Assembly: GCF_001192835.1 (NCBI RefSeq)
Contig: NZ_DF968183.1
Coordinates: 930,001-994,000, forward strand
Length of the DNA: 64,000 bases
Origin: Lentimicrobium saccharophilum
Lineage (GTDB): Bacteria > Bacteroidota > Bacteroidia > Bacteroidales > Lentimicrobiaceae
Reading direction: 5' to 3'
The position numbers were made by a program, and so were the translations under genes. Shown here in pieces: positions 1 through 64,000 of this stretch. Within the stretch, counting starts at the first letter, position 1. Each line of letters starts with the position of its first letter. A model generated the notes under the pieces. That model was not told the DNA's origin. It saw nothing but the letters and a program-made list of their open reading frames with translations, and made no database searches.

Positions 1-434
1 GTTCGCATATAATCAGTGAACGTACCGAAAACCTGAATGAAGAAAACCGGGAAAATGTATTTGAACAGACAAAGGCAGAGGTAATGGAATTGCTGCGCAA
101 AACCATACGCCCCGAATTCCTTAACAGGATAGATGAATTGATTATGTTCAGACCTTTGTCGGCGGCAGAAATATCGGGCGTTGTGAGATTGATGCTGAAC
201 AACCTGGTGCAGGTACTGAAAAAAAATGACATTGCCCTGACATATACTGACAATGCCGTTCAGCATATTGCCGTCTTGGGGTATGACCCCCAGTACGGGG
301 CAAGACCGGTAAAAAGAGTTATACAACGGGAAGTTATGAATGCCCTGTCCAAAAAAATCCTTAGCGGAGAAGTCAGTAAAGATGCAAACATCACGCTGGA
401 TTTGGAAAACAACAGGCTTGAATTCAGGAACTGA
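1..434 (+). CDS. clpB: ATP-dependent chaperone ClpB, C-terminal part (5' end outside window)
   Basis: The open frame enters from the left edge (first full codon at 3) and gives the last 143 residues of a Hsp100 disaggregase. Visible motifs are SHIISER at the edge, RPEFLNRIDE in the second AAA+ module, and YDPQYGARPVKR, which carries the sensor-2 arginine of the D2 small domain. ClpB is a cytoplasmic hexamer that pulls polypeptides out of aggregates together with DnaK. A strong hairpin follows the stop codon, so this is probably the end of its transcription unit. The fragment is too short to judge the M-domain, but the D2 C-terminus matches ClpB better than ClpA, ClpC or ClpX. Confidence 0.93.
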   Translation, partial: SHIISERTENLNEENRENVFEQTKAEVMELLRKTIRPEFLNRIDELIMFRPLSAAEISGVVRLMLNNLVQVLKKNDIALTYTDNAVQHIAVLGYDPQYGARPVKRVIQREVMNALSKKILSGEVSKDANITLDLENNRLEFRN

Positions 435-517
435 AAGCACTGAAAAACAACAGGTAAAGCCTGACCAAAGTGCCTCAGACCGCTCTGAACAAATGAATCA
501 CATGAATTTACGCCGGC

Positions 518-558
518 AATCCGCCTTCTTACAGAAAACAATCTGAAGAAGGCGGATT
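518..558 (+). terminator. Hairpin terminator after clpB
   Basis: A perfect 13-bp stem (518-530 pairing with 546-558) encloses a 15-nt loop and is followed by a T-rich stretch (tggtttgttt). It lies 84 bp after the clpB stop and before the -7 element of the next gene, as expected for the end of the clpB transcript. Confidence 0.7.
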
Positions 559-602
559 CCTGGTTTGTTTATCCATAGAAGTCCGGATTCATCCGAGTTC
601 CT

Positions 603-610
603 TACCTTTG
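603..610 (+). promoter_or_regulatory. Candidate Bacteroidota -7 element for the YidE-like gene
   Basis: TACCTTTG matches TAnnTTTG exactly and sits 17 bp before the ATG at 628. Transcription starting a few bases downstream would exclude the TTG at 565 as the start codon. No TTG occurs at the usual -33 distance, so the site rests on the -7 match alone. Confidence 0.4.
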
Positions 611-627
611 CTTCGATTTTTTGTCTT

Positions 628-2226
628 ATGGATAACCTGATATCGGTCAGCTACCTTGCACTTTTCCTGATAATCAGCCTGGGCCTTATAGCCGGAAGGG
701 CCAGGATCAGGGGCTTTTCGCTTGATATCTCCGCAGTTATTTTTATCGCGATGCTGCTTGGGCATTTCGGATTCAGGCTACCTTCCGAATATCAGCACAT
801 CGGTTTGTTGCTTTTCATATTTACCATCGGCATACAATCAGGTCCGGGTTTTTTCCGCAGTTTCAGGCAGTATGGAAAGCAGCTCTTCATCATTGCCGGC
901 ATCATCATAACCAGCGGAGCCGTTATAACATGGTTACTCAGCAGCATACTGGGCATAGATAAAGCGCTGGCTATCGGGCTTTTCAACGGAGCCATGACCA
1001 GTACACCAGGTCTTGCCGCTGCCGTGGAAGTAAGTAAATCGCCTTTGGCCTCCATCGGCTATGGCATTGCCTATCCTTTCGGAGTCATCGGTGTTGTATT
1101 ATTCGTGAGTTTAATTCCAAAGATCCTGAAGATTAATTTCAGTAAGAGTGAGGAAGATTTTAACCTGAGCCTGAAGCAGAGTTATCCTGAATTTATTCCC
1201 GGCAATTTCAGGGTAGAAAACCCGAACATTGACGGCAAATCACTGGTTGAGCTTAAGTTCAGAACAGTGACCAACTGTGTCATATCCCGCGTAAAACATG
1301 GAGATCATACCACAACGCCTTCCAGGGATACCATTCTGAAAAAAGGCGATGTAATCAGGGCACTCGGAACCGCAGAAGACCTTGAGAAAGTCAAGTTGCT
1401 GGTCGGACCTCAGACTGATGAGGATATTCCGCTGGACAAAGGCCATGGTGTGCAGTGGGTACTGGTTACCAGTAAGCAGGTCGTGAACAAACCCCTTCAG
1501 AAACTTAATCTTGGGGCAAACTACGATGCCACCGTAGTAAGAATACGCCGCAGCGGCATAGAACTGCGGCCAATGCATTATACCATGCTGCGTTTCGGCG
1601 ACCGCCTGATGGTTGCAGCGAGCCGTGACAGTATGCAACAGGTAGTAAAACTGCTGGGTAATGACGACAAACGGCTTTCCGAAACGGACTTCCTTCCGAT
1701 TACCCTGGGCATTGTTATCGGTATCCTGATCGGAATGATTAACATTCCTGTTTTCGGGCTGTTCGATTTCAGCCTCGGCATCACCGGAGGTGTTCTTTCT
1801 GCCGCACTGATCCTGAGCGGAATAGGCAAAACAGGGCCCATAATATGGTCTATGTCAAGCAATGCCAACCAGCTTTTCAGGGAACTCGGATTGCTGATGT
1901 TTCTGGCCACGGTCGGCTGTGAGGCAGGCGGCCACATCGGGGAAACTTTTCAAAGTTACGGGGCAGGACTTATTGCAGCCGGAGCGGCCATCACCCTGAT
2001 TCCTCTTGTTATTGCGCTTGTTGTCGGAAAATATATATTAAAGATGAACTTCCTCACCCTTATGGGTGTCATCACAGGAGGCATGACCAGCACACCGGGT
2101 CTGGCCGCGATCAACACCCAGTCCGACAGTGGCATCGCGCAGGTGGCCTATGCAGCCGTTTACCCGCTCGCGCTTGTGCTCATGATCCTCTTCTCAAATA
2201 TACTGTTTCGCTTACCGTTATTCTGA
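628..2226 (+). CDS. YidE/AspT-type membrane transporter with two TrkA-C domains
   Basis: This 532-aa polytopic inner-membrane protein has the layout of the aspartate:alanine exchanger (AAE/YidE) superfamily: an N-terminal block of membrane helices, a cytosolic middle with two TrkA-C-like domains (about residues 190-360), and a second helix block. The repeated signature MTSTPGLAA occurs once in each membrane half, which shows the internal duplication typical of the family. The substrate cannot be deduced; characterised members exchange amino or dicarboxylic acids, and most are unassigned. ATG 628 is preferred over TTG 565 because the upstream stretch is not hydrophobic and a -7 promoter element lies between the two. 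It appears monocistronic. Confidence 0.85.
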   Translation: MDNLISVSYLALFLIISLGLIAGRARIRGFSLDISAVIFIAMLLGHFGFRLPSEYQHIGLLLFIFTIGIQSGPGFFRSFRQYGKQLFIIAGIIITSGAVITWLLSSILGIDKALAIGLFNGAMTSTPGLAAAVEVSKSPLASIGYGIAYPFGVIGVVLFVSLIPKILKINFSKSEEDFNLSLKQSYPEFIPGNFRVENPNIDGKSLVELKFRTVTNCVISRVKHGDHTTTPSRDTILKKGDVIRALGTAEDLEKVKLLVGPQTDEDIPLDKGHGVQWVLVTSKQVVNKPLQKLNLGANYDATVVRIRRSGIELRPMHYTMLRFGDRLMVAASRDSMQQVVKLLGNDDKRLSETDFLPITLGIVIGILIGMINIPVFGLFDFSLGITGGVLSAALILSGIGKTGPIIWSMSSNANQLFRELGLLMFLATVGCEAGGHIGETFQSYGAGLIAAGAAITLIPLVIALVVGKYILKMNFLTLMGVITGGMTSTPGLAAINTQSDSGIAQVAYAAVYPLALVLMILFSNILFRLPLF

Positions 2227-2366
2227 CTAAGCGCCAGGCAACCAGAGACGTTTGTCCTTCCATTGTAGAGATTCCGGGCTGGCAATTGAACTTACTCCCC
2301 CATACCCAACATTTGGAGACCGGCTGAATTACTGAAAAACCTATAAATAAAAAGAGAGAAAAGGTC

Positions 2367-3722
2367 TCAATGCTTAGGCAGTTTCAGCTTTCTGAACCGC
2401 CCTTCAAAAGTCATGTAAATTACCAGAATCAAGAGACCAAGAATGGCGGCCAGTTTAATCAGCAGCGTCCACCTATCTCCCTGAATCGCTTCATTGATGC
2501 TCATCATATCCGCCAGTACGCTCACAATGGTAAGGGCAGTAAGCGCCATTGCATAAACGTTCAGACGCTTGTCGCGGGTGGCCTGCTTCTGTTCAAGCAC
2601 CTCATTCTGGATGTTGGTAAAAATCTCGCAGGCGGAAGCCATGTGTTCAATTTTTTGGGAAAGGCCCCCCAGTTGATCAAATGTATTCAATAGTTTAAGA
2701 TCGGAAATATTCTGGGTAAGCGCGCCGAAACGGGTATACTCGGCCACGGTATGGGCAATGGTGCGAAGCCTGTTCAGCGAACCGGCATCATAAAGTGATG
2801 CGTCCCCGCTCAGGTTTTCCCTTACAGATTGAGAAATATGATAGGAAAACAGGCGCTCAAATCCATCGCATATACCATAATACACCTGAGCCATTTTCAG
2901 CAGAAACAGAATTCTGGTAACATAATCCTCATTAACAGGTTCCACAATGGCCGCAGCCCACCCCAGTTGAATATTCCCATCATCCATGCGAATAGGGGTC
3001 AATTCGTCATAGTCATCAAGCACTTTTTCTGCACAGGAAACGTCTCCCGGTTTGGTGCACATCAACACCACCTGATAACCCGGAAAGAAATCGCAGGGTA
3101 TCCGGCGGCGTGTAATCTGCTCAATACCATCGTGCTTACTGAATGATTTATAAATATCTGCAACCGCCTTCCGGAAACCGTTTCTGAATTCACCGCTGCT
3201 GTATGTGCCATACGATGCGTATTCGTAGCAGCGGTAAATCCACAGTGCATAGCTCTCAAGTTCCTTGCTGAGTTCGGCTGATTCAATGTACAGATAACCA
3301 ATGCCCAGGCCATAGAGATTTACAACCGCCTTCCGGAAACCGGCTTCAGCCTGAAAACTATTGATGATATCAACAATACCTGTCGGCGGGTCAGAATAAT
3401 AAGACCCCATAAATTGCGGATCTGCGGCAGACTGCATGGCTTCGGCATGCAAATGTTTCAACAGTTCGCTTCCGTTAAGATCAATTTCAAGCCCCGCTCC
3501 TATCGGAACACTCAGGCCGATATGTCCTTCGGCATCAGAGCATGTGTACTCTGCCTTGCCTAAATCATCTGCAAAAGCATACTGGTCAGCAGGTTTATTG
3601 TATTTTACCCTGAAATCAACTTGCTTGTTCAGGGAAGCAATCACCCCAGGATCGGTAAAAGGATAATCATCAATTCCGATTGAAAATCCCGCATCAAAAT
3701 AACCACTGATGATAAACTTCAT
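2367..3722 (-). CDS. Unrecognised 451-aa protein with two C-terminal membrane helices
   Basis: I do not recognise this family. It has no signal peptide. The first ~370 residues look soluble, mixed alpha/beta and acidic, with several Asp/Tyr-rich stretches near the N-terminus. An amphipathic helical stretch follows (about 345-385), then two hydrophobic segments (about 390-410 and 420-440) separated by a short polar loop (MSINEAIQGDR), and a basic tail. The helix plus two-TM hairpin end resembles the architecture of CorA-like proteins, but no GMN motif is present, so magnesium transport is not claimed. The gene is isolated between a convergent transporter gene and dnaX. A cytosolic sensor or effector anchored at the inner membrane is one possibility. 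Confidence 0.6.
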   Translation of the reverse strand: MKFIISGYFDAGFSIGIDDYPFTDPGVIASLNKQVDFRVKYNKPADQYAFADDLGKAEYTCSDAEGHIGLSVPIGAGLEIDLNGSELLKHLHAEAMQSAADPQFMGSYYSDPPTGIVDIINSFQAEAGFRKAVVNLYGLGIGYLYIESAELSKELESYALWIYRCYEYASYGTYSSGEFRNGFRKAVADIYKSFSKHDGIEQITRRRIPCDFFPGYQVVLMCTKPGDVSCAEKVLDDYDELTPIRMDDGNIQLGWAAAIVEPVNEDYVTRILFLLKMAQVYYGICDGFERLFSYHISQSVRENLSGDASLYDAGSLNRLRTIAHTVAEYTRFGALTQNISDLKLLNTFDQLGGLSQKIEHMASACEIFTNIQNEVLEQKQATRDKRLNVYAMALTALTIVSVLADMMSINEAIQGDRWTLLIKLAAILGLLILVIYMTFEGRFRKLKLPKH

Positions 3723-3799
3723 GATAAATATTGAATTAAGAGGGCATTATATAACAAATTTCACACATACAGTGATGTATTTTGAAAAGTTGTGCTGTA

Positions 3800-3831
3800 C
3801 CGGAGAAAAGTAACTTATTCCACTTTTCCGG
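3800..3831 (-). terminator. Imperfect inverted repeat after dnaX, possible terminator
   Basis: A 10-12 bp inverted repeat (arm 3800-3811 pairs with 3822-3831 with a 2-nt bulge) lies 73 bp beyond the dnaX stop and upstream of the 451-aa gene. Only a short, broken T-rich stretch follows it on the minus strand, so terminator function is tentative. Confidence 0.3.
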
Positions 3832-3903
3832 CAACATTCAGAATGTATTGCCAAATCACTGCAATATGCTTAATGATTGCTCATTACTTATGTATCAATC
3901 AGC

Positions 3904-5718
3904 TTACATCTCTATATCAAGGTTCAACTGATCCTTCAATGTTTTGATGGCCGGGTTTCGTTCAGCCATTGCATTGAACTTTTCCTGATCGGTATAAGGC
4001 TTGCGCGATTCAACCGGCCGGTCAGTTACAAGTGTCTCAAGCTGTATGCCCCAGTTTTTGAGTTCCTTACGCAGGTAGCCCAATATTTCGGCCCTCTTAC
4101 CGAAAATTTCACTTTCCTGGATTTTGTTATCTACGGTAACGACGACCTTAAACCCATCTGTAAGCACAGGAATGCGGCAGGTAAGGGTATTGAACAGATT
4201 TGGCGAATCCTTGGCTATGGTTTCAGCCATAGGTCTCCATATAAGTTCAAGGTCATGCTGGGTAAACACCTCCCTATCCGGGGGGAGTACTTCCGGCTCT
4301 TCAGCCAGTGTATTCTCTTTAGACGGAGCAGCAGCGCCAGAGCCAGGCTTCATCAGATTACCGATATTCACTCCGGTATAGGTTTTGACTTCAGCGGGAG
4401 ACTCCTTGCGCACAGGTGCGGTGGTTTTTACCGGATAAGAAGTGAGCGGCTCGGCAGCTTTACTCACATTTGCAGCCGGAATGCCTGACTCCGGCTCCTG
4501 CAATGTCTTTAGCGGAGGCTGTTCCTGCGGCTTTGGACTTAAATCAGCAGGTCTTGAAGCCGGGGCCGGCTCTTTGGGTATAGCCAGCGCCGCAGCTCCC
4601 CGTGGACCGGCCGGAGATTGAACAGGTGATGCCAGATTACAGAGCTGCATAAGGGCAATTTCGAGATGCAGGCGCTTATTGTTGCTGGCCTTATAACTGA
4701 GATCGCAATTGTTACTCAGATCAAGGGCTTTCAGCAGGAAATCAGGGCTACAGGCAGCCGACTGTTTCAGGTAAAGGTTACGGATATTGGCGCTGGTTTC
4801 AAGCAACCCAACGGTTTCTTCATCCCGGCTGACCAGCAGATTCCGAAGATGCTGTCCCAGTCCGGTGATAAAATGCTGCCCGTCGAAACCATTATCGATG
4901 ATTTCATTCACGGTAAGTAATGTCTGGCTTATATTTCCTTCAAGAATAAAATCTGTAATCCTGAAATAATAATCATAATCAAGCACATTCAGGTTATCAA
5001 TTACCTGCTTATAGGTTAGCCTGTCGCCGGCGAAACTGACCAGCTGGTCAAACATGGAAAGCGCGTCGCGTAAGCCGCCATCAGCCTTTTGCGCAATGAT
5101 GTGCAGCGCATCCGGATCAGCATTAACATGCTCGTTTTCAGCAACCCAGGCAAGGTGATGGGCGATATCTTCCACCCCTATCCTGCGAAAATCGAAAATC
5201 TGGCAGCGGGAAAGAATGGTAGGCAGTATCTTGTGTTTCTCGGTAGTGGCCAGGATAAACTTTGCATAAGCAGGCGGCTCTTCAAGGGTTTTGAGAAAAG
5301 CATTGAAAGCCGCTGTTGACAGCATATGAACCTCATCTATGATATACACCTTATATTTGCCCGATTGCGGCGGTATGCGTACCTGGTCCACAAGATTCCG
5401 GATATCATCCACCGAATTATTGGATGCAGCATCAAGTTCATAGATATTAAAGGAGGATGATTTATTAAATGACAGGCATGATTCGCATTCATTACAGGCC
5501 TCTCCTTCAGTGGTCAACGACCGGCAGTTGATCGTCTTGGCCAGGATACGGGCACAGGTAGTTTTCCCTACCCCTCTCGGCCCCGTAAACAGGAATGCCT
5601 GCGCGATCTGCTGGTTACGGATTGCATTCTTGAGTGTATTTGTAATAGAAGCCTGGCCTATTACCGTTGCAAAGGAAGCCGGCCGGTACTTGCGGGCTGA
5701 TACAATGAAATTCTCCAT
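3904..5718 (-). CDS. dnaX: DNA polymerase III subunit gamma/tau
   Basis: This is the AAA+ motor of the clamp loader, which opens the beta clamp and bridges polymerase cores to DnaB. Over 604 aa it shows Walker A GPRGVGKT (46-53), zinc-binding cysteines C65, C75, C78 and C81, Walker B DEVH (128-131) and the SRC sensor motif. A Pro/Ala-rich linker covers about 370-470, followed by a tau-type C-terminal domain. The length fits a full tau form. A shorter gamma by frameshifting cannot be judged by eye. The start ATG is 30 bp downstream of a -7-like element. It stands alone on the minus strand. Confidence 0.96.
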   Translation of the reverse strand: MENFIVSARKYRPASFATVIGQASITNTLKNAIRNQQIAQAFLFTGPRGVGKTTCARILAKTINCRSLTTEGEACNECESCLSFNKSSSFNIYELDAASNNSVDDIRNLVDQVRIPPQSGKYKVYIIDEVHMLSTAAFNAFLKTLEEPPAYAKFILATTEKHKILPTILSRCQIFDFRRIGVEDIAHHLAWVAENEHVNADPDALHIIAQKADGGLRDALSMFDQLVSFAGDRLTYKQVIDNLNVLDYDYYFRITDFILEGNISQTLLTVNEIIDNGFDGQHFITGLGQHLRNLLVSRDEETVGLLETSANIRNLYLKQSAACSPDFLLKALDLSNNCDLSYKASNNKRLHLEIALMQLCNLASPVQSPAGPRGAAALAIPKEPAPASRPADLSPKPQEQPPLKTLQEPESGIPAANVSKAAEPLTSYPVKTTAPVRKESPAEVKTYTGVNIGNLMKPGSGAAAPSKENTLAEEPEVLPPDREVFTQHDLELIWRPMAETIAKDSPNLFNTLTCRIPVLTDGFKVVVTVDNKIQESEIFGKRAEILGYLRKELKNWGIQLETLVTDRPVESRKPYTDQEKFNAMAERNPAIKTLKDQLNLDIEM

Positions 5719-5747
5719 CCTGATGGCTCAATAGATTTTTGGGAGGT

Positions 5748-5755
5748 CAAACTTA
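5748..5755 (-). promoter_or_regulatory. Candidate -7 element for dnaX
   Basis: Read on the minus strand, TAAGTTTG matches TAnnTTTG and lies 30 bp upstream of the dnaX ATG. There is no TTG at the consensus -33 spacing, so this is a single-element match. Confidence 0.35.
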
Positions 5756-5849
5756 CGTGAAAAAACAATATATCATGCAGACCGGAGCGGAAAAAGGAAT
5801 AATTGCCCGGTGCCGTCAGGCCGCTAATCAATGCTCACACTGTTGACCC

Positions 5850-7256
5850 TTAATTCTCGACCACCTCCGCCGCAATCAGCCTGTCGAAACGCGAACCCTG
5901 TTCACGGTAATACACCAGAATTGTATAGCTGTTGCGGGTTTCATACCGGCTGCCTTCCAGCCTGGCAAGCTCAGCCTCTGATTCCCCGTTGGGCAAAAAT
6001 GCGTACAAATAGTTGTAGTATCCCTGTTTCAGGTAAAGTCTGGCCTCGTAACCCTGGCGTGCAAAATTGTAACTCATCCTTCCCGGGCCGCTGCGCTCCC
6101 CGGGGGTGTTGCCTGCTGCGCTGAACTGCCAGTCGGTTAATGCGCCCATGATGTATGGTGCTCCGTCGGTCATGGGTGCATCCCAGGGAATGAAAAAATC
6201 CACCCATACATATTCTGCCTCGAGATCGTTGTCGCGGGCATCTTCTGTCTTGATCAGCCGTTGCCCGTTAATATCGGAGTAGGTAACATAAGGCTTGAAT
6301 GTGCGTGCTGCGTCAGGCAGCAGGGTGACATGATAGCCATCATTGCGGTTCTCCACCTGCCTGACCCGTTCAGAGGTATAACGCAGACTCTTGATGTCAA
6401 AATACCGGAATTCATTGCCGGCTTCAAATGAATTCCGGCCATCGGTGTACTGATAATCAAGCTCGTCAGCACGTAGCATCATAGGGGCAAGATTCCAGAT
6501 AGCGTTATCCCAGCGGTTATTCTGTAATATGACAACCTTCAGGTCGCGATAAGGTTCCGGAATCGGATAGGCAGGGTTCAGGACTGAAAACGGCACTTCC
6601 TGGTGTGTGAAGTACTGGTCGATTACACTGGAACGCTTTACCCGGGCTTTAACGGTCACCTTCGGATCAACCACCATAAACCGCCGGGTAATGGCCGGCT
6701 GATCCGGCATACCTTCCGGATATATTTTCAGAATATAATTCCCGGGTAAGGTAAACCTGAAGTTTTCATTGGGGATTGCCAGTTTGTAATGGGTGAATGC
6801 CTGAAGGGTGTTGTATGAATATTTATAATCCCGGATATAATCTTCGGTAAACCCCTCGATATACTCATTCTGCCATAAGTCGGTCGGCTTCCAGACTGCA
6901 TCACAATGAATTACCGTATATTGCCATACTTTATAGTCAGCATCCAGATCATCAAAGGAGAGCATCAGCTTTTCATCGGAATTGAACAGAATCATCGGGG
7001 GCGTCAACTCCCAGCCCTCCCTGTGAAAAAGCACCGTTCTGACCGACTCCCGGTAAATAAAATCCTCATACCTCAAAAATCCGGAATCGAAGTAACTGTC
7101 TTTGCCCTTTGCCTGAACAACTTCACGTTCCTTTGCCCTTTTGCTGCTTTTCCCGGATTGTTTCTCGCCTGCCTGCGCATAAGTAGCCGCCGGTATATAA
7201 ATGAAATACAGAAAAACAATGAATTTGGCCACTACCGGTTGAACAATGCTATTCAT
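5850..7256 (-). CDS. Type IX secretion system plug protein (DUF5103 family)
   Basis: The 468-aa product has a hydrophobic N-terminal segment ending in AATYAQA, consistent with a Sec signal peptide. A beta-rich body follows, with the family hallmarks FHREGWELTPPMI, DDLDADYKVWQYTVIHCD and the IKYP-like LKIYPEGMPDQP strand. This is the DUF5103/T9SS plug family. In Flavobacterium johnsoniae the plug closes the SprA translocon from the periplasmic side. Family length is about 400-450 residues, so the gene looks intact. It faces away from the nqr operon across a ~240-bp divergent promoter region. Together with porT and porV elsewhere in this window it supports a working T9SS. Confidence 0.85.
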   Translation of the reverse strand: MNSIVQPVVAKFIVFLYFIYIPAATYAQAGEKQSGKSSKRAKEREVVQAKGKDSYFDSGFLRYEDFIYRESVRTVLFHREGWELTPPMILFNSDEKLMLSFDDLDADYKVWQYTVIHCDAVWKPTDLWQNEYIEGFTEDYIRDYKYSYNTLQAFTHYKLAIPNENFRFTLPGNYILKIYPEGMPDQPAITRRFMVVDPKVTVKARVKRSSVIDQYFTHQEVPFSVLNPAYPIPEPYRDLKVVILQNNRWDNAIWNLAPMMLRADELDYQYTDGRNSFEAGNEFRYFDIKSLRYTSERVRQVENRNDGYHVTLLPDAARTFKPYVTYSDINGQRLIKTEDARDNDLEAEYVWVDFFIPWDAPMTDGAPYIMGALTDWQFSAAGNTPGERSGPGRMSYNFARQGYEARLYLKQGYYNYLYAFLPNGESEAELARLEGSRYETRNSYTILVYYREQGSRFDRLIAAEVVEN

Positions 7257-7281
7257 AAGTTGTTTGAGAATTGATTTGTTA

Positions 7282-7289
7282 CAAAATTA
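7282..7289 (-). promoter_or_regulatory. Candidate -7 element for the T9SS plug gene
   Basis: On the minus strand the sequence reads TAATTTTG, matching TAnnTTTG, 26 bp before the ATG at 7256. No TTG lies at consensus -33 spacing. Confidence 0.35.
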
Positions 7290-7362
7290 ACAATAGATTA
7301 AAACCTCAGGATGATTCACAACAGTTTTCGTACCGGAATAACGTAAACAAGCCGGGTTAATT

Positions 7363-7393
7363 TTGATTAAACCTGAATTATTCTGTAGATTTG
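7363..7393 (+). promoter_or_regulatory. Probable nqr operon promoter (-33 TTG / -7 TAGATTTG)
   Basis: TTG at 7363-7365 and TAGATTTG at 7386-7393 are separated by exactly 20 bp, matching the Bacteroidota primary sigma consensus at both elements. The implied start near 7400 gives a leader of about 100 nt before nqrA. Confidence 0.6.
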
Positions 7394-7456
7394 CTTAGAA
7401 AATGGACTATGTAAAAAAAAGTCCCATTGACAAAAGTAAATATTTAACTTAATCCA

Positions 7457-7464
7457 TACCTTTG
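7457..7464 (+). promoter_or_regulatory. Second candidate -7 element before nqrA
   Basis: TACCTTTG followed by CCGC matches TAnnTTTG and lies 37 bp before the nqrA ATG. The nearest upstream TTG (7427-7429) is 27 bp away, longer than the usual 19-21. It also argues against the TTG at 7462 as the nqrA start, since that codon overlaps this element. Confidence 0.4.
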
Positions 7465-7500
7465 CCGCTTTTAAAGCGACAGTCTGAAATTTCCAACATT

Positions 7501-8847
7501 ATGCCGAAGACCATTAAACTTACCAAAGGGCTAAACATCAGGCTAAAAGGTTCAGCCGAAAAAAAGATTACCGGATTATCTGCACAGCAGTTCGCCATCA
7601 AGCCAACCGACTTTACCGGTGTTTTCCCGCGTTTGCAGGTAAAGGAAGGAGATGCAGTAAAAGCCGGTTCCCCGCTGTTTATTGATAAGTACCGGGAGAA
7701 TATTGTTTTTACCTCACCCGTCAGCGGGACGATCACAGAGATTAAACGTGGAGATAAGCGTTTGCTGCTTGAAGTCCGGATTGAATCAGACGGGAAAAAC
7801 GAAGCCATCGATTTCGGGAAGGCTGATCCTGCTTCTCTGACCAAAAAGGAGATTGCTGAAAAACTGCTTCAAAGCGGCGTCTGGACCGTCATCCGTCAGC
7901 GGCCTTATGCTGTGATTGCCAATCCGGAGCATACCCCCAAAGCGGTGCATATTTCCGCGTTCGATACAGCCCCGCTCGCGCCTGATTACGATTTCGTCGT
8001 AAACGGTCAGGGAGAGTATTTTCAGACAGGTCTCGATGTGCTTTCGAAGTTGAGTGATGGCAAGGTTAACCTGAATGTCAGCAAGGAGACAAAGGCAAAA
8101 GAATTCCTCGGAGCGCGCAATGTAACCATCAATATTTTTTCAGGCCCGCACCCCGCAGGCAATATAGGAATTCAGATTCATCACATTGATCCCATCAACA
8201 AGGGCGATGTTGTATGGTTTGCCGGCGTTCAGGATGTGATTACCATCGGGCGCCTTTTCAGGGAAGGTATTTATGATTCAACAACAATTGCCGCGCTGGC
8301 AGGGTCGGAAGCTTCCCGCCCGCAGTACTACAAAACCAGGCGGGGCGCTTCCATCAGCACGATGGTCAAAGACAATGTGAATGGTGAAAACGTAAGGTTT
8401 ATATCTGGAAATGTACTCACCGGCAAGCAGATCAGGCCTGATAATTTCCTGGGATTCTATGATTCCATGGTCACGGTAATTCCTGAAGGCAATTATCATG
8501 AATTCCTGGGTTGGGCACTTCCCGGTTTCGGAAAATTCAGCACCTCAAGGGCATTTTTCTCCTGGATAAATCCCTCAAAGGAATACCGACTGGATACCAA
8601 TCTGCACGGTGGCGAACGTGCCTATGTAATGACTGGTCAGTTCGAAAAAGTACTTCCCATGGATATTTATCCGCTTCAGCTGATCAAAGCCATACTTACC
8701 GAAGACATTGACCTGATGGAAAACCTTGGGATTTATGAAGTTGAACCGGAAGACTTTGCTTTGTGCGAATTTATGGACACTTCGAAAACCGAGATACAGA
8801 CCATCATCCGGAAAGGCCTTGAAATCATGCGCAAGGAGATGAGCTAA
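7501..8847 (+). CDS. nqrA: Na+-translocating NADH-quinone reductase subunit A
   Basis: NqrA is the peripheral, cofactor-free subunit of Na+-NQR, which couples NADH oxidation and quinone reduction to sodium export. The 448-aa protein starts MPKTIKLTKGLNI and carries the lipoyl/RnfC-like barrel-sandwich region (about residues 30-110, with SPLFIDKYREN), then the Rossmann-like and SLBB-like parts. ATG 7501 is chosen over TTG 7462 because family members begin with this KLKKGL-type motif. It is the first gene of nqrABCDEF, with a promoter immediately upstream. Confidence 0.96.
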   Translation: MPKTIKLTKGLNIRLKGSAEKKITGLSAQQFAIKPTDFTGVFPRLQVKEGDAVKAGSPLFIDKYRENIVFTSPVSGTITEIKRGDKRLLLEVRIESDGKNEAIDFGKADPASLTKKEIAEKLLQSGVWTVIRQRPYAVIANPEHTPKAVHISAFDTAPLAPDYDFVVNGQGEYFQTGLDVLSKLSDGKVNLNVSKETKAKEFLGARNVTINIFSGPHPAGNIGIQIHHIDPINKGDVVWFAGVQDVITIGRLFREGIYDSTTIAALAGSEASRPQYYKTRRGASISTMVKDNVNGENVRFISGNVLTGKQIRPDNFLGFYDSMVTVIPEGNYHEFLGWALPGFGKFSTSRAFFSWINPSKEYRLDTNLHGGERAYVMTGQFEKVLPMDIYPLQLIKAILTEDIDLMENLGIYEVEPEDFALCEFMDTSKTEIQTIIRKGLEIMRKEMS

Positions 8848-8903
8848 GCAGGAGATTCAATGACACGAAACAAACACAAAATTAAAAATCAATACGTTAC
8901 TGA

Positions 8904-10064
8904 ATGAAAGCGCTCAGAAAACAACTGGACAAAATCAAGCCCCAGTTTCAGAAGGGCGGAAAGTTCGAGAAGCTTCACTCAACCTTTGATGCTTTCGAAA
9001 CCTTCCTCTTTGTCCCCGACAAAACAACTTCACATGGCAGTCATATCCGCGACAGCATAGATATGAAGCGTACTATGAGCCTCGTGGTCATCGCTTTGAT
9101 TCCGGCCCTGCTTTTCGGCATCTGGAATGTTGGACATCAGCATTTTCTTTCACATGGCGAAACCGTTGCATTCTGGGATAAAGTTCTTTACGGCCTCTGG
9201 AAAGTTTTACCCATCATCGTTGTTTCCTATGTTACCGGGCTTGCCATTGAATTTGCATTCGCGCAGATCAGGCATCACGAGGTGAACGAAGGATTCCTGG
9301 TTTCGGGAATGCTTATTCCGCTGGTAGTTCCTCCGGATATTCCCCTTTGGATGGTTTCTCTCGCCACAGCCTTTGCCGTTATCATCGGTAAAGAAGTTTT
9401 CGGGGGAACAGGCATGAACATCCTTAACCCGGCCCTTACCGCGCGTGCATTTCTGTTTTTTGCTTACCCTGCCCAGATCTCGGGCGATAAAGTGTGGATT
9501 GCTGAAAAAGCCGATGCTTTCTCAGGCGCCACTCCGCTGGCTGAAGCTGCTGCAGGAATCGGCGCTGAAACGGTTAATTTTACACATAGCTTTATGGAAA
9601 TGTTTATGGGGACCATTCCGGGCTCCATCGGGGAAACTTCCGCACTTGCCATTCTGATTGGTGCCGCAATTCTGGTGTTTACCGGAGTAGGAAGTCTTAG
9701 AATTATGGTTTCAGTTGCCTTGGGAGGTATCTTTATGGGCGGACTCTTTAACCTTGTCGGGACTAATTCCTATATGCTGGATGTGCCGTTTTACTATCAC
9801 CTCGTGATGGGTGGTTTTGCTTTCGGAATGGTGTTTATGGCCACCGACCCGGTCACCGCATCCCAGACCAACAAGGGCAAAATCATTTACGGTTTCCTGA
9901 TCGGTGTGATGGCCGTGCTTATCCGTGTACTTAACCCGGCTTATCCCGAAGGCATGATGCTGGCCATCCTGCTTATGAATGTATTCGCTCCGCTGATTGA
10001 CCATTATGTTGTTGAAGCGAACATTAAGCGCAGGCTCAAACGGATGAAGCCTGTCAAAGCCTGA
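8904..10064 (+). CDS. nqrB: Na+-translocating NADH-quinone reductase subunit B
   Basis: NqrB is the large membrane subunit that binds riboflavin and covalent FMN and forms much of the sodium pathway. Over 386 aa it has a soluble N-terminus, about ten membrane helices and the flavinylation motif DAFSGAT, whose Thr210 is the expected FMN-phosphoester site attached by ApbE. The conserved FGGTGMNILNPALTARAF stretch is also present (about 166-183). It lies 56 bp after nqrA in the same operon. Confidence 0.97.
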   Translation: MKALRKQLDKIKPQFQKGGKFEKLHSTFDAFETFLFVPDKTTSHGSHIRDSIDMKRTMSLVVIALIPALLFGIWNVGHQHFLSHGETVAFWDKVLYGLWKVLPIIVVSYVTGLAIEFAFAQIRHHEVNEGFLVSGMLIPLVVPPDIPLWMVSLATAFAVIIGKEVFGGTGMNILNPALTARAFLFFAYPAQISGDKVWIAEKADAFSGATPLAEAAAGIGAETVNFTHSFMEMFMGTIPGSIGETSALAILIGAAILVFTGVGSLRIMVSVALGGIFMGGLFNLVGTNSYMLDVPFYYHLVMGGFAFGMVFMATDPVTASQTNKGKIIYGFLIGVMAVLIRVLNPAYPEGMMLAILLMNVFAPLIDHYVVEANIKRRLKRMKPVKA

Positions 10065-10095
10065 ACATCAATCCAATTTAAAACACATCGTAATC

Positions 10096-10857
10096 ATGTA
10101 CAGTAACGGTTATATATTCAGATACGCTTCTATCATGGTCATCCTGGTAGCAGCTTTGCTTTCGGCTGCCGCTATTCTGCTGCAACCGGCGCAGGAAAGG
10201 AATGTCAAGATCGAGAAGATTCAGGATATTCTGCGCTCAGCCCACATAGAGTCAACCACTGCGGATGCCGAACAACTTTATGATAAGCACATTGTCAAAG
10301 AGATTGTAATCAATGCTGCAGGAGAAGAGGTAGGCGTTTATGCCGGCGGAAAATTTGAAAAAGGCGACCGCAGGGCATTCCTGGTGGACCTGAAATCAGA
10401 GTTGAAGGCAAAACAGCAGATCGCCGAAGGCAAACAGGCCCAGGAGCCGGTTTTCCCTTTGTTTGTCTGCCGCAAGGGCACTGAAGACCTCTACATCATA
10501 CCTCTCTATGGAGTCGGACTCTGGGGGCCAATCTGGGGCAATATCGCATTAAAGAGCGACTTTAATACAGTTGAGGGTGTCACTTTCGGGCATAAAGGAG
10601 AGACGCCCGGCCTCGGTGCTGAAATCGCCACAGACATCTTTACTGCCCAATTCCCGGCAAAAACCCTGTTCGATGCCAATGGCAACTTCACTTCCATAAA
10701 GGTGGTGAAGGGAGGCGTTGCAAATTCAAGCATCGATCCCGCCCATGGTGTGGATGCAATCTCCGGAGGAACGATCACCAGCAATGGTGTATCGGACATG
10801 CTTAATAGTTGCCTCGAAAATTACGTTACCTATTTTAAAAATCAGAAAGCCTTATGA
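10096..10857 (+). CDS. nqrC: Na+-translocating NADH-quinone reductase subunit C
   Basis: NqrC has one N-terminal membrane helix (about 8-30) and a periplasmic FMN-binding domain, 253 aa in all. The flavinylation motif reads DAISGGT, so Thr226 is the predicted covalent FMN site. The usual Ala before Thr is Gly here, a conservative change. GLWGPIWG and ETPGLGAEI are family hallmarks. Its stop overlaps the nqrD start in an ATGA arrangement, suggesting translational coupling. Confidence 0.96.
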
Positions 10858-11510
10858 GTACTGCGAAAACTGAGAGAGAACCCATGTTCTCAGCTAAAAT
10901 CAAGAAGTTGCTGCTGGGCCCGCTCAATAAAGATAACCCCATCACCGTACAGGTACTTGGCATCTGTTCAGCACTTGCTGTTACGGTTAAGCTTGAACCT
11001 GCATTTGTGATGGCGCTTTCAGTTACAGCGGTCACAGCCATTTCAAACCTGTCCATTTCGTTGCTGCGCAACACCATTCCGCCAAGAATCAGGATTATTG
11101 TTCAGCTGACTGTTATCGCGGCGCTGGTAATTCTGGTCGACCAGATACTCAAGGCTTATGTTTATGATGTCAGCAAACAGCTTTCCGTGTTCGTAGGGCT
11201 CATCATCACAAACTGCATCATTATGGGACGCCTCGAAGCATTTGCCATGGCCAACAAACCCTGGCCTTCCTTTGTGGATGGCGTGGGAAATGGCGTAGGA
11301 TATGGAATTATTCTGATCATCGTGGCTTTCTTCCGCGAATTGCTGGGTTCGGGTACCATCTGGGGTTATCATGTAATGCCGAAGGCTTTTTATGAGCTCG
11401 GATATGTCAACAATGGCCTGATGATCTTACCTCCTATGGCCCTCATCGTAGTCGGTATTATTATCTGGGTACAGCGCGCAAAAAACCCTGACCTGCAGGA
11501 AGAAAATTAG
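10854..11510 (+). CDS. nqrD: Na+-translocating NADH-quinone reductase subunit D
   Basis: NqrD is a six-helix membrane subunit. Cys38 (GICSAL) and Cys121 (ITNCIIMG) are the two residues that, with the matching pair in NqrE, hold the intramembrane iron centre. Length is 218 aa. The ATG overlaps the nqrC stop. A second possible start, MFSAKIKKL at 10884, would give the more typical family N-terminus, so the true start is uncertain by 10 codons. Confidence 0.96.
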
Positions 11511-11536
11511 TCAATCACCCAATACACAGACTGATT

Positions 11537-12154
11537 ATGGAAAATCTGATAAATATATTTGTAAAGTCAATTTTTATTGACAACATGATTTTTGCATACT
11601 TCCTGGGGATGTGCTCATACCTGGCTGTATCAAAAACGGTAAAAACTTCTGTCGGACTGGGGATTGCAGTAATCTTTGTACTGGGCATCACCGTGCCGGT
11701 CGATTACCTGATCAACAACTATCTTCTCCGCAAGGGAGCCCTTTCGTGGCTGGGCGGCGAGTTTGCCAATGTCGACCTCAGCTTTCTCAGTTTCATCATG
11801 TTCATCGCGGTAATCGCCTCAATGGTTCAGCTGGTAGAGATGGTAATCGAGAAGTTCTCCCCTACCCTTTATGCGTCACTCGGTATCTTTCTGCCGCTTA
11901 TCGCTGTAAACTGCGCCATACTCGGAGGCTCACTCTTTATGCAGGAGCGGGATTACGGATCCATCGCCGAAGCCACGGCATTCGGACTCGGAAGCGGAAT
12001 CGGCTGGTTTCTTGCCATCGTGGCCATTGCAGCTATCCGGGAAAAAATACGGTATTCCAATGTACCCAAGCCACTCAGGGGCCTGGGCATTACCTTTATC
12101 ATCACAGGTTTGATGGGCATTGCCTTTATGAGCTTTATGGGCATCAAACTCTAA
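11537..12154 (+). CDS. nqrE: Na+-translocating NADH-quinone reductase subunit E
   Basis: NqrE is a 205-aa six-helix membrane subunit homologous to NqrD with inverted topology. Cys26 (LGMCSYLA) and Cys126 (AVNCAILGG) complete the four-cysteine iron site shared with NqrD. The family motif [14 protein letters not shown] is at the N-terminus. It follows nqrD by 26 bp. Confidence 0.97.
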
Positions 12155-12196
12155 GATTAATCAGGAAAATTTTATTAAACAGAGAAAAATACTGCC

Positions 12197-13441
12197 ATGG
12201 GAACCGGAATTATTGTATTGATAAGCATTGTGGTTTTCCTCACCATAATCCTGCTTCTGGTCGGTGTGCTGCTTTATGTACGTGCAAAACTCACACCTCC
12301 GGGAAAAGTAAAAATTACCATCAATGATGAAACCGAGATCGAAGCAGATCCGGGATCATCACTGCTGAGTACCCTCTCGGCACAGAAAATCTTCCTGCCT
12401 TCAGCATGCGGAGGCGGCGGAACCTGCGCCATGTGTAAATGCCAGGTTTTTGAAGGCGCCGGCGACATTCTGCCAACCGAAAAGGGCTACTTTACCCGCA
12501 AAGAGCAGCAGAACAACTGGCGGCTCGGCTGTCAGGTGAAGGTGCGCGGCGACCTGAAAATCGGCATCCCCAAAGAAATCTTCGGAATTAAGAAATGGGA
12601 ATGCGAAGTGGTCAGCAACCGCAATGTTGCTACTTTCATCAAAGAATTCGTTGTCAGGCTGCCTGAAGGCGAAACCCTCGATTTTCAATCAGGAGGTTAC
12701 ATCCAGATTGATGTACCCAAGTGTGAGGTCGATTTCAAGGATATCATCGTTGAGGATAAATTCCGCGAAGACTGGGATAAACTGAAGATTTGGGATCTCA
12801 AAATGAAAAATCCCGAACCGATTTTCAGGGCATACTCCATGGCCAACCACCCGGCCGAGGGGAACATTGTGATGCTTAACATCCGTATTGCCACCCCACC
12901 CTGGGACAGGGCCAAAAATCAGTTTATGAACGTGAATCCCGGAATCTGTTCATCCTACATCTTCTCCCGCAAACCGGGCGACAAGGTAATGGTTTCCGGC
13001 CCTTACGGTGAATTCCATATCAAGCACAGCGACAAAGAAATGCTCTACATCGGCGGAGGTGCTGGTATGGCCCCGCTCAGAAGCCAGATTTTCCATATGT
13101 TCCACACCGAAAAAACAAACAGGAAAGTGACCTATTGGTATGGAGCACGCTCGTTGCGCGAAGTCTTCTATGATGATGAATTCAAGGCGATTGAAAAGGA
13201 TTTTCCGAATTTCAAATTCAACATCGCCCTTTCGGAACCTTTGCCGGAGGACAACTGGACAGGCTATACCGGATTTATCCATCAGGTAGTACTCGACAAT
13301 TACCTCAGCAAACATCCTGAACCTGAGGAAATTGAATTCTACCTCTGCGGCCCGCCCATGATGAACTCAGCCGTATTTAAAATGCTTGATAACCTCGGCG
13401 TGCCAAAGGAAAACATTGCATTTGACGATTTCGGAGGATAA
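12197..13441 (+). CDS. nqrF: Na+-translocating NADH-quinone reductase subunit F
   Basis: NqrF is the NADH entry subunit, 414 aa. An N-terminal membrane helix (about 4-28) precedes a ferredoxin domain with [2Fe-2S] ligands Cys71, Cys77, Cys80 and Cys112. A ferredoxin-reductase module then carries FAD motif RAYSMA (211-216) and NADH-binding CGPPMM (384-389). It ends in the aromatic/Gly tail DDFGG. It is the last gene of the operon and is followed within 20 bp by a strong terminator. Confidence 0.97.
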
Positions 13442-13460
13442 CAGACTCCTGCCTCTTCGA

Positions 13461-13490
13461 AAGCCCTGAAACCGGTTCAGGGCTTTTTTT
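13461..13490 (+). terminator. Rho-independent terminator of the nqr operon
   Basis: The stem AAGCCCTGAA / TTCAGGGCTT encloses a short loop and runs directly into eight T residues, 20 bp after the nqrF stop. Confidence 0.9.
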
Positions 13491-13520
13491 GTGACAACCG
13501 GCATAATTTTTCTAATTTCG
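13489..13520 (+). promoter_or_regulatory. Candidate promoter for apbE
   Basis: TTG at 13489-13491 and TAATTTCG at 13513-13520 are 21 bp apart. The -7 element has one mismatch from TAnnTTTG. It would give apbE its own transcript just after the nqr terminator. Confidence 0.4.
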
Positions 13521-13539
13521 CACAACCAAAACAAACCAG

Positions 13540-14559
13540 ATGACAAAAACCGGATTTTTGAGCCTGATTGCAGTGTCAGTTGTAATGGCCTCATGCGGAA
13601 GAATGCACAATCTCAAGGAAGTTAAACTTAACGGGATGGCACAGGGAACCTATTATGCCATCACCTATTACGATGAGGAAGGAAGGAACTTCCAGCCCGC
13701 CATCGACAGTTTTTTCAGGGCATTCGACATGTCAGCCTCGGTTTATCTTAAAGAATCTGTTATTTCAAGGTTCAACAATAATGATTCAACAGCGGTCGCC
13801 GACGATGCCTTCACTTATGTATTCAAAAAGGCACAGGAAGTCTCTGAAATGACAGATGGTGCATTCGACATCACCACCATGCCGCTGACCAATGCCTGGG
13901 GCTTCGGATTTACCGATGCCATGAAACTCACCCAGGAACAGGTTGACAGTATTCTTCCCCTGGTGAACTACAGAAATATCTCTTTGGAGAACGGCCGGCT
14001 TATCAAGGCAGACCCGGCCATTATGATCGATTATAATGCCATCGCGCAGGGCTACTCAGCCGACCTGATCGGAAAAATGCTTGAAACAGAAGGTATAAAA
14101 AACTATCTGATCGATGTGGGCGGCGAGGTGCTTGCCAGGGGAGCGAAGCCAGGCGGTAAATTATGGCGGGTCGGCATCGAGAAACCCGCCGGCGAAGGCG
14201 ATGAAACCCGCACCGTTGACGTGGTGGTAAAACTGAAAGATAAAGCGCTGGCTTCCTCAGGAAACTACCGGAGATATTTCGTGAAAGATGGCGTGAAATA
14301 CTCTCATACCATCGACCCGAAAACGGGCTATCCCGTTACGCATTCACTGCTGAGTGTTTCGGTACTTGCGGATGACTGCATCTCCGCCGATGCCTTCGCA
14401 ACGGCATTTATGGTGATGGGTGTTGAAAAGTCTAGGGATTTTCTCAGTAAGCATCCTGGCCTGGAAGCGCATTTCATCTTCAGCGACGCGCAAGGCACCA
14501 ACCAGCACTGGACCAGCCCGGGACTCGAAAAACTGTTTGAAGATAATAACGCCGAGTAA
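13540..14559 (+). CDS. apbE: FAD:protein FMN transferase ApbE (lipoprotein)
   Basis: ApbE transfers FMN from FAD to threonine in target proteins on the outer face of the membrane. Here the expected targets are the SGAT/SGGT threonines of NqrB and NqrC encoded just upstream. The 339-aa product has a lipoprotein signal with lipobox VMASC (Cys19). Its catalytic domain includes DITTMPLTNAWGFG, IDYNAIAQGYSADL, the DVGGEV stretch and SHTIDPKTGYPV. Its stop is 1 bp from the stop of the convergent NqrM-like gene. Confidence 0.95.
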   Translation: MTKTGFLSLIAVSVVMASCGRMHNLKEVKLNGMAQGTYYAITYYDEEGRNFQPAIDSFFRAFDMSASVYLKESVISRFNNNDSTAVADDAFTYVFKKAQEVSEMTDGAFDITTMPLTNAWGFGFTDAMKLTQEQVDSILPLVNYRNISLENGRLIKADPAIMIDYNAIAQGYSADLIGKMLETEGIKNYLIDVGGEVLARGAKPGGKLWRVGIEKPAGEGDETRTVDVVVKLKDKALASSGNYRRYFVKDGVKYSHTIDPKTGYPVTHSLLSVSVLADDCISADAFATAFMVMGVEKSRDFLSKHPGLEAHFIFSDAQGTNQHWTSPGLEKLFEDNNAE

Positions 14560-14560
14560 A

Positions 14561-14755
14561 TCAGGCAGTTTTATTTTCGCAGGAGCTTCCTTCGCTGTTC
14601 CCGCAGGTGCATCCCAACCGCTGACCTGTATTGGGGTCAACGCTTGAGCAGGATTTCTTAAACTCCCCTCCCTTTTTCACAAACATTTTTATGGCTATAC
14701 CGGCAATGGATAATCCGATGATTGCAGTGGCAAGCAGAACGACTTTTAGTATCAT
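14561..14755 (-). CDS. Small membrane protein with four-cysteine tail, NqrM-like
   Basis: The 64-aa product has one N-terminal membrane helix (about 3-26), a basic linker, then a tail with Cys36, Cys49, Cys51 and Cys59 in the order C...C-x-C...C. That layout matches NqrM (DUF539), a small single-helix protein needed to mature the NqrD/NqrE iron centre in Vibrio. The gene sits next to apbE and the nqr operon but on the opposite strand, end to end with apbE. Function is inferred from architecture and neighbourhood, since the sequence between the cysteines differs from proteobacterial NqrM. It could be another thiol or metal-binding membrane protein. Confidence 0.6.
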   Translation of the reverse strand: MILKVVLLATAIIGLSIAGIAIKMFVKKGGEFKKSCSSVDPNTGQRLGCTCGNSEGSSCENKTA

Positions 14756-14883
14756 TGATCAGAAAAATTAAATTCATTTTACATTGAAGACCAGGCCTTA
14801 ACAGCCCGGAGAATTCAGCATCAGCACTCAGGCAATATAACAGCAGCTTCCGCTTAATGTTGTTATCAGCCGGTAATTTTTGT

Positions 14884-15657
14884 CTATCCCAAAGGATGTT
14901 GACGCCTGATCTCATAACAGATCAGCGCGGCAGCAATGGAGGCGTTCAGCGATTCAGCGCGGCCTTTGGGTCCTTTTAATGCCCCCGGAATGGTAATCCT
15001 TCCGGTGATCAGGGGGATGATCTCTTCCGAAATTCCGTGCGATTCGTTACCTATTACTACTATTCCACCTGTTTTGAACCGGACAGTAGTTACATCTTCC
15101 CCTTCGAGCAAGGTACCGTAAACCGGCACTTGCGAAGCATGGGTATTCAAAAATTTCTGAAGATCAACATAATGGAATGGCATCCGGAAAACGGAACCCA
15201 TACTTGCCTGAACAACCTTTGGATTCCAGATATCGACGCTGCCCGATGCGGCAACAATGCGGTCAATCCCGAACCAATCGGCTGTACGGATGATTGTCCC
15301 CAGGTTACCGGGATCCCTGATCTGGTCAAGCGCCAGCACCCAATCACCAGAAAGATCACCCGCAGCAGGGGTTTCCGGAATCCGGGCAATGGCAAGCACC
15401 TGATTCGGGGTATTCAGTGCACTTATTTTTTCGAGTTCCTGCTGGCTTATTTCAACAATATCAACAAGGTAACGATGTTTTGGGATATGACTTCCGCTTA
15501 TCCAGCCGGCAGTGGCAAAAATCTTTTCAACCGCAAAATCGCTGGATAACAATTCATCCACCAGCTTAACCCCTTCGGCGACAAAAAGCCCCTCCTCCTG
15601 CCGGTTTTTCGACAGGCGCAGGGAATTGATCAGCTTTAATTGGTTTTTACTCAGCAT
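14884..15657 (-). CDS. TrmH/SpoU-family RNA 2'-O-methyltransferase
   Basis: The 257-aa protein has an N-terminal substrate-binding domain (start MLSKNQLKLINSLRLSKNR, with FVAEGVKLVDELL) and a C-terminal SPOUT domain. The knot motifs are LDQIRDPGNLGTIIRTADWFG, VVIGNESHGIS and ESLNASIAAALICYE, which contain the AdoMet-binding and catalytic Asn/Arg/Ser residues of SpoU enzymes. It methylates a ribose in rRNA or tRNA, but the exact site cannot be assigned. It stands alone on the minus strand. Confidence 0.93.
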   Translation of the reverse strand: MLSKNQLKLINSLRLSKNRQEEGLFVAEGVKLVDELLSSDFAVEKIFATAGWISGSHIPKHRYLVDIVEISQQELEKISALNTPNQVLAIARIPETPAAGDLSGDWVLALDQIRDPGNLGTIIRTADWFGIDRIVAASGSVDIWNPKVVQASMGSVFRMPFHYVDLQKFLNTHASQVPVYGTLLEGEDVTTVRFKTGGIVVIGNESHGISEEIIPLITGRITIPGALKGPKGRAESLNASIAAALICYEIRRQHPLG

Positions 15658-15752
15658 CCTATTACAGTAGTCCGTTAAGAATTTTAAATGAATTGACTTA
15701 CAGCGGAATATTAAAACTTGTTTAAAGATAGCAAATCGATCATTATCAATTC

Positions 15753-15776
15753 GTTGCGTCTTTGCGTCCTTGCGTG
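15753..15776. repeat. Short tandem TTGCGTC-type repeat
   Basis: Three imperfect units (ttgcgtc, tttgcgtc, cttgcgtg) lie in the gap between the rplI terminator and the RNA methylase. In my recollection such strings recur between genes in many Bacteroidota genomes. No function is visible. Confidence 0.45.
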
Positions 15777-15803
15777 ATTCTTAAATTTAACAGACTATTG
15801 AAT

Positions 15804-15833
15804 GAAAAAAATCCCGGCTTTACGACCGGGATT
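15804..15833 (-). terminator. Rho-independent terminator of the rpsF-rpsR-rplI operon
   Basis: The stem ATCCCGG / CCGGGAT (15811-15832) is followed on the minus strand by a seven-T run, 29 bp after the rplI stop. Confidence 0.85.
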
Positions 15834-15860
15834 AAAGTTACAAAAAATCCTCAGTATCGC

Positions 15861-16310
15861 CTATTCGGCGAATACTTCAAAGTTCACCATTACGCTCACG
15901 CCTTTGTGCAGCATAACTTTGGCCTTGTATTCACCTACTTCCTTAACAGAATCGCCATCAAGATGGATCTTTTTACGGTCGATATCGTAATTGAACTGCT
16001 CTTTCAGCGCTTCCGCAATCTGCAGTGCATTGACAGAACCGAAAATCTTACCGGTTGATGCAACCTTGGCGCCGATTTTAACTTTCACGTTCTCGAGCAG
16101 TTTAACCATTGCTTCGGCTTCGTTGCGGATTTTATCTTCCTTAAATGCTTTCTGCTTCAGGGTTTCAGCATTCATTTTTTTGTTGGCCTCGCTGGCCATA
16201 ATAGCAAAGCCCTGAGGAATGAGATAATTGCGTGCGTAGCCATCGCGAACCTTTATGATATCAGTTGCATAGCCCAGATTGGGGATGTCTTTCTTGAGAA
16301 TAACTTCCAT
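15861..16310 (-). CDS. rplI: 50S ribosomal protein bL9
   Basis: The 149-aa protein opens with MEVILKKDIPNLG and has DGYARNYLIPQG and the long central helix with KEDKIRNEAEAM. It then has a C-terminal 23S rRNA-binding domain containing GKIFGSVNALQIAEAL. It is the last gene of rpsF-rpsR-rplI, 15 bp after rpsR, and is followed by a terminator. Confidence 0.97.
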   Translation of the reverse strand: MEVILKKDIPNLGYATDIIKVRDGYARNYLIPQGFAIMASEANKKMNAETLKQKAFKEDKIRNEAEAMVKLLENVKVKIGAKVASTGKIFGSVNALQIAEALKEQFNYDIDRKKIHLDGDSVKEVGEYKAKVMLHKGVSVMVNFEVFAE

Positions 16311-16325
16311 GGTATGTTCCCTCCT

Positions 16326-16598
16326 TTATTTTAAAAGATCAGCCACATAAGGCATCAGGGCAATATGACGGGCCCTTTTAACCGCCTGCGCGACCTTGCG
16401 CTGGTATTTGGTTGATGTACCGGTGATGCGGCGGGGAAGGATCTTACCCTGCTCATTCACGAATTTCATAAGGAAGTCAGCATCCTTGTAATCGATATAC
16501 TTGATCCCGCTCTTTTTGAAGCGGCAGTATTTCTTTTTCTTAACATCGACCGCGATCGGTGTAAGATATTTTATTTCAGAATTGGGTTGATTTGCCAT
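16326..16598 (-). CDS. rpsR: 30S ribosomal protein bS18
   Basis: The 90-aa protein carries [18 protein letters not shown] and [19 protein letters not shown], the defining stretches of bS18, which pairs with S6 on the 30S platform. It is the middle gene of the operon, 28 bp after rpsF. Confidence 0.97.
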
Positions 16599-16626
16599 TG
16601 TTCAATGAATTTAAAATTTAACCTGA

Positions 16627-16989
16627 TCAGGCTTCCGGATTTGTTTCAGCAACTGCGGCTGCTTTGTTTAAACGCTTTTTCTCGTTGTAGGCAACGGCAT
16701 GCTTGTCGAGCGCTACGGTGAGGAAACGGAGGATCCGCTCATCACGTTTAAAAGCAACTTCAAGATCTCCGATAAGGCTACCCTCGGATTTGAATTCAAT
16801 TAAATGATAAAATCCCGAAGTCTTCTTCTGGATAGGATAAGCCAGCTTGCGCAAGCCCCAGTGATCTTCGTGGACTATCTCAGCCCCCTTGTCTTTCAGC
16901 AATTTCTGAAATTTTCCAACCGCTTCCTTCATCTGTTCATCAGACAAAACGGGAGTCATAATGAAAACGGTTTCATAGTTTTTCAACAT
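16627..16989 (-). CDS. rpsF: 30S ribosomal protein bS6
   Basis: The 120-aa protein starts [19 protein letters not shown] and contains the conserved [17 protein letters not shown] and GFYHLIEF segments. It is the first gene of the operon, with a consensus-like -7 element 48 bp upstream. The leader is only about 40 nt, too short to hold a typical S6:S18-binding leader motif. Confidence 0.97.
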
Positions 16990-17036
16990 CTGCGTTAGGT
17001 TTAATTATTAATTCATGGTGTTTTTAAAACGGATTG

Positions 17037-17044
17037 CAAAAGTA
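17037..17044 (-). promoter_or_regulatory. Promoter -7 element of the rpsF operon
   Basis: TACTTTTG on the minus strand matches TAnnTTTG. A TTG lies 18 bp upstream, one base short of the usual spacing. The transcript would begin about 40 nt before the rpsF ATG. Confidence 0.55.
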
Positions 17045-17345
17045 CAAAAAAAATCTGATTTCCAAAGCAAATAAGCAATTCATTTTATATTAACTGATTA
17101 ATAGCACCTGACTTACCGGAACAATTTTCCTAAATAGATAATTTGACACTGCCTTTAGCCTCCAAAATATCATTCCAGCTGCCTGAAAACCATTCCGGCG
17201 ATTTTCCTAGCTTATGCAACAAACACTAAAATGGATACTTATTTGCATGGCTTTAAGGCCTGAATTTGACCCCAACTTTAGCCATCACCGACCATAACTA
17301 ACTATAGGGCAGACGGTTACCTGCAGGAGTTCAAAATATTCATCA
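17045..17345. other. Intergenic stretch upstream of rpsF
   Basis: Apart from the rpsF promoter region at its left end, I see no gene, RNA, clear hairpin or repeat here. It also holds the region after the stop of the minus-strand epimerase gene, with no obvious terminator. Confidence 0.4.
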
Positions 17346-18503
17346 CTATGCGCTAATAGCCTGCAGATTAATGATTTCACTACAAATAAACTCAGCCGCC
17401 CTTCCATCGCCAAACACGGCCGGAAAGTTCACCGGCGGATGATCGAGGAATTGCTCCAGGGCCTGAAGCAAGCGGGCGGTATCCGCATCGGCTAAAATAC
17501 CGGCACCTGCAGCTGTAATTTCAGTCCATTCCGTTTCGGAGCGGGCTATCACACAGGGCTTTTCAAAGAAATAGGCTTCTTTCTGCACCCCACCCGAATC
17601 CGTCAGGATCAAGCGGGCGTTCTTTTCAAGGCGGGTCATATCCAGGAATGAAACCGGCGGAATGATCCTGATCAGATGATTTTCATTTACCGAAGCATAT
17701 AATTCTTGTGAAAGGTTCTGGCTGAGTAATCCGGAAGTGCGGGGATGCAAAGGCAGTACCACCTGAAGTTGCCGCCGGCGGCTGATGCCGTCAAGGGCTT
17801 CAAAGATGGCATTCAACCGTTCGGGGATATCGGTGTTGTTGTCGCGGTGAATGGTAGAAAGCAGGTAGTTCCCCGTTTCATGGCCCAGGCCTTCGAGTAT
17901 CCGTGACTTTTGCTCAGCCAGTTCCGCAAAGTGAAGGCTGTTGTCGTACATCACATCCCCGCAATGATAGATTTTCGGGTTGTCAATGGTAAAGGGTGGC
18001 CGGGCCGAAGCATTAAACCCTTCGCGCAACAGGTTGGCAAACCCGGTGGCCGTCGGGCTGAACAACAGCGTGGAAGCGTGGTCGCACATAATGCGGTTGA
18101 TCTCCTCGGGCATGGATTTATTGAATGAACGCAGCCCGGCTTCTATATGGGCAATGGGAACATGCATCTTGGATGCCGCGACCGCGCCGGCAAGTGTCGA
18201 GTTGGTATCGCCGTATAGGATCAGCATATCTGGCTTTTCCTTTGACAGGATTTCTTCAATTCCCTGTATCATCCGGGCTGTCTGAACGCCATGCTGTCCG
18301 CTTCCGACCCCAAGATTATAATCCGGTTTTGGGATGCCCAGTTCATCAAAAAATACCTGCGACATATTTTCATCGTAATGCTGACCGGTATGCACGATAA
18401 TTTCGGTTATACGGTCAGCAAATCCATTGGCGATGGCCCTGCTCAGGGCTGCAGCTTTGATGATCTGCGGGCGCGCACCGATAACTGTGACTATTTTTAT
18501 CAT
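17346..18503 (-). CDS. wecB: Non-hydrolysing UDP-N-acetylglucosamine 2-epimerase
   Basis: The 385-aa product interconverts UDP-GlcNAc and UDP-ManNAc in the cytoplasm. It shows VIGARPQIIKAAAL at the N-terminus, HTGQHYDENMSQVFF, YGDTNSTLAGA, HIEAGLRSF and ILTDSGGVQKEA, all family hallmarks. It is separate from the exopolysaccharide cluster and lies in a housekeeping stretch before radC. A paralogue at 51053-52186 sits in the FucNAc pathway. The TDSGGVQKEA variant here is the ordinary one, while the paralogue has SDSGTISEES, so the two probably act on different substrates. Its product could feed ManNAc-type sugars. Confidence 0.9.
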   Translation of the reverse strand: MIKIVTVIGARPQIIKAAALSRAIANGFADRITEIIVHTGQHYDENMSQVFFDELGIPKPDYNLGVGSGQHGVQTARMIQGIEEILSKEKPDMLILYGDTNSTLAGAVAASKMHVPIAHIEAGLRSFNKSMPEEINRIMCDHASTLLFSPTATGFANLLREGFNASARPPFTIDNPKIYHCGDVMYDNSLHFAELAEQKSRILEGLGHETGNYLLSTIHRDNNTDIPERLNAIFEALDGISRRRQLQVVLPLHPRTSGLLSQNLSQELYASVNENHLIRIIPPVSFLDMTRLEKNARLILTDSGGVQKEAYFFEKPCVIARSETEWTEITAAGAGILADADTARLLQALEQFLDHPPVNFPAVFGDGRAAEFICSEIINLQAISA

Positions 18504-18566
18504 AAGAAATATGCTTTTTACGGAGAAAATAGTGTTAAGGACAAAGATCGGGTCATCAGACCAGTT

Positions 18567-19265
18567 TTACATCTGTCCTTCATCCGCAAAGCTATAATAT
18601 TTTTCGTCGCCGATAATAAGATGATCAAGCACGGGAAGATCGAGCAGCTGCCCGGCTTCTTTCATTTTGCGGGTTAGCCTGATGTCGGCATCGCTGGGCC
18701 TGAGGTTGCCCGAGGGATGGTTGTGGCATAAAATAATGTAAGCCGCATTCTGTTCAAGCGCCATTTTAAATATCTTTTTCGGGTCGGCCACTGTCCCTGC
18801 CTGCCCGCCTTCGCTTACCGACATCACGGATATTTTACGGTTGGCCCGGTTGAGAAAGAGCACCCAGAACTCCTCATAAAGGCTGTCGGCAAGATTCGGA
18901 TAGAATATCTCAAACGCATCCCGGCTGGAAGATATGGTCTTTTTCACCGGAATTTCTGCTGCCCGCCGCCGCATGCCAAGCTCAAGGGCAGCGATGATAC
19001 TTAACGCCTTTGCTTCGCCTATCCCGTTGTGCCTGGTCAGTTCTTCCGCTGACAGCCTGCTAAGTCCGATAAGATTGTTATCAACCTGCTGGAGCAGATC
19101 GCGCCCGAGCTCGACGGCAGAGCGGGTTTTTGTACCAGATCGCAGAAGGATGGCCAACAGTTCGGCATCGCTCAACGCTTCTTTTCCTTTACTGATAAGT
19201 TTTTCGCGGGGTTTATCATCTTCAGCCCAGTATTTGATGGGAACCCTGACCTTATTATCATCCAT
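18567..19265 (-). CDS. radC: RadC family protein (JAB/MPN domain)
   Basis: The 232-aa protein has a UPF0758 N-terminal helix-hairpin-helix region (NGIGEAKAL, about 80-87) and a C-terminal JAMM metal site. The site comprises H181, H183, S191 and D194 within HNHPSGNLRPSDADI. Despite the historical name its role in repair is unproven. It is downstream of rpsT beyond a terminator and 63 bp upstream of the epimerase gene. Confidence 0.93.
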   Translation of the reverse strand: MDDNKVRVPIKYWAEDDKPREKLISKGKEALSDAELLAILLRSGTKTRSAVELGRDLLQQVDNNLIGLSRLSAEELTRHNGIGEAKALSIIAALELGMRRRAAEIPVKKTISSSRDAFEIFYPNLADSLYEEFWVLFLNRANRKISVMSVSEGGQAGTVADPKKIFKMALEQNAAYIILCHNHPSGNLRPSDADIRLTRKMKEAGQLLDLPVLDHLIIGDEKYYSFADEGQM

Positions 19266-19343
19266 ATCTTCTGAATTACATTAAAATAGCTATACATGAA
19301 ATATAATTCCATAAAGATAATAAATATCAAAACATCATAATAC

Positions 19344-19373
19344 AAAAAAGCCCCCGCACTCACGTACGGGGGC
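19344..19373 (-). terminator. Rho-independent terminator after rpsT
   Basis: The stem AGCCCCCGTACG / CGGGGGCT with a small loop is followed on the minus strand by six T residues, 21 bp after the rpsT stop. Confidence 0.9.
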
Positions 19374-19393
19374 TGTGTGTTAATCTCTGGTAG

Positions 19394-19648
19394 TTATGCC
19401 ATTTTATTCACCAGGCGGGTAAGTTTCGACTTAAGGTTACCGGCCTTGTTTTTATGGATAATGGTTTTCTTGGCAAGTTTATCTATCATGGAGATAAGTC
19501 CCGGGAGTTTTTCCGAGGCTTCGGCTTTATTATCGAGCGCCCTGAACTTACGAACGGCATTGCGCATGGTCTTTGCATAATACCTGTTACGGATACGACG
19601 GGTTTCGTTAGCCCTGATTCTTTTGAGTGACGATTTGTGATTTGCCAT
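19394..19648 (-). CDS. rpsT: 30S ribosomal protein bS20
   Basis: The 84-aa basic protein starts [18 protein letters not shown] and contains the conserved KPGLIS-like and [19 protein letters not shown] parts of bS20. Its ATG is 19 nt after the 3' end of tRNA-Glu on the same strand. No promoter is seen between them, so both are probably cut from one transcript. Confidence 0.97.
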
Positions 19649-19667
19649 TTTGTTAATGCTATGTTAG

Positions 19668-19739
19668 CAGTCCGTAGGGGAATCGAACCCCTGTTACCAG
19701 GATGAAAACCTGGCGTCCTAACCCCTAGACGAACGGACC
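19668..19739 (-). tRNA. tRNA-Glu (anticodon UUC)
   Basis: The minus strand folds into a 72-nt cloverleaf with acceptor GGTCCGT / ACGGACT, the anticodon loop TTTTCAT giving UUC, and T-arm AGGGG-TTCGAAT-CCCCT. CCA is not encoded. The first acceptor pair is G-U. Confidence 0.95.
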
Positions 19740-19762
19740 GTTAGGTATTTCCTTAGGGACTG

Positions 19763-19792
19763 CAAATGTACAACTAATTTTGAAACCTCCAA
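19763..19792 (-). promoter_or_regulatory. Promoter of the tRNA-Glu / rpsT unit
   Basis: On the minus strand, TTG (19790-19792) and TACATTTG (19763-19770) are 19 bp apart, a full match to the Bacteroidota -33/-7 consensus. Transcription would start about 15-20 nt before the tRNA. Confidence 0.65.
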
Positions 19793-19896
19793 ACAGTGAA
19801 TTATTTTTTTTGAACTTTTTTTTGATGCCAATCCCGGGTAGATTTTTAATTAATTCGCATATTACTATTTATCAGCTATTTACATGAACAAGGCGC

Positions 19897-20592
19897 TTAT
19901 TGTTTAAATTCCTCATGGTCGGCCTGGAACCGGAAGCCCAGCCTTTTTCCGGTCCTGAGTTTCATGTTTTCGAGGGAAGCCTGCATTTCGAACACGGTAA
20001 CTTCCTTCACCTGGTCGTATGGAGGGGTGAGCAGGTCGAAGTTAATGGTATACAGAACAGATGATTCTACAATCTGCCGGGCCGACTCTTTTGTCATTAC
20101 CGACGAGGAAAAATTATTGAAGAGCATGCCGATTTCCCTTTTCCCTTCGATAAAATAATGATTATCCTTATTAACAAAAACCCGGCCTATCATATACCCA
20201 AGGTCATTGATGCGGTTATAGCGGAATGAATCGGCAAGAAAATTGTAAATGTTGATGACCCCGCAATAGGAACGTTGCTTGTCATCATGAATATAAGTGG
20301 TTTTCATCACTTCATGCATACGCGAAAACTCAAAAATATTGGTATGCATCATAAAAATAAGTACATCACCCCCAAACCGCAGTTCAAGTTCAAACTCTCC
20401 CCTGTCACGGTATTCAAAGGGAATGGACTGCTGATTGCCATTATATTTTTGCTGATAATCGGCTACCATTTCAAGAATCACGTTCTTGAAAAGCCGGAAA
20501 GTACTATGGGTAATCTGGTAAACATCCTGTTTAAGCTGAGATTTCCGGCGCAGGACTTCAAACAGACTATTGTCAGGCTGATTTGCTTCCAT
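19897..20592 (-). CDS. Conserved-looking protein of unknown function
   Basis: The 231-aa protein from ATG 20592 (upstream TTG at 20682 is less likely) is soluble, with no signal peptide or membrane helix. It begins MEANQPDNSLFEVLRRKS and looks mixed alpha/beta, with DRGEFELELRFGGDVLIF near the middle and many aromatic residues. I do not recognise the family. It lies upstream of tRNA-Glu and downstream of the FAD oxidoreductase, with no operon link that shows its role. Confidence 0.65.
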   Translation of the reverse strand: MEANQPDNSLFEVLRRKSQLKQDVYQITHSTFRLFKNVILEMVADYQQKYNGNQQSIPFEYRDRGEFELELRFGGDVLIFMMHTNIFEFSRMHEVMKTTYIHDDKQRSYCGVINIYNFLADSFRYNRINDLGYMIGRVFVNKDNHYFIEGKREIGMLFNNFSSSVMTKESARQIVESSVLYTINFDLLTPPYDQVKEVTVFEMQASLENMKLRTGKRLGFRFQADHEEFKQ

Positions 20593-20722
20593 GGTTGCTG
20601 ATTCGTTAAGGGACTGAATGAATTGTTCGACTTGCCATGCAAACCTACCGAATATTATCTGAAACACCAACGGAAGGATCAAAAATCATGACGGGAATGC
20701 ATAATTCAGGAAAAGAGTGTAA

Positions 20723-22279
20723 TCAGCGCAGACTTCCGGCCACCGCCATTGCCACTTTCTGCCCGTCCATGGCCGATGAGACAATCCCGCCGGCATACCC
20801 GGCCCCTTCGCCGCAGGGATACAACCCTGATAACTGAGGATGTGTAAGTGTGACTTCATCGCGCGGGATGCGAACCGGAGATGAAGTTCGCGATTCCACG
20901 GCAATCAGAATCGCTTCCTCTGTTAAGAAACCTTTCATCTTATTATCGAAGTCACGGAATGCCTGTTTCAGCCGGCCGGAGATGAACGGAGGAAGGATTT
21001 CATTCAGCGGGAAGCTTTGCAACCCGGGATGATAAGAGCAATCGGGCAGGCTTCCTGAAGCTACATCATTTATAAAGTCTGTCATACGCTGGGCAGGCGC
21101 TTTCAACGTTCCACCGGCAGCTTCCCATGCTTTGCGTTCAATTTCCTGTTGCAACCTCAGGGCTGCAAACGGCCCTTCAGGACTATATGCCTGCCAGTCG
21201 GAAGGCTCAACAGCCACAGCGATTCCCGAATTGGCAAACGGCGAGTTCCGCCTGGAATTGGACATCCCATTGACGACCACTTCACCGGCACCTGTTGCCG
21301 CAGGCACAATAATACCGCCGGGGCACATACAGAAAGAGAAAACGCCCCTGCCCTCAACCTGGGTAACAAGGCTATACGCTGCCGCCGGGATATGAGGACC
21401 GCGGTCAGGGATCCGGTATTGGATGGTGTCTATCAGCGCCTGAGGGTGTTCAATCCTGATCCCCAGCGCAAAGGGCTTGGCTTCGATCGTGAGGCCCTGG
21501 TTGTGCAGCATTTCATACACATCGCGGGCGGAATGCCCCGTGGCAAGGATTACAGCCCTTGAAAGGAACTCCCTGCCATGCTGGTCAGTCACCCCACGGA
21601 TCTTTCCTTTATGAGTAATCAGCCCTGTAACCCGGCAGTTAAAATAAAACTCTCCACCCGACTCAAGAATGGTCCTTCTGATGGCGGAAATGATACCCGG
21701 CAGCTTGTCCGTGCCGATGTGCGGGTGTGCATCGATCAGAATATCCTCCGGCGCACCGTGTTCAACCAATATTCTGAGCACGGATGAGACATCTCCCCGC
21801 TTGGTGGAACGCGTATAGAGCTTACCGTCGGAATAGGTACCTGCCCCACCCTCTCCGAAACAATAATTAGAATCCGGATTCAGCTTTTCTCCGCGGTTCA
21901 GTACCGAGATATCAAATTTCCGGGCTTTAACATCTTTCCCTCTCTCCAGAATCACAGGCTTATATCCTTGTTCGATCAGCGTTAATGCTGCATAAAGCCC
22001 GGCTGGTCCTGCACCGGCGATGATTACGGGGGGGCGGGTTGATACACCGGGATAGGACTTCCGGACGATCTTTTCCTCAAAAGGCAGATGCTCACCAATA
22101 AATACCTCGGCCTTAAGCCTGAAAACAATTTTCTGACGCGCGTCCAACGAGCGCTTGAGGGGCCGGATATGATAAATCCGCCCTTGCGGTACACCCAGCA
22201 ATGAAGCGGCAATATGCTTCCAGCGCGCAGGATCTCCTGCTTCGGCCGGATTCAGCTTCATCTCAAGGATTTTTCTCAT
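20723..22279 (-). CDS. FAD-dependent oxidoreductase (COG2509 type)
   Basis: The 518-aa protein has a ~75-residue N-terminal extension. It is followed by an FAD-binding Rossmann motif G89-A-G-P-A-G94 within VIIAGAGPAGLYAALTL and the ER residue pair LERG. The stretches NYCFGEGGAGTYSDGKLYTR and VFSFCMCPGGIIVPA mark the COG2509 group of uncharacterised FAD dehydrogenases. The end LYPCGEGAGYAGGIVSSAMDG is the second FAD-contact motif. Substrate is unknown. M7 is a possible alternative start. Confidence 0.88.
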   Translation of the reverse strand: MRKILEMKLNPAEAGDPARWKHIAASLLGVPQGRIYHIRPLKRSLDARQKIVFRLKAEVFIGEHLPFEEKIVRKSYPGVSTRPPVIIAGAGPAGLYAALTLIEQGYKPVILERGKDVKARKFDISVLNRGEKLNPDSNYCFGEGGAGTYSDGKLYTRSTKRGDVSSVLRILVEHGAPEDILIDAHPHIGTDKLPGIISAIRRTILESGGEFYFNCRVTGLITHKGKIRGVTDQHGREFLSRAVILATGHSARDVYEMLHNQGLTIEAKPFALGIRIEHPQALIDTIQYRIPDRGPHIPAAAYSLVTQVEGRGVFSFCMCPGGIIVPAATGAGEVVVNGMSNSRRNSPFANSGIAVAVEPSDWQAYSPEGPFAALRLQQEIERKAWEAAGGTLKAPAQRMTDFINDVASGSLPDCSYHPGLQSFPLNEILPPFISGRLKQAFRDFDNKMKGFLTEEAILIAVESRTSSPVRIPRDEVTLTHPQLSGLYPCGEGAGYAGGIVSSAMDGQKVAMAVAGSLR

Positions 22280-22363
22280 GGAAATTATAATATCTGGCTG
22301 ATCGGAAATAATGGAATCAAAGCCTGAACAGGCAAGTAAAAAATCAGAACAACCTTCAGCGAA

Positions 22364-23134
22364 TTACTCAAAAGTGAATGAAAGCAGGAACAGTTTGGAG
22401 TTCAGACGGTCAACTGCACCAGTGTAGATATTTCCTTCGCGCTTCAGAATGTCGCTCAAACCGTACGACATCTTCAGTTCGATGCCGAACTTAAAAAAAG
22501 TGGTGTAAAAATCGAATCCGGCGCCCAATTCGCCGTAAAGATCGCTTCGGTTCAAGGCTACATAAATGTTATTATTCTCTTCCTTTTTCTTTGAGTCACT
22601 GGCAAGGTCAATGGCATATTTGGCGCCGGCCAGCCAGTAAGGCCGGACATTATTCAAGCGGCTGCCTTTATATTTGATGTGAAGAGGAAATTCAACAAAG
22701 GTTGATTGCATTTTTTTATTGACCAGTATCTGATCTCTTTCTCCTTCGAAATTGGTGATGATTGAATATTCAAGGTCGCGTTCGCCAAAGGAAAGTGAAG
22801 GGACAAAACGCAGATCGAAAGACTCCGCCAGTCTCAGGTTCGAAACGATGCCGATGGTAAACCCGAAGGCAGGCTTATGTTCAAGCCCCAGTAACCTGGC
22901 AGAATCTGAATACAGATCGGGTGTCTGGAGTGATGAATAGGTAACATTCTGGAATCCGGGTGTTGTTCTGATGGAAAACAACATCTGGTTCATGCCCAGA
23001 ATAAACCCAAAATGATAAGGGGCCAGGTCATAAGCGGGCAGATTGCGCACCTTCAGCCGCTGGGCGTGTACCCCCGGACTCATCAGGGCAATCAATACAA
23101 TGGCAAAGATTATGGTAATGGCTTTTCTACGCAC
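22364..23134 (-). CDS. porT: T9SS outer-membrane protein PorT (SprT)
   Basis: The 256-aa protein has a Sec signal ending HAQ and a beta-barrel body. It contains PAYDLAPYHFGFILGMNQM, LRFVPSLSFGERDLEY and FVEFPLHIKYKGSRLNN, and ends in a typical outer-membrane F residue (LSFTFE). This matches PorT/SprT, an outer-membrane component required for type IX secretion and gliding. The start is GTG at 23134, as no suitable ATG precedes the signal peptide. Confidence 0.85.
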   Translation of the reverse strand: MRRKAITIIFAIVLIALMSPGVHAQRLKVRNLPAYDLAPYHFGFILGMNQMLFSIRTTPGFQNVTYSSLQTPDLYSDSARLLGLEHKPAFGFTIGIVSNLRLAESFDLRFVPSLSFGERDLEYSIITNFEGERDQILVNKKMQSTFVEFPLHIKYKGSRLNNVRPYWLAGAKYAIDLASDSKKKEENNNIYVALNRSDLYGELGAGFDFYTTFFKFGIELKMSYGLSDILKREGNIYTGAVDRLNSKLFLLSFTFE

Positions 23135-23206
23135 AGTTCAATTTTTTGTTCATAACGTTTTCAGGCTGACTTTATTTTATCACTGTCATCGCGCAACCAA
23201 AGCGGT

Positions 23207-24241
23207 TCAGCCGGTTTTCTTTCCGGAATCTGCCAGTAATTCCAATGCCTCTGTCATCAGCCGCTGTCTGTTCACAGGCACAACACCAACAAACTCGCAT
23301 ACCAGGCCTCCGGCCAGATTTGAAAGCGCCGCTGTGAGCCACGAAGACGCCCCGAGTGCACGACACAGTGAGGCAACGCTGATTACCGTATCTCCGGCAC
23401 CCGAAACATCGGCGATATTGCGAAGGTGCGCAGGAACCAATACCTCATTGGTTTTCCCGTCAGCCTTTTCATTCATATATACCCCGGCCTCCGATAAAGT
23501 AACCATTACCGAACGGATGGACTGGCTCTCCTGCAAATGGGAAACTGCAGAACGAATGGATTCAATATCTCCGGAATCAATGTCAATTTTAAGTCCTTCA
23601 CGCAGTTCCTTGAGATTTGGTTTGAACAGATCAACCCCCCGGTAAGCGTCAAAATGTTTTTTCTTGGGATCAACCACTACCGGAACTCCCTTTGAATTTG
23701 CCAGTTTAATGACATCTTCTATCAGTCTTCTTGTCAGCACTCCTTTGTCATAATCCTGAAATATCACTACAGAAACGGGCAATCGCTGCATCAGTTCCCT
23801 GATTTTATCAAACAGTCTTTCAACTTCCCGATCATTCAGATCCGTGTCCATTTCTTCGTCCACCCTGAGCATCTGCACTTTATTGCCAATAATTCTGAAT
23901 TTTGTGGTAGTGATTCTTGAATCGCTCTGCAGAATGCCTTCTCCCGAAATTCCGTCATCCTTCAGCAACTGCATAAACTCCTGTCCACGCTGATCTTCCC
24001 CGATAACCGAGCAAAGCACCGGTACCGCGCCCAGGGCCCTGATGTTCAATGCCACATTGGCCGCGCCGCCCAGCAGGTTCTCGCGCTTGTTAAGCTGTAC
24101 CACGGGGACCGGAGCTTCGGGCGAAATCCGCTCCACCTTTCCCCGGAGATAAGCATCGATCATTACATCTCCCAGGATCAGTACATGCTTTCCTTCAAAA
24201 TCCCTGAAAAGCTTTTCTATGGTTAGTCGGTCGGTTTTCAT
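23207..24241 (-). CDS. D-glycero-beta-D-manno-heptose-7-phosphate kinase (HldE kinase domain type)
   Basis: The 344-aa PfkB/ribokinase-fold enzyme matches the RfaE/HldE domain I. Its motifs are LILGDVMIDAYLRGKVERISPEAPVPVV near the start, NLLGGAANVALN and the catalytic/anion-hole DVSGAGDTV near the C-terminus. It lacks the adenylyltransferase half found in enterobacterial HldE, as is usual for split HldA/HldC systems. It phosphorylates heptose-7-phosphate for ADP-heptose and LPS core synthesis. ATG 24241 is chosen because family members start shortly before this motif. Confidence 0.88.
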   Translation of the reverse strand: MKTDRLTIEKLFRDFEGKHVLILGDVMIDAYLRGKVERISPEAPVPVVQLNKRENLLGGAANVALNIRALGAVPVLCSVIGEDQRGQEFMQLLKDDGISGEGILQSDSRITTTKFRIIGNKVQMLRVDEEMDTDLNDREVERLFDKIRELMQRLPVSVVIFQDYDKGVLTRRLIEDVIKLANSKGVPVVVDPKKKHFDAYRGVDLFKPNLKELREGLKIDIDSGDIESIRSAVSHLQESQSIRSVMVTLSEAGVYMNEKADGKTNEVLVPAHLRNIADVSGAGDTVISVASLCRALGASSWLTAALSNLAGGLVCEFVGVVPVNRQRLMTEALELLADSGKKTG

Positions 24242-24342
24242 CGGTTTCCTGTTTATCCCGGTATTATCTGAAAAGGCTTGCAAAGATAAGTATTCAGAAC
24301 CAATTGGCGAAGCGGGCAAAAACAGCATCAGGAAATGTCCTG

Positions 24343-25791
24343 CTACTTTTCAAAAAACATTTCATTGAAATTGACCAGGTAAACTTCGGTGGTCGAGCGG
24401 GTCAGCGCGGTGTACAACCACCTGACAAAACCGGCGTCCACCATTTCTGCAGTCAGATAGCCATGGTCAATAAATACGGCATCCCACTGCCCGCCCTGGG
24501 TTTTATGGCAGGTAAGCGCATAGGCAAACTTGGCCTGAACGGCATTATAAAACTGACTGCTTTTCACCTTTTCAACCCTGGCTTTTTCAGATGTAATCTC
24601 AGTGTAATCAAGAAGAATTTCATCAAAGAGTTTCTGCATCTCCTCCTGGGGCATATTGGGCGTATTCGTGTTCATGGAGTCAAGCAGCAGTTTCACGTCA
24701 ATTACCTCTTCTTCAGGATAATCAACCAGCTTGATACTCACATCCGCGAACCTGTATCCGTACATTTCTCCGATATGTCTTATTCTGCGCACCTCCGCCA
24801 TATCGCCATTGGCTATAAACCCGGCTTTCGCTCCCGAAGGCAGCCAGAAATAATTATTCCGGGTTATCATAATGATATCGCCGGCCGAGAGTTCTGTTTC
24901 CCTGAAAAGCAGCCGTGCGCGCACCTCATTGTTAAAAAGGTTGGCGCGTTTGTTCGACCGTGTGATGATTGCCGTGTTTTCAACCCCAAACCTTGAGTAG
25001 CATGAATTGAGGGCATCTTCGAAGGAAGCGCCGTCAATCATCCGGATATCTTCAAACCCCCGGAGGTGAAAAAACGGCAATTCCGGTTTCTCAGGGGTTA
25101 ATTGCCGCCTCAGACGGGTGGCATTGGTAAGTATTCCGCTTTCCAGCGATTGACGCACGACTTCATGCAACTCATAAACAACAGTATCCAGGTGGTACTG
25201 ATTATTCAGAATATCCTCATCCAATGCCGGGCTTTCTTCATTGCCGACAGGAGGTAACTGCGCCCGGTCGCCGATCAGGATAAGTCGGCATCCCTCACTG
25301 CTGTATACATAAGTAATCAGGTCGTCGAGCAGGTCGCGGTGGCCATAGATGCCGGATTCCCCGGCTCCCCCCGGTCCGGGAATCATCGAAGCCTCATCTA
25401 CAATAAAAAGCGAATATTTATGGGGATTGGCCGAAAGTTCCATCCTCAGTTTGCCATCCTCCGCAGAAATGGCTTTATAAATCTTCCGGTGAATTGTCAA
25501 CGCCTGCTTTCTTGAGTAAGAAGCCAGCACCTTGGCGGCCCTTCCGGTGGGGGCCAGCAATACGGATTGCAATCCGGCAAGGGGGAGTATCCTCACCAGC
25601 GCGCTCACCAGTGAAGTTTTACCGGTACCGGCGTAACCGCGAAGCAGAAAAGCGGGCTGCCGGTGAGGTTTTTGCGGCTCAGTGATAAAGGTACTCAGTA
25701 ACTGAACCAGCGTTTTCTGACCTTCCGTAGGCTCGTGCCCCAGTTCATTCAATATATTGCCGGCCATCAGCCGTGTATCCAATTCAATCAT
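24343..25791 (-). CDS. RecD-like superfamily 1 helicase
   Basis: The 482-aa ATPase shows Walker A GYAGTGKTS (52-60), Walker B VDEASM, GDRAQLPPVG and a UvrD-C2-type end with YALTCHKTQGGQWDAVFID and LYTALTRST. It is a short RecD/Pif1-type helicase without the long N-terminal region of RecD2. This form is common in Bacteroidota as a stand-alone gene. It presumably acts 5'-3' on DNA in repair or replication. It is 15 bp after tamL and likely cotranscribed. Confidence 0.88.
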   Translation of the reverse strand: MIELDTRLMAGNILNELGHEPTEGQKTLVQLLSTFITEPQKPHRQPAFLLRGYAGTGKTSLVSALVRILPLAGLQSVLLAPTGRAAKVLASYSRKQALTIHRKIYKAISAEDGKLRMELSANPHKYSLFIVDEASMIPGPGGAGESGIYGHRDLLDDLITYVYSSEGCRLILIGDRAQLPPVGNEESPALDEDILNNQYHLDTVVYELHEVVRQSLESGILTNATRLRRQLTPEKPELPFFHLRGFEDIRMIDGASFEDALNSCYSRFGVENTAIITRSNKRANLFNNEVRARLLFRETELSAGDIIMITRNNYFWLPSGAKAGFIANGDMAEVRRIRHIGEMYGYRFADVSIKLVDYPEEEVIDVKLLLDSMNTNTPNMPQEEMQKLFDEILLDYTEITSEKARVEKVKSSQFYNAVQAKFAYALTCHKTQGGQWDAVFIDHGYLTAEMVDAGFVRWLYTALTRSTTEVYLVNFNEMFFEK

Positions 25792-25806
25792 GTTGTTTTT
25801 TCCGTA

Positions 25807-28182
25807 TCAGAAAGGATAACCAATTCCAAAATTCCAGGTAATATCGCGCAACTGAAATTTTGATATGCTGAACCACCGGCTATCTGTTAATTTTCCGGGG
25901 TCATAAACCGGCAATCCCCCGTCAATCCTGAAGATAAAAAAGCTGAAATCGAACCGGAGACCCAATCCTGTATCCAATGCCAAGGAAGCAGGTAATTTTT
26001 TCAAATCCAGCTTTCCCCCGGGAAAGTCTTCATTCTCCCTGAGCAGCCAGATATTTCCGGCATCAACAAATAATGCGCCATTCAGAAAGCTATACATTGG
26101 AAAACGGTATTCCAGGTTCGCTTCAAGCCAGATATCACCAACACGTTCAAACCCGGATTTTACAGGGGTATAGTACTCACCCGGGCCCACAGACCTGATT
26201 GGCCAACCGCGCAATCCATTGGCTCCTCCGGCAAAAAAGCCCTTTTCAAAAGGCAGTACGGATGAGTTTCCGTAAGGAACGCCCACCCCCAATGCCGCCC
26301 TGTATACCAGTTGCTGTTTTGCCGTCAAAGGCTTATAATAACGGAAGTCAAAATCTGTCCTTATATACTGGGCAAATCTGATCCTGAAAAGGGTAAAGTT
26401 CCCATCCTCATCTACGGGTGCATTTGCAATATTGCTGTAAAGATTAAGAAGATTCCCGGCAGATTCGAAATTAGCCCTGAAATAGAAATAATTTTTCTTA
26501 CTGGAAAGATTCTGATTATTAAAGATAAAGGAATACTTCAGGGCCATCACCAGGTGATCGGTGTATTGATTCAGGTACCGCGGATCTTTAAAATCCTTTA
26601 AAATGGCATTGAAAGTGCTGTCGCGAACAATGCTCACCGAACTCAGTTCAACAGGTGAAAAAAGATGCCGGGTGGTATTGCTGCTATACCAGTCATAGCC
26701 AAACGAAGCATAACTCACATACCTGGTATAATAACTTCGCTGCTGATAATTAAGACCAAGAGCAACAGTGGTTTTCGCCCTGTAATTCCGGTTGATTCCC
26801 TCTATCCGGAAAGGGCTGAGTAATGTTGGAAAATCCAGACCTGTTTCAACCCCAGCCTCAAGTGAATTAAAGATTCCTGCCCGGGTTTCAATTCCCAGCC
26901 CGAGGTCCGGTTCAACCTCGAAAGCGCCACGCAACTTTAACCTGAATGTTTCCGCCCCTCTGAAAATATTCCTGTTGCGGTAATTCAAACTGCCTCCCAA
27001 CCCAACAAATCCTCCTGCATTGGTGGCCTCTACTTCAGGATTAATCATATTCACCGGACTTCGTACCATTCGGATATCACAGTCGAGCAGCGAAATGCCC
27101 TCAGGTTGCAGTTCAGGCGCAATTTCGGCAGGATTCAGGTTCACGGACACAAATCTGCTTAAACCCAGGTTCTGAAGGCGATTATAGGTGAGATTAATTT
27201 TTTGCTGGTTAAAAGGGGTTCCGGGTTGAATAAATACTGCCCTTGATAATGCTGCAGGCCGTATACGCAACCTGTTTTTGTATATCAGGTAAAAATCGGG
27301 ATTTGGCTGAAGCAGCGTATCGTGATTTTTCCTGTATGCAAGAGTATCATTTGTCGGTAAAGAATCGCCAACCATTTCAGCAAAGTTGGTATTCACAAAA
27401 ATATTGCTGATAAAATAACGCTGGTGGGGACGGAATGAAGCTGAATCCATCAGACCGGAAGGTTTTGTCCTGACATTCTCAATCCTGACTTTGATGTCAG
27501 CTTTACACTTTTCTCTTGTCGTATCTACTTCAAAAAAAATATATTCCCGTGAAAAAGCATAGTAGCCGGCATCTTTCAGTACCCGGGTGATGCGTTCGCG
27601 TTCATCCCGAATCAGATAAGCATCGTACTGCTTTCCTGAAGTAATCAGCGAAGCCGTTCCTTCTGTATTAAGGAAATAACGAAGGCTGTCGTCCGGAATA
27701 TCAAAAACCACTTGTCCGAAAATAAACGGATCTTTGGTTTTGGTCTGATAATTTACAAAAGCCCTGGCCCCCCTGAATTCTATCCTGCGCTGCACTTCTG
27801 CGCCAAAGTAGCCTTTGTTGTTAAGATAGACCCTCATAGGGATGAGGGAGTTGTCAATCAATGCAGAATCGAGCAATACGGGAGCTCTTCCAAGGTTATT
27901 CCGCATCCACCGCTTGAATTTCCGGTCTTTTCCACCTGAATTCAAATCATAAACCAATACCCCGGGCCTGAATAAACCCAGAAATTTCCGGTTGGGCTTT
28001 GGCTGAGCGAAGTTAAGAAGGTCGTATGTGTCGATACCCGGCCTGTCCGCCTTAACACTGTGCCCGGCCATAAGATAACCACCCCTTTTCTGAACCTTCC
28101 TGGCAGGACTGCAGGAAGCAAACAGCAGCAATAATGCCGTATAAAATGTTAAGCGAAGAATTAAGGTCGAATTACGAAGCAT
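25807..28182 (-). CDS. tamL: TamL-type Omp85 (BamA/TamA family) outer-membrane lipoprotein
   Basis: The 791-aa protein has a lipoprotein signal with lipobox FASC, POTRA-like repeats (about 110-370), and a C-terminal Omp85 barrel. The barrel contains FFAGGANGLRGWPIRSVGPGEY (lid/loop-6 region with RGW) and ends in GIGYPF. The lipidated N-terminus marks it as TamL, the Bacteroidota version of TamA that helps insert outer-membrane proteins. ATG 28182 is chosen over 28197 because a -7 element lies just upstream of the latter. Confidence 0.88.
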   Translation of the reverse strand: MLRNSTLILRLTFYTALLLLFASCSPARKVQKRGGYLMAGHSVKADRPGIDTYDLLNFAQPKPNRKFLGLFRPGVLVYDLNSGGKDRKFKRWMRNNLGRAPVLLDSALIDNSLIPMRVYLNNKGYFGAEVQRRIEFRGARAFVNYQTKTKDPFIFGQVVFDIPDDSLRYFLNTEGTASLITSGKQYDAYLIRDERERITRVLKDAGYYAFSREYIFFEVDTTREKCKADIKVRIENVRTKPSGLMDSASFRPHQRYFISNIFVNTNFAEMVGDSLPTNDTLAYRKNHDTLLQPNPDFYLIYKNRLRIRPAALSRAVFIQPGTPFNQQKINLTYNRLQNLGLSRFVSVNLNPAEIAPELQPEGISLLDCDIRMVRSPVNMINPEVEATNAGGFVGLGGSLNYRNRNIFRGAETFRLKLRGAFEVEPDLGLGIETRAGIFNSLEAGVETGLDFPTLLSPFRIEGINRNYRAKTTVALGLNYQQRSYYTRYVSYASFGYDWYSSNTTRHLFSPVELSSVSIVRDSTFNAILKDFKDPRYLNQYTDHLVMALKYSFIFNNQNLSSKKNYFYFRANFESAGNLLNLYSNIANAPVDEDGNFTLFRIRFAQYIRTDFDFRYYKPLTAKQQLVYRAALGVGVPYGNSSVLPFEKGFFAGGANGLRGWPIRSVGPGEYYTPVKSGFERVGDIWLEANLEYRFPMYSFLNGALFVDAGNIWLLRENEDFPGGKLDLKKLPASLALDTGLGLRFDFSFFIFRIDGGLPVYDPGKLTDSRWFSISKFQLRDITWNFGIGYPF

Positions 28183-28198
28183 GGTTAAGTTCTGCATG

Positions 28199-28206
28199 CA
28201 AATTTA
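28199..28206 (-). promoter_or_regulatory. Candidate -7 element for tamL
   Basis: On the minus strand TAAATTTG matches TAnnTTTG, 17 bp before ATG 28182. No TTG is found at -33 spacing. Confidence 0.35.
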
Positions 28207-28690
28207 ATGTAAATGTGGATTGACAGATACATTGAACAGTTGAATAACGCATCTTATAACAGGTTCAGATTTCTGAAACTGTTCTACCTAAAATTTTGTC
28301 AATGATTACTTTATCCGGAAACATTGCTGTCCGGTTAATTATGAGATTCTTCTCCCGCATTTTGCGGGATCAGAATGACTTTGACTTACATGGGTTTGAG
28401 GAAGAAGGGGCCTGGTGTCGGCTATTCCACCACCAAGCCCCCTATAATTATCGTTAATGTATTGTCATTCTGAACGTAACGTTGTAAATTGAAGAACCAA
28501 TCCCGATAGCTGTCGGAAGGGCTCACCAAAGGTAATCTCATAACTACTTCCAAAGGTTTACCGGCCAATAATGATCCGGAAAAAATCATGCTATAACTCA
28601 ATTTCATGCAAATCAAAGAGATATTCAAATATAAAACATTGTTTTTCTGCTACTTATCTTTTATTCATTTTTTTAGCTTTTTTTTCATTG
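28207..28690. other. Long intergenic stretch with inverted and dispersed-type repeats
   Basis: No gene is convincing here. The stretch holds a 12-bp near-palindrome (28258-28283, one mismatch). It also has two segments that look like the dispersed 'attctgaac / gagattcttc' strings common between genes in this phylum (about 28341-28378 and 28460-28520, the latter with cccgatagctgtcgg). Oligo-T tracts precede the tRNA-Val promoter at the right end. The short minus-strand open frame at 28422-28628 shows no protein-like features. Confidence 0.4.
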
Positions 28691-28695
28691 CGCTA

Positions 28696-28725
28696 TTGCC
28701 AGAATCAAAATTGTGATTAAATTTG
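28696..28725 (+). promoter_or_regulatory. Promoter of tRNA-Val and the GIY-YIG array
   Basis: TTG (28696-28698) and TAAATTTG (28718-28725) are 19 bp apart, a full consensus match. The tRNA begins 43 bp later. It is the only promoter-like signal I see before the whole tandem array. Confidence 0.65.
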
Positions 28726-28768
28726 CAGCCTCATTCGACGCGTACATTATCAATGTAAGCAGAAAATC

Positions 28769-28843
28769 GGGAGCATAGCTCAGCTGGTTCAGAGCACCTG
28801 CCTTACAAGCAGGGGGTCACAGGTTCGAACCCTGTTGCTCCCA
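28769..28843 (+). tRNA. tRNA-Val (anticodon UAC)
   Basis: This is a 75-nt cloverleaf with acceptor GGGAGCA / TGCTCCC, D-arm GCTC...GAGC, anticodon arm CCTGC-CTTACAA-GCAGG with anticodon UAC, and T-arm ACAGG-TTCGAAC-CCTGT. The discriminator is A and CCA is not encoded. It is intact and has its own promoter. Its 3' third is repeated twice more downstream at a 348-bp spacing. Confidence 0.95.
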
Positions 28844-28847
28844 CAAC

Positions 28848-28873
28848 AAAAAGCCACTAAACGTGGCTTTTTT
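28848..28873 (+). terminator. Hairpin terminator between tRNA-Val and the first GIY-YIG gene
   Basis: The stem AAGCCAC / GTGGCTT with loop TAAAC is followed by a six-T run. It starts 5-8 nt after the tRNA 3' end, and the nuclease ATG comes only 7 nt after the T-run. Confidence 0.8.
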
Positions 28874-28879
28874 GCATTT

Positions 28880-29152
28880 ATGCCATATACTTATATACTC
28901 TTTTCTGAAAGCCTTAACAGATTTTATACCGGTTCAACCAGAGATACTGTAGATGTAAGACTCTACAAACATAATAACAGGCACTCCGGGTTTACCGCAG
29001 GCGCCAGGGATTGGGTGGTTGTTTTTTCAGAATACTTTGACAATTATGTTGATGCCAGAGCAAGGGAGTTACAAATCAAAGCCTGGAAGAGCAGAAGAAG
29101 CATTATTCAATTGATTGAGAAAGCCAGAAACGGTTCAGGGCATCCCGGCTGA
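28880..29152 (+). CDS. GIY-YIG family nuclease, copy 1
   Basis: The 90-aa product is a minimal GIY-YIG domain. It has YTYILFSESLNRFYTGST (the GIY...YIG region, here TYI...YTG), a conserved Arg in VDVRLYKH, a His-containing loop, and the metal-binding Glu in ARARELQIKAWKSRRS. Small Slx1/UPF0213-like proteins of this size are common in Bacteroidota, with no settled function. It starts 7 nt after the terminator of tRNA-Val, so translation would need read-through. Its last codons (HPG, stop) are the D-loop and anticodon-arm part of a tRNA-like segment. A one-base shift at the end would extend it into the T-arm as a tail containing GHRFEPCCSH. Confidence 0.85.
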   Translation: MPYTYILFSESLNRFYTGSTRDTVDVRLYKHNNRHSGFTAGARDWVVVFSEYFDNYVDARARELQIKAWKSRRSIIQLIEKARNGSGHPG

Positions 29153-29191
29153 CAGCCGGGAGGGTCACAGGTTCGAACCCTGTTGCTCCCA
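29132..29191 (+). other. tRNA-like 3' module 1 (D-loop to acceptor 3' end)
   Basis: From GGTTCAGGGCA (compare GGTTCAGAGCA in tRNA-Val) through a hairpin, a variable loop GGGTC, T-arm ACAGG-TTCGAAC-CCTGT and TGCTCCCA, this segment mirrors tRNA-Val from D-loop to 3' end. The 5' acceptor strand is missing. The hairpin CCCGG-CTGACAG-CCGGG (29144-29160) has a seven-base loop with U33 and A37. It would read as anticodon GAC, a valine anticodon different from the UAC of the intact gene. It cannot form a complete tRNA by itself. Confidence 0.7.
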
Positions 29192-29195
29192 CAAC

Positions 29196-29221
29196 AAAAA
29201 GCCACTAAACGTGGCTTTTTT
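29196..29221 (+). terminator. Hairpin terminator, unit 2
   Basis: Identical in sequence to the hairpin after tRNA-Val: a 7-bp stem and six T residues, just before the second GIY-YIG ATG. Confidence 0.75.
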
Positions 29222-29227
29222 GCATTT

Positions 29228-29500
29228 ATGCCATACACTTATATACTCTTTTCTGAAAGCCTTAACAGATTTTATACCGGTTCGACCAGAGATACTGTAG
29301 ATGTGAGACTTTACAAACACAAGAACAGGCACTCCGGGTTTACCGCAGGCGCCATGGATTGGGTGGTTGTTTTTTCAGAATACTTTGACAATTATGTTGA
29401 TGACAGAGCAAGGGAGTTACAGATCAAAGCCTGGAAAAACAGAAGAAGCATTATTCAATTGATTGAGAAAACCAGAAACGGTTCAGGGCATCCCGGCTGA
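29228..29500 (+). CDS. GIY-YIG family nuclease, copy 2
   Basis: The 90-aa product is nearly identical to copy 1, with five replacements (Asn to Lys, Arg to Met, Ala to Asp, Ser to Asn, Ala to Thr). The nuclease signature residues and the Glu in DRARELQIKAWKN are all kept. Seven of the twelve base changes between the copies are silent, which hints that the protein was under selection after the duplication. It has the same short distance to an upstream terminator and the same HPG-stop end. Confidence 0.85.
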   Translation: MPYTYILFSESLNRFYTGSTRDTVDVRLYKHKNRHSGFTAGAMDWVVVFSEYFDNYVDDRARELQIKAWKNRRSIIQLIEKTRNGSGHPG

Positions 29501-29539
29501 CAGCCGGGAGGGTCACAGGTTCGAACCCTGTTGCTCCCA
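29480..29539 (+). other. tRNA-like 3' module 2 (D-loop to acceptor 3' end)
   Basis: Identical to module 1, including the GAC-type loop, T-arm and TGCTCCCA end, and placed exactly 348 bp further on at the end of GIY-YIG copy 2. Confidence 0.7.
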
Positions 29540-29543
29540 CAAC

Positions 29544-29569
29544 AAAAAGCCACTAAACGTGGCTTTTTT
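29544..29569 (+). terminator. Hairpin terminator, unit 3
   Basis: A third identical copy of the 7-bp stem and six-T run, preceding the GIY-YIG remnant. Confidence 0.7.
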
Positions 29570-29575
29570 GCATTT

Positions 29576-29610
29576 ATGCCATATATATATACTATTTTCT
29601 GAAAGCCTTA
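29576..29610 (+). pseudogene. Remnant of a third GIY-YIG gene
   Basis: The start of the nuclease gene is recognisable (ATG CCA TAT) but a small deletion shifts the frame. Translation stops after eight codons (TGA at 29600-29602), and similarity ends around 29609 in unrelated sequence. Only the first ~35 bp of the gene survive. Confidence 0.8.
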
Positions 29611-29704
29611 TCCTCAACCTTAGCCTTAACTTTATTTTCTCTCCTTTCCACTCAATCCGCGCAGAGTTCTTATTTTTACAATTCTAATCAATAATTGCTC
29701 GAAT

Positions 29705-30208
29705 ATGTTTCCATACAGGATCGGCATGGGTTACGATGTTCATCAACTGGCTGACGGACTTCCATTCGTACTGGGAGGCGTCAGGATAGATCACTCAAGA
29801 GGAGCCGTCGGGCATTCTGATGCCGATGTCCTGCTCCATGCGATTTGCGATGCCTTGCTGGGGGCCGCCGGGCTCCGGGACATCGGTTATCATTTTCCTG
29901 ATAGTTCGGATGAATACAAAGGGATTGACAGCAGAATTCTGCTCAAACACACCATCAGGTTGTTGAGTGAAAATGAATGGCAGACCGGCAACATCGATTG
30001 CACCATAGCACTGCAGCGCCCTAAGATTGCCGGTTATATTCAGAAAATGCAGGAAGAAATCGAGACCTTAACAGGATCAGGGCCAGGCAGTGTATCTGTT
30101 AAAGCGACAACCACAGAGCATCTGGGGTTTACAGGCCGCGAGGAGGGGGTTGCCGCCTGGGCTGTTGCACTGATCTATAAATCCGGTTCAGATCATTTTA
30201 ACCATTGA
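29705..30208 (+). CDS. ispF: 2-C-methyl-D-erythritol 2,4-cyclodiphosphate synthase
   Basis: IspF closes the cyclodiphosphate ring in the MEP isoprenoid pathway. The 167-aa protein begins with the metal-binding GYDVH (Asp11, His13). It continues with HSDADVLLHAICDALLGAAGLRDIGYHFPD and the C-terminal ATTTEHLGFTGREEGVAAWAV, all strongly conserved. It functions as a cytoplasmic trimer. The start ATG 29705 gives the normal length. It is immediately downstream of the decayed end of the GIY-YIG array. Confidence 0.97.
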   Translation: MFPYRIGMGYDVHQLADGLPFVLGGVRIDHSRGAVGHSDADVLLHAICDALLGAAGLRDIGYHFPDSSDEYKGIDSRILLKHTIRLLSENEWQTGNIDCTIALQRPKIAGYIQKMQEEIETLTGSGPGSVSVKATTTEHLGFTGREEGVAAWAVALIYKSGSDHFNH

Positions 30209-30265
30209 TATTCTCTTTATCCCTGCCACTAAATAACAACCAGAGAAAAGCACACCAAGGCCACC

Positions 30266-31219
30266 ATGACCATAAAATACATCCCTGCGCATCAGATTGA
30301 CAAACCCGCATGGGATAACTGCATCCGGTCAGCAGTAAATGGAAATATTTATGCATTTTCCTGGTATCTTGACCTGATGTGCGACAGTTGGGATGCTTTG
30401 GTTGCCGATGAATACAGCGCAGTTTTTCCACTGACCTTCAGGCAAAAGGCGGGCGTCACCTATCTGTACCAGCCATTTTTCACACAACAACTCGGCATAT
30501 TCTCTATCAACCACCTTACACCGGAATCAGTAGAACAGTTTTTGCAAGCGATTCCCGAAAAATTCAGGTTTGCGGAAATTAATCTCAATACCTTTAACAA
30601 GCCTGATGCAGTTCGTTGGAGAATCATTCAAAGCATCAATCATGAACTCGATCTGATTGAACCATACGAGCAGATCAGCCGGGGTTATTCGGAGAACATA
30701 CGCCGCAACATTTCCAAAGCAGCGAAAAACGGCATTACCATTTCAACAAATGTCAAACCCGAAGAGATAATCACCCTTTTCAGAAGCAACAAAGGCCTAA
30801 ATATCAGCCATTTGGGCGAATATGATTACAGACGCCTGTTACGACTGATCTACCAATGCCTTCACGATCATAAGGCAATTTGCTATGGTGCTTATACCAG
30901 CAACAATACCTTCTGCGCGGGAGCCGTTTTCGTTTTCAGCCACCGGAAAGCCATATTCCTGTTTTCAGCTACCGGAGCGGAAGCGAGAACCACTGGCGCC
31001 ATGTCATTCCTGATCGATCGTTTTATCCAGGATTCGAGTGGCAATCACCTCACCCTTGACTTCGAAGGCTCAAATGATTCCAATCTGGCAAGGTTTTACC
31101 GTGGTTTCGGGGCTAAAGTTATCACCTACCCTTCACTCAGATTTAATCGCTTGCCCTTGCACCTGAACATGATGATGAAAATTGTCAAAATGCTGAGAAA
31201 GATTTACCTGAAAAAATAA
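30266..31219 (+). CDS. FemAB/GNAT-like acyltransferase
   Basis: The 317-aa protein has no signal peptide and appears to consist of two GNAT-like halves. The N-terminal half contains NIYAFSWYLDLMCDSWDALV. The C-terminal half contains GAVFVFSHRKAIFLFSATGAEAR and DFEGSNDSNLARFYRGFGAK, the last resembling the acyl-CoA or aminoacyl binding end of FemAB/FemX-like proteins. Such proteins add amino acids or acyl groups to sugars or peptidoglycan; the acceptor is unknown. It is 57 bp after ispF and shares a bidirectional terminator with convergent porV. Confidence 0.7.
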   Translation: MTIKYIPAHQIDKPAWDNCIRSAVNGNIYAFSWYLDLMCDSWDALVADEYSAVFPLTFRQKAGVTYLYQPFFTQQLGIFSINHLTPESVEQFLQAIPEKFRFAEINLNTFNKPDAVRWRIIQSINHELDLIEPYEQISRGYSENIRRNISKAAKNGITISTNVKPEEIITLFRSNKGLNISHLGEYDYRRLLRLIYQCLHDHKAICYGAYTSNNTFCAGAVFVFSHRKAIFLFSATGAEARTTGAMSFLIDRFIQDSSGNHLTLDFEGSNDSNLARFYRGFGAKVITYPSLRFNRLPLHLNMMMKIVKMLRKIYLKK

Positions 31220-31245
31220 ATCACCGGAATGTCTTACCAGCCTGC

Positions 31246-31287
31246 TTTTAACAGAAAGCCCCGGAATTCCGGGGCTTTCTGTTAAAA
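31246..31287. terminator. Perfect 42-bp palindrome, bidirectional terminator
   Basis: Twenty-one bases on each side are exact inverse complements around GGAATTCC, with TTTT at the left and AAAA at the right. It therefore forms a stem followed by U residues on either strand. It lies between the convergent stops of the FemAB-like gene and porV. Confidence 0.88.
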
Positions 31288-31307
31288 ATTGCTGAATTAT
31301 CTTATCA

Positions 31308-32540
31308 TCAGTTCTGATTATTCTGTTTCTGGAAAGCTTCAAAGTCGAAGTGCAGGGTAAACCTGAGTGTATTCTCCAGCGGATTTTTAGCCTGGCCTCC
31401 GGTAGGAATCAGATAGGCAAAATCAAGACCGAAAACATTGTAGCGCAAACCGGCACCAAGGGTAAAGAATTTCCTGTTTCCTTTTGTCCTGTCCTCATGG
31501 AAGTATCCCCCGCGAATGGCAAACTGTTTGTCATACCAGTATTCCACGCCAACGGCGAATGACAATTCACGGATCTCTTCGTTGAACCCGCCGGGTGCAT
31601 CAAAAAATGACTGGAACATTCCGACCGGAACAGATACATTGGGATCTTTACCTTTAAAGATCAACTGGTTTCCATTGTCATCGTAAATCGGCTGTCCGGT
31701 CAATGAATCGGTAGCATATATCGGAGGTGTGGGAATCAGCAGTTTGTTGATGTCAACCATAAATGAAAGCCGGTTATACTCATCAATGTCCAGGGTAAGT
31801 GAAGGGCCTAAACGGAGGTTGGTAGGAATAAAATCGCGCTGTGTATTGTCGTCAGAATAGGAAATTTTCGCCCCAATGTTGCTGATATTAAGACCCCAGG
31901 CAAAGAATCCTTCCATATTCGGAAACTCAACGTCATGACGTGAATAAATGGCAATATCGGCCGCAATGGAGTTGCCGGGTTTGGTGGAAGCACCACCAAC
32001 GCTCTGCCCTTGTGTCAGATTGGAGTGGATGAAGCGGGCGGTTACGGCTCCCGATAAGTTTTTAGTCAGCATTCTCGAATAAGAACCGCTTATGGCAAAC
32101 TCGTTGGGCCTGTAATTACCGATTGTAGCTCCCTGAATATCAGTAAATGTGATATCTCCCAGGGAAAAATAAAGCAGGGAGCCGGAAACCACCTGATTGT
32201 TTCCCAATTTTTTGTATCCGGTAAGATAAGCAAGATTAATATCGCTGACAAGGGCCCGCAACCATGGGCTGTATGACAGTGAAAATCCCATCTCATTCTC
32301 AATGTATGAATATTTTGCCGGATTCCAGTGCATGGAATTGGCATCGGGCGTACTCGAAACACCAGCCTCTCCCATCCCGCCTGAACGCGCATCTGGAGCT
32401 ATCTGCAGGAATGGAACCGCAGTGGTGATAGTATTCAAATCCTGTCCAATATAGGTTGTTGATTGAGCATTGATGGATTCAGAAAAAAAAGCAAAAAGGC
32501 CGGTAACAAGGCATAATTGCAGAACCGATTTAATACGCAT
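31308..32540 (-). CDS. porV: T9SS outer-membrane protein PorV (LptO)
   Basis: PorV is a FadL-like 14-strand barrel that shuttles type IX cargo from the SprA translocon to the attachment complex. The 410-aa protein has a signal peptide ending SINAQ, then IGQDLNTITTAVPFLQIAPDARSGGMGEAGVSSTPDANSMHWNPAK, the strongly conserved PorV start. It ends with the barrel strand NTLRFTLHFDFEAF. ATG 32540 is chosen over TTG 32567 because the latter overlaps the -7 element. Confidence 0.93.
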   Translation of the reverse strand: MRIKSVLQLCLVTGLFAFFSESINAQSTTYIGQDLNTITTAVPFLQIAPDARSGGMGEAGVSSTPDANSMHWNPAKYSYIENEMGFSLSYSPWLRALVSDINLAYLTGYKKLGNNQVVSGSLLYFSLGDITFTDIQGATIGNYRPNEFAISGSYSRMLTKNLSGAVTARFIHSNLTQGQSVGGASTKPGNSIAADIAIYSRHDVEFPNMEGFFAWGLNISNIGAKISYSDDNTQRDFIPTNLRLGPSLTLDIDEYNRLSFMVDINKLLIPTPPIYATDSLTGQPIYDDNGNQLIFKGKDPNVSVPVGMFQSFFDAPGGFNEEIRELSFAVGVEYWYDKQFAIRGGYFHEDRTKGNRKFFTLGAGLRYNVFGLDFAYLIPTGGQAKNPLENTLRFTLHFDFEAFQKQNNQN

Positions 32541-32564
32541 ACAGTACTTTTTGATTGAAGTGTG

Positions 32565-32572
32565 CAAAGTTA
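32565..32572 (-). promoter_or_regulatory. Candidate -7 element for porV
   Basis: On the minus strand TAACTTTG matches TAnnTTTG, 25 bp upstream of ATG 32540. No TTG at -33 spacing. Confidence 0.4.
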
Positions 32573-32769
32573 TTGATAATTTCTAAACGAACGAACGTTA
32601 AACAAACGATTACAGCCGGAGTTTATTGCACCGGGTACATTTTTGCAGGATATCAGGTAATAACATCGTAAATGGTCTTTTATTGTTGTTATTATCAATA
32701 ATTGTAAAATTTTAAAAATCAGGTTTATCTCGCTTAAACCATGAATGACTCCTTTACAATGAAAACCAG

Positions 32770-33300
32770 CTATCTGAAGAATAATCCGGTCGCACTTAAC
32801 ACAATAGACCAGACTACTACAGAAACACATAGCATAACCAAAGATCCGGCCCTGCCTGACGAATAACGGTAAGTTAAAATAGTCCCCAAAGGTATCGAAA
32901 GAAGCACAGGAGTAAGAATAATAATTCCGGCCAGACCATAACGGCGGAAAAACCAAACAATCAACCGGTTGCGGCGGCTGAAACGCCTGCGGGTCAGAGA
33001 AGCAGGCGAAGGAGTAGCCTTAAACCCGGAAATATTCCTGAAAACGCTGAAATACATGCGAAAACCAATTCTATCGCTAAAAATCACGTACCTGCTCAAA
33101 TAATGGAAAAACACAATTCCTGAAATACCTCCCAGACTAGTTATCAGAATGGTATGTATAAATGAATTCCCGAAAATATATGATGCAGGAACGGCAAAGA
33201 TAAACTTGACAGAACTGATCAGGGCAACCCAAAAGTTGGCGGACAGGTTGCCGCCTTCCATAAGCAATATATCATTCATTTGAGCAAACAAATAGTTCAT
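32770..33300 (-). CDS. Small multi-pass membrane protein of unknown function
   Basis: The 176-aa product has about four hydrophobic helices (residues ~22-45, 48-70, 120-145, 150-174). A very basic loop with TRRRFSRRNR lies between the second and third. The segment RRYGLAGIIILTPVLLSIPLGTIL resembles the re-entrant region of DedA/SNARE-associated-like transporters, but the protein is shorter and this is only a resemblance. Methionines at positions 8 and 14 are alternative starts. It is alone between porV and the M23 gene. Confidence 0.6.
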   Translation of the reverse strand: MNYLFAQMNDILLMEGGNLSANFWVALISSVKFIFAVPASYIFGNSFIHTILITSLGGISGIVFFHYLSRYVIFSDRIGFRMYFSVFRNISGFKATPSPASLTRRRFSRRNRLIVWFFRRYGLAGIIILTPVLLSIPLGTILTYRYSSGRAGSLVMLCVSVVVWSIVLSATGLFFR

Positions 33301-33707
33301 TTATCAGGTTCATTATCAGTTATATCCGAGGTATTATCCACGTGCGATCATTAACGTTTTTAAACCGCTATTGTTCAACAAAGAAATACCTGAAACAGTA
33401 GTCATAACACCTGAAACGGCAAATATCGCTGATGCCGGAGAAGCCACAGATTTTGCAACTGCTGGGAAGCAAATTTTAGCCTGGTACTGATACCGGAATA
33501 TTATTCCTAAACTAAAATATGTACCGATTATTGTGACAATACCTTCACAATCAAAGAGTTTTCATGCATAAGCACCTGCTTTTTTCCCTTCCTTTGAAAA
33601 GAATTAATAAACTTCATTTTTCGTGTTTCATCTGCCCTTCTGCGCGATAGCGATCATCATGACAACCCATAATAACTTATCTTTGTCCGGTTGAATAAGA
33701 TAAATGC
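33301..33707. other. 407-bp intergenic stretch before the M23 peptidase gene
   Basis: The stretch contains upstream regions for two diverging genes. A plus-strand frame is open up to TGA at 33488-33490 and encodes a 39-residue acidic stretch from TTG 33371, but no ATG starts it and it has no recognisable domain. A -7-like element for the M23 gene lies at 33678-33685. I see nothing else. Confidence 0.4.
33678..33685 (+). promoter_or_regulatory. Candidate -7 element for the M23 peptidase gene
   Basis: TATCTTTG matches TAnnTTTG and lies 22 bp before ATG 33708. No TTG at -33 spacing. Confidence 0.4.
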
Positions 33708-35429
33708 ATGAAACCTCGCCGGATCTGTTTTAGTTTTTTCATTTCACTGCTGATACCAACCCTTTCAAATGCCCAGCAAAGCTATCCTAAAGACGACTTT
33801 ATAGCACCCGTTGAGTTTCCGATGCTGTTATCTGGGACTTTTGCAGAACTCAGAAGCAACCATTTTCATTCAGGAATAGATATCAGAACGCAGGGTGTTG
33901 AAGGAAAGAAAATTCTCGCCTGTGCTGATGGTTATGTTTCGCGCATCAGGATTTCTCCATTCGGATTTGGTAAAACTGTTTACATAACGCATCCTAATGG
34001 CTATTCTACAGTATATGCCCACCTTTCAGGCTTCAACCCTGAAATAGCCGCGTGGTCCAGGGCTGAACAATACAGGATGGAACAGTTTGATGTTGATCTT
34101 TTTCCTGAAGCCGGACTTATTCAAGTAAAGCAGGGAGATGTAATAGGTTATTCAGGTAATTCAGGCTCTTCGCAGGGTCCACATCTTCATTTCGAAATCA
34201 GGGACTCCGGAACAGAACGTCCTGTCAACCCGCTGCTCTTCGGGATTGCTGTAAAGGATTTTACAAGACCCACCATCAATGGAATAAGGCTTTACCCTGA
34301 AGGAGCAAACGCGCTGATCAACGGAAAAGCAACTCCCTTCAATCCCGGCATTGCAGGCTGGGGACTTTCTTACCGGTTTTCAAAATCTGACACCATCGAG
34401 GTATCCGGAGGTGTTTCATTCGGCATCAACGCGCACGATCTGCTCAGCGGCAGCAATAACAAAAACGGCATTAACCGTATCACTGTATTTAATGGTAATG
34501 AAATATTTTTTGAATGGAATGCTGAATCCTTTAGTTTTAGTGAAACCAGATATATCAACAGTTTTATTGATTATGCAACCTATTCATCTTCACGCGAAAG
34601 GTTCATGCGAACAAAAGTTGAACCCAACAATAAACTAAGCCTGTATAGAAAAGTGACAGGAAACGGGATACTAAATATCAGGGCTGACATCGTTTATCCG
34701 ATCAGAATTGAAATCGCCGATGGCTCGGGAAATACTTCAGCGATAAAATTCGTGATAAGAGGGAAAGTTGCACAGAACGGAGTTATAAAACCAAGAATCG
34801 ACGGGCAGGTATTCAGCTATAAGCGGTTAAACCGTTTTGTAACGCCACATCTGAAAATTTCCATGCCGGGCAGCTGTCTTTACGACAGCATTGTTTTCGA
34901 ATACAACTCCACCGCTTCCGACGGAAATTCCTGCGCCCCGGTGCACATGATTCACAATGCTGAAACACCGGTTCATGATTATTATGATCTCTCGATCAGG
35001 GTGGACACGGCATATCATAAACTGGCGGACAAGCTTGTAATGGTAATCCTGAACAACAAAGACAAACCATCCTCAGCAGGAGGCAAATATCAAAACGGCT
35101 TTCTAAATGCGAGGGTCCGCGAATTCGGGAGGTTTTCGGTAATGGCAGATACTATAGCCCCTGTTATTAAACCGCTGAATATCGCTAACAATAAAAAGAT
35201 CAGCGCACAGCAAAGTATTCGCGTGAGTATCAGCGATAACCTTTCGGGTATTAAGTCTTACCGGGGAACGCTGAACGGCAAGTGGATACTGATGGACTAT
35301 GATCCAAAAAACAATTTGCTGAAATACAATTTTGATGAATTAATAAATCCGGGAGTTAATGAATTTTTACTGGAAGTTACTGATGATGCAGGCAACAAGA
35401 GCAGTTACAATGCTTTGCTCATAAATTGA
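33708..35429 (+). CDS. M23 family metallopeptidase (LytM domain)
   Basis: The 573-aa protein has a Sec signal ending NAQQ. An M23 domain (about 45-190) follows, with zinc ligands H54 and D58 (HSGID) and H159-x-H161 (HLHFEI), plus the catalytic His105 region TVYAHLSG. The C-terminal ~370 residues are beta-rich, with Ig-like repeats and a terminal stretch containing SDNLSGIKSYRGTLNGKW. The enzyme would cut peptide cross-links in peptidoglycan in the periplasm or act as a LytM-like regulator. The active site is complete, so catalysis is likely. Confidence 0.9.
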   Translation: MKPRRICFSFFISLLIPTLSNAQQSYPKDDFIAPVEFPMLLSGTFAELRSNHFHSGIDIRTQGVEGKKILACADGYVSRIRISPFGFGKTVYITHPNGYSTVYAHLSGFNPEIAAWSRAEQYRMEQFDVDLFPEAGLIQVKQGDVIGYSGNSGSSQGPHLHFEIRDSGTERPVNPLLFGIAVKDFTRPTINGIRLYPEGANALINGKATPFNPGIAGWGLSYRFSKSDTIEVSGGVSFGINAHDLLSGSNNKNGINRITVFNGNEIFFEWNAESFSFSETRYINSFIDYATYSSSRERFMRTKVEPNNKLSLYRKVTGNGILNIRADIVYPIRIEIADGSGNTSAIKFVIRGKVAQNGVIKPRIDGQVFSYKRLNRFVTPHLKISMPGSCLYDSIVFEYNSTASDGNSCAPVHMIHNAETPVHDYYDLSIRVDTAYHKLADKLVMVILNNKDKPSSAGGKYQNGFLNARVREFGRFSVMADTIAPVIKPLNIANNKKISAQQSIRVSISDNLSGIKSYRGTLNGKWILMDYDPKNNLLKYNFDELINPGVNEFLLEVTDDAGNKSSYNALLIN

Positions 35430-35492
35430 GACCGTTTCAATTCCGGCAGAACGGCCTCAGGGTACGGATCTGATATAACAGCAGAAAGAACT

Positions 35493-36026
35493 TCAAATCC
35501 TTATGAGGAAATCAGGGCTGATGGTTACCAGGATACCATGACCAATCTCTCCAAGCCTGACCAAAACCTTCCGGCTGCCTCTGTATTCAACCAGCTCGCC
35601 ACGCAACCCTATCAAGGGCCCTGCCTGCACTTCTATCGCCTGGCCGGCTTCAATCTTGCCGGAAACGACTTCGAGTTCCATCCCCTGCCCTAACAGCAAC
35701 CGGATTGCATTAATCTGGGATTCGGGTATCGGTACCGCTCTGTTCTCAAAAGTAATAAAGTGAAGCAGGCCTTCAATCTTCATTACCTTCATAAAATTTT
35801 CCGAATTGACTTTAACGAAAATATAACTCTTCAGCAGGGGCTCATCAACCCACTTCATCCTGTCGCTCCACTTTTTCCTGGTTCTTTGCAGCGGGAGGTA
35901 AGACTCAATCTCTGCTTCCCTCAGGCGCTGCAGGGCTGCTTTCTCAGCCCTTGGCTTTGTATAACAGGCATACCATTGAGCAATGGTTGATTCTACAATT
36001 CTTGCAGGTCGGGCTACGCTTTTCAT
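35493..36026 (-). CDS. NusG-like transcription antiterminator (UpxY type)
   Basis: The 177-aa protein has an NGN domain starting WYACYTKPRAEKAALQRL and a C-terminal KOW domain with AGPLIGLRGELVEYRGSRKVLVRL. It is a specialised NusG paralogue of the kind that lets RNA polymerase read through long capsule or exopolysaccharide operons. ATG 36026 is preferred over TTG 36086 because NGN domains begin a few residues upstream of WYA. In Bacteroides such genes usually lead their operon. Here it lies on the far downstream side of the leftward EPS cluster, 78 bp after an acylphosphatase-like gene. Confidence 0.85.
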   Translation of the reverse strand: MKSVARPARIVESTIAQWYACYTKPRAEKAALQRLREAEIESYLPLQRTRKKWSDRMKWVDEPLLKSYIFVKVNSENFMKVMKIEGLLHFITFENRAVPIPESQINAIRLLLGQGMELEVVSGKIEAGQAIEVQAGPLIGLRGELVEYRGSRKVLVRLGEIGHGILVTISPDFLIRI

Positions 36027-36164
36027 TATAGGATTGTTTGCAATTGCAAAGATATTGGATTCAGGTGATGATAAATATGCATTCAAACGACTGAACAGAA
36101 TTTTGATCGATTGCCAGAACTTTCGCTCAAGGTTTCAAGAGCATAAGAGTTCATTCCTACAACT

Positions 36165-36479
36165 TTACGATCGTATCATGGAATCGACCGGTGAATCGCT
36201 CGAAATTACCCCGTGTATGATCTCAAAGCCTGTATAATGAAAGGGAGGCATTTCCCTTACTTCAAAGGACTCTATTGAGCAGCCATCTGGTCCGCTGCGA
36301 CACCAGTCAACGAAAAAATTCAATTGTTCAGGATCTCCTTCGGCTTCAATCAGCAATCCGCGGTCAATATACATCGCCTTACCCCTGATACCGGATAGTT
36401 TTGCCTGCTGAAAGGCCTGATGACGAAATCCGACCCGCTGAACATTTCCGGAAATATAAATCTGAAAACGCTTTTCCAT
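36165..36479 (-). CDS. Acylphosphatase-like protein lacking the catalytic Asn
   Basis: The 104-aa protein has the acylphosphatase fold signature ISGNVQRVGFRHQAF, with the phosphate-binding loop and catalytic Arg19. The residue 18 positions later, catalytic Asn in active enzymes, is Tyr37 here (KAMYIDRG in place of the usual VRN-DG). The codon is TAT, one base from AAT. Catalysis may be lost or changed; the fold and loop remain. It is just upstream of the NusG paralogue on the same strand. Confidence 0.8.
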   Translation of the reverse strand: MEKRFQIYISGNVQRVGFRHQAFQQAKLSGIRGKAMYIDRGLLIEAEGDPEQLNFFVDWCRSGPDGCSIESFEVREMPPFHYTGFEIIHGVISSDSPVDSMIRS

Positions 36480-36687
36480 TACTATTTGATTTAATATTTT
36501 TTCATTTTACATTAAAGCCTTGAGGATGGAACAAGTTCAGTTGTTAAAGACTCAGGCTGCTGATAGTAGTAAAACGCACATGCAAATAGTGAGACTTATC
36601 ACCAAAAAGGAATATGATCTGAATTAAATATCACTAACAACATTGAATAAATATTGTTCAGTTTGCCAGAATGGCCGTCATTGTATA

Positions 36688-36722
36688 TTGAAACCAGGCA
36701 TACAATTGAAGCCAGGCATACA
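36688..36722. repeat. Two-unit 18-bp direct repeat
   Basis: TTGAAACCAGGCATACA (36688-36704) and TTGAAGCCAGGCATACA (36706-36722) differ at one base and are adjacent. They lie just downstream of the deacetylase stop codon. No function is evident. Confidence 0.6.
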
Positions 36723-36737
36723 TAGGCGGGCCCGGTT

Positions 36738-38060
36738 TCAGGGTGCTGCATATTCCAGCAACTCGCTGTAAACCCTTGTCCAGCCGATCCATCGCTTTTC
36801 TTCCGACATGGACTCGTTATGCCACAAGCTTATAAAACAGCCGTTTACCGATTTCACTTCATCCACCAGGGGTCTGATAAATTCCATGGCCTGCTCAGGG
36901 CCAACATTCATGTAATCCCTCAGGGTACCCTCCATCAATGCAAATGGATGCAAAGTGAGGGAAGTTTCTGTTTCTGCTTCAAGGTTATACCATTTAAAAG
37001 GTGAGCAAATACCAGCCCTGAAACCCGGTTTTCCGGCAAAGCCAAGGGAGTAATCATCGGTGATGTCAAGGTTGATCAGATTGAGGTATGTCTCAGGGAA
37101 TGATATCTTGAGAAAATGTTGTCGGCTTGCGGTTATTTCCCTTCTGAGAACAGCCGAAAGACCATCGATCTCGCTTTTTAATAATGAGAGTGACCCGTTG
37201 GATGCATAAGAAGGGTGTATTCCAACGGCAGCATGATCTGCAAGTGATTTGAGCAGCCTCCTGAATGAAAGATTACCGGTTGGCGTATTCTTGTCATTCT
37301 GACTGTAGGCTGCAAACAAAACGAAATATAACGGCCTGATACTATACTTCTGATGAATCTCATATAAAAAATCAAAAGTGTCAAACGGATCTTTTTCCAT
37401 CCCTAGTAAAACCCGGGTTCTCTTTTTTGCCTCCGATATATTCCCCGAAGAAATGTCCTTCAGGTAACCACCTAAAGTCCTTATCAAACCCTTATGTTTA
37501 TATGCCCAGGCGGCATCAATATCAATGGTAGGTAAAAACCGGTAGCCAGGGTAGTTGAAAGTAAGGTCCGGAAACTTCAATCTCAGTATTTCTCCAAGTT
37601 TCAATGACCAGCGGTTTACCGGGGCAACCTGCAGAAATCCATGCTGAACCGCAATGCCTGCATCGGGAGAAAACCGGCCGTGTTCATCTTTCAGATAAGG
37701 CAGATACTCTTCATACCGGCTCACAAGATAGAACGCTGCCGAAAAAGGATCAAAAGGCATATCGGCTGATTTTGCATACACCGGAAAAAAAGCCTTCGAC
37801 CCTTCATAATCAATAAAGCGGAGCTGATGGCTGTTGATGGATTTTTCGGTCAGTAAACCTGCAGGAGCAATGTGAACTTCATTTTTACCAGCAGGGGCAA
37901 TAGTATGATAGAATAATTTTGCCCCCTCAAAAGCATGGTACTGCTCCAGATCAGTTGTGATTCTGAATGTAAGGCCCAGCAATTCCCTGAACATGAGCCC
38001 CATGATGTAATTCAGGCGGGGGCTTAACACTGGCGTATATATCAACAGGCTGTCACGCAT
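36738..38060 (-). CDS. Polysaccharide deacetylase family protein with N-terminal extension
   Basis: The 440-aa protein has a ~150-residue N-terminal domain, which I believe is a separate conserved domain in this family. A NodB-like domain follows with FLPTIDIDAAWAYKHKG (metal-binding Asp motif) and VGIHPSYAS (His motif), and later LRDYMN and CFISLWHNESM near the end. The expected role is removal of acetyl groups from a cell-surface glycan. It is 17 bp downstream of a MacB-type permease gene on the same strand, so they are probably cotranscribed. Confidence 0.8.
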   Translation of the reverse strand: MRDSLLIYTPVLSPRLNYIMGLMFRELLGLTFRITTDLEQYHAFEGAKLFYHTIAPAGKNEVHIAPAGLLTEKSINSHQLRFIDYEGSKAFFPVYAKSADMPFDPFSAAFYLVSRYEEYLPYLKDEHGRFSPDAGIAVQHGFLQVAPVNRWSLKLGEILRLKFPDLTFNYPGYRFLPTIDIDAAWAYKHKGLIRTLGGYLKDISSGNISEAKKRTRVLLGMEKDPFDTFDFLYEIHQKYSIRPLYFVLFAAYSQNDKNTPTGNLSFRRLLKSLADHAAVGIHPSYASNGSLSLLKSEIDGLSAVLRREITASRQHFLKISFPETYLNLINLDITDDYSLGFAGKPGFRAGICSPFKWYNLEAETETSLTLHPFALMEGTLRDYMNVGPEQAMEFIRPLVDEVKSVNGCFISLWHNESMSEEKRWIGWTRVYSELLEYAAP

Positions 38061-38077
38061 CGGATCGGGAATGCTGA

Positions 38078-39319
38078 TTACTCATAACGAAGTGAATCTA
38101 CCGGATTAAGTTTTGCAGCCTTGGTGGCCGGGATATACCCTGACACAACAGCAACAGCGAAGCATAGAACAACGCCAAGGATAATCCATGCCCAGGGAAT
38201 GATAAAACCTGAGCCGATCAGCGCCGATAATACATTCCCGATGCTGATTCCGAAGACAATCCCGACAATTCCACCAATCTGACCGATTACAATGGCTTCA
38301 GCAAGAAACTGGTTTCTGATGGTGCGGCTGGTGGCTCCCATGGCCTTACGAATGCCGATTTCACGGGTCCGCTCCGTTACAGATACAAGCATAATATTCA
38401 TCAGTCCGATGGCAGCCCCGATCAGGGTAATAGCCCCGATGATTGTTGCGGCAAGCCGGAGATACTTAAGGTTTTCAAAAAGCATTTCGGCCAGATTGTC
38501 GCTCTTTTCAATTTCAAAACTATTCTCCTGTCCTGCCCTTACTTCGCGTATTACACGAAACAATCCTGTTGCTTCCCCGATCGCGGCATCGAGCTGCGTC
38601 GGATTCTGAACCATTACATTAATGGTAAAAGTCATTCCTGACCGGGAAAACTCCTGCCTTACATTCGAAATCGGTATTAAACAAAGGTTGTCAGGGTTAA
38701 AGCCCAGACTTGAGCCTTTGGACTTCATCACTCCGACCACCCTGTATTTTCCAGGCCCTATATTAACAACCTTGTCAAGCGGGTTTTCGCCTGATTTAAA
38801 CAGTTTGCTGACAACGCCTGCACCCAGCACCACCACATGTGAGCCATAATTTACTTCATTTGCCGAAAGATTCCGGCCTTTTTCCAGTTCATTGCCTGAG
38901 GTTGCCAGGTAATTTTCATCCGAGCCCACCACCGGAACATTTGGATTGGTCTTTAAAGACCCGTACTTCAGTGTTGCGGTATTGGTTGCATAAGTAAAAA
39001 CGGATGTTACCGCCGGGAAATCATACACCTCCTTGAATTCCATGGCTTCCTGCCAGGTGATCGTCCTGTAATTCCGCGGGAGGGTGGACCTGTTGCCCAT
39101 CTGCACCCTCATGCTGCGATTCCTGATCGAAAACGTGTTGGCCCCCATCATCATAAAATTCTCGTTAAGAAAGTATTTGATGGAATCTATTGAAGTAAGA
39201 ATACCAACCAGGGCCATGATACCGAACGCTATGATCAGCACAGTGAGTATGCTTCGAAGAAGGTGGCTGCGGATGGAATCCAGGGATATCCTGATGTTTT
39301 CTTTCAGCAGATTGGTCAT
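38078..39319 (-). CDS. MacB/FtsX-type ABC transporter permease
   Basis: The 413-aa protein has one N-terminal helix (about 20-42), a large periplasmic MacB-PCD domain, and three C-terminal helices with the FtsX signature VTERTREIGIRKAMGATSRTIRNQF. No ATPase gene is adjacent in the window, so its partner is elsewhere. It may export lipoproteins or other large envelope molecules, but the substrate is unknown. It is cotranscribed with the deacetylase gene. Confidence 0.88.
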   Translation of the reverse strand: MTNLLKENIRISLDSIRSHLLRSILTVLIIAFGIMALVGILTSIDSIKYFLNENFMMMGANTFSIRNRSMRVQMGNRSTLPRNYRTITWQEAMEFKEVYDFPAVTSVFTYATNTATLKYGSLKTNPNVPVVGSDENYLATSGNELEKGRNLSANEVNYGSHVVVLGAGVVSKLFKSGENPLDKVVNIGPGKYRVVGVMKSKGSSLGFNPDNLCLIPISNVRQEFSRSGMTFTINVMVQNPTQLDAAIGEATGLFRVIREVRAGQENSFEIEKSDNLAEMLFENLKYLRLAATIIGAITLIGAAIGLMNIMLVSVTERTREIGIRKAMGATSRTIRNQFLAEAIVIGQIGGIVGIVFGISIGNVLSALIGSGFIIPWAWIILGVVLCFAVAVVSGYIPATKAAKLNPVDSLRYE

Positions 39320-39589
39320 GCCCGATATTTTTTTTACAAACTTACGTTGAAAAAGTCAATTAATCCCTTTGATGACATTATATCTTATCAGAATCAGACA
39401 GGATCCATACAGATATCACTGGCAAAACAATTCCTCTGCCAGCAACAATAAGTAATCTATTTTATCAGTATACGCAGCAGCGGGAGCAAAAACAAGAAAA
39501 ACACTTCCGGGAACAAAGTATGGGTCATACCGGAGAAACACAGGAACCAACACCTGAAGTGCTGTTAAAAATAACGAATCTGAAAAAGA

Positions 39590-40240
39590 TTATATCTTAC
39601 TACCGAAAGCCAGATCTCCGGCATCGCCAAGGCCTGGCACGATATAAGCCTGGGCAGTAAGTTCATCATCAATGGCGCCAAGCCATAATGTGACGTCTTC
39701 AACCGGCAGGTATCTCTTGATATAATCCAGACCCTGCGTACTGGCAATCAGCGTAACGATGTGGGTGTGAGAGGGTTTTCCCTTGGCCAGCAGGGCCTTG
39801 TAGCTGAGTACCAGCGAAGCACCGGTAGCAAGCATCGGATCGGCGAGAATCAGCACCCTGTTGGTGAGATCGGGACATGAAACATACTCAACCTGTATCT
39901 CAAAACGGCCATCTTTGCTGTGTTTTCGATAAGCCGACACAAAGGCATTCTCTGAACGGTCAAAAACATTCAGCAATCCTTTATGCAGGGGCAATCCCGC
40001 CCGAAGTATGGTTGCCAGCACCGGTGAATGCTTTAATACAGGAACCTCTGCAACTCCCAGTGAAGTAACTACCTCACGGTTTTCATATTCTAACTGCCGG
40101 CTGATCTCATAAGCAAAAACCATTCCCATCCGTTCCATGTTGAACCGAAAACGGAGGCTATCCTGTTGTATCACGGCATCCCTGATTTCAGATACATATT
40201 GATTGAAAATGGAATTCTGAGCACCCAGATTTCGAACCAT
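39590..40240 (-). CDS. upp: Uracil phosphoribosyltransferase
   Basis: Upp converts uracil and PRPP to UMP in pyrimidine salvage. The 216-aa protein has the PRPP-binding loop LADPMLATGASLVL, the ATILRAGLPLHKG strand and the uracil-binding end IVPGLGDAGDLAFGS. ATG 40240 gives the usual N-terminus; a GTG at 40285 would add 15 atypical residues. It is monocistronic with a -7 element 45 bp upstream. Confidence 0.95.
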   Translation of the reverse strand: MVRNLGAQNSIFNQYVSEIRDAVIQQDSLRFRFNMERMGMVFAYEISRQLEYENREVVTSLGVAEVPVLKHSPVLATILRAGLPLHKGLLNVFDRSENAFVSAYRKHSKDGRFEIQVEYVSCPDLTNRVLILADPMLATGASLVLSYKALLAKGKPSHTHIVTLIASTQGLDYIKRYLPVEDVTLWLGAIDDELTAQAYIVPGLGDAGDLAFGSKI

Positions 40241-40284
40241 GACGAAGGATTTGTTGTTTTTATAAAAGAAACAGACTTTGCGCA

Positions 40285-40292
40285 CAAATATA
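40285..40292 (-). promoter_or_regulatory. Candidate -7 element for upp
   Basis: On the minus strand TATATTTG matches TAnnTTTG, 45 bp before ATG 40240. No TTG is found at -33 spacing. Confidence 0.4.
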
Positions 40293-40462
40293 GGAATTAA
40301 TATTGCATTGCAGCAGTATAAATATCAGAAACTTAATGTTCGCAAAGTTTGAAAGCCGGGCTATACCAATGGTTTATCCGAATCCGGAAAGACTTCGTCC
40401 GGTGCTGCTACCGGCTAATTCAGAATAATGCGATGCCAGATTGAAAATCATTCAGGTTGTAA

Positions 40463-40502
40463 TACGAAATGAGCCCCCCATATCCGGAGGGCTCATTTCG
40501 TA
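40463..40502 (-). terminator. Long hairpin terminator after the WecA-like gene
   Basis: A 14-bp stem (TACGAAATGAGCCC with its inverse complement) encloses a 12-nt loop, 18 bp after the minus-strand stop at 40521. A strict T-run is absent, but the stem is long and GC-rich at its top. It separates the exopolysaccharide region from upp. Confidence 0.65.
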
Positions 40503-40520
40503 AGCAGGTTAAACAATTTA

Positions 40521-41654
40521 TCAGGCAATCCGCGATTTGCCCTGATTCACAATTTGCTTATTATCCAGATGCCTGTGCCTTTTCTGAATGGAAACAAGGA
40601 CAAAAGCAATAATGGTCAGAATGGTGCCTGAAAAAATCAATAAACCAAACAATTTCATAGTTCCAAGGGATTGGAATCTCCAGGCCAACAGGACAAAGAC
40701 AATATTAAACATCATCAGGATATAAGTTGATTGCAGGTGATTAAAGCCCAACTTCAGCAATATGTGATGCATATGGGCTCTGTCCGGTGCAAAAGGGGTG
40801 CATTTTGTATAAATTCTTACAACAAACAGACGCAGGGTATCGAAAAGAGGCACCATCAGTATTGCAAATGAAAAGGCCGGAGCTGCTTCCATATTTCTAA
40901 TGGGGCTGCCGGGGACATTCATCTCATTAAATCTGACGGTAAATACAGCCAGGATAAAGCCCAGTAACATAGAACCAGTATCCCCCATAAATATCTTGTA
41001 CCTTGAATCAAGGAGGTTGTACCTCAGAAAGGCAAACAGAACACCTATCAGGCTCACTGCCATAACCACCATACCAGTTTGCCCGGCCCGGAAAAACCAT
41101 TCGCCAAAAAAAACTGAGGAAACTATGGCCAGGCCGGCTGCCAGTCCATCGATTCCGTCGACCAGGTTGAAAGAGTTAATAATAACTATAAAAACAAAGA
41201 GCGTGACCAGAACACTCCATATGTAGGATATCTGATAAATCCCGAAAAGGCCATGCAGACTACTGAACCTTAAATCGCCCAGTAAAATAACAATTAAACC
41301 CGCTATTACCTGTCCATAGATTTTTTTTAGTGGTGAAAGTTCCAGTACATCATCTTTCAGCCCAAGAAAAAAGATAACCATTGCACCTGCGACGGTGACC
41401 GGGGAGAGCAGGCTATCTGATGAAAGGTTAAACGCCAGTACTGCAATAGCGAATCCGGCAAAAATTGCGATTCCGCCCAGCGTAGGCACCTTGCCTTTAT
41501 GGGAAGTACGATGATTTGGCTCATCTACAAGGTTTTTCTTTCTGGCCACATCAATAATTACCGGGATAAAACGGTAGGCAACGAAAAAAGATATCGCAAG
41601 CGCGGCAATTATTCTGAATCCGGGCAACAATAGCCATTCAGGAGTATGAGGCAT
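40521..41654 (-). CDS. WecA/MraY-family undecaprenyl-phosphate sugar-1-phosphate transferase
   Basis: The 377-aa polytopic protein (about ten helices) transfers a HexNAc-1-phosphate to undecaprenyl phosphate at the inner membrane, starting glycan synthesis. It has HKGKVPTLGGIAIF, FFLGLKDDVLEL (the DD motif) and NLVDGIDGLAAGLA. It also has MGDTGSMLLGF with the catalytic Asp and the cytosolic APDRAHMHHILL histidine loop. The HxHH loop fits WecA/TagO rather than MraY. It is the leftmost gene of the exopolysaccharide region and is followed by a terminator. Two more initiating transferases of another family lie nearby. Confidence 0.9.
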   Translation of the reverse strand: MPHTPEWLLLPGFRIIAALAISFFVAYRFIPVIIDVARKKNLVDEPNHRTSHKGKVPTLGGIAIFAGFAIAVLAFNLSSDSLLSPVTVAGAMVIFFLGLKDDVLELSPLKKIYGQVIAGLIVILLGDLRFSSLHGLFGIYQISYIWSVLVTLFVFIVIINSFNLVDGIDGLAAGLAIVSSVFFGEWFFRAGQTGMVVMAVSLIGVLFAFLRYNLLDSRYKIFMGDTGSMLLGFILAVFTVRFNEMNVPGSPIRNMEAAPAFSFAILMVPLFDTLRLFVVRIYTKCTPFAPDRAHMHHILLKLGFNHLQSTYILMMFNIVFVLLAWRFQSLGTMKLFGLLIFSGTILTIIAFVLVSIQKRHRHLDNKQIVNQGKSRIA

Positions 41655-41891
41655 ATGAGTAACTTAATAGTTCAAAATTTGAAAACAAGGTCTGAAACAG
41701 GTCCCTGACAATTTTCCGGGACCCTGAACGCCAATGTTTTTTATAAATATTAATTAACATTTTCGATAAAAGTAATTCAGTGCAATTTAACATTTTAGCC
41801 CCTGTGGTGTAACGAAAATGTTACAAGAATTACAGGCAATTACCTAAAATTCCGATGTTATCAGAAAATGCCGCAATCAACCGGAAAATAA

Positions 41892-42740
41892 TTAAATCCT
41901 GTAGACGTATGCCTTACTCCAGTCGTTCTGCTCAATCGCTTTACCAATATCAACAAAGTCAAATTCGCTGATCAGCCGGGCTAATTTGCCAAGGCTTCCA
42001 TGCAAACCGTAATAAGATTTGAACATTCGTAATGGAGTCAGCCCGGGCAACATTTTTTGTCCGGGATCAAAATCCCTGGGATGAAAATAAGACATAACAT
42101 AAGAACCATTGTTGGTCAGCTTTCTGATTATTTCATACGGTAAAAGCCTGAAATAACCTCCGCCCGAGAAGACAACCCGGTGATTGAAGAATTTCGCCGT
42201 ATTCAGGGGAAACTCGTAGAGCTGCATTCCTCCAGCTTTGATAATGCATGGCTGATCAACCGGGAATGAAGGAAAACCACCGTGGGCCCGCGAAGTCGGA
42301 AAAATGGAAGCATCTGCAACAATCCCCTGTCGCATAAGTTCCTCAAGCGCCCATACAGTTTCAGGAACAATTGAAAAACCAGGTGCGCGGTACATCCGCA
42401 CAGGTGTGCCGGATAAACCGGAGACTTCACCGCAGGATCTTTTAAGATCTTCACGAAACTCCATCCGCGACTGCTTTGAAATAAGGGCATGGTCCCATGA
42501 ATGAACTCCAAGCTCATGGCCGGCTTCAGCTATTCTTCTGATCACTGACGGTGAATGCCGGGCAATCCAACCCATTACAAAAAAAGTTGCTTTAATGCCT
42601 GATTCGCTGAGGAGCATCAATATCCTTTCGGTATTGGCTTCCAGCCGTGGCTCAAAACCAACCCATTGATCAGGCCTGCTGGTTGAATCCAGTTCGAGGA
42701 GATGATACCACTCCTCGATGTCAAAAGTCAAAATCCGCAA
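41892..42740 (-). CDS. Polysaccharide deacetylase, XrtA/PEP-CTERM-associated (DUF3473) type
   Basis: The 282-aa protein has an N-terminal LTFDIEEWYHLLE metal-binding motif (TFDIEEW replaces TFDDG) and LGVHSWDHALIS. The C-terminal DUF3473-type end contains SYFHPRDFDPGQ and LTPLRMFKSYYG. This subfamily is found next to exosortases, and here the exosortase gene is directly upstream. It probably trims the exopolysaccharide that accompanies sorted proteins. The start is TTG 42740, since an in-frame stop lies two codons upstream. Confidence 0.88.
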   Translation of the reverse strand: MRILTFDIEEWYHLLELDSTSRPDQWVGFEPRLEANTERILMLLSESGIKATFFVMGWIARHSPSVIRRIAEAGHELGVHSWDHALISKQSRMEFREDLKRSCGEVSGLSGTPVRMYRAPGFSIVPETVWALEELMRQGIVADASIFPTSRAHGGFPSFPVDQPCIIKAGGMQLYEFPLNTAKFFNHRVVFSGGGYFRLLPYEIIRKLTNNGSYVMSYFHPRDFDPGQKMLPGLTPLRMFKSYYGLHGSLGKLARLISEFDFVDIGKAIEQNDWSKAYVYRI

Positions 42741-42777
42741 AAATCAGACAATCAACCTATTGATATTCGAATATCGA

Positions 42778-43368
42778 TTATTCAATGATGCCGGCATTGA
42801 TCAGCTTTCCGCTTCTTCGGAACTTCTCAACCCACAAGACCCAGAGGAAAAAGATGATTACATAGAAGAAAGGGCGCAATATCCACTCATGGACAAAGTC
42901 CCAGTGCTGTGGGATCCAAAGCGCCACCAGAGACAGGCAGACAATCCGGAAAACATTGGCCAGAAACATGGTAAAAAAACCAAACGGGATATACCAAAGT
43001 TTATGGATCCATGGCCCAGGAAATAAAATAAACAAAACGGCCACCTGATAAAACTGTTTTAAACCGGAACACCCCTCATCAATGGCAACAAAAGCACCAT
43101 TTGAAAACCACATGGTATTCGGCGCTGAAGTCAATACCTCCAGCCCAAGGATATTTCTGTTAAACCACAATGAAATTATATAGACCTTTCCGGCCAGCCA
43201 ATCGGCGGATCCGATGATGAAATTAAAGGATTCGAGCCAACCGTAGAATGACCACCAAAGTTCATGAAAAACAAAGGTGATAACAGCAAATATTGACACA
43301 TCGACCAGCGCGTGCAATTTATGCTTTTGAACAAGCCGGTCAGCAGCCAGGTAGATTTTACCAAACAT
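42778..43368 (-). CDS. Exosortase/archaeosortase family protein
   Basis: The 196-aa multi-helix protein (about six to seven helices) carries the exosortase catalytic set. These are Cys100 in DEGCSGLKQ, Arg141 in LANVFRI and His160 in DFVHEW. Exosortases are membrane transpeptidases that cut PEP-CTERM-like tails and join the protein to a surface glycan. The exact subtype among Bacteroidota exosortases cannot be assigned here. ATG 43368 is chosen over TTG 43374. Neighbours are a DUF3473 deacetylase (37 bp downstream) and a FemAB-like protein, a typical exosortase set. No candidate sorted protein lies in this window. Confidence 0.9.
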   Translation of the reverse strand: MFGKIYLAADRLVQKHKLHALVDVSIFAVITFVFHELWWSFYGWLESFNFIIGSADWLAGKVYIISLWFNRNILGLEVLTSAPNTMWFSNGAFVAIDEGCSGLKQFYQVAVLFILFPGPWIHKLWYIPFGFFTMFLANVFRIVCLSLVALWIPQHWDFVHEWILRPFFYVIIFFLWVLWVEKFRRSGKLINAGIIE

Positions 43369-43445
43369 AAACAAAGATTAAGAAAGGTGCCATGTAAAAA
43401 ATACGGGCGGAGATCATGAACATCATTAAAGCTCCTGGAACCCGA

Positions 43446-44381
43446 TCAGTAAAATTTCCCGGCAACCATCGGCCCCAGCCACCTGATGATAAAACAAGGA
43501 GAAATTTTCCAGAGAAAGCTCAGGATTTTCCGGTTGGGCATTGGAATCTTTAAAGGTCCTATTGTATATTGATCGTTGCGAAGCGGGTAGGAAAAACTCC
43601 AGTAAAGGGTGGTGTTTTTCACGCCCCATTGCTGTTTATACAGGTGCGGCCCTGAATCTTTCGTACTTCTTCCAAAACTAAAGACCTTGCATCCCCGTTC
43701 AATGGAAAGGCGGATACACTCCCACCAAAGAAAATATGAAGTATAAAATGGATTGTAATCTTCAAGGGTTGAAAACCAACATGTTTCGGCAAATTCGCCC
43801 TTTTTCAGCAAGATAGCACCACCAATGGCTTTTCCATGATAAAGGGCAATCAGCACACTGGCATCTCTTCCAAAGGCCGTAACCACCCGCGCATAAAAAG
43901 ACTTCGACATGGCCGGGGCTCCAAGGCGGTGCATGTTGTGAGAAAATACTCCGTAAAACTTTCCTATCAGTTCGGATCCGCCCACCTCAAGTTTAATCTC
44001 CCGCGACACAGATTTGTTGATCTTTCGCCGGAGGTTTGAACTGAACCTTAACAGCTGCTTTTCGGCTGTAGTTTCCAGTGGCAACCAGGAAACTACCTTA
44101 ACAGTATGAAAATGCCCGGATACCGGTTTAAGCATACGTACATGCCATTGGATAGCGGGATCACTGCATTGCAGCTTTCCTTCCTCCAGCGTAAATTCCG
44201 GATGCTTCTCAACAAGTTCAGGTTCCTGATCGGAAAAATGGGCGTATGAAAAATAGGGCATTGAAACCAGAATGTCATCCATATTTACCATCATCATGAA
44301 CCTGTCACCTGTAACAGTTTTTACCCTGTACCAGCCGACCGGTCCCGCATGCTGATAAATCAACGGCCATTTAACGCTCAT
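43446..44381 (-). CDS. FemAB-like GNAT protein of the exosortase locus
   Basis: The 311-aa protein looks like the FemAB-family, XrtA/PEP-CTERM-associated group. It shows SSNLRRKINKS, LYHGKAIGGAILLKKGEFAETCWFSTLEDYNPFYTSYFLWWECIRLSIERG and FGRSTKDSGPHLYKQQWG. The last stretches match the C-terminal FemAB/BioF-like acceptor region. It likely transfers an aminoacyl or acyl group in exopolysaccharide or precursor assembly. It lies immediately upstream of the exosortase gene on the same strand. Confidence 0.8.
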   Translation of the reverse strand: MSVKWPLIYQHAGPVGWYRVKTVTGDRFMMMVNMDDILVSMPYFSYAHFSDQEPELVEKHPEFTLEEGKLQCSDPAIQWHVRMLKPVSGHFHTVKVVSWLPLETTAEKQLLRFSSNLRRKINKSVSREIKLEVGGSELIGKFYGVFSHNMHRLGAPAMSKSFYARVVTAFGRDASVLIALYHGKAIGGAILLKKGEFAETCWFSTLEDYNPFYTSYFLWWECIRLSIERGCKVFSFGRSTKDSGPHLYKQQWGVKNTTLYWSFSYPLRNDQYTIGPLKIPMPNRKILSFLWKISPCFIIRWLGPMVAGKFY

Positions 44382-44513
44382 ATTCAAAAGAGGTTTGCTA
44401 CAAAATTAAGATTTTAATTAATCCTGAATATGCATCATTATCCGGTTTTATCATTCATCAGCATATTGAACGCCATGAACATAGTTACGCGGTAACTGCC
44501 AGCGATTATGTTT

Positions 44514-45194
44514 TTATTCCTCCTTTTTCCCGAAAACAGGTATGGGCGGCAGATCGCGGAACCATCTGAACACCCGGTTATTTTCGGGGAAAATGATCAC
44601 CGCGGCAGTTAACAGGATAATCAACAGATCTGTCCTGAATCCCTGATGTTCACGGTACCATTTTTCCAGAGCGCCTTTATAAGGGGCAATATAAAGGCGG
44701 TCATACTCGTGGGGATCTATTTCCGTGTTTTCATAGAACTGTTCTTCATCCCTGAAAACAATTGAAGCAATACCGGTCAGTCCGGGCTTGCATTGATAAA
44801 ACTGATCCTGAATTTCCGGGGAAAACTTCTGAAAATCCACTTCCATCAGCGGCCTGGGGCCTACCACAGACATTTCCCCCAGGAATATATTAATCAACTG
44901 CGGTATTTCATTGACCTTTGAGCCCCGTAAATACTTCCCAAGCGGTGTTAAACGCCAATCGTTTTTCAGGGTAATGCTTCCGGTGCCAAGCGAAGGGCTG
45001 GCTTTGAGCATGGTGGCAAATTTCCATATCCTGAATTTTTTGTTTTTATAACCCCTCCGCTCCTGCAAATAGAAAATATAACCTTCACCCGTCAGCTTCA
45101 GTGTGATGGCCAGCGGAATGAAAAACGGGAGGAACAATAGCATTCCCAGACTGGAAAACAATATATCGCCGATCCGTTTAAAATATCTGTACAT
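44514..45194 (-). CDS. Bacterial sugar transferase (polyisoprenyl-phosphate initiating type)
   Basis: The 226-aa protein has an N-terminal membrane segment (about 10-32), an ERRGYKNKKFRIWKFATML stretch and ETDPHEYD-type turns. The family motif LRGSKVNEIPQLINIFLGEMSVVGPRPL is also present. It is a monotopic phosphoglycosyl transferase of the WcaJ/PglC superfamily, placing the first sugar phosphate on the lipid carrier. It is 10 bp after the dehydratase gene and 126 bp before the FemAB gene. Confidence 0.9.
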   Translation of the reverse strand: MYRYFKRIGDILFSSLGMLLFLPFFIPLAITLKLTGEGYIFYLQERRGYKNKKFRIWKFATMLKASPSLGTGSITLKNDWRLTPLGKYLRGSKVNEIPQLINIFLGEMSVVGPRPLMEVDFQKFSPEIQDQFYQCKPGLTGIASIVFRDEEQFYENTEIDPHEYDRLYIAPYKGALEKWYREHQGFRTDLLIILLTAAVIIFPENNRVFRWFRDLPPIPVFGKKEE

Positions 45195-45204
45195 ACTATA
45201 AGAT

Positions 45205-46413
45205 TTACATTTTCTGGTCCAGGTTTTTCCCGGTTTCTATATGATGGAAACCCGGCAGGAAAGAGGTCATCACCTTGACTATTTCAGCTTTTGTTAATCC
45301 CGGGGTTTGTATCACCCTCTTAAGTTCCCCGACCATATTCCGTATCTCATCCATCGAACGGCGAGGGGCATTTTTGATGATTCCCAGAGAACTGAATGTT
45401 GCGAGATCAAGCTCCTCCCCTTCCGTATAGAACTCTTCAAAGGTTTTTTCACCGGAAGTATCCGATTCAAAAAAATAGACCGGATAGCTTCGTGAATTGG
45501 CCTGCATCATGGACGCTTCATAGCGGGCCTCTTCTTCACTTGCACATATACTGGTTTCAAGCCCCTGCTGCCTCAAAAATTCAATGGTAATGTCTTTAAA
45601 ATTCATCATCTGCTCTTCGTCCAGCTTCGGAAAGAAGATTTCACCGGTCTTTCCCAGAATACAAGCCATCAGGCAAATCTGGCCAGACTCTTCAGGAGAA
45701 ACAAAAAATCTCCGGATATCTGAAGGGCAGGAAAGCGGCTGATGTTTCATCATTCGCTCGAGATAACCCGCCAGCAGACTTCCGTTGGAAAACGCCACAT
45801 TGGCAAACCTCGCCGTGGAAACCGGGAAATGGCCGGCGTATGCCATAATCACCTCTTCCATGATTTTCTTACTGGCTCCCATGATATTAACCGGATTGGC
45901 AGCCTTATCCGTGGAAACGCAGAAGAAATGCTCAGGGGGGGATTCAGCCAGCTTGCCTAAGAGCTGCTCGGCCTTAACAATATTGTTTTCAAGCAATGCA
46001 ATCACCGAGAACTGGTCTTTCTCACTCCGGACATGTTTGTGCGCTGCAAAATTGGCTACAATATCGAATGGCCCCGCATCCTGCAGTATCTTATCAAAAA
46101 CCGGATCGGAAAAGTTTATCGGATAGGTTTTATAATCATCCGGAACCCTCATACCCAAAGTACTTCTGAGATCGCGCGTAAGTTCGGTCAGGTAGTTCTC
46201 GCTCAGATCAACCACAAATAGCCTGGCCGGATTGAACTTCAGCAATGCCCGGATAAAAGAGGATCCGATGGTGCCACCACCCCCGATAACCAGCGCCGAC
46301 TTCCCTTCTATCTGCAATCTGAGCTGGTTTTCATAACGCAACAGATCATCCTGAAAAAAACTCTTCTCCCGGAAGGTAATATGATTTGAAATAAAAGCTT
46401 CAATATTGATCAT
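45205..46413 (-). CDS. CapD/FlaA1-like nucleotide-sugar 4,6-dehydratase
   Basis: The 402-aa short-chain dehydrogenase-type protein has NAD-binding ALVIGGGGTIGSSFIRALL and the catalytic STDKAANPVNIMGASKKIMEE stretch, with the Met-Lys in place of Tyr-Lys seen in CapD/PglF relatives. It lacks the membrane-bound N-terminal half of full-length CapD/PglF proteins. Its likely reaction is UDP-HexNAc to a 4-keto-6-deoxy sugar, which the adjacent DegT aminotransferase (12 bp upstream) could aminate. Specific substrate is unproven. Confidence 0.83.
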   Translation of the reverse strand: MINIEAFISNHITFREKSFFQDDLLRYENQLRLQIEGKSALVIGGGGTIGSSFIRALLKFNPARLFVVDLSENYLTELTRDLRSTLGMRVPDDYKTYPINFSDPVFDKILQDAGPFDIVANFAAHKHVRSEKDQFSVIALLENNIVKAEQLLGKLAESPPEHFFCVSTDKAANPVNIMGASKKIMEEVIMAYAGHFPVSTARFANVAFSNGSLLAGYLERMMKHQPLSCPSDIRRFFVSPEESGQICLMACILGKTGEIFFPKLDEEQMMNFKDITIEFLRQQGLETSICASEEEARYEASMMQANSRSYPVYFFESDTSGEKTFEEFYTEGEELDLATFSSLGIIKNAPRRSMDEIRNMVGELKRVIQTPGLTKAEIVKVMTSFLPGFHHIETGKNLDQKM

Positions 46414-46424
46414 ACAGGCTGAAT

Positions 46425-47561
46425 TTAATGTTTTAGCGAGTGGCGGATGGCGTCAACAACGGCTCTCCGCTCTTCATCCGTAATGTTAGAACTGGAAGGC
46501 AGACAAAGTCCGTTCCGGAATAATCGTTCTGATGTACCATCCGTATATGCCGGCACATTGGCAAATACCGGCTGCAGGTGCATGGGCTTCCACAAAGGCC
46601 TGGTTTCTATGTCGAGCCGGGCCAGATCTGTGTAGATATCCTCACGGGTAACGCCTCCTGCCTGACCGGGATCAATCAGGATGGTCGTAAGCCAATGATT
46701 CGAAAAATAACGCTCATCCGGTTCATTCTGGAAGGAAATTCCGGGAATACCGGCCAGCATCTCACGGTAGAAGAAATAATTTTCCCTTCGTTTGGCGATC
46801 CTGTCGGACAGCACTTCCATTTGCCCCCTGCCTATTCCTGCACAAATATTGCTCATCCTGTAATTGTACCCGATATGAGAATGTTGGTAATGCGGAGCCG
46901 CATCACGCGCCTGTGTAGCAAGAAACAGCGCCTTTTTACAATATTCCGGGTTTGCTGAAACCATAGCACCACCACCCGAAGTAGTGATGATTTTATTTCC
47001 GTTAAATGAAAACACCCCGATTTCCCCAAAAGTTCCGGTGCTTTTGCCGTCGAAGGCAGATCCGAATGACTCTGCAGCGTCTTCTATCACCGGAATCTGA
47101 TATGCATTGGCAACAGACATCAGTTTATCCAACTGTGCCGGCATACCGTAAAGATGCACCAGAACAATGGCAGACGGCTTTTTGCCCTTTGACATGCGAT
47201 CTTTTATCGCAGATTCAAGTAAATCCGGGCTCATATTCCAGGTCATGGATTCTGAGTCTATAAAAACAGGGGTAGCACCCTGATAGGCTATCGGGTTTGC
47301 CGAAGCTGAAAAGGTAAAGGATGAGCAAATCACCTCATCCCCCTGCTTAACCCCCAGAAGGATTAATGCCAGGTGAATGGCAGCAGTCCCTGATGAAAGG
47401 CAGGTGCAATGGCCCGCCCCGGTCATCCGGACAATATCCTCCTCCAACCCTGTAACATTGGGTCCAAGGGGAAAAACATGATTTCTCCTGAATGCCTCTT
47501 CGATGTATTTCATTTCTTTCCCACTCATATGGGGAGAGGAAAGCCAGATTTTTTCTTTCAT
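46425..47561 (-). CDS. DegT/DnrJ/EryC1/StrS-type PLP aminotransferase
   Basis: The 378-aa protein has the fold-type I sugar aminotransferase pattern. It shows SGTAAIHLALILLGVKQGDEVI near the start, EDAAESFGSAF with the conserved aspartate, FSFNGNKIITTSGGGAMV with the PLP lysine, and GYNYRMSNICAGIGRGQ. Paired with the neighbouring dehydratase it would make a UDP-4-amino-4,6-dideoxy sugar (bacillosamine-type precursor). No acetyltransferase of PglD type is adjacent. It may also form another amino sugar. Confidence 0.9.
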   Translation of the reverse strand: MKEKIWLSSPHMSGKEMKYIEEAFRRNHVFPLGPNVTGLEEDIVRMTGAGHCTCLSSGTAAIHLALILLGVKQGDEVICSSFTFSASANPIAYQGATPVFIDSESMTWNMSPDLLESAIKDRMSKGKKPSAIVLVHLYGMPAQLDKLMSVANAYQIPVIEDAAESFGSAFDGKSTGTFGEIGVFSFNGNKIITTSGGGAMVSANPEYCKKALFLATQARDAAPHYQHSHIGYNYRMSNICAGIGRGQMEVLSDRIAKRRENYFFYREMLAGIPGISFQNEPDERYFSNHWLTTILIDPGQAGGVTREDIYTDLARLDIETRPLWKPMHLQPVFANVPAYTDGTSERLFRNGLCLPSSSNITDEERRAVVDAIRHSLKH

Positions 47562-47568
47562 TTCAGCG

Positions 47569-48174
47569 TTAGTTAAGGTATTCTTCTTTTAGTTTTTTAC
47601 CGAGAATGGTAAAGATAATAATCTTGAGATCAAGTCCGAATGACATATGTCTCACATAATTATTATTGATCCGGACCTTCTCCGGATACAGCACTTCATC
47701 ATTGTACTTTACCGGATCATCCTGCAGGGCAAGTAATTCTTCCTCGCTGGAGAATTTAAGGCTTGCAGCACCGGTAAGGCCCGGTCTGATACTGAGCAAA
47801 AGCCGGTCCTCTCCTTCCAGCTTATCAGCATAACCGGGCACATCAGGCCGGGGACCCACGAAGCTCATATCTCCGATCAGGATATTCCACAACTCAGGCA
47901 ATTCATCCAGTTTATATTTTCTGAGCACGGCACCCAGCGGTGTAATGCGGCACTCGCCTTTCACCGAAATTGTGCTGCCGTTGTGGTTGATGGTCATGGT
48001 TCTGAATTTGATCATTTTAAAAATCTTACCATGCCTGCCTACCCTTTGCTGTTTAAAAAAAACAGATCCTGTCATTTGAGTTTTAATAAGCAGATAAATT
48101 GCGAGAAAAACAGGGAGGGTAATTATTAGACCAAAAACAGCTGCAGTTATATCAAAAAGTCGTTTAAATATCAC
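47569..48174 (-). CDS. PglC/WcaJ-family initiating sugar transferase
   Basis: The 201-aa protein has one N-terminal membrane element (about 8-30), FFKQQRVGRHGKIFKMIKFRTM and KLDELPELWNILIGDMSFVGPRP. The size fits the minimal PglC-type monotopic enzyme. Its place beside a bacillosamine-type dehydratase/aminotransferase suggests that it could use that product. GTG is the start. It is a second enzyme of this class, 3 kb from the one at 44514. Confidence 0.9.
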   Translation of the reverse strand: MIFKRLFDITAAVFGLIITLPVFLAIYLLIKTQMTGSVFFKQQRVGRHGKIFKMIKFRTMTINHNGSTISVKGECRITPLGAVLRKYKLDELPELWNILIGDMSFVGPRPDVPGYADKLEGEDRLLLSIRPGLTGAASLKFSSEEELLALQDDPVKYNDEVLYPEKVRINNNYVRHMSFGLDLKIIIFTILGKKLKEEYLN

Positions 48175-48774
48175 CTATTTCTTTTCCACAAATTGCACAA
48201 ATAAATAATCGTCATCCAATTCTCTCAGCACCTTCATGAAAGAGTTGTTAGCATGTGATTTCATCACCAGACTGTTTTTCCTTGAAATGGTAGACAGTAC
48301 TTTAAAACCCATTCTCCAACCAATATTGTACATAATACTGTTCATCATCCTTCCGATACCCTTGCCTTCAAACGGCTGATCAATAAGACGACCGACAAAA
48401 CACTTTTTATTCCAGAAAAAACGTAAAAAGAAGTAGCCTACCATCCGATGACCTTGAAAAACTCCCATCATCAAGAAGGCCGGGTTACGGCTAACTGAAA
48501 GCAACGACTTTTGATCAAACCCATGCGGGTTGAAATAAGTCACTCGTGACGCTTCCTGAGAATCATGTAACAAACTCAGCAAAGTCAGATCCTGATGGTT
48601 TAATTGCCGGGTCTCAAAGCCAGGCAATCTGAATTCCTTAAGGGCTTTCTTAACCTCCTCATCCATCCTGCTTTTGTATAAAATTGAATACAATAAACCA
48701 TTCAATTTCTCAATAGCATTCCAGATAATAGGCACTTTATGCTTGATATAGAGCAAAATTCTAATCACTATCAA
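48175..48774 (-). CDS. GNAT-family acyltransferase-like protein
   Basis: The 199-aa protein has a GNAT core. It shows LMMGVFQGHRMVGYFFLRFF and VGRLIDQPFEGKGIGRMMNSIMYN, with the CoA pyrophosphate loop Q/R-x-x-G-K-G. TTG 48774 is the upstream start; an ATG at 48663 is an alternative that would leave 162 residues. It sits between an ATP-grasp gene and a sugar transferase, so it may decorate the glycan or its precursor. Confidence 0.65.
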   Translation of the reverse strand: MIVIRILLYIKHKVPIIWNAIEKLNGLLYSILYKSRMDEEVKKALKEFRLPGFETRQLNHQDLTLLSLLHDSQEASRVTYFNPHGFDQKSLLSVSRNPAFLMMGVFQGHRMVGYFFLRFFWNKKCFVGRLIDQPFEGKGIGRMMNSIMYNIGWRMGFKVLSTISRKNSLVMKSHANNSFMKVLRELDDDYLFVQFVEKK

Positions 48775-48813
48775 CTATTTATGTTACCGTATTGTCAAAT
48801 AAATAGTCAAGGG

Positions 48814-49824
48814 TTAAATGTACTTGCTAATCATTGACTTGAGCCCTTGTTTTACAGGCAATTGCCACAACAATTTACACCAGTTATGGTTTCCTTCTAC
48901 CAATTCCGGCCCATAGGAAGTAATCGCTATATCCCAGCCAATTGACTTATTTTCGGGATGAAGCAGCGCAGCTTTTGTAACCATATCGAGGGTCTCCGGC
49001 CAGAATGGGATCTTAAAACCTTCGATGGCTATTCCTGTAACAGGATGGTTTGATACTGCCGGTCTGGTAATATCACTATATACGGCAGGCCCATTCACAA
49101 CGCCGGTTTCCATAAGGACCGGAGCAGCCAGATTTCCTGCACCCATATTATCAACCACCGAATTAACTGATACCCTGAGCCTGGCGCCTAAAAAAACTAC
49201 AGTGCCTTGATCCAGTTGGGTAAAAATCCGCACAGTATTCAATCCTGAAGGCGATAAATCCATCAATGCAGGATGCTGTACAATATATTCCTCAGCCAGG
49301 TCAAAGCCCAGATCTTTCATCTTTATAATCAATGATTCAGGTGTAAAATTTAAGGAATCAAAAACCCTGACTTCGGCACCAACCTGACCGGTAGAGAGTT
49401 TCAGGACAATTTTCCCTGAAGGGTTGCCTAAAAGATCAATAGCTGTTTCCTGATTTAGTTCCAATTCTTTCAGCGTACAGTGCTTGTGTCTGACGAAGTC
49501 AGCATACTTTTCAAGAAATTCAATTTTATTTTCAAGAATCCCCCGGGAACGCTTTGGGTTCATAATAAGATGATATTCGTACATATACCCGCTTCCGGCC
49601 CATTCCAAGCGTTCGCTGTGAGATTTCTCATAGAATCTGAAGTAGAAATAATCAAGTAATGAAATATTATATTTAAATAAAGAAACAATACAATTTATTA
49701 ATATAACAAAAGCAGGTTTTCCGGTTTCTGCAGACGCATATTTAAGAAACTTCCTCAGCTTCTTACCATCAATCTTAACAACATAATAGCCCAAATAAAG
49801 AATCCTGTTAATGCCAGATTTCAT
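48814..49824 (-). CDS. Sugar-transfer-associated ATP-grasp protein
   Basis: The 336-aa protein has an ATP-grasp core with GKIVLKLSTGQVGAEVRVF, AEEYIVQHPALMDLSPSGLNTVRIFTQLDQ and the metal-binding end VEGNHNWCKLLWQLP (Glu and Asn). It matches the ATP-grasp subgroup found in surface-polysaccharide clusters. It probably joins an amino acid or other carboxylate to a sugar. Its partner substrate is unknown. Confidence 0.8.
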   Translation of the reverse strand: MKSGINRILYLGYYVVKIDGKKLRKFLKYASAETGKPAFVILINCIVSLFKYNISLLDYFYFRFYEKSHSERLEWAGSGYMYEYHLIMNPKRSRGILENKIEFLEKYADFVRHKHCTLKELELNQETAIDLLGNPSGKIVLKLSTGQVGAEVRVFDSLNFTPESLIIKMKDLGFDLAEEYIVQHPALMDLSPSGLNTVRIFTQLDQGTVVFLGARLRVSVNSVVDNMGAGNLAAPVLMETGVVNGPAVYSDITRPAVSNHPVTGIAIEGFKIPFWPETLDMVTKAALLHPENKSIGWDIAITSYGPELVEGNHNWCKLLWQLPVKQGLKSMISKYI

Positions 49825-49836
49825 AAATGATGATTT

Positions 49837-51042
49837 TTAGCTTTTCACTGAAGAAGTAACCGCATTCATAATGATTTTATAGCTATTCTCAGGGTTATAT
49901 TTATCTCTGAGGGCGATGAAACCATTCTCTCCCATTTGCATTCTTAACTTCTGATCATTGTACAACTGATCAAACCGTTTCCGGTAACATGCATAATCAC
50001 CATATAAACAACAAAAACCTGAATTATCCTGCTTTAGCATTTCATGATAATCGGTATTAGGATCAGTAATGGCAAAAACAGGTTTACGCATATTGTAATA
50101 GCTTAAAGTTCTTGATGGGATGTTTGGAATCGTGAACTTTTCATTCAATGAGATTAGTCCGATTTCCGATTTAGAAACAAGTTTTTCATAATCTGCCCTT
50201 GGCATATAATCAATGAGTCTGATGTTTTTTAAACCTTCTCTGTCAATAAGATGCTGAAGATATGTTTTGTGGGTCCCCTTTCCGACTACAACGAAAACAA
50301 CATCTTTTTTGGATGCATGAACTTTTGCAAGTTCAACCACATTATCTACTTTCTGCGAAACTCCAAGATTTCCACCGAAGATTACAATAAATTTACCAGC
50401 TAAACCATACTTATCCAGCAGGTCTTCACTTACCCCTGTCTCATATACCTGAATTCTGTTCCAATTTGGCAAAACATGAACCTTCGCCGGATCGATCCCG
50501 GGATTGTTTCTCAAAATATACGATCGGTTTCCTTCTGTCATGCAACCAATTAAGTCAGAAATCTGATATAAGCGTTTCTCAATCCATCTGAAATAATGAT
50601 AAATCGGGTTATTCTTACTTAAATAACCTATATCTACAGCATTCTGAGGAAAAATATCTCTTAATATCAGGTAAAGCTTAGTACGATTTCTCTTCTTCAG
50701 CGAATAGGCGATTCTGAAAAGGGTAATAGGGGGCGTAGGAGTTATTATAAGATCGAATCGGAAATCCTTAAGGTATTTTCGGATGGCTAATCCATATTGA
50801 AAAGGCACAATTATGTTTCCTAGTCCCTTGCGAAATGGACCTACACCTAAAAGCGGAAGAGTTTTTACCCTGAGAACATCAGATAATCCCTCCCTGTATA
50901 TTCCGGTTGGTTTGCCGGCCTTTTCAAAAGCAACTACGGAAACATTATGACCTCGGGCAACAAACACATCGACAAGCGAGTTGTACATGCTGACCGTATT
51001 GTTGGCATCCTCAAAATTAAACATCAGGAAAAGAACGTTCAT
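49837..51042 (-). CDS. GT4-family glycosyltransferase, WbuB-like
   Basis: The 401-aa GT-B enzyme has an N-terminal Rossmann-like domain (start MNVLFLMFNFEDANNTVSMY) and the C-terminal GT4 domain with VIFGGNLGVSQKVDNVVELA and PNIPSRTLSYYNMRKPVFA. In the FucNAc locus of E. coli O26 the following gene is the WbuB fucosaminyl transferase, and this gene has the same position directly after the CapG-type epimerase. FucNAc transfer is therefore plausible but inferred from order. Confidence 0.78.
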   Translation of the reverse strand: MNVLFLMFNFEDANNTVSMYNSLVDVFVARGHNVSVVAFEKAGKPTGIYREGLSDVLRVKTLPLLGVGPFRKGLGNIIVPFQYGLAIRKYLKDFRFDLIITPTPPITLFRIAYSLKKRNRTKLYLILRDIFPQNAVDIGYLSKNNPIYHYFRWIEKRLYQISDLIGCMTEGNRSYILRNNPGIDPAKVHVLPNWNRIQVYETGVSEDLLDKYGLAGKFIVIFGGNLGVSQKVDNVVELAKVHASKKDVVFVVVGKGTHKTYLQHLIDREGLKNIRLIDYMPRADYEKLVSKSEIGLISLNEKFTIPNIPSRTLSYYNMRKPVFAITDPNTDYHEMLKQDNSGFCCLYGDYACYRKRFDQLYNDQKLRMQMGENGFIALRDKYNPENSYKIIMNAVTSSVKS

Positions 51043-51052
51043 AATCCTGATT

Positions 51053-52186
51053 CTAACTTAAGCCCCAAACAACCCTTTTCACGTAGTCAGTGTAAGATAA
51101 GATTATCCGAACCACTTTATCCGAAACATTTGGCATGGTGTAATCGCCAACGACCCTGAAATTTCTGTTTATGGTATCCTGATCTAATACCTGAACAAGT
51201 CCCTGCATTACCCGCTCAGGATTTAAGCCTACCATCATAACCGATGCTTCTTCCATGGCTTCGGGTCGCTCATGCGCTTCACGGATGTTCAAGGCCCTGA
51301 AATTTAGGATAGAGGACTCCTCACTGATTGTTCCACTGTCGGAAAGCACAACCTTTGCATTCGTTTGAAGTTTAATGTAATCCAGCAACCCGAAAGGTTT
51401 CATTAAATGCACGTTATCATTAAAAGTAATGCCTAATTTTTCAATCATGTGTCGTGTCCTGGGATGGGTTGTCACAATAACAGGCAATTGATAGGTTTCG
51501 CCCAAAGTATTAAGAATCTTAACCAGATTTGAAAAGTTTTTATCCGAATCAATATTCTCCTCCCGATGAGCCGATACAACAAAAAAACCATCCTTCGTTA
51601 ACTTAAGTTCCTCCAGAATCAATGATTTCTCAACCTTAGGCTTAAAATGCATCAGAACTTCATACATTGGGCTACCTGTTTTAATTACACGGTCAGCCGG
51701 CAAACCTTCCTTTAAAAGATACTCACGGGCAATATCGCTGTATGTTAAATTTATATCGCTGATGTGATCTACTATCTTCCGGTTGGTTTCTTCAGGAACA
51801 CGCTGATCGAAGCAACGGTTTCCTGCTTCCATATGGAAAATAGGTATACGCCTTTTCTTGGCAGGAATAGCGCATAAACAACTGTTGGTATCTCCCAATA
51901 CTAAAAATGCATCAGGCTTAACACGCTCAAGAATGGGATCAATTTTTATCAGTATCTGACCAATGGTTTCAGTTGCATTATGACCAGCGGCGTCAAGAAA
52001 AAAATCTGGTTTTCTAAGATCAAGGTCATTAAAGAAAACTTCATTCAATTCGTAATCATAATTTTGACCGGTATGTACCAAAATATGATCAATAGCCTCA
52101 CTATTATCCAGTTTTTGAAGAACACGCGACAACCGGATAATCTCGGGACGTGTGCCTACGACGGTCAGAACTTTAAGTTTTTTCAT
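51053..52186 (-). CDS. fnlC: UDP-HexNAc C2-epimerase of the L-FucNAc pathway (CapG/FnlC/WbjD type)
   Basis: The 377-aa epimerase has TVVGTRPEIIRL, HTGQNYDYELNEVFFNDLDLRKP, HMEAGNRCF, VPEETNR and LSDSGTISEESSILNF. The HMEAGNRCF and SDSGTISEES variants mark the group that epimerises C2 of the 6-deoxy UDP-sugar to make UDP-L-FucNAc, not plain UDP-GlcNAc. ATG 52186 is chosen over TTG 52192, giving MKKLKVLTVVGTRPE. It overlaps the upstream propeller gene by 14 bp. Confidence 0.87.
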   Translation of the reverse strand: MKKLKVLTVVGTRPEIIRLSRVLQKLDNSEAIDHILVHTGQNYDYELNEVFFNDLDLRKPDFFLDAAGHNATETIGQILIKIDPILERVKPDAFLVLGDTNSCLCAIPAKKRRIPIFHMEAGNRCFDQRVPEETNRKIVDHISDINLTYSDIAREYLLKEGLPADRVIKTGSPMYEVLMHFKPKVEKSLILEELKLTKDGFFVVSAHREENIDSDKNFSNLVKILNTLGETYQLPVIVTTHPRTRHMIEKLGITFNDNVHLMKPFGLLDYIKLQTNAKVVLSDSGTISEESSILNFRALNIREAHERPEAMEEASVMMVGLNPERVMQGLVQVLDQDTINRNFRVVGDYTMPNVSDKVVRIILSYTDYVKRVVWGLS

Positions 52187-53282
52187 ACTCAACTGAATCT
52201 GTCAATTCCTTTATTTTACTGATTTCCAAACTAATACTATGCCCATCTATTTTTTTCAGGGCAACCCCGGTGAAGAACAGATGAGTATCATCACCAACTA
52301 AATATTCCGGAAAACGGCACAGCCCAAACTGAAAATATCTGTGATCCCAGCAATCTTTAGCAAATTTTGCAATAACTATTGACCTTTTAATGGAATCATC
52401 ATACATCCAAATATATGCATGCTGATCCTTATTAATTTCCGACGGCTCAATGGTTGTACTGAAAAAACAGCGACTACCAATTTTAACAGATTTTATAACA
52501 GAGCCCTGAATTCCAGCCAGTGTTGAAACCTTTAAGGAAGACCGGTCAATTTGTTTAATATAATTCCTGGCAGTTTCCGAATCTGTTCCATAGAGTATCT
52601 TATCGCCGTAAAACAGAAGGTTGCACGTACGGTACTCCTGTCCCCCTCTGAAAACAATATTAAAAGTGCTGAACTGATCACTGGAGTATCCAATCATACA
52701 CTCTCCTTCAAGATCTCCTGTAGTCACCCAGACTGAATTTTCGAATTCATCAAAATGTAACCCATGAATATGCCGGATACTCCCTGCCGGAAAAGTATAT
52801 ACCACCTTCCAGGTCTCTCCCGAGTCCTCTGACATGTAAATATTCACGCTTGTCCTTTCTGCATTGTGAAAATACTCACCAAAATATAAAAATCCATGGC
52901 TATCCTCACAAATATTCAGAGGCCGGTTACCTCTCGGTATTCTGAAGCACTGCTCAAATTTTCCGGATGCAGCACTAAATTTATAAATTCCGCCCTTGGC
53001 TATGCATATCACCTCTTTGTTTCTGAGGGTTTTGTAAAAATGAACTTCCGCCCTGAATAACCTGGCTAACAGCCTGAACCGTGATAAAATTGCAAATTTA
53101 AGGTCATTTACCCTGGAAAAATAACTCCACCGGGCATTTCTTCGGTCAAACCGGAATAGCCGGTATCCACTGGCCCCAATAAGATAATCTTTTCCCGCTT
53201 CGGCAATCCGGATATTTTTAAGAACTTCTCCGTTCAATTTATCTGAAAACAATAACCGCGATAAAACCTCTTTATACCGCAT
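52173..53282 (-). CDS. Cytosolic beta-propeller-like protein (BNR/Asp-box) inside the FucNAc genes
   Basis: The 369-aa protein has no signal peptide. It shows repeated beta-strand patterns with an Asp-box (S151-E-D-S-G-E-T-W158) followed by IHGLHFDEFENSVWVTTGD. This suggests a six- or seven-bladed propeller as in sialidase-like or exo-alpha folds. No catalytic signature is visible. Its start lies 3 bp after the CapF-type gene, and its end overlaps the epimerase gene by 14 bp, so it is coupled to the pathway. An enzyme acting on a glycan and a non-catalytic partner are both possible. Confidence 0.7.
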   Translation of the reverse strand: MRYKEVLSRLLFSDKLNGEVLKNIRIAEAGKDYLIGASGYRLFRFDRRNARWSYFSRVNDLKFAILSRFRLLARLFRAEVHFYKTLRNKEVICIAKGGIYKFSAASGKFEQCFRIPRGNRPLNICEDSHGFLYFGEYFHNAERTSVNIYMSEDSGETWKVVYTFPAGSIRHIHGLHFDEFENSVWVTTGDLEGECMIGYSSDQFSTFNIVFRGGQEYRTCNLLFYGDKILYGTDSETARNYIKQIDRSSLKVSTLAGIQGSVIKSVKIGSRCFFSTTIEPSEINKDQHAYIWMYDDSIKRSIVIAKFAKDCWDHRYFQFGLCRFPEYLVGDDTHLFFTGVALKKIDGHSISLEISKIKELTDSVEYEKT

Positions 53283-53285
53283 CAG

Positions 53286-54401
53286 TCAAACCTTTTCAAA
53301 ATAGGTATCCGGATCATCCGGATCATACCACTCATTAATCCAGAAAATGGTATAGAGATCATCTTTGCCAACATTTGTAATGTTATGGGTATGCCATACC
53401 GGCATATCCACAAATGAAGGGCTTTCCCCATCTAGTAAAAACTCAAGAATCCGGCTTTCACCTATCCTTCGTAACTGTATCACTGCTTTACCACGGATCA
53501 CCGCAAACCTTTCAATTTTACGGGTATGATAATGATTACCACGGGTTATACCTGGCTTTGTAGTTGAGAAAGAAACCTGCCCGCCAACACCCAGCCTGAC
53601 AACTTCAACAAATGCCCCCCGGGTATCTGAATGCTGCGTAAGTTTAACCGGGAAAAACGTTTTGGAATCAATATAGCTTCGAAATGTGTTGAAAAGATTA
53701 ACTTTATAGGAGCTGTCCAAAACAGGAATGATCCCTTTCTCCAGATAAAATTCCTTAAATATCCGGAGCATTCCAAGTATTTCGCTGACTTTTAGTTTCA
53801 AATTAAAAGGAACACGGTAACCTGTGGTTTGGATTTCACCTGAAATAGCCTTGTAAAACTCCCTGAAAAGGTCGTCGATGTATATAAGTTTTATTTCACT
53901 GTCAACATGTATTTCCGGTTCTCCGCCAGTCGCCAGCAGATGACAGAATGTAGCTACGACTGAATTGTAAAAGGGCTTACCGAAAGGGCCAAACACATTG
54001 GGGATAAGCATGGAGGTAAAAAATGATCCGCTTTGTTGTGACCACTGCTCCAGTAAAAGCCTGCCTTCTCTTTTCGATTTCCCATAGACATTATCCAACT
54101 CCTCCTGTATGGATGATGAGAAAATCACATGAGGTTTTGAAGAAGTCCGCTGTAAGGAAGCTATAAGCTTCTGCACCAATCCAATGTTTGTATGATAGAG
54201 AAGGTCTGCATCCTGATTCCGGTTCATTGCAGCCAGATGAATGATTACATCACACGAGTGAACAAATTCATCCATGGATGCATCTTCTTCAAAATATGAA
54301 TCACAGAAAGGAATACGGACTATATCGGGCATCAGTCCCAATTGATTATAGAAATGCGTCCCGATAAAACCTGACTGCCCGGTAATACCAACTTTTTTCA
54401 T
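53286..54401 (-). CDS. fnlB: CapF/FnlB/WbjC-type UDP-sugar epimerase/reductase
   Basis: The 371-aa bifunctional protein has an N-terminal NAD(P)-binding SDR domain (MKKVGITGQSGFIGTHFYNQ) and a C-terminal cupin (about 245-371). The cupin includes GNHYHTRKIERFAVIRGKAVI and the end FVDMPVWHTHNITNVG with metal-binding histidines. It acts second in UDP-L-FucNAc synthesis, with 3-epimerisation and 4-keto reduction of the CapE product. It lies 72 bp after fnlA. Confidence 0.9.
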   Translation of the reverse strand: MKKVGITGQSGFIGTHFYNQLGLMPDIVRIPFCDSYFEEDASMDEFVHSCDVIIHLAAMNRNQDADLLYHTNIGLVQKLIASLQRTSSKPHVIFSSSIQEELDNVYGKSKREGRLLLEQWSQQSGSFFTSMLIPNVFGPFGKPFYNSVVATFCHLLATGGEPEIHVDSEIKLIYIDDLFREFYKAISGEIQTTGYRVPFNLKLKVSEILGMLRIFKEFYLEKGIIPVLDSSYKVNLFNTFRSYIDSKTFFPVKLTQHSDTRGAFVEVVRLGVGGQVSFSTTKPGITRGNHYHTRKIERFAVIRGKAVIQLRRIGESRILEFLLDGESPSFVDMPVWHTHNITNVGKDDLYTIFWINEWYDPDDPDTYFEKV

Positions 54402-54473
54402 TCCAGATAAAACTTTAAACGATAATGTGATTCAGCATCTTTACAATAAAAAGTTATTTCTGAAAATGATTTT

Positions 54474-55487
54474 TCAGATGCCAAGGTCATTTCTGACCAT
54501 TTCCAGCTTAAGCAGCAGTCGTTTTGTCCCTTCAACATCAAGCCGTTCAGTATTGTGTGAATGATAATCCTCCAGGGAGGACAGCTTCTCCTGCCCTTCG
54601 GAGAAATAGCTTTCATAGTTCAGGTCGCGGTTATCAGACTTCACCCTGAAATAATTCCCCATATCCGAAGCTTTTGCCATTTCTTCCCTGTTAACAAGGG
54701 TCTCATAAAGCTTTTCTCCATGCCTTGTGCCTATAATCTTGATCTTGCTTTTTGAGTTATACAACTCAATTAATGCCTGTGCAAGATCATGAATGGTTGA
54801 TGCCGGAGATTTCTGTATAAAAATATCGCCATTCTTTCCATTCATATATGCAAATAAAACCAGATCAACCGCATCATCAAGCGTCATCATAAATCTGGTC
54901 ATACTGGGATCCGTAACGGTCAGATCCCTTCCTGCTTTAATCTGGTCAATAAAAAGTGGTATCACAGACCCGCGGGAGGCCATGACGTTGCCATATCTGG
55001 TTCCACATATTACCGTCTTGGATTTCTCGGGTAAACTTCTTGCTTTGGCAACCATCACCTTTTCCATCATAGCCTTGCTTAGTCCCATAGCATTAATAGG
55101 ATAAACAGCCTTATCTGTACTCAAAAGAATAATTTTCTGAACCCCGTTTTCCACTGCAGAATCCAAAACATTACCTGCTCCGATAACATTGGTTTTCACA
55201 GCTTCCATCGGAAAAAATTCGCAGGACGGGACCTGTTTCAACGCCGCGGCATGAAAAATATAATCTGCTCCTAATACAGCGATGTCAACACTATGCCTGT
55301 CCCGAACGTCTCCGATATAGAATTTCACTTTCGGATTATTCAGCATATGCCGCATATCATCCTGCTTTTTTTCATCACGGCTGAATATCCTGATTTCTCT
55401 GATATCCGTTGTAAGAAACCGGTTAAGTACTGCATTCCCGAAAGAGCCGGTCCCTCCGGTAATTAACAAAGTTTTATCCTTAAACAT
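54474..55487 (-). CDS. fnlA: CapE/FnlA/WbjB-type UDP-GlcNAc 4,6-dehydratase/5-epimerase
   Basis: The 337-aa SDR enzyme has TGGTGSFGNAVLNRF for NAD(P), RIFSRDEKKQDDMRHML, STDKAVYPINAMGLSKAMMEKV (with Met-Lys catalytic variant), CGTRYGNVMASRGSVIPLF and EKLYETLVNREEMAKA. This pattern defines the enzyme that starts UDP-L-FucNAc synthesis from UDP-GlcNAc. It is followed by fnlB, the propeller gene and fnlC. Confidence 0.93.
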   Translation of the reverse strand: MFKDKTLLITGGTGSFGNAVLNRFLTTDIREIRIFSRDEKKQDDMRHMLNNPKVKFYIGDVRDRHSVDIAVLGADYIFHAAALKQVPSCEFFPMEAVKTNVIGAGNVLDSAVENGVQKIILLSTDKAVYPINAMGLSKAMMEKVMVAKARSLPEKSKTVICGTRYGNVMASRGSVIPLFIDQIKAGRDLTVTDPSMTRFMMTLDDAVDLVLFAYMNGKNGDIFIQKSPASTIHDLAQALIELYNSKSKIKIIGTRHGEKLYETLVNREEMAKASDMGNYFRVKSDNRDLNYESYFSEGQEKLSSLEDYHSHNTERLDVEGTKRLLLKLEMVRNDLGI

Positions 55488-55521
55488 CTGGGCAATATTT
55501 TAATTAAAAGATCTTTTAAAA

Positions 55522-56736
55522 TCAATTACTGAGAACACTTTCATACAGTCTTATGTATTCCGTATTCTTGGATAATTTATTGAAATTTTCCACAGCTCTC
55601 TTTCTGCAAAAATCCTCATATACTCCTTTCCCAACATCTAGGGTTTTATTGATCGATTCAAAGAGACGCTTGACATCGCCCTTCTCAACAATCAACCCTG
55701 TATTATCATCTACCGCTTCCGGGCTTCCACCAGTTCTGTATGTTATAACCGGTGTACCACAGGCCAGGGCTTCGATATTGGTCGTAGGGAAATTATCAAC
55801 AAAGGTTGGATTAACAAACACATCGGCCATTGAGTAAAGTTCAGCTAGATCATTTAAACTTTCAGTTCTTCTGATTCCAATGACATTGCCAGGAAGATCT
55901 TTGATCTGAGATTTTTTTAGCCCTACCAGGATAATAACCTGATCTTCCGATAGCATGGAACTCAATTTAATAAAATCACTCAATCCTTTTCTTCTGTCCC
56001 AGATACTTGCAACCCCCAAAATCACATTCCTGCCTGAAACACCATATCGGCGTTTTAACTTCTCCCGTTGCCTGGAAGGCCTGAAAACATTAACATCAAC
56101 CCCGTTATGAATGATTTCAACCGGATAGCCACTTAAAAATGATTGCTTAAGCAATCCGGCCATCCATGCAGAAGGGGCAACAAATGTAAGCTTTTCGAGG
56201 CCGGAAAACAGATGTTTTTTCTTTATGAAATTTACCCTTGAGTTATCAACGACCAAACTCCTCGGGTAAGCCATTCTGTTTGGGCATGAATAGCATTCTG
56301 ACTTCCATTTGTTGCATCCGACATAATCAAAATAGCTGCAATGGCCAGTAAATGGCCAGCAATCGTGCAATGTCCAGATCACGGGTTTTTGAATCTTTTT
56401 CAGATAATTAAACAGTACCTCAATATTAAGATAATAGCCATGAAGATTGTGCAAATGAATGAGATCAGGATTAATTAGGGAAACTTTTTTAACAAACCTC
56501 ACAGTTGCAAAACGTGAACCAAAACCATGCATATCAAATAAACGCGTGGTAATGCCATGAAGGCTTTGATCAAATCCTGAACCGATTTTTATCAGTTTGG
56601 ATGCGCTGGGCCTTAATTTTCTGCCATATCCTATGTAACTGGTGTGACCTGTATCAACCAGAATTTCGCCAATCTCCTCAGCAATTCTGCCTGGCGCTAC
56701 TGTACGCAAAGTTGTATTAATTTGCTGAATGATCAT
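55522..56736 (-). CDS. GT4-family glycosyltransferase, copy A of a paralogous pair
   Basis: The 404-aa GT-B protein has QINTTLRTVAPGRIAEEIG at its start. A Cys-rich middle follows (HDCWPFTGHCSYFDYVGCNKWKSECYSCPN), then GT4 motifs VNPTFVDNFPTTNIEALACGTPVITYRTGGSPEAV. It is clearly paralogous to the protein at 59002-60219 along its length. The Cys/His-rich HDCWPFTGHC region is typical of a GT4 subfamily in surface-polysaccharide clusters. Acceptor and donor are unknown. Confidence 0.88.
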   Translation of the reverse strand: MIIQQINTTLRTVAPGRIAEEIGEILVDTGHTSYIGYGRKLRPSASKLIKIGSGFDQSLHGITTRLFDMHGFGSRFATVRFVKKVSLINPDLIHLHNLHGYYLNIEVLFNYLKKIQKPVIWTLHDCWPFTGHCSYFDYVGCNKWKSECYSCPNRMAYPRSLVVDNSRVNFIKKKHLFSGLEKLTFVAPSAWMAGLLKQSFLSGYPVEIIHNGVDVNVFRPSRQREKLKRRYGVSGRNVILGVASIWDRRKGLSDFIKLSSMLSEDQVIILVGLKKSQIKDLPGNVIGIRRTESLNDLAELYSMADVFVNPTFVDNFPTTNIEALACGTPVITYRTGGSPEAVDDNTGLIVEKGDVKRLFESINKTLDVGKGVYEDFCRKRAVENFNKLSKNTEYIRLYESVLSN

Positions 56737-56792
56737 ATAGCAGTTTCAGTATTTGTTAAATGTTTCTGATATAGTGTCGGCTTTAAACACAG

Positions 56793-57752
56793 CTATACTT
56801 TGCGGGAAAGTATAAAAGAAGTGCTGATAGTGAGATCTGAATCAGGCAAGCCGGCATACCGGGGAGCCAATTTTTCCCGTTTAACTGATCCACCCTGAAT
56901 CTGATTAATCTCAGATATCACCTCAAATCCATTTTGCTTATGTAATCTGACATGCACACTATGGGGTTCCCGGTTGATGGCAAACTTACGCCCTCCTTTG
57001 ACAAATTCCCATTCCCAGTCTTTGAAAGTCAAGTGTCCATTCCAGGTTTTTGTCATTCCAAGCGACTTATAATCAATAACATGTGACATGTATCCACCTC
57101 TTCGCATCCAGAGCTGCATTGAAGCATATGCTTCGTCAAGTGTATTTACCTGCTCCAGCACAGACTGAGAAAATATAAAATCAACGGAATCATTTTGAAT
57201 AATATCACTATTGTTCCATGGTGCATATGTCTTAATGAATCTGTTGTTCTTATTACCAGGATTGGAAATTTCTTCACAAATTTTTCTTACACGGTTTTCA
57301 GAAAGTGACTCCTCCAGTAATTCCGGAGTAAGCATTTGAAAAGGGAAACCATAATCCGATATTTCAGGGAAAAGCAATGGAAACTCCTTTTTATCGGGGA
57401 TCATTTCCTTATTTCTGAACATTGCCAACAGTTCATGAAAAACCCTGATATTTCTTTCCTTATTCCAATAATTGATCTCATCCATCGCGAAATAAGTTTC
57501 AGACCCGGATAATAATGCAGCCAGCCCAACACCAATTGAGTCTCCGGGACCGAGTTCCGCAACAACCTCCGGGACTTTCCCCCCATTTTGCTTCGCTAAA
57601 TAATTTAAGTGTCTGAACCAAACAGCATAACAATATCTGCTGTTTGAAGTAGCCCCAGCTGAGACAGGCATTAATTTTGCAATCAAGTCGGAATATTTCA
57701 AAATGCCGACAATTAAAGGCCTTATGCGCACCTCTGAAAAGAGAATCCTCAT
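56793..57752 (-). CDS. SAM-dependent methyltransferase-like protein
   Basis: The 319-aa protein has a class I methyltransferase motif I ELGPGDSIGVGLAALLSG, then AMDEINYWNKE, and NDSVDFIFSQSVLEQVNTLDEAYASMQLWMRRGGYMSHVIDYK with the post-I and motif IV-type elements. It likely methylates a sugar or lipid of the glycan. It sits between two GT4/deacetylase groups. Confidence 0.75.
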   Translation of the reverse strand: MRILFSEVRIRPLIVGILKYSDLIAKLMPVSAGATSNSRYCYAVWFRHLNYLAKQNGGKVPEVVAELGPGDSIGVGLAALLSGSETYFAMDEINYWNKERNIRVFHELLAMFRNKEMIPDKKEFPLLFPEISDYGFPFQMLTPELLEESLSENRVRKICEEISNPGNKNNRFIKTYAPWNNSDIIQNDSVDFIFSQSVLEQVNTLDEAYASMQLWMRRGGYMSHVIDYKSLGMTKTWNGHLTFKDWEWEFVKGGRKFAINREPHSVHVRLHKQNGFEVISEINQIQGGSVKREKLAPRYAGLPDSDLTISTSFILSRKV

Positions 57753-57817
57753 CCTATAAATACTACCTGAAAAGCATTAGACATGCATGTAATGCAAATG
57801 TCCAACCCGGTTTATTA

Positions 57818-58957
57818 CTAATAAAATTTCTCCTTACCTTTCATCATCAACTCGCCCAACCGGTCGCTGGTAAAAAATTCTACTTCAGGCCAGCGTTGGG
57901 TGATCTCTTTTAACAACCTGTTAAACTGACGCAGGTTATTGTCACGATTCTTTTGATCAATTGTTCCAATAAAATTGAGTCTGTGCGCACTGATAATTGC
58001 AGGCTTTTTCATTTTAAAGGCAACCTCCATCCTCTTGAGACAATAAGAGGCCTCATCCGGATTACCGCTCAGGCTTGGTTCGAAATATGCATTTCTTACC
58101 AGGTAAAGTTGATTCAATCCATTCTTCTGACCTGTAAAATGGAATCTTCTATTAAAATTGTGCTTTCCATCTTTACAGAATGGTTCCAGTTGCCTCGCTA
58201 TTCCCTGAATATACTTAACTCCCTTATCATTAACTGCCCTTTCAATTTTGTCATTCCAAATGAAACAACATGAAATAAAAGAGCGGGACGCATAGCCAAA
58301 AATATTTTCAAAGATTCTTAGCCCGTCATGAATTATTCCGGCTTTTTCCATCTCCTCTTCCACAGAAAAACTGTCATATGCCTCCATATAGCCGAATTTC
58401 ATTCCGGATGACTCAGAACTGATGCTGATCATGCCATGGCGGAAAGCTTCGCGGACCATATCAACGTCACTTCGTAATGCCATCATCCATTTTGAAACAT
58501 TGATATGTTCACGCCCATGAAACTGCGGGTAAAATATCCCGGAGCTCATGCCGCTTCTCCATAATTCAAAACTCCCTGCATGTGCCGGATAGCGTTTCAG
58601 GGTTTCAGTAAACGGCTCATATCTATATTCCTGAAAGCCGGATTTTTCAATCGCTGCAAAATCAGGATTACAAACAATCGTATTTGCGGTTATTACCGGA
58701 GGAGATCCGTTTTTATCCTTATAAGAAACCAGGACCTCAAACAAATTTGACAAATCGCTTTCTCCCGCCAGTGAATCATATTTCAGGAAAGGGTCTGAAT
58801 CAACTTTATAGCCTTTTGCAAGCAGATGATCATACACTGATCTTGAAGGCATCCTGATGCTCCCCCAATCATCTGACTCAATCACTACAATCTTCCGGGA
58901 AGTATTCCAACCCGGAAGATTCTGCAACAGACTTACAAGAAAATTTCTAACCCGCAC
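57818..58957 (-). CDS. Polysaccharide deacetylase-like protein, copy B of a paralogous pair
   Basis: The 379-aa protein has an IESDDWGSIRMPS motif (metal-binding DD), FHGREHINVSKWM and IISAHRLNFIGTIDQKNRDNNL, suggesting a NodB-like TIM-barrel deacetylase of an uncommon type. Its paralogue at 61373-62521 shares these motifs and overall length. GTG 58957 is the start. It precedes the methyltransferase and follows a GT4 gene on the same strand. Confidence 0.75.
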   Translation of the reverse strand: MRVRNFLVSLLQNLPGWNTSRKIVVIESDDWGSIRMPSRSVYDHLLAKGYKVDSDPFLKYDSLAGESDLSNLFEVLVSYKDKNGSPPVITANTIVCNPDFAAIEKSGFQEYRYEPFTETLKRYPAHAGSFELWRSGMSSGIFYPQFHGREHINVSKWMMALRSDVDMVREAFRHGMISISSESSGMKFGYMEAYDSFSVEEEMEKAGIIHDGLRIFENIFGYASRSFISCCFIWNDKIERAVNDKGVKYIQGIARQLEPFCKDGKHNFNRRFHFTGQKNGLNQLYLVRNAYFEPSLSGNPDEASYCLKRMEVAFKMKKPAIISAHRLNFIGTIDQKNRDNNLRQFNRLLKEITQRWPEVEFFTSDRLGELMMKGKEKFY

Positions 58958-59001
58958 TTCTTATTAAAAATATTGATTCAAGGCCATTGGAAACCGGGAT
59001 A

Positions 59002-60219
59002 CTATTTTTTTTCAATGATTTGTTTGTACAAGTTAATATAGTCACCGAACCGGTCATACTTGTTATATAATAATTCAGCTCTTTTCCGGCACTGGGATGA
59101 GAATGAATCTTTCCCTGCTTCTATAACCGACCTCAAAGCCGCTTTTAATTCTGTAATACTCCCTTTTTCAACTATTCGCCCGGTATGTTCATCCAATGCT
59201 TCAGGGCTTCCACCTGTTTTATAGGTAACAACCGGGGTACCACAAGCCAATGCCTCCAGATTTGTTGTCGGAAAATTATCCACATATGTTGGATTAACGA
59301 AAACATTGGCCCTTGAATAAAGCATAGCCAGTTCCTTCTGATTTTCCGTCCTTGATAAACCAATAATATTTGATGGCAGATGCCTTCGCTGTTTTTTACT
59401 CAATCCTATCAGCAGGATTTTTTCCTTTGCTTCAAGCGTTTTACTTAATTGAAGGAAATCGTCCAGTCCTTTATGCTTACCCCAGATATTTGCTACACCT
59501 AAAATCAAAATGTCATCCTCTTCAACGCCAAAGCCCTGAGTATGCATCAGGCCATTATTGATTTGAAATGTCTTCAGATCAATTCCATTATTAATAACAG
59601 AAACATTATATCCGGCCAGGAAGGATTCTTTCAGTATATCTGACAACCATACTGAAGGAGTTACCAATACAAGGTTATCAAGCCCGGAAAACAATTTCTT
59701 CTTTTCATTATAATTTTGCCTCGAATTATCTAACCAAATACTTCGCGGGTAAGAATCTTTATTTGGACACTCAAAGCACTGATCTTTCCATTTATTACAA
59801 CCAACAAGATCAAAATGGCTGCAATGTCCTGTAAACGGCCAGCAATCATGTAATGTCCAGACAACAGGCTTTCCGGAACATCTCAAAAAATCAAATAACA
59901 CCTTTATATTCAGGAAGTACCCATGAATATTATGAAGGTGAATAATATCCGGACTAATCCTTTCAACCTGGCTGATGAACCGCATGGTTGCCTGACGACT
60001 CCCAAATCCATGACGGTCTAACAGACGGGTTTTTATTCCGTGCACGGTCTGATCAATAAAACTACCTATCCTGATTGTTTCTGATACGCTTTCCCTTACT
60101 TTCCGGCCATACCCGAAGTAGCTGCTATGTCCTTTGGAAATCAGCACCTGCCCGATCTCCTCCGCTATCCTTCCCGGTGCTGAAGCACTCAAAGTTGTAT
60201 TTATCTGTAATACTTTCAT
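59002..60219 (-). CDS. GT4-family glycosyltransferase, copy B of a paralogous pair
   Basis: The 405-aa protein is paralogous to 55522-56736. It starts MKVLQINTTLSASAPGRIAEEIG, contains HDCWPFTGHCSHFDLVGCNKWKDQCFECPNK and ends with VNPTYVDNFPTTNLEALACGTPVVTYKTGGSPEALDEHTG. The close match over the full length points to gene duplication with later divergence. A related but different linkage is likely. Confidence 0.88.
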   Translation of the reverse strand: MKVLQINTTLSASAPGRIAEEIGQVLISKGHSSYFGYGRKVRESVSETIRIGSFIDQTVHGIKTRLLDRHGFGSRQATMRFISQVERISPDIIHLHNIHGYFLNIKVLFDFLRCSGKPVVWTLHDCWPFTGHCSHFDLVGCNKWKDQCFECPNKDSYPRSIWLDNSRQNYNEKKKLFSGLDNLVLVTPSVWLSDILKESFLAGYNVSVINNGIDLKTFQINNGLMHTQGFGVEEDDILILGVANIWGKHKGLDDFLQLSKTLEAKEKILLIGLSKKQRRHLPSNIIGLSRTENQKELAMLYSRANVFVNPTYVDNFPTTNLEALACGTPVVTYKTGGSPEALDEHTGRIVEKGSITELKAALRSVIEAGKDSFSSQCRKRAELLYNKYDRFGDYINLYKQIIEKK

Positions 60220-60231
60220 TTTAAACTACCT

Positions 60232-61368
60232 TTAATAATCCATGACAGAATATATTTTTTCCATAATAGCATCATCATCAAATACTTCCGCCCTTTCACG
60301 GGACTTTTGTTTATAAAACTCTCTTAATTCTGAATTATTAATCATGGTTCTCAAGCCATGATATATTCCTTCTGCTGTTTTATTTGTCATCATACCATAT
60401 TGACCCTCAGCGACAAGTTCCCTGCATCCGCTGCAATCTGTAACAACGACAGGAAGCCCAAGAATCATGGCTTCTCCCAGGGCAGTCGGAAGTCCTTCAG
60501 AAAGAGATGTCATAACAAAAATGTCAGATTGCTTTAGAAACGGATACGGATTTATATGAAATCCCTTAAGTTCAACAAAATCTTCCAGATCAAGACTCTC
60601 TATCTGTGACAATAATTCATGTTCAAGGTAACCATTTCCCAGTATCCGAATTTTAAATTTTAAATCATCGTTCTTCAAAAGCAATGCAGCATTAATCAGC
60701 AGATCATAACCCTTAACCGGCAGCAACACCCCCAGGGCAATAATGTTGATAATGCTGTCATCAAATTTCTCGTCTATAGGATAATCTGACAATTTACAGA
60801 TTTTTTCAGTATCCAGCACGTTGTAAATAACAGATTTCAATGTCTTACATGTAAATATACCTTCAAATTCCTGCCTTGAGTCATTAGAGACAAAAACAAT
60901 ATGATCCAGTTTGCTGTACCGGTTTTGTATTATTCGATCCTTATAGGCTCCCTGATAGAACTTCCCAAAATTATGATAGGTCTGATAACTGGAATGCACC
61001 CAGGCTATCCTCTTTGAAATCTTATTATCGAGAAAAAAGAGTATATCTGTGAAGGAGCTATCCAAAAATGATATTCCGACATGATAATTCCCTGGAATTC
61101 TGCGATTCACTATCCATTTATACAGCCGGTTTATATTGAACCTTATGTGGAAGTTTACTAAAATCTTACAGACCAATGAGCTATCGAAGACTGTAATCAA
61201 CTTTACCTGTTCAGGAATCTGATTAAAGAAAATGCCTCTGTTTTCAACAACGCAAAGATCAACCTCATAGCGGTTGTAATCTAATTTTCCAAGCAGATTT
61301 ACCAACACGCGTTCAGCACCTCCTTCTTCAAGAGATGGTATAATAAACAATATTTTAATTCTGGCCAT
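60232..61368 (-). CDS. GT4-family glycosyltransferase
   Basis: The 378-aa GT-B protein has ILFIIPSLEEGGAERVLVNLLGKL at the start and SDIFVMTSLSEGLPTALGEAMILGLPVVVTDCSGCRELV near the end, the GT4 UDP-sugar-binding EGLPTALGEAM site. It differs from the paired copies in lacking the Cys-rich middle. It lies 4 bp after the upstream deacetylase-like gene. Confidence 0.9.
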   Translation of the reverse strand: MARIKILFIIPSLEEGGAERVLVNLLGKLDYNRYEVDLCVVENRGIFFNQIPEQVKLITVFDSSLVCKILVNFHIRFNINRLYKWIVNRRIPGNYHVGISFLDSSFTDILFFLDNKISKRIAWVHSSYQTYHNFGKFYQGAYKDRIIQNRYSKLDHIVFVSNDSRQEFEGIFTCKTLKSVIYNVLDTEKICKLSDYPIDEKFDDSIINIIALGVLLPVKGYDLLINAALLLKNDDLKFKIRILGNGYLEHELLSQIESLDLEDFVELKGFHINPYPFLKQSDIFVMTSLSEGLPTALGEAMILGLPVVVTDCSGCRELVAEGQYGMMTNKTAEGIYHGLRTMINNSELREFYKQKSRERAEVFDDDAIMEKIYSVMDY

Positions 61369-61372
61369 TTAA

Positions 61373-62521
61373 CTAATTTCTCGTTTTGCTTCTACTAATC
61401 AGATCGCCTAATTGATCTGATGACATAAATTCTACATCAGGCCATTTTGAAATTATGCCTGTAAGCAATTGCCGGAGCAATTTCAAACCATTATTGCGGT
61501 TAGCAGGGTCGAGCGATCCCACATAGTTCAACCGGTGAGAACTGATAATTGCAGGTTTTCCCCAGGCAAAAGCAATCCCAATCCGTTTGAGCGATTCACC
61601 CACATTGTCTAAATCAGGGGTATGACTTGGTTCGAAAAAAACATTCCTGATCAGGTACCGCTGACCAAAATTGTTATGCTGTCCTAAATAATGATATTTC
61701 AGTTTATACCTGAAAGGAATCCCTTGAATTGGCTGAAATTGATTGATCATTCCCTGAAGATATCTGACTCCGCCCTTACTTAAAGTTGCCTCAAGTGCAC
61801 TACTCCAAATATAGCAAGGTGCCATGAATGACTCTGAATTAAACCCCCATATATTTCTAAAAACATTAAGCCCATCAGCTAGTATATCAGGCAAGAGATC
61901 ATATTGCTCTTTGGTGTGGAATGCAAGTGCATCAGTGTATTCATTAAAATACACAGGATCAGGTTCAGCATGTACGCTGAACATTCCAAATTTAAAAGCT
62001 TCTAAAACCGATTTTCTGCCTTCTTGTAATGAGGCCATCCATAAAGGGACATTAAGGTGTTCTCTGCCATGAAACTGAGGTTTAAGAAAATTCTTGGCAA
62101 TTCCCTCCTGATATAGCCTGAAAACACGGTTGTGATTGGGGTACCTTTCTAATGTTTTTGTAAATGGTTCGTAATAATAATTCTGAAAATTATCCGATTT
62201 TATTCTTTCGAAATCAGGATTTGCAACAAGGCAATTGGCCGTAAAAATTGCCCCGTTTCCATTTTTATCTTTTACAGAACTTAAAACATCCAACAACAAC
62301 TCCAGATCATCATTTGATTCAAGTGCATCAAAGTAATTATAAGGATCCTTGTCAACAGGATAGCCGAGCTTTAAAAAATAATTCAAAGCCTCTTTTGAAG
62401 CCATTCTGACTGAACCCCAATCGTCAGATTCAAAGACAACAATCTTTCGCTTTGAACGCCACCCGGGAATATTGATCAGGTTATGGGTTATTCTTTTAGG
62501 TATTAAAAAAGATAATGCCAA
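61373..62521 (-). CDS. Polysaccharide deacetylase-like protein, copy A of a paralogous pair
   Basis: The 382-aa protein shares FESDDWGSVRMAS, FHGREHLNVPLWMASLQEG and IISSHRLNYVGSLDPANRNNGL with the paralogue at 57818-58957. Conserved His, Asp and Glu spacing is retained. The start is TTG 62521, because an in-frame stop lies just upstream and no ATG is available. Its position next to a GT4 gene repeats the arrangement at 57818-60219. Confidence 0.75.
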   Translation of the reverse strand: MALSFLIPKRITHNLINIPGWRSKRKIVVFESDDWGSVRMASKEALNYFLKLGYPVDKDPYNYFDALESNDDLELLLDVLSSVKDKNGNGAIFTANCLVANPDFERIKSDNFQNYYYEPFTKTLERYPNHNRVFRLYQEGIAKNFLKPQFHGREHLNVPLWMASLQEGRKSVLEAFKFGMFSVHAEPDPVYFNEYTDALAFHTKEQYDLLPDILADGLNVFRNIWGFNSESFMAPCYIWSSALEATLSKGGVRYLQGMINQFQPIQGIPFRYKLKYHYLGQHNNFGQRYLIRNVFFEPSHTPDLDNVGESLKRIGIAFAWGKPAIISSHRLNYVGSLDPANRNNGLKLLRQLLTGIISKWPDVEFMSSDQLGDLISRSKTRN

Positions 62522-62553
62522 ATTATTTTCTTCAATATGTTAAGTTTTATTTT

Positions 62554-63108
62554 CTATTCAGGCCTTATAAAATCAATGTAACCGGACGTTGCATCAGGCC
62601 TGCTGATTATTTTGCCCGGATTGCCTATAACAATTGAATGGTCAGGTACATCAAAATTCACAAAAGCACCGGGTGCAATTAGTACATCATTGCCTATCCT
62701 GATACCACCGACAATAATTGAATTGGTTCCCATCCAAACAAAATCTCCTATAACCGGTACCCCGCATTTTTCTCCTCTAACTGTTTGGCCTATGGTCACC
62801 CCTGGTGCAATATTGCAATTCTTGCCGATCACAGCCTTTTCATTGATGATAACATTACCCTGATGACCAATGTAAAAACCTTCACCAATAATGGCATTAA
62901 AAGGAATCTGATAGCCAAATTTATAGGAATACCTTCTCAAAAGAATCTTGTAAAAAATCCAGGTGATAGACTTTACCCTTGCTTTCGAAGCTTTTCTTAA
63001 AAAATACATATACCTGAAACCCGGCACACGCAAACATCTTAAAAAAGTCCAAAAGCTATACTCCCGGTTAAAATATCTGTAAAGATCAGATTTAATAATA
63101 CTATCCAT
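62554..63108 (-). CDS. Hexapeptide-repeat acyltransferase (serine acetyltransferase-like)
   Basis: The 184-aa protein has a left-handed beta-helix with hexapeptide repeats (GNVIINEKAVIGKNCNIAPGVTIGQ and VGGIRIGNDVLIAPGAFVNFDV) and the end SIVIGNPGKIISRP. The family resembles CysE, but in such clusters it normally acetylates sugars. It lies between the deacetylase-like gene and the GT4 gene at the right edge. Confidence 0.85.
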   Translation of the reverse strand: MDSIIKSDLYRYFNREYSFWTFLRCLRVPGFRYMYFLRKASKARVKSITWIFYKILLRRYSYKFGYQIPFNAIIGEGFYIGHQGNVIINEKAVIGKNCNIAPGVTIGQTVRGEKCGVPVIGDFVWMGTNSIIVGGIRIGNDVLIAPGAFVNFDVPDHSIVIGNPGKIISRPDATSGYIDFIRPE

Positions 63109-63221
63109 TTCTATTACTTAATCTCATGTAAATATTAGAACGCAATTACGATTAGTCAGATTCTTAATTTAACTGTATTCTTAAAAAATCGGGAATATCA
63201 ATCCGGTTGAAGGTATTATTA

Positions 63222-64000
63222 TCACCCAAATAAAAACTCATAGTATTGCATCCCCACCCTTTCAATGCTATACCGACTAATCATAAGTCTGGAATTAACT
63301 CCCATCTCAGCTTGCATCCCTTCATTGCCCATCAATTCCGATAATTTCTCAACGAACAAATTATCATCAAACATTGGTATCAGGAAACCATTTTTACCAT
63401 CTTCAATCATATCAGATGGACCGGCCAAACAATCATATGCTATTACAGGAAGTCCGGCAGCCATGGCTTCACCTATTACATTGGGGAAACCTTCGGAACT
63501 GGATGTAAATGCAAATATTTTACTTTTTCGGTAAAACTCATCTACTTTATTTGAATTTCCGGCAAGAATCACCCGATCCTCCGCATTTAAGTTGCGAATC
63601 TTTTCCTGAAGTACTGATTTAACATCTGAATATGCGACATCCCCTCCAACAATCACCAGTTTCCATCCGGACATATTCACCTTGAGAAAAATATCAATCA
63701 ACAAATCATGATGTTTTGAAGGAATCAATCGACCAACGCTCAGTACAACATTTTCCCTTAAAACACTTGAAGAATTCCCATCGCGATTATCTATCGGGTT
63801 CCCTATGATGGCAATATTGGAATGTGAAATCATTTTTGCGTAGATGTCCCTTGCCGCATTTGTTTGTGTAATAATCCCTTTAGCCAACGGATACAGGACT
63901 TTCCGGAGTTTGTCATGAAAAAATCCAAGGCTTTTATCAGGTTGACATCTGTCAGAAATATAAATTGGTGTACGAAAACCTAGTAATGAAATCAAAACAA
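63222..64000 (-). CDS. GT4-family glycosyltransferase, N-terminus outside window
   Basis: The frame stays open to the right edge, so the first part of the protein is missing; at least 259 residues lie within the window. It has VVLSVGRLIPSKHHDLLIDIF and IFAFTSSSEGFPNVIGEAMAAGLPVIAYDCLAGPSDMI, the GT4 nucleotide-sugar and EX7E motifs. It resembles WabH/N-acetylgalactosamine-type transferases. It is the first gene of the EPS cluster seen at this edge. Confidence 0.85.
   Translation of the reverse strand, partial: VLISLLGFRTPIYISDRCQPDKSLGFFHDKLRKVLYPLAKGIITQTNAARDIYAKMISHSNIAIIGNPIDNRDGNSSSVLRENVVLSVGRLIPSKHHDLLIDIFLKVNMSGWKLVIVGGDVAYSDVKSVLQEKIRNLNAEDRVILAGNSNKVDEFYRKSKIFAFTSSSEGFPNVIGEAMAAGLPVIAYDCLAGPSDMIEDGKNGFLIPMFDDNLFVEKLSELMGNEGMQAEMGVNSRLMISRYSIERVGMQYYEFLFG

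What the first reader, a model, noticed from the sequence alone, without database searches (positions are those of the whole stretch)
28769..29609. Tandem tRNA-fragment/GIY-YIG nuclease array downstream of tRNA-Val
An intact tRNA-Val is followed by two complete 348-bp units and a decayed third. Each unit consists of the 3' end of the tRNA, a terminator hairpin and a 90-codon GIY-YIG nuclease gene. The unit boundary is the tRNA 3' end itself, so the array looks like repeated insertion or duplication of a minimal tRNA-targeted nuclease element that carries its own copy of the target's end. The pattern explains why the tRNA stays intact: every insertion restores a 3' half. The tandem copies, silent changes between them and conserved nuclease residues point to a selected element rather than simple decay. 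I cannot say whether it has been described.
Basis: partly seen in the sequence, partly recalled or inferred. Interest (0 to 1): 0.88.

Follow-up and report, generated by a model that had tools for sequence, protein, structure and literature searches.

The report
tRNA-repairing nuclease insertion elements
A tiny gene for a probable DNA-cutting enzyme sits inside a tRNA gene together with a spare tRNA end that keeps the tRNA whole; similar arrangements recur at many tRNA genes across a large group of bacteria, and my paper searches found no description of it.

Summary
In the window an intact tRNA-Val is followed by two full 348-bp units and a broken third. Each full unit encodes a 90-aa GIY-YIG nuclease. 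The repeated tRNA piece starts in the D arm, not at the tRNA 3' end, and its anticodon stem-loop is replaced by a perfect hairpin that also holds the nuclease's stop codon.

Of the 93, 59 show a hairpin flanked on both sides by the same tRNA's sequence (controls 1 of 93). In one genus, at 4 of 11 loci read, the native terminator sits behind the displaced piece while the working tRNA is followed by an element-type terminator: the element inserted inside the tRNA gene and rebuilt it. Two same-genus genomes have an empty site.

Best reading: a bacterial counterpart of fungal mitochondrial mobile ORFs. Cutting and mobility are inferred. Identical tRNA paralogues left empty argue against the simplest homing model.

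The parts
28769..28844 (+). Intact tRNA-Val(TAC), the host gene of the element; anticodon arm at 28797-28813
   Evidence: ARAGORN; RF00005 hit of 73.5 bits; 76 of 76 bases identical in other same-genus genomes with and without the element
28848..28873 (+). Terminator-like hairpin with T run between tRNA and nuclease gene, copy 1
   Evidence: Repeat I2; RNA fold of 28845-28880 has z-score -4.75. The consensus terminator scan found none
28880..29152 (+). GIY-YIG nuclease gene, copy 1 (90 aa); stop codon lies in the hairpin at 29143-29161
   Evidence: Pfam PF01541 E 9.2e-13; Y16, G18, R27, H31 invariant and E63 at 90% or more in 15 rows
29132..29142 (+). Copy of the tRNA D-arm segment (GGTTCAGGGCA), start of displaced tRNA piece 1
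   Evidence: 85% match of tRNA positions 18-76 at window 29132-29192
29143..29161 (+). Perfect 8-bp hairpin replacing the anticodon arm, copy 1
29162..29192 (+). Copy of tRNA-Val 3' part (31 of 31 identical), displaced piece 1
29196..29221 (+). Terminator-like hairpin, copy 2
29228..29500 (+). GIY-YIG nuclease gene, copy 2 (90 aa, 94% identical protein)
   Evidence: Pfam E 3.5e-10
29480..29490 (+). Copy of tRNA D-arm segment, displaced piece 2
29491..29509 (+). Hairpin replacing the anticodon arm, copy 2
29510..29540 (+). Copy of tRNA-Val 3' part, displaced piece 2
29544..29569 (+). Terminator-like hairpin, copy 3
29576..29610 (+). Broken start of a third nuclease gene copy
   Evidence: Repeat D3

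Best explanation
This is a minimal insertion element whose only gene is a GIY-YIG nuclease. It sits inside a tRNA gene and brings a spare tRNA end, so the interrupted tRNA is rebuilt at once. From left to right in the common (3') form: native tRNA 5' part; element-borne rest of the tRNA that completes a working tRNA; element-borne terminator; nuclease gene; a short copy of the tRNA left of the junction; a hairpin in place of one tRNA arm; then the displaced native 3' end and native terminator. A rarer mirror form restores the 5' side and leaves a hairpin-bearing 5' piece upstream.

Proposed mechanism: the nuclease, whose lineage goes with a tRNA isotype and arm, makes a break in an unoccupied tRNA locus; repair by recombination with an occupied locus uses the tRNA itself as homology on both sides and copies the whole element in, as proposed for fungal mitochondrial mobile ORFs. 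The hairpin removes the target arm from the displaced copy. The nuclease gene, 35 nt behind the tRNA and behind a terminator-like hairpin, is probably expressed weakly by read-through from the tRNA. Later unequal crossing-over between units makes tandem arrays such as the one here.

Shown: anatomy; insertion inside the tRNA gene (in one genus); empty orthologous sites; selection on the nuclease; hairpin position that goes with nuclease lineage and isotype. Inferred: cleavage, repair-driven spread, read-through expression, role of the hairpin.
For: Association: 85 of 109 loci have an intact tRNA within 300 bp upstream on the same strand and 8 more within 150 bp downstream; 0 of 30 for a sister GIY-YIG family. 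A second, overlapping set of named records: 55 of 67 loci not cut by a contig end.

Hairpin swap: 59 of 93 loci, controls 1 of 93; 38 of 55 and 1 of 55 in the named set. Commonest junctions: 26|44 (exact loss of the anticodon stem-loop) in Val, Ala, Arg, Lys, Pro; 49|58 in Asp (10 of 12) and Gly (6 of 13).

Insertion inside the tRNA: in genus g51, at L331, L335, L341 and L068 the working tRNA-Val is followed by an element-type terminator and the last displaced piece by the encoded CCA and native terminator seen at the empty loci L334 and L342.

Empty and filled sites: G003 and G011, same genus as the window, have tRNA-Val and then ispF 161-162 bp on, with no GIY-YIG match in the locus; G004 keeps the end of the same array with the identical hairpin before ispF.

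Specificity: on the nuclease tree, isotype changes 21 against a shuffled mean of 62.7 (minimum 56 of 200; 92 rows); anticodon-arm against T-arm class 3 changes against 13.5 (minimum 9 of 500; 40 rows).

Selection: 17 pairs of adjacent copies, 92 synonymous and 79 non-synonymous changes, pN/pS 0.21; window copies 7 and 5.
Against: No cleavage or transfer has been observed. The rebuilt tRNA still holds the presumed target: tRNA-Val is 76 of 76 identical with and without the element in g51 and in the window's genus, so classical self-immunity is not explained. In occupied g51 genomes another identical tRNA-Val locus has no nuclease and no displaced piece (L334, L340, L342, L343), although in G465 two Val loci are occupied (L332, L333). 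Only 4 of the 11 g51 loci read show the native and foreign ends cleanly; in L336 the working tRNA has the native-type terminator, and the CCA difference fails in L335. Isotype tracking would also follow from old vertical inheritance with many losses, and hairpin position is largely confounded with isotype. Asn junctions scatter. The relatives are top hits of a model built mainly from tRNA-linked proteins. 34 of 93 tRNA-linked loci fail the strict hairpin test. The 90-aa protein has hardly any sequence beyond the GIY-YIG domain. No copy was found in viral contigs, phages or plasmids, so no vehicle is known.
Confidence: 0.6

Rival explanations
1. A by-product of tRNA-locus duplication. Unequal recombination duplicates part of a tRNA gene with a neighbouring nuclease gene; genome-wide mobile palindromes then land in the dead tRNA copy. 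The nuclease has a host role and is carried along vertically.
For: TCCCG..CGGGA palindromes are dispersed in this genome (179 against 54 for the reversed control); 30 of 43 sites in 20 regions read lie outside ORFs of 120 codons or more. Pseudo-tRNA arrays with hairpins but no nuclease exist (L345; L202 by my reading). Isotype tracking fits vertical descent.
Against: Hairpin position repeats within isotypes and goes with the nuclease lineage, which random landing does not predict. In g51 the working tRNA has the foreign flank and the displaced end the native one, which simple duplication does not give. Empty and filled orthologous loci within genera.
Confidence: 0.22
2. GIY-YIG enzymes are the agents that spread or maintain TCCCG..CGGGA palindromes, as RAYT transposases do for REP sequences; tRNA genes are used because their arms are hairpins.
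For: The sister GIY-YIG family has TCCCG palindromes nearby: 11 in 11.0 kb of intergenic DNA within 400 bp, 0 in 5.2 kb further out, 3 in 19.7 kb of other flanks; some genes have palindromes on both sides (L220, L238, L239, and L246 with another palindrome). Nearest solved structures after UPF0213 are SLX1 structure-specific nucleases.
Against: The TCCCG excess comes from 6 of 27 usable loci. All GC-rich palindromes together: 17 in 11.0 kb near, 6 in 5.2 kb far, 11 in 19.7 kb of other flanks, so little enriched against the first control. Presence of the tRNA-linked nuclease predicts palindrome excess only weakly: in seven testable host families the lowest p is 0.025 and two families go the other way. 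In 16 of 59 loci the arm is replaced by a hairpin of another type.
Confidence: 0.1
3. The nuclease acts on tRNA (RNA), and the hairpin-bearing pseudo-tRNA is a resistant decoy or antidote, making a tRNA-targeted toxin-antidote pair.
For: Lineages go with isotype and arm; the hairpin commonly removes one tRNA arm; nuclease and tRNA lie close enough to be co-transcribed.
Against: The GIY-YIG enzymes I know of cut DNA (recalled). The displaced piece of the 3' form lacks the acceptor 5' strand and folds here as two separate hairpins. It does not explain native and foreign 3' flanks.
Confidence: 0.05

Closest known systems
Mobile ORFs (mORFs) of fungal mitochondria, as in Allomyces and Glomus atp6, atp9, cox2, nad3 (PMC3630166, passages read)
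   Same: An endonuclease gene inserted in a host gene, bringing a foreign gene end that takes the native end's place, with the native end displaced downstream; close relatives without the insertion.
   Different: Bacterial chromosomes; tRNA genes rather than protein genes; GIY-YIG (the atp6 case read there is LAGLIDADG); about 350 bp in all; one arm of the displaced tRNA replaced by a hairpin; a mirror form; tandem arrays; at least ten tRNA isotypes.
SegB, free-standing GIY-YIG homing endonuclease of phages T4/T6 (PMC13096335, passages read)
   Same: GIY-YIG nuclease beside tRNA genes; it is needed for tandem amplification of a segment with tRNA and nuclease, which depends on recombination.
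   Different: Phage gene beside phage tRNA genes; the passages read describe no rebuilt tRNA end and no hairpin-swapped displaced copy. The window protein has no match among phages.
Integrative elements in tRNA 3' ends (ICEs, prophages; recalled)
   Same: Insert in a tRNA gene and carry a substitute 3' end.
   Different: Those encode an integrase; the units here hold one 90-aa GIY-YIG gene. What reads as a recombinase element occupies the same tRNA-Val in G004 and G013 (my reading of the sequence, not tested).
REPIN-RAYT systems (PMC3116915, PMC2817692: search listing with start of abstract only)
   Same: A DNA-processing gene with nearby short palindromes that are dispersed in the genome.
   Different: RAYTs are Y1 (HUH) transposases (recalled), not GIY-YIG; here the palindrome replaces a tRNA arm.
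UPF0213 and SLX1 GIY-YIG proteins
   Same: Nearest solved structures by sequence (1zg2, 1ywl; then SLX1).
   Different: Whether their genes are tRNA-linked was not tested here.

Membership tests
Homing-endonuclease mobile ORF (mORF type) | Nuclease gene inserted in a host gene, with a foreign gene end and the native end displaced | tested here: met
   Genus g51 tRNA-Val: clean in 4 of 11 loci read (L331, which has lost the nuclease, L335, L341, L068) against empty L334, L342; L336 does not fit. In the window itself native and foreign ends cannot be told apart
Homing-endonuclease mobile ORF (mORF type) | Closely related empty alleles | tested here: met
   G003 and G011; L334, L342 in g51 are empty paralogous loci
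Homing-endonuclease mobile ORF (mORF type) | Occupied locus no longer holds an intact target | tested here: inconclusive
   Displaced copy lost one arm in 59 of 93 loci, but the rebuilt tRNA is identical to the empty one; flanks could be part of the site
Homing-endonuclease mobile ORF (mORF type) | Encoded nuclease cuts the empty allele and drives transfer | not testable with these tools
   Needs biochemistry and a transfer test
GIY-YIG nuclease | Catalytic domain with conserved residues | tested here: met
   Pfam E 9.2e-13 and 3.5e-10; Y16, R27 invariant and E63 at 90% or more in 15 rows
tRNA-integrating element (ICE/prophage type) | Encodes an integrase | tested here: not met
   Each full 348-bp unit holds one 90-aa gene, which is GIY-YIG
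REPIN-RAYT | Y1 transposase (PF01797, recalled) gene flanked by REPs | tested here: not met
   Pfam reports GIY-YIG only
Group I intron with homing endonuclease | Intron that is spliced out of the gene | tested here: not met
   The tRNA is uninterrupted before the nuclease gene

The most novel reading that the evidence does not exclude
Bacteroidota and related phyla carry an unrecognised class of tRNA-rebuilding mobile elements driven by one small GIY-YIG nuclease, in which the nuclease acts on a particular hairpin arm of its tRNA gene and that arm ends up replaced by a TCCCG..CGGGA palindrome; related GIY-YIG enzymes are the agents that move these palindromes around genomes, a second, transposase-free system beside REPIN-RAYT.
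Probability: 0.13. Interest if true: 0.92.

Novelty: new variant of a known kind. Interest (0 to 1): 0.8.

Why it matters
If right, essential tRNA genes across a major bacterial group are repeatedly entered by a parasite of about 350 bp that survives by rebuilding what it breaks. It would be a very small self-spreading element, a bacterial counterpart of the fungal mitochondrial mobile ORFs, and would explain why these small GIY-YIG genes sit beside tRNA genes. The replacement of one tRNA arm by a hairpin, at positions that go with the nuclease lineage, is a testable clue to what these nucleases recognise and perhaps to how short palindromes spread. It also warns annotators: tRNA fragments and small ORFs at these sites can belong to one element.

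Tried and rejected
Chance or assembly artefact: rejected (copies differ; 225 of 392 genomes with a match; 361 related stretches in named genomes, best 80 kept). Recoded tRNA as self-immunity: rejected for Val. Hairpin as a random palindrome landing: disfavoured. Palindromes near the sister GIY-YIG family: the first count (21 in 21.6 kb against 6 in 32.4 kb) shrank when only intergenic DNA was compared; only the TCCCG type stayed enriched. Carriage by viruses or plasmids: no match (viral contigs and phages with the window protein; plasmids with one relative's protein). Literature: searches gave no description; the library lacks most subscription papers and holds no bioRxiv preprints.

Limits: the 109 loci are 29 fetched automatically plus 80 that I chose down the ranked list, merging tandem neighbours; L037 (the window's own genome) was dropped from counts. 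The named set overlaps them (L317 and L122, L318 and L075, L293 and L141 agree in contig length and range), so the two are not added. The tree has 108 rows and 87 columns, and 54 of 105 inner branches are unresolved. In one search a simple 20-nt test found the tRNA 3' copy after the last nuclease in only 44 of 85 loci of the 3' form (42 of the 44 without the anticodon arm, 41 with a hairpin); the junction test, which looks after each copy, is the one quoted. With all four junction classes the tree needs 14 changes against a shuffled mean of 28.6 (minimum 21; 57 rows, 13 of them 'other'). The pN/pS total leaves out identical pairs and pairs under 75% identity. On checking the draft I found that the encoded CCA does not separate working from displaced tRNA in L335 and that L346 is not a clean empty site; the text was mended, the odds kept.
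Full report
What is in the window. tRNA-Val(TAC) lies at 28769-28844 on the + strand. It is followed by direct repeats with starts at 28814, 29162 and 29510, that is 348 bp apart; the first two copies match over 300 nt at 96%. Two ORFs of 90 codons run from 28880 to 29152 and from 29228 to 29500; both are GIY-YIG domains by Pfam (E 9.2e-13 and 3.5e-10) and match no NCBIfam model at E 0.001. A third copy breaks off after about 29610. The next gene, at 29705, reads as ispF, and I saw no mobile-element gene in the ORFs listed from 25000 to 34000 (names from my reading of the sequence).

A correction that changes the picture. The tRNA copy in each unit starts in the D arm (29132-29142), and the anticodon stem-loop is missing. 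In its place stands a perfect 19-nt hairpin, TCCCGGCTGACAGCCGGGA (29143-29161, again 29491-29509), after which the tRNA resumes and runs to its 3' end. The nuclease frame enters this piece and stops inside the hairpin.

How widespread. The same genome has a second case: a GIY-YIG gene directly behind tRNA-Asp, followed by a tRNA-like piece and a copy of the terminator (L001). The window protein has matches in 25 of 60 genomes searched, its own included, several in tandem. An alignment of 15 of these proteins (A1) matched 225 of 392 genomes of the phylum, its own included, at E up to 1e-12, with arrays of up to five copies (L041). I examined 109 of these loci (L038-L146): 85 have an intact tRNA within 300 bp upstream on the same strand, 8 within 150 bp downstream, 16 neither, some of which are cut by a contig end. 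Isotypes of the 93: Asp 17, Asn 16, Val 15, Gly 15, Ala 9, Ser 7, Pro 6, Arg 4, Lys 2, Met 2. These are top-ranked matches to a model built mainly from tRNA-linked proteins, so the fraction is not that of all GIY-YIG genes. A sister GIY-YIG family from the same phylum shows no tRNA in any of 30 loci.

A search of named genomes returned 80 loci (best of 361) from Ignavibacteria and Melioribacteraceae, Cloacimonadota, Calditrichota, Marinimicrobia, Aquimarina, Marinifilum, Pontibacter, Fodinibius and others; 13 lie at a contig end, and 55 of the other 67 have an adjacent intact tRNA. This set overlaps the first. Viral contigs, phages and plasmids gave no match.

The hairpin swap. I searched beside each nuclease gene for a hairpin whose left and right 9-nt flanks each match the same tRNA at 8 or more positions with tRNA sequence missing between them. 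It is present in 59 of 93 tRNA-linked loci (57 of 85 in the 3' form, 2 of 8 in the mirror form) and in control stretches of 1 of 93; in the named set 38 of 55 and 1 of 55. In Val, Ala, Arg, Lys and Pro the commonest junction is 26|44 in standard numbering, so the anticodon stem-loop is removed exactly (16 of 22 loci of the 3' form). In Asp and Gly, whose T arms are alike, it is 49|58 (Asp 10 of 12, Gly 6 of 13 with 4 more at 49|65; Asp 16 of 16). Asn junctions scatter over six places in 8 loci. In 41 of 59 cases the hairpin starts with TCCCG and ends with CGGGA; the inner stem varies; 16 are of another type. On the nuclease tree the anticodon-arm and T-arm classes need 3 changes against a shuffled mean of 13.5 (40 rows, minimum 9 of 500). 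Isotype needs 21 changes against 62.7 (92 rows), host family 40 against 60.0 (91 rows, 17 families). The position of the hairpin thus goes with the nuclease lineage, though it is largely confounded with isotype, and isotype tracking alone could also reflect vertical descent.

The element lies inside the tRNA gene. Genus g51 (unnamed, same class as the window) often has two or three identical tRNA-Val copies per genome. At most occupied loci read, the working tRNA is followed by one type of terminator (AACTCCAAA..TTTGGAGTT or a close variant). At L331, L335, L341 and L068, 4 of 11 loci read, the last displaced piece is followed by CAAGAAACTCCTTAAG..., which supplies the CCA and the terminator found at the empty tRNA-Val loci L334 and L342. 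There the native 3' end was displaced and the working tRNA carries a foreign flank; in L331, L341 and L068, but not L335, it also lacks the encoded CCA. In L336 the working tRNA has the native-type terminator, and the other six loci do not decide. One locus with the same upstream sequence is full in G465 and G500, has lost the nuclease but kept terminator and displaced piece in G083, and is a pseudo-tRNA array without nuclease in G504 (L332, L341, L331, L345).

A mirror form exists. In 8 of 109 and 5 of 80 loci the intact tRNA lies downstream of the nuclease gene. In 7 of the 8 and 3 of the 5, the first 12 nt of that tRNA recur upstream of the nuclease gene at 11 or 12 of 12 (examples). In three loci the end of the nuclease domain overlaps the intact tRNA (L088, L102, L127), so that tRNA is presumably transcribed through the nuclease gene.

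The window's own site. In the same genus, G003 and G011 have tRNA-Val followed after 161-162 bp by ispF, with no GIY-YIG match in the locus: the empty site. G004 and G013, close by their upstream sequence, carry another element at the same tRNA-Val; it reads as a tyrosine-recombinase element (my reading, not tested). Some 11 kb downstream in G004 is the last part of the same nuclease, the identical hairpin and the tRNA 3' end, then the ispF region (86% identical). The array is thus older than the split of G004 and the window's genome.

Selection and expression. Over 17 adjacent pairs of tandem copies (75% to under 100% identical) there are 92 synonymous and 79 non-synonymous changes, pN/pS 0.21; the window copies differ by 7 and 5. 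The nuclease is therefore probably functional. In 135 loci of the 3' form (both sets, overlapping), the gap between tRNA and nuclease domain has a median of 51 nt, and 8 gaps contain a TAnnTTTG promoter motif (motif recalled); the same motif stands within 70 nt before the tRNA in 45 of 135, so it is a weak guide. In the window the gap is 35 nt and holds a terminator-like hairpin (z -4.75), although the consensus scan found no terminator. Read-through from the tRNA promoter is the likely source of expression (inference). The nearest solved structures are UPF0213 proteins, then the structure-specific nuclease SLX1.

Interpretation. The anatomy matches fungal mitochondrial mobile ORFs, where an endonuclease gene enters a host gene with a foreign gene end and displaces the native end (PMC3630166, passages). 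SegB of phage T6, a free-standing GIY-YIG enzyme beside tRNA genes, is needed for tandem amplification of its tRNA segment (PMC13096335, passages) and is a mechanistic parallel for the arrays. I take the present element to be a bacterial, tRNA-specific variant. Against the plain homing model: the rebuilt tRNA is identical to the empty one, and identical paralogues remain without nuclease or displaced piece in occupied genomes (L334, L340, L342, L343), though G465 has two occupied Val loci. A target that includes flanking DNA, or very low activity, would reconcile this; neither was tested.

Palindromes. TCCCG..CGGGA sequences are dispersed in this genome (179 against 54 for the reversed pattern) and exceed the control in many, not all, of 392 genomes; 30 of 43 sites read lie outside long ORFs (20 regions). 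They are over-represented beside the sister GIY-YIG family (11 in 11.0 kb, against 0 in 5.2 kb and 3 in 19.7 kb), but the signal comes from 6 of 27 loci, and across genomes the link with the tRNA-linked nuclease is weak. That GIY-YIG enzymes move these palindromes is therefore only the boldest reading left open.

Print. Nine paper searches that ran over the open-licence PubMed Central library listed no description of this element; I read passages of three papers and only listings of the rest. Subscription papers and preprints were mostly not covered.

Noticed in passing
L011 (G018:C6:68639-71872): A CRISPR array (repeat GTCGCGCTCCGCAGGGGCGCGTGGATTGAAAC) directly abuts a GIY-YIG gene followed by a hairpin-swapped tRNA-Val piece; ARAGORN finds no intact tRNA in the locus.
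   Followed up: no
L202 (G000:C1:876000-877800): Five tandem units of about 114 bp that read like tRNA pieces on the minus strand, each with the hairpin TCCCGGCCCCGGCCGGGA and too short for the nuclease gene.
   Followed up: partly
L150, L151 (G004, G013), L031: The same tRNA-Val carries what reads as a tyrosine-recombinase element in two close relatives; in G004 only the end of the GIY-YIG array remains behind it.
   Followed up: partly
window 28353-28369: A dispersed TCCCG..CGGGA palindrome inside a GATTCTTC...CAGAATGAC stretch upstream of the tRNA; a similar stretch with another hairpin stands in L088.
   Followed up: partly
L002/L220 (G000:C1:839396-840627): Another GIY-YIG gene of this genome, of the sister family, has two TCCCG palindromes on each side.
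   Followed up: partly
L345 (G504:C1:442600-444800): A row of degenerate tRNA-Val pieces about 187 bp apart behind an intact tRNA-Val, without nuclease gene, at a locus that holds the full element in other species.
   Followed up: partly
L012 (G020:C3:7166-10408): Many full-length tRNA-Val-like copies with a swapped anticodon arm around two nuclease genes; ARAGORN calls some of them tRNAs, one as tRNA-Phe, so annotation may count false tRNAs.
   Followed up: no
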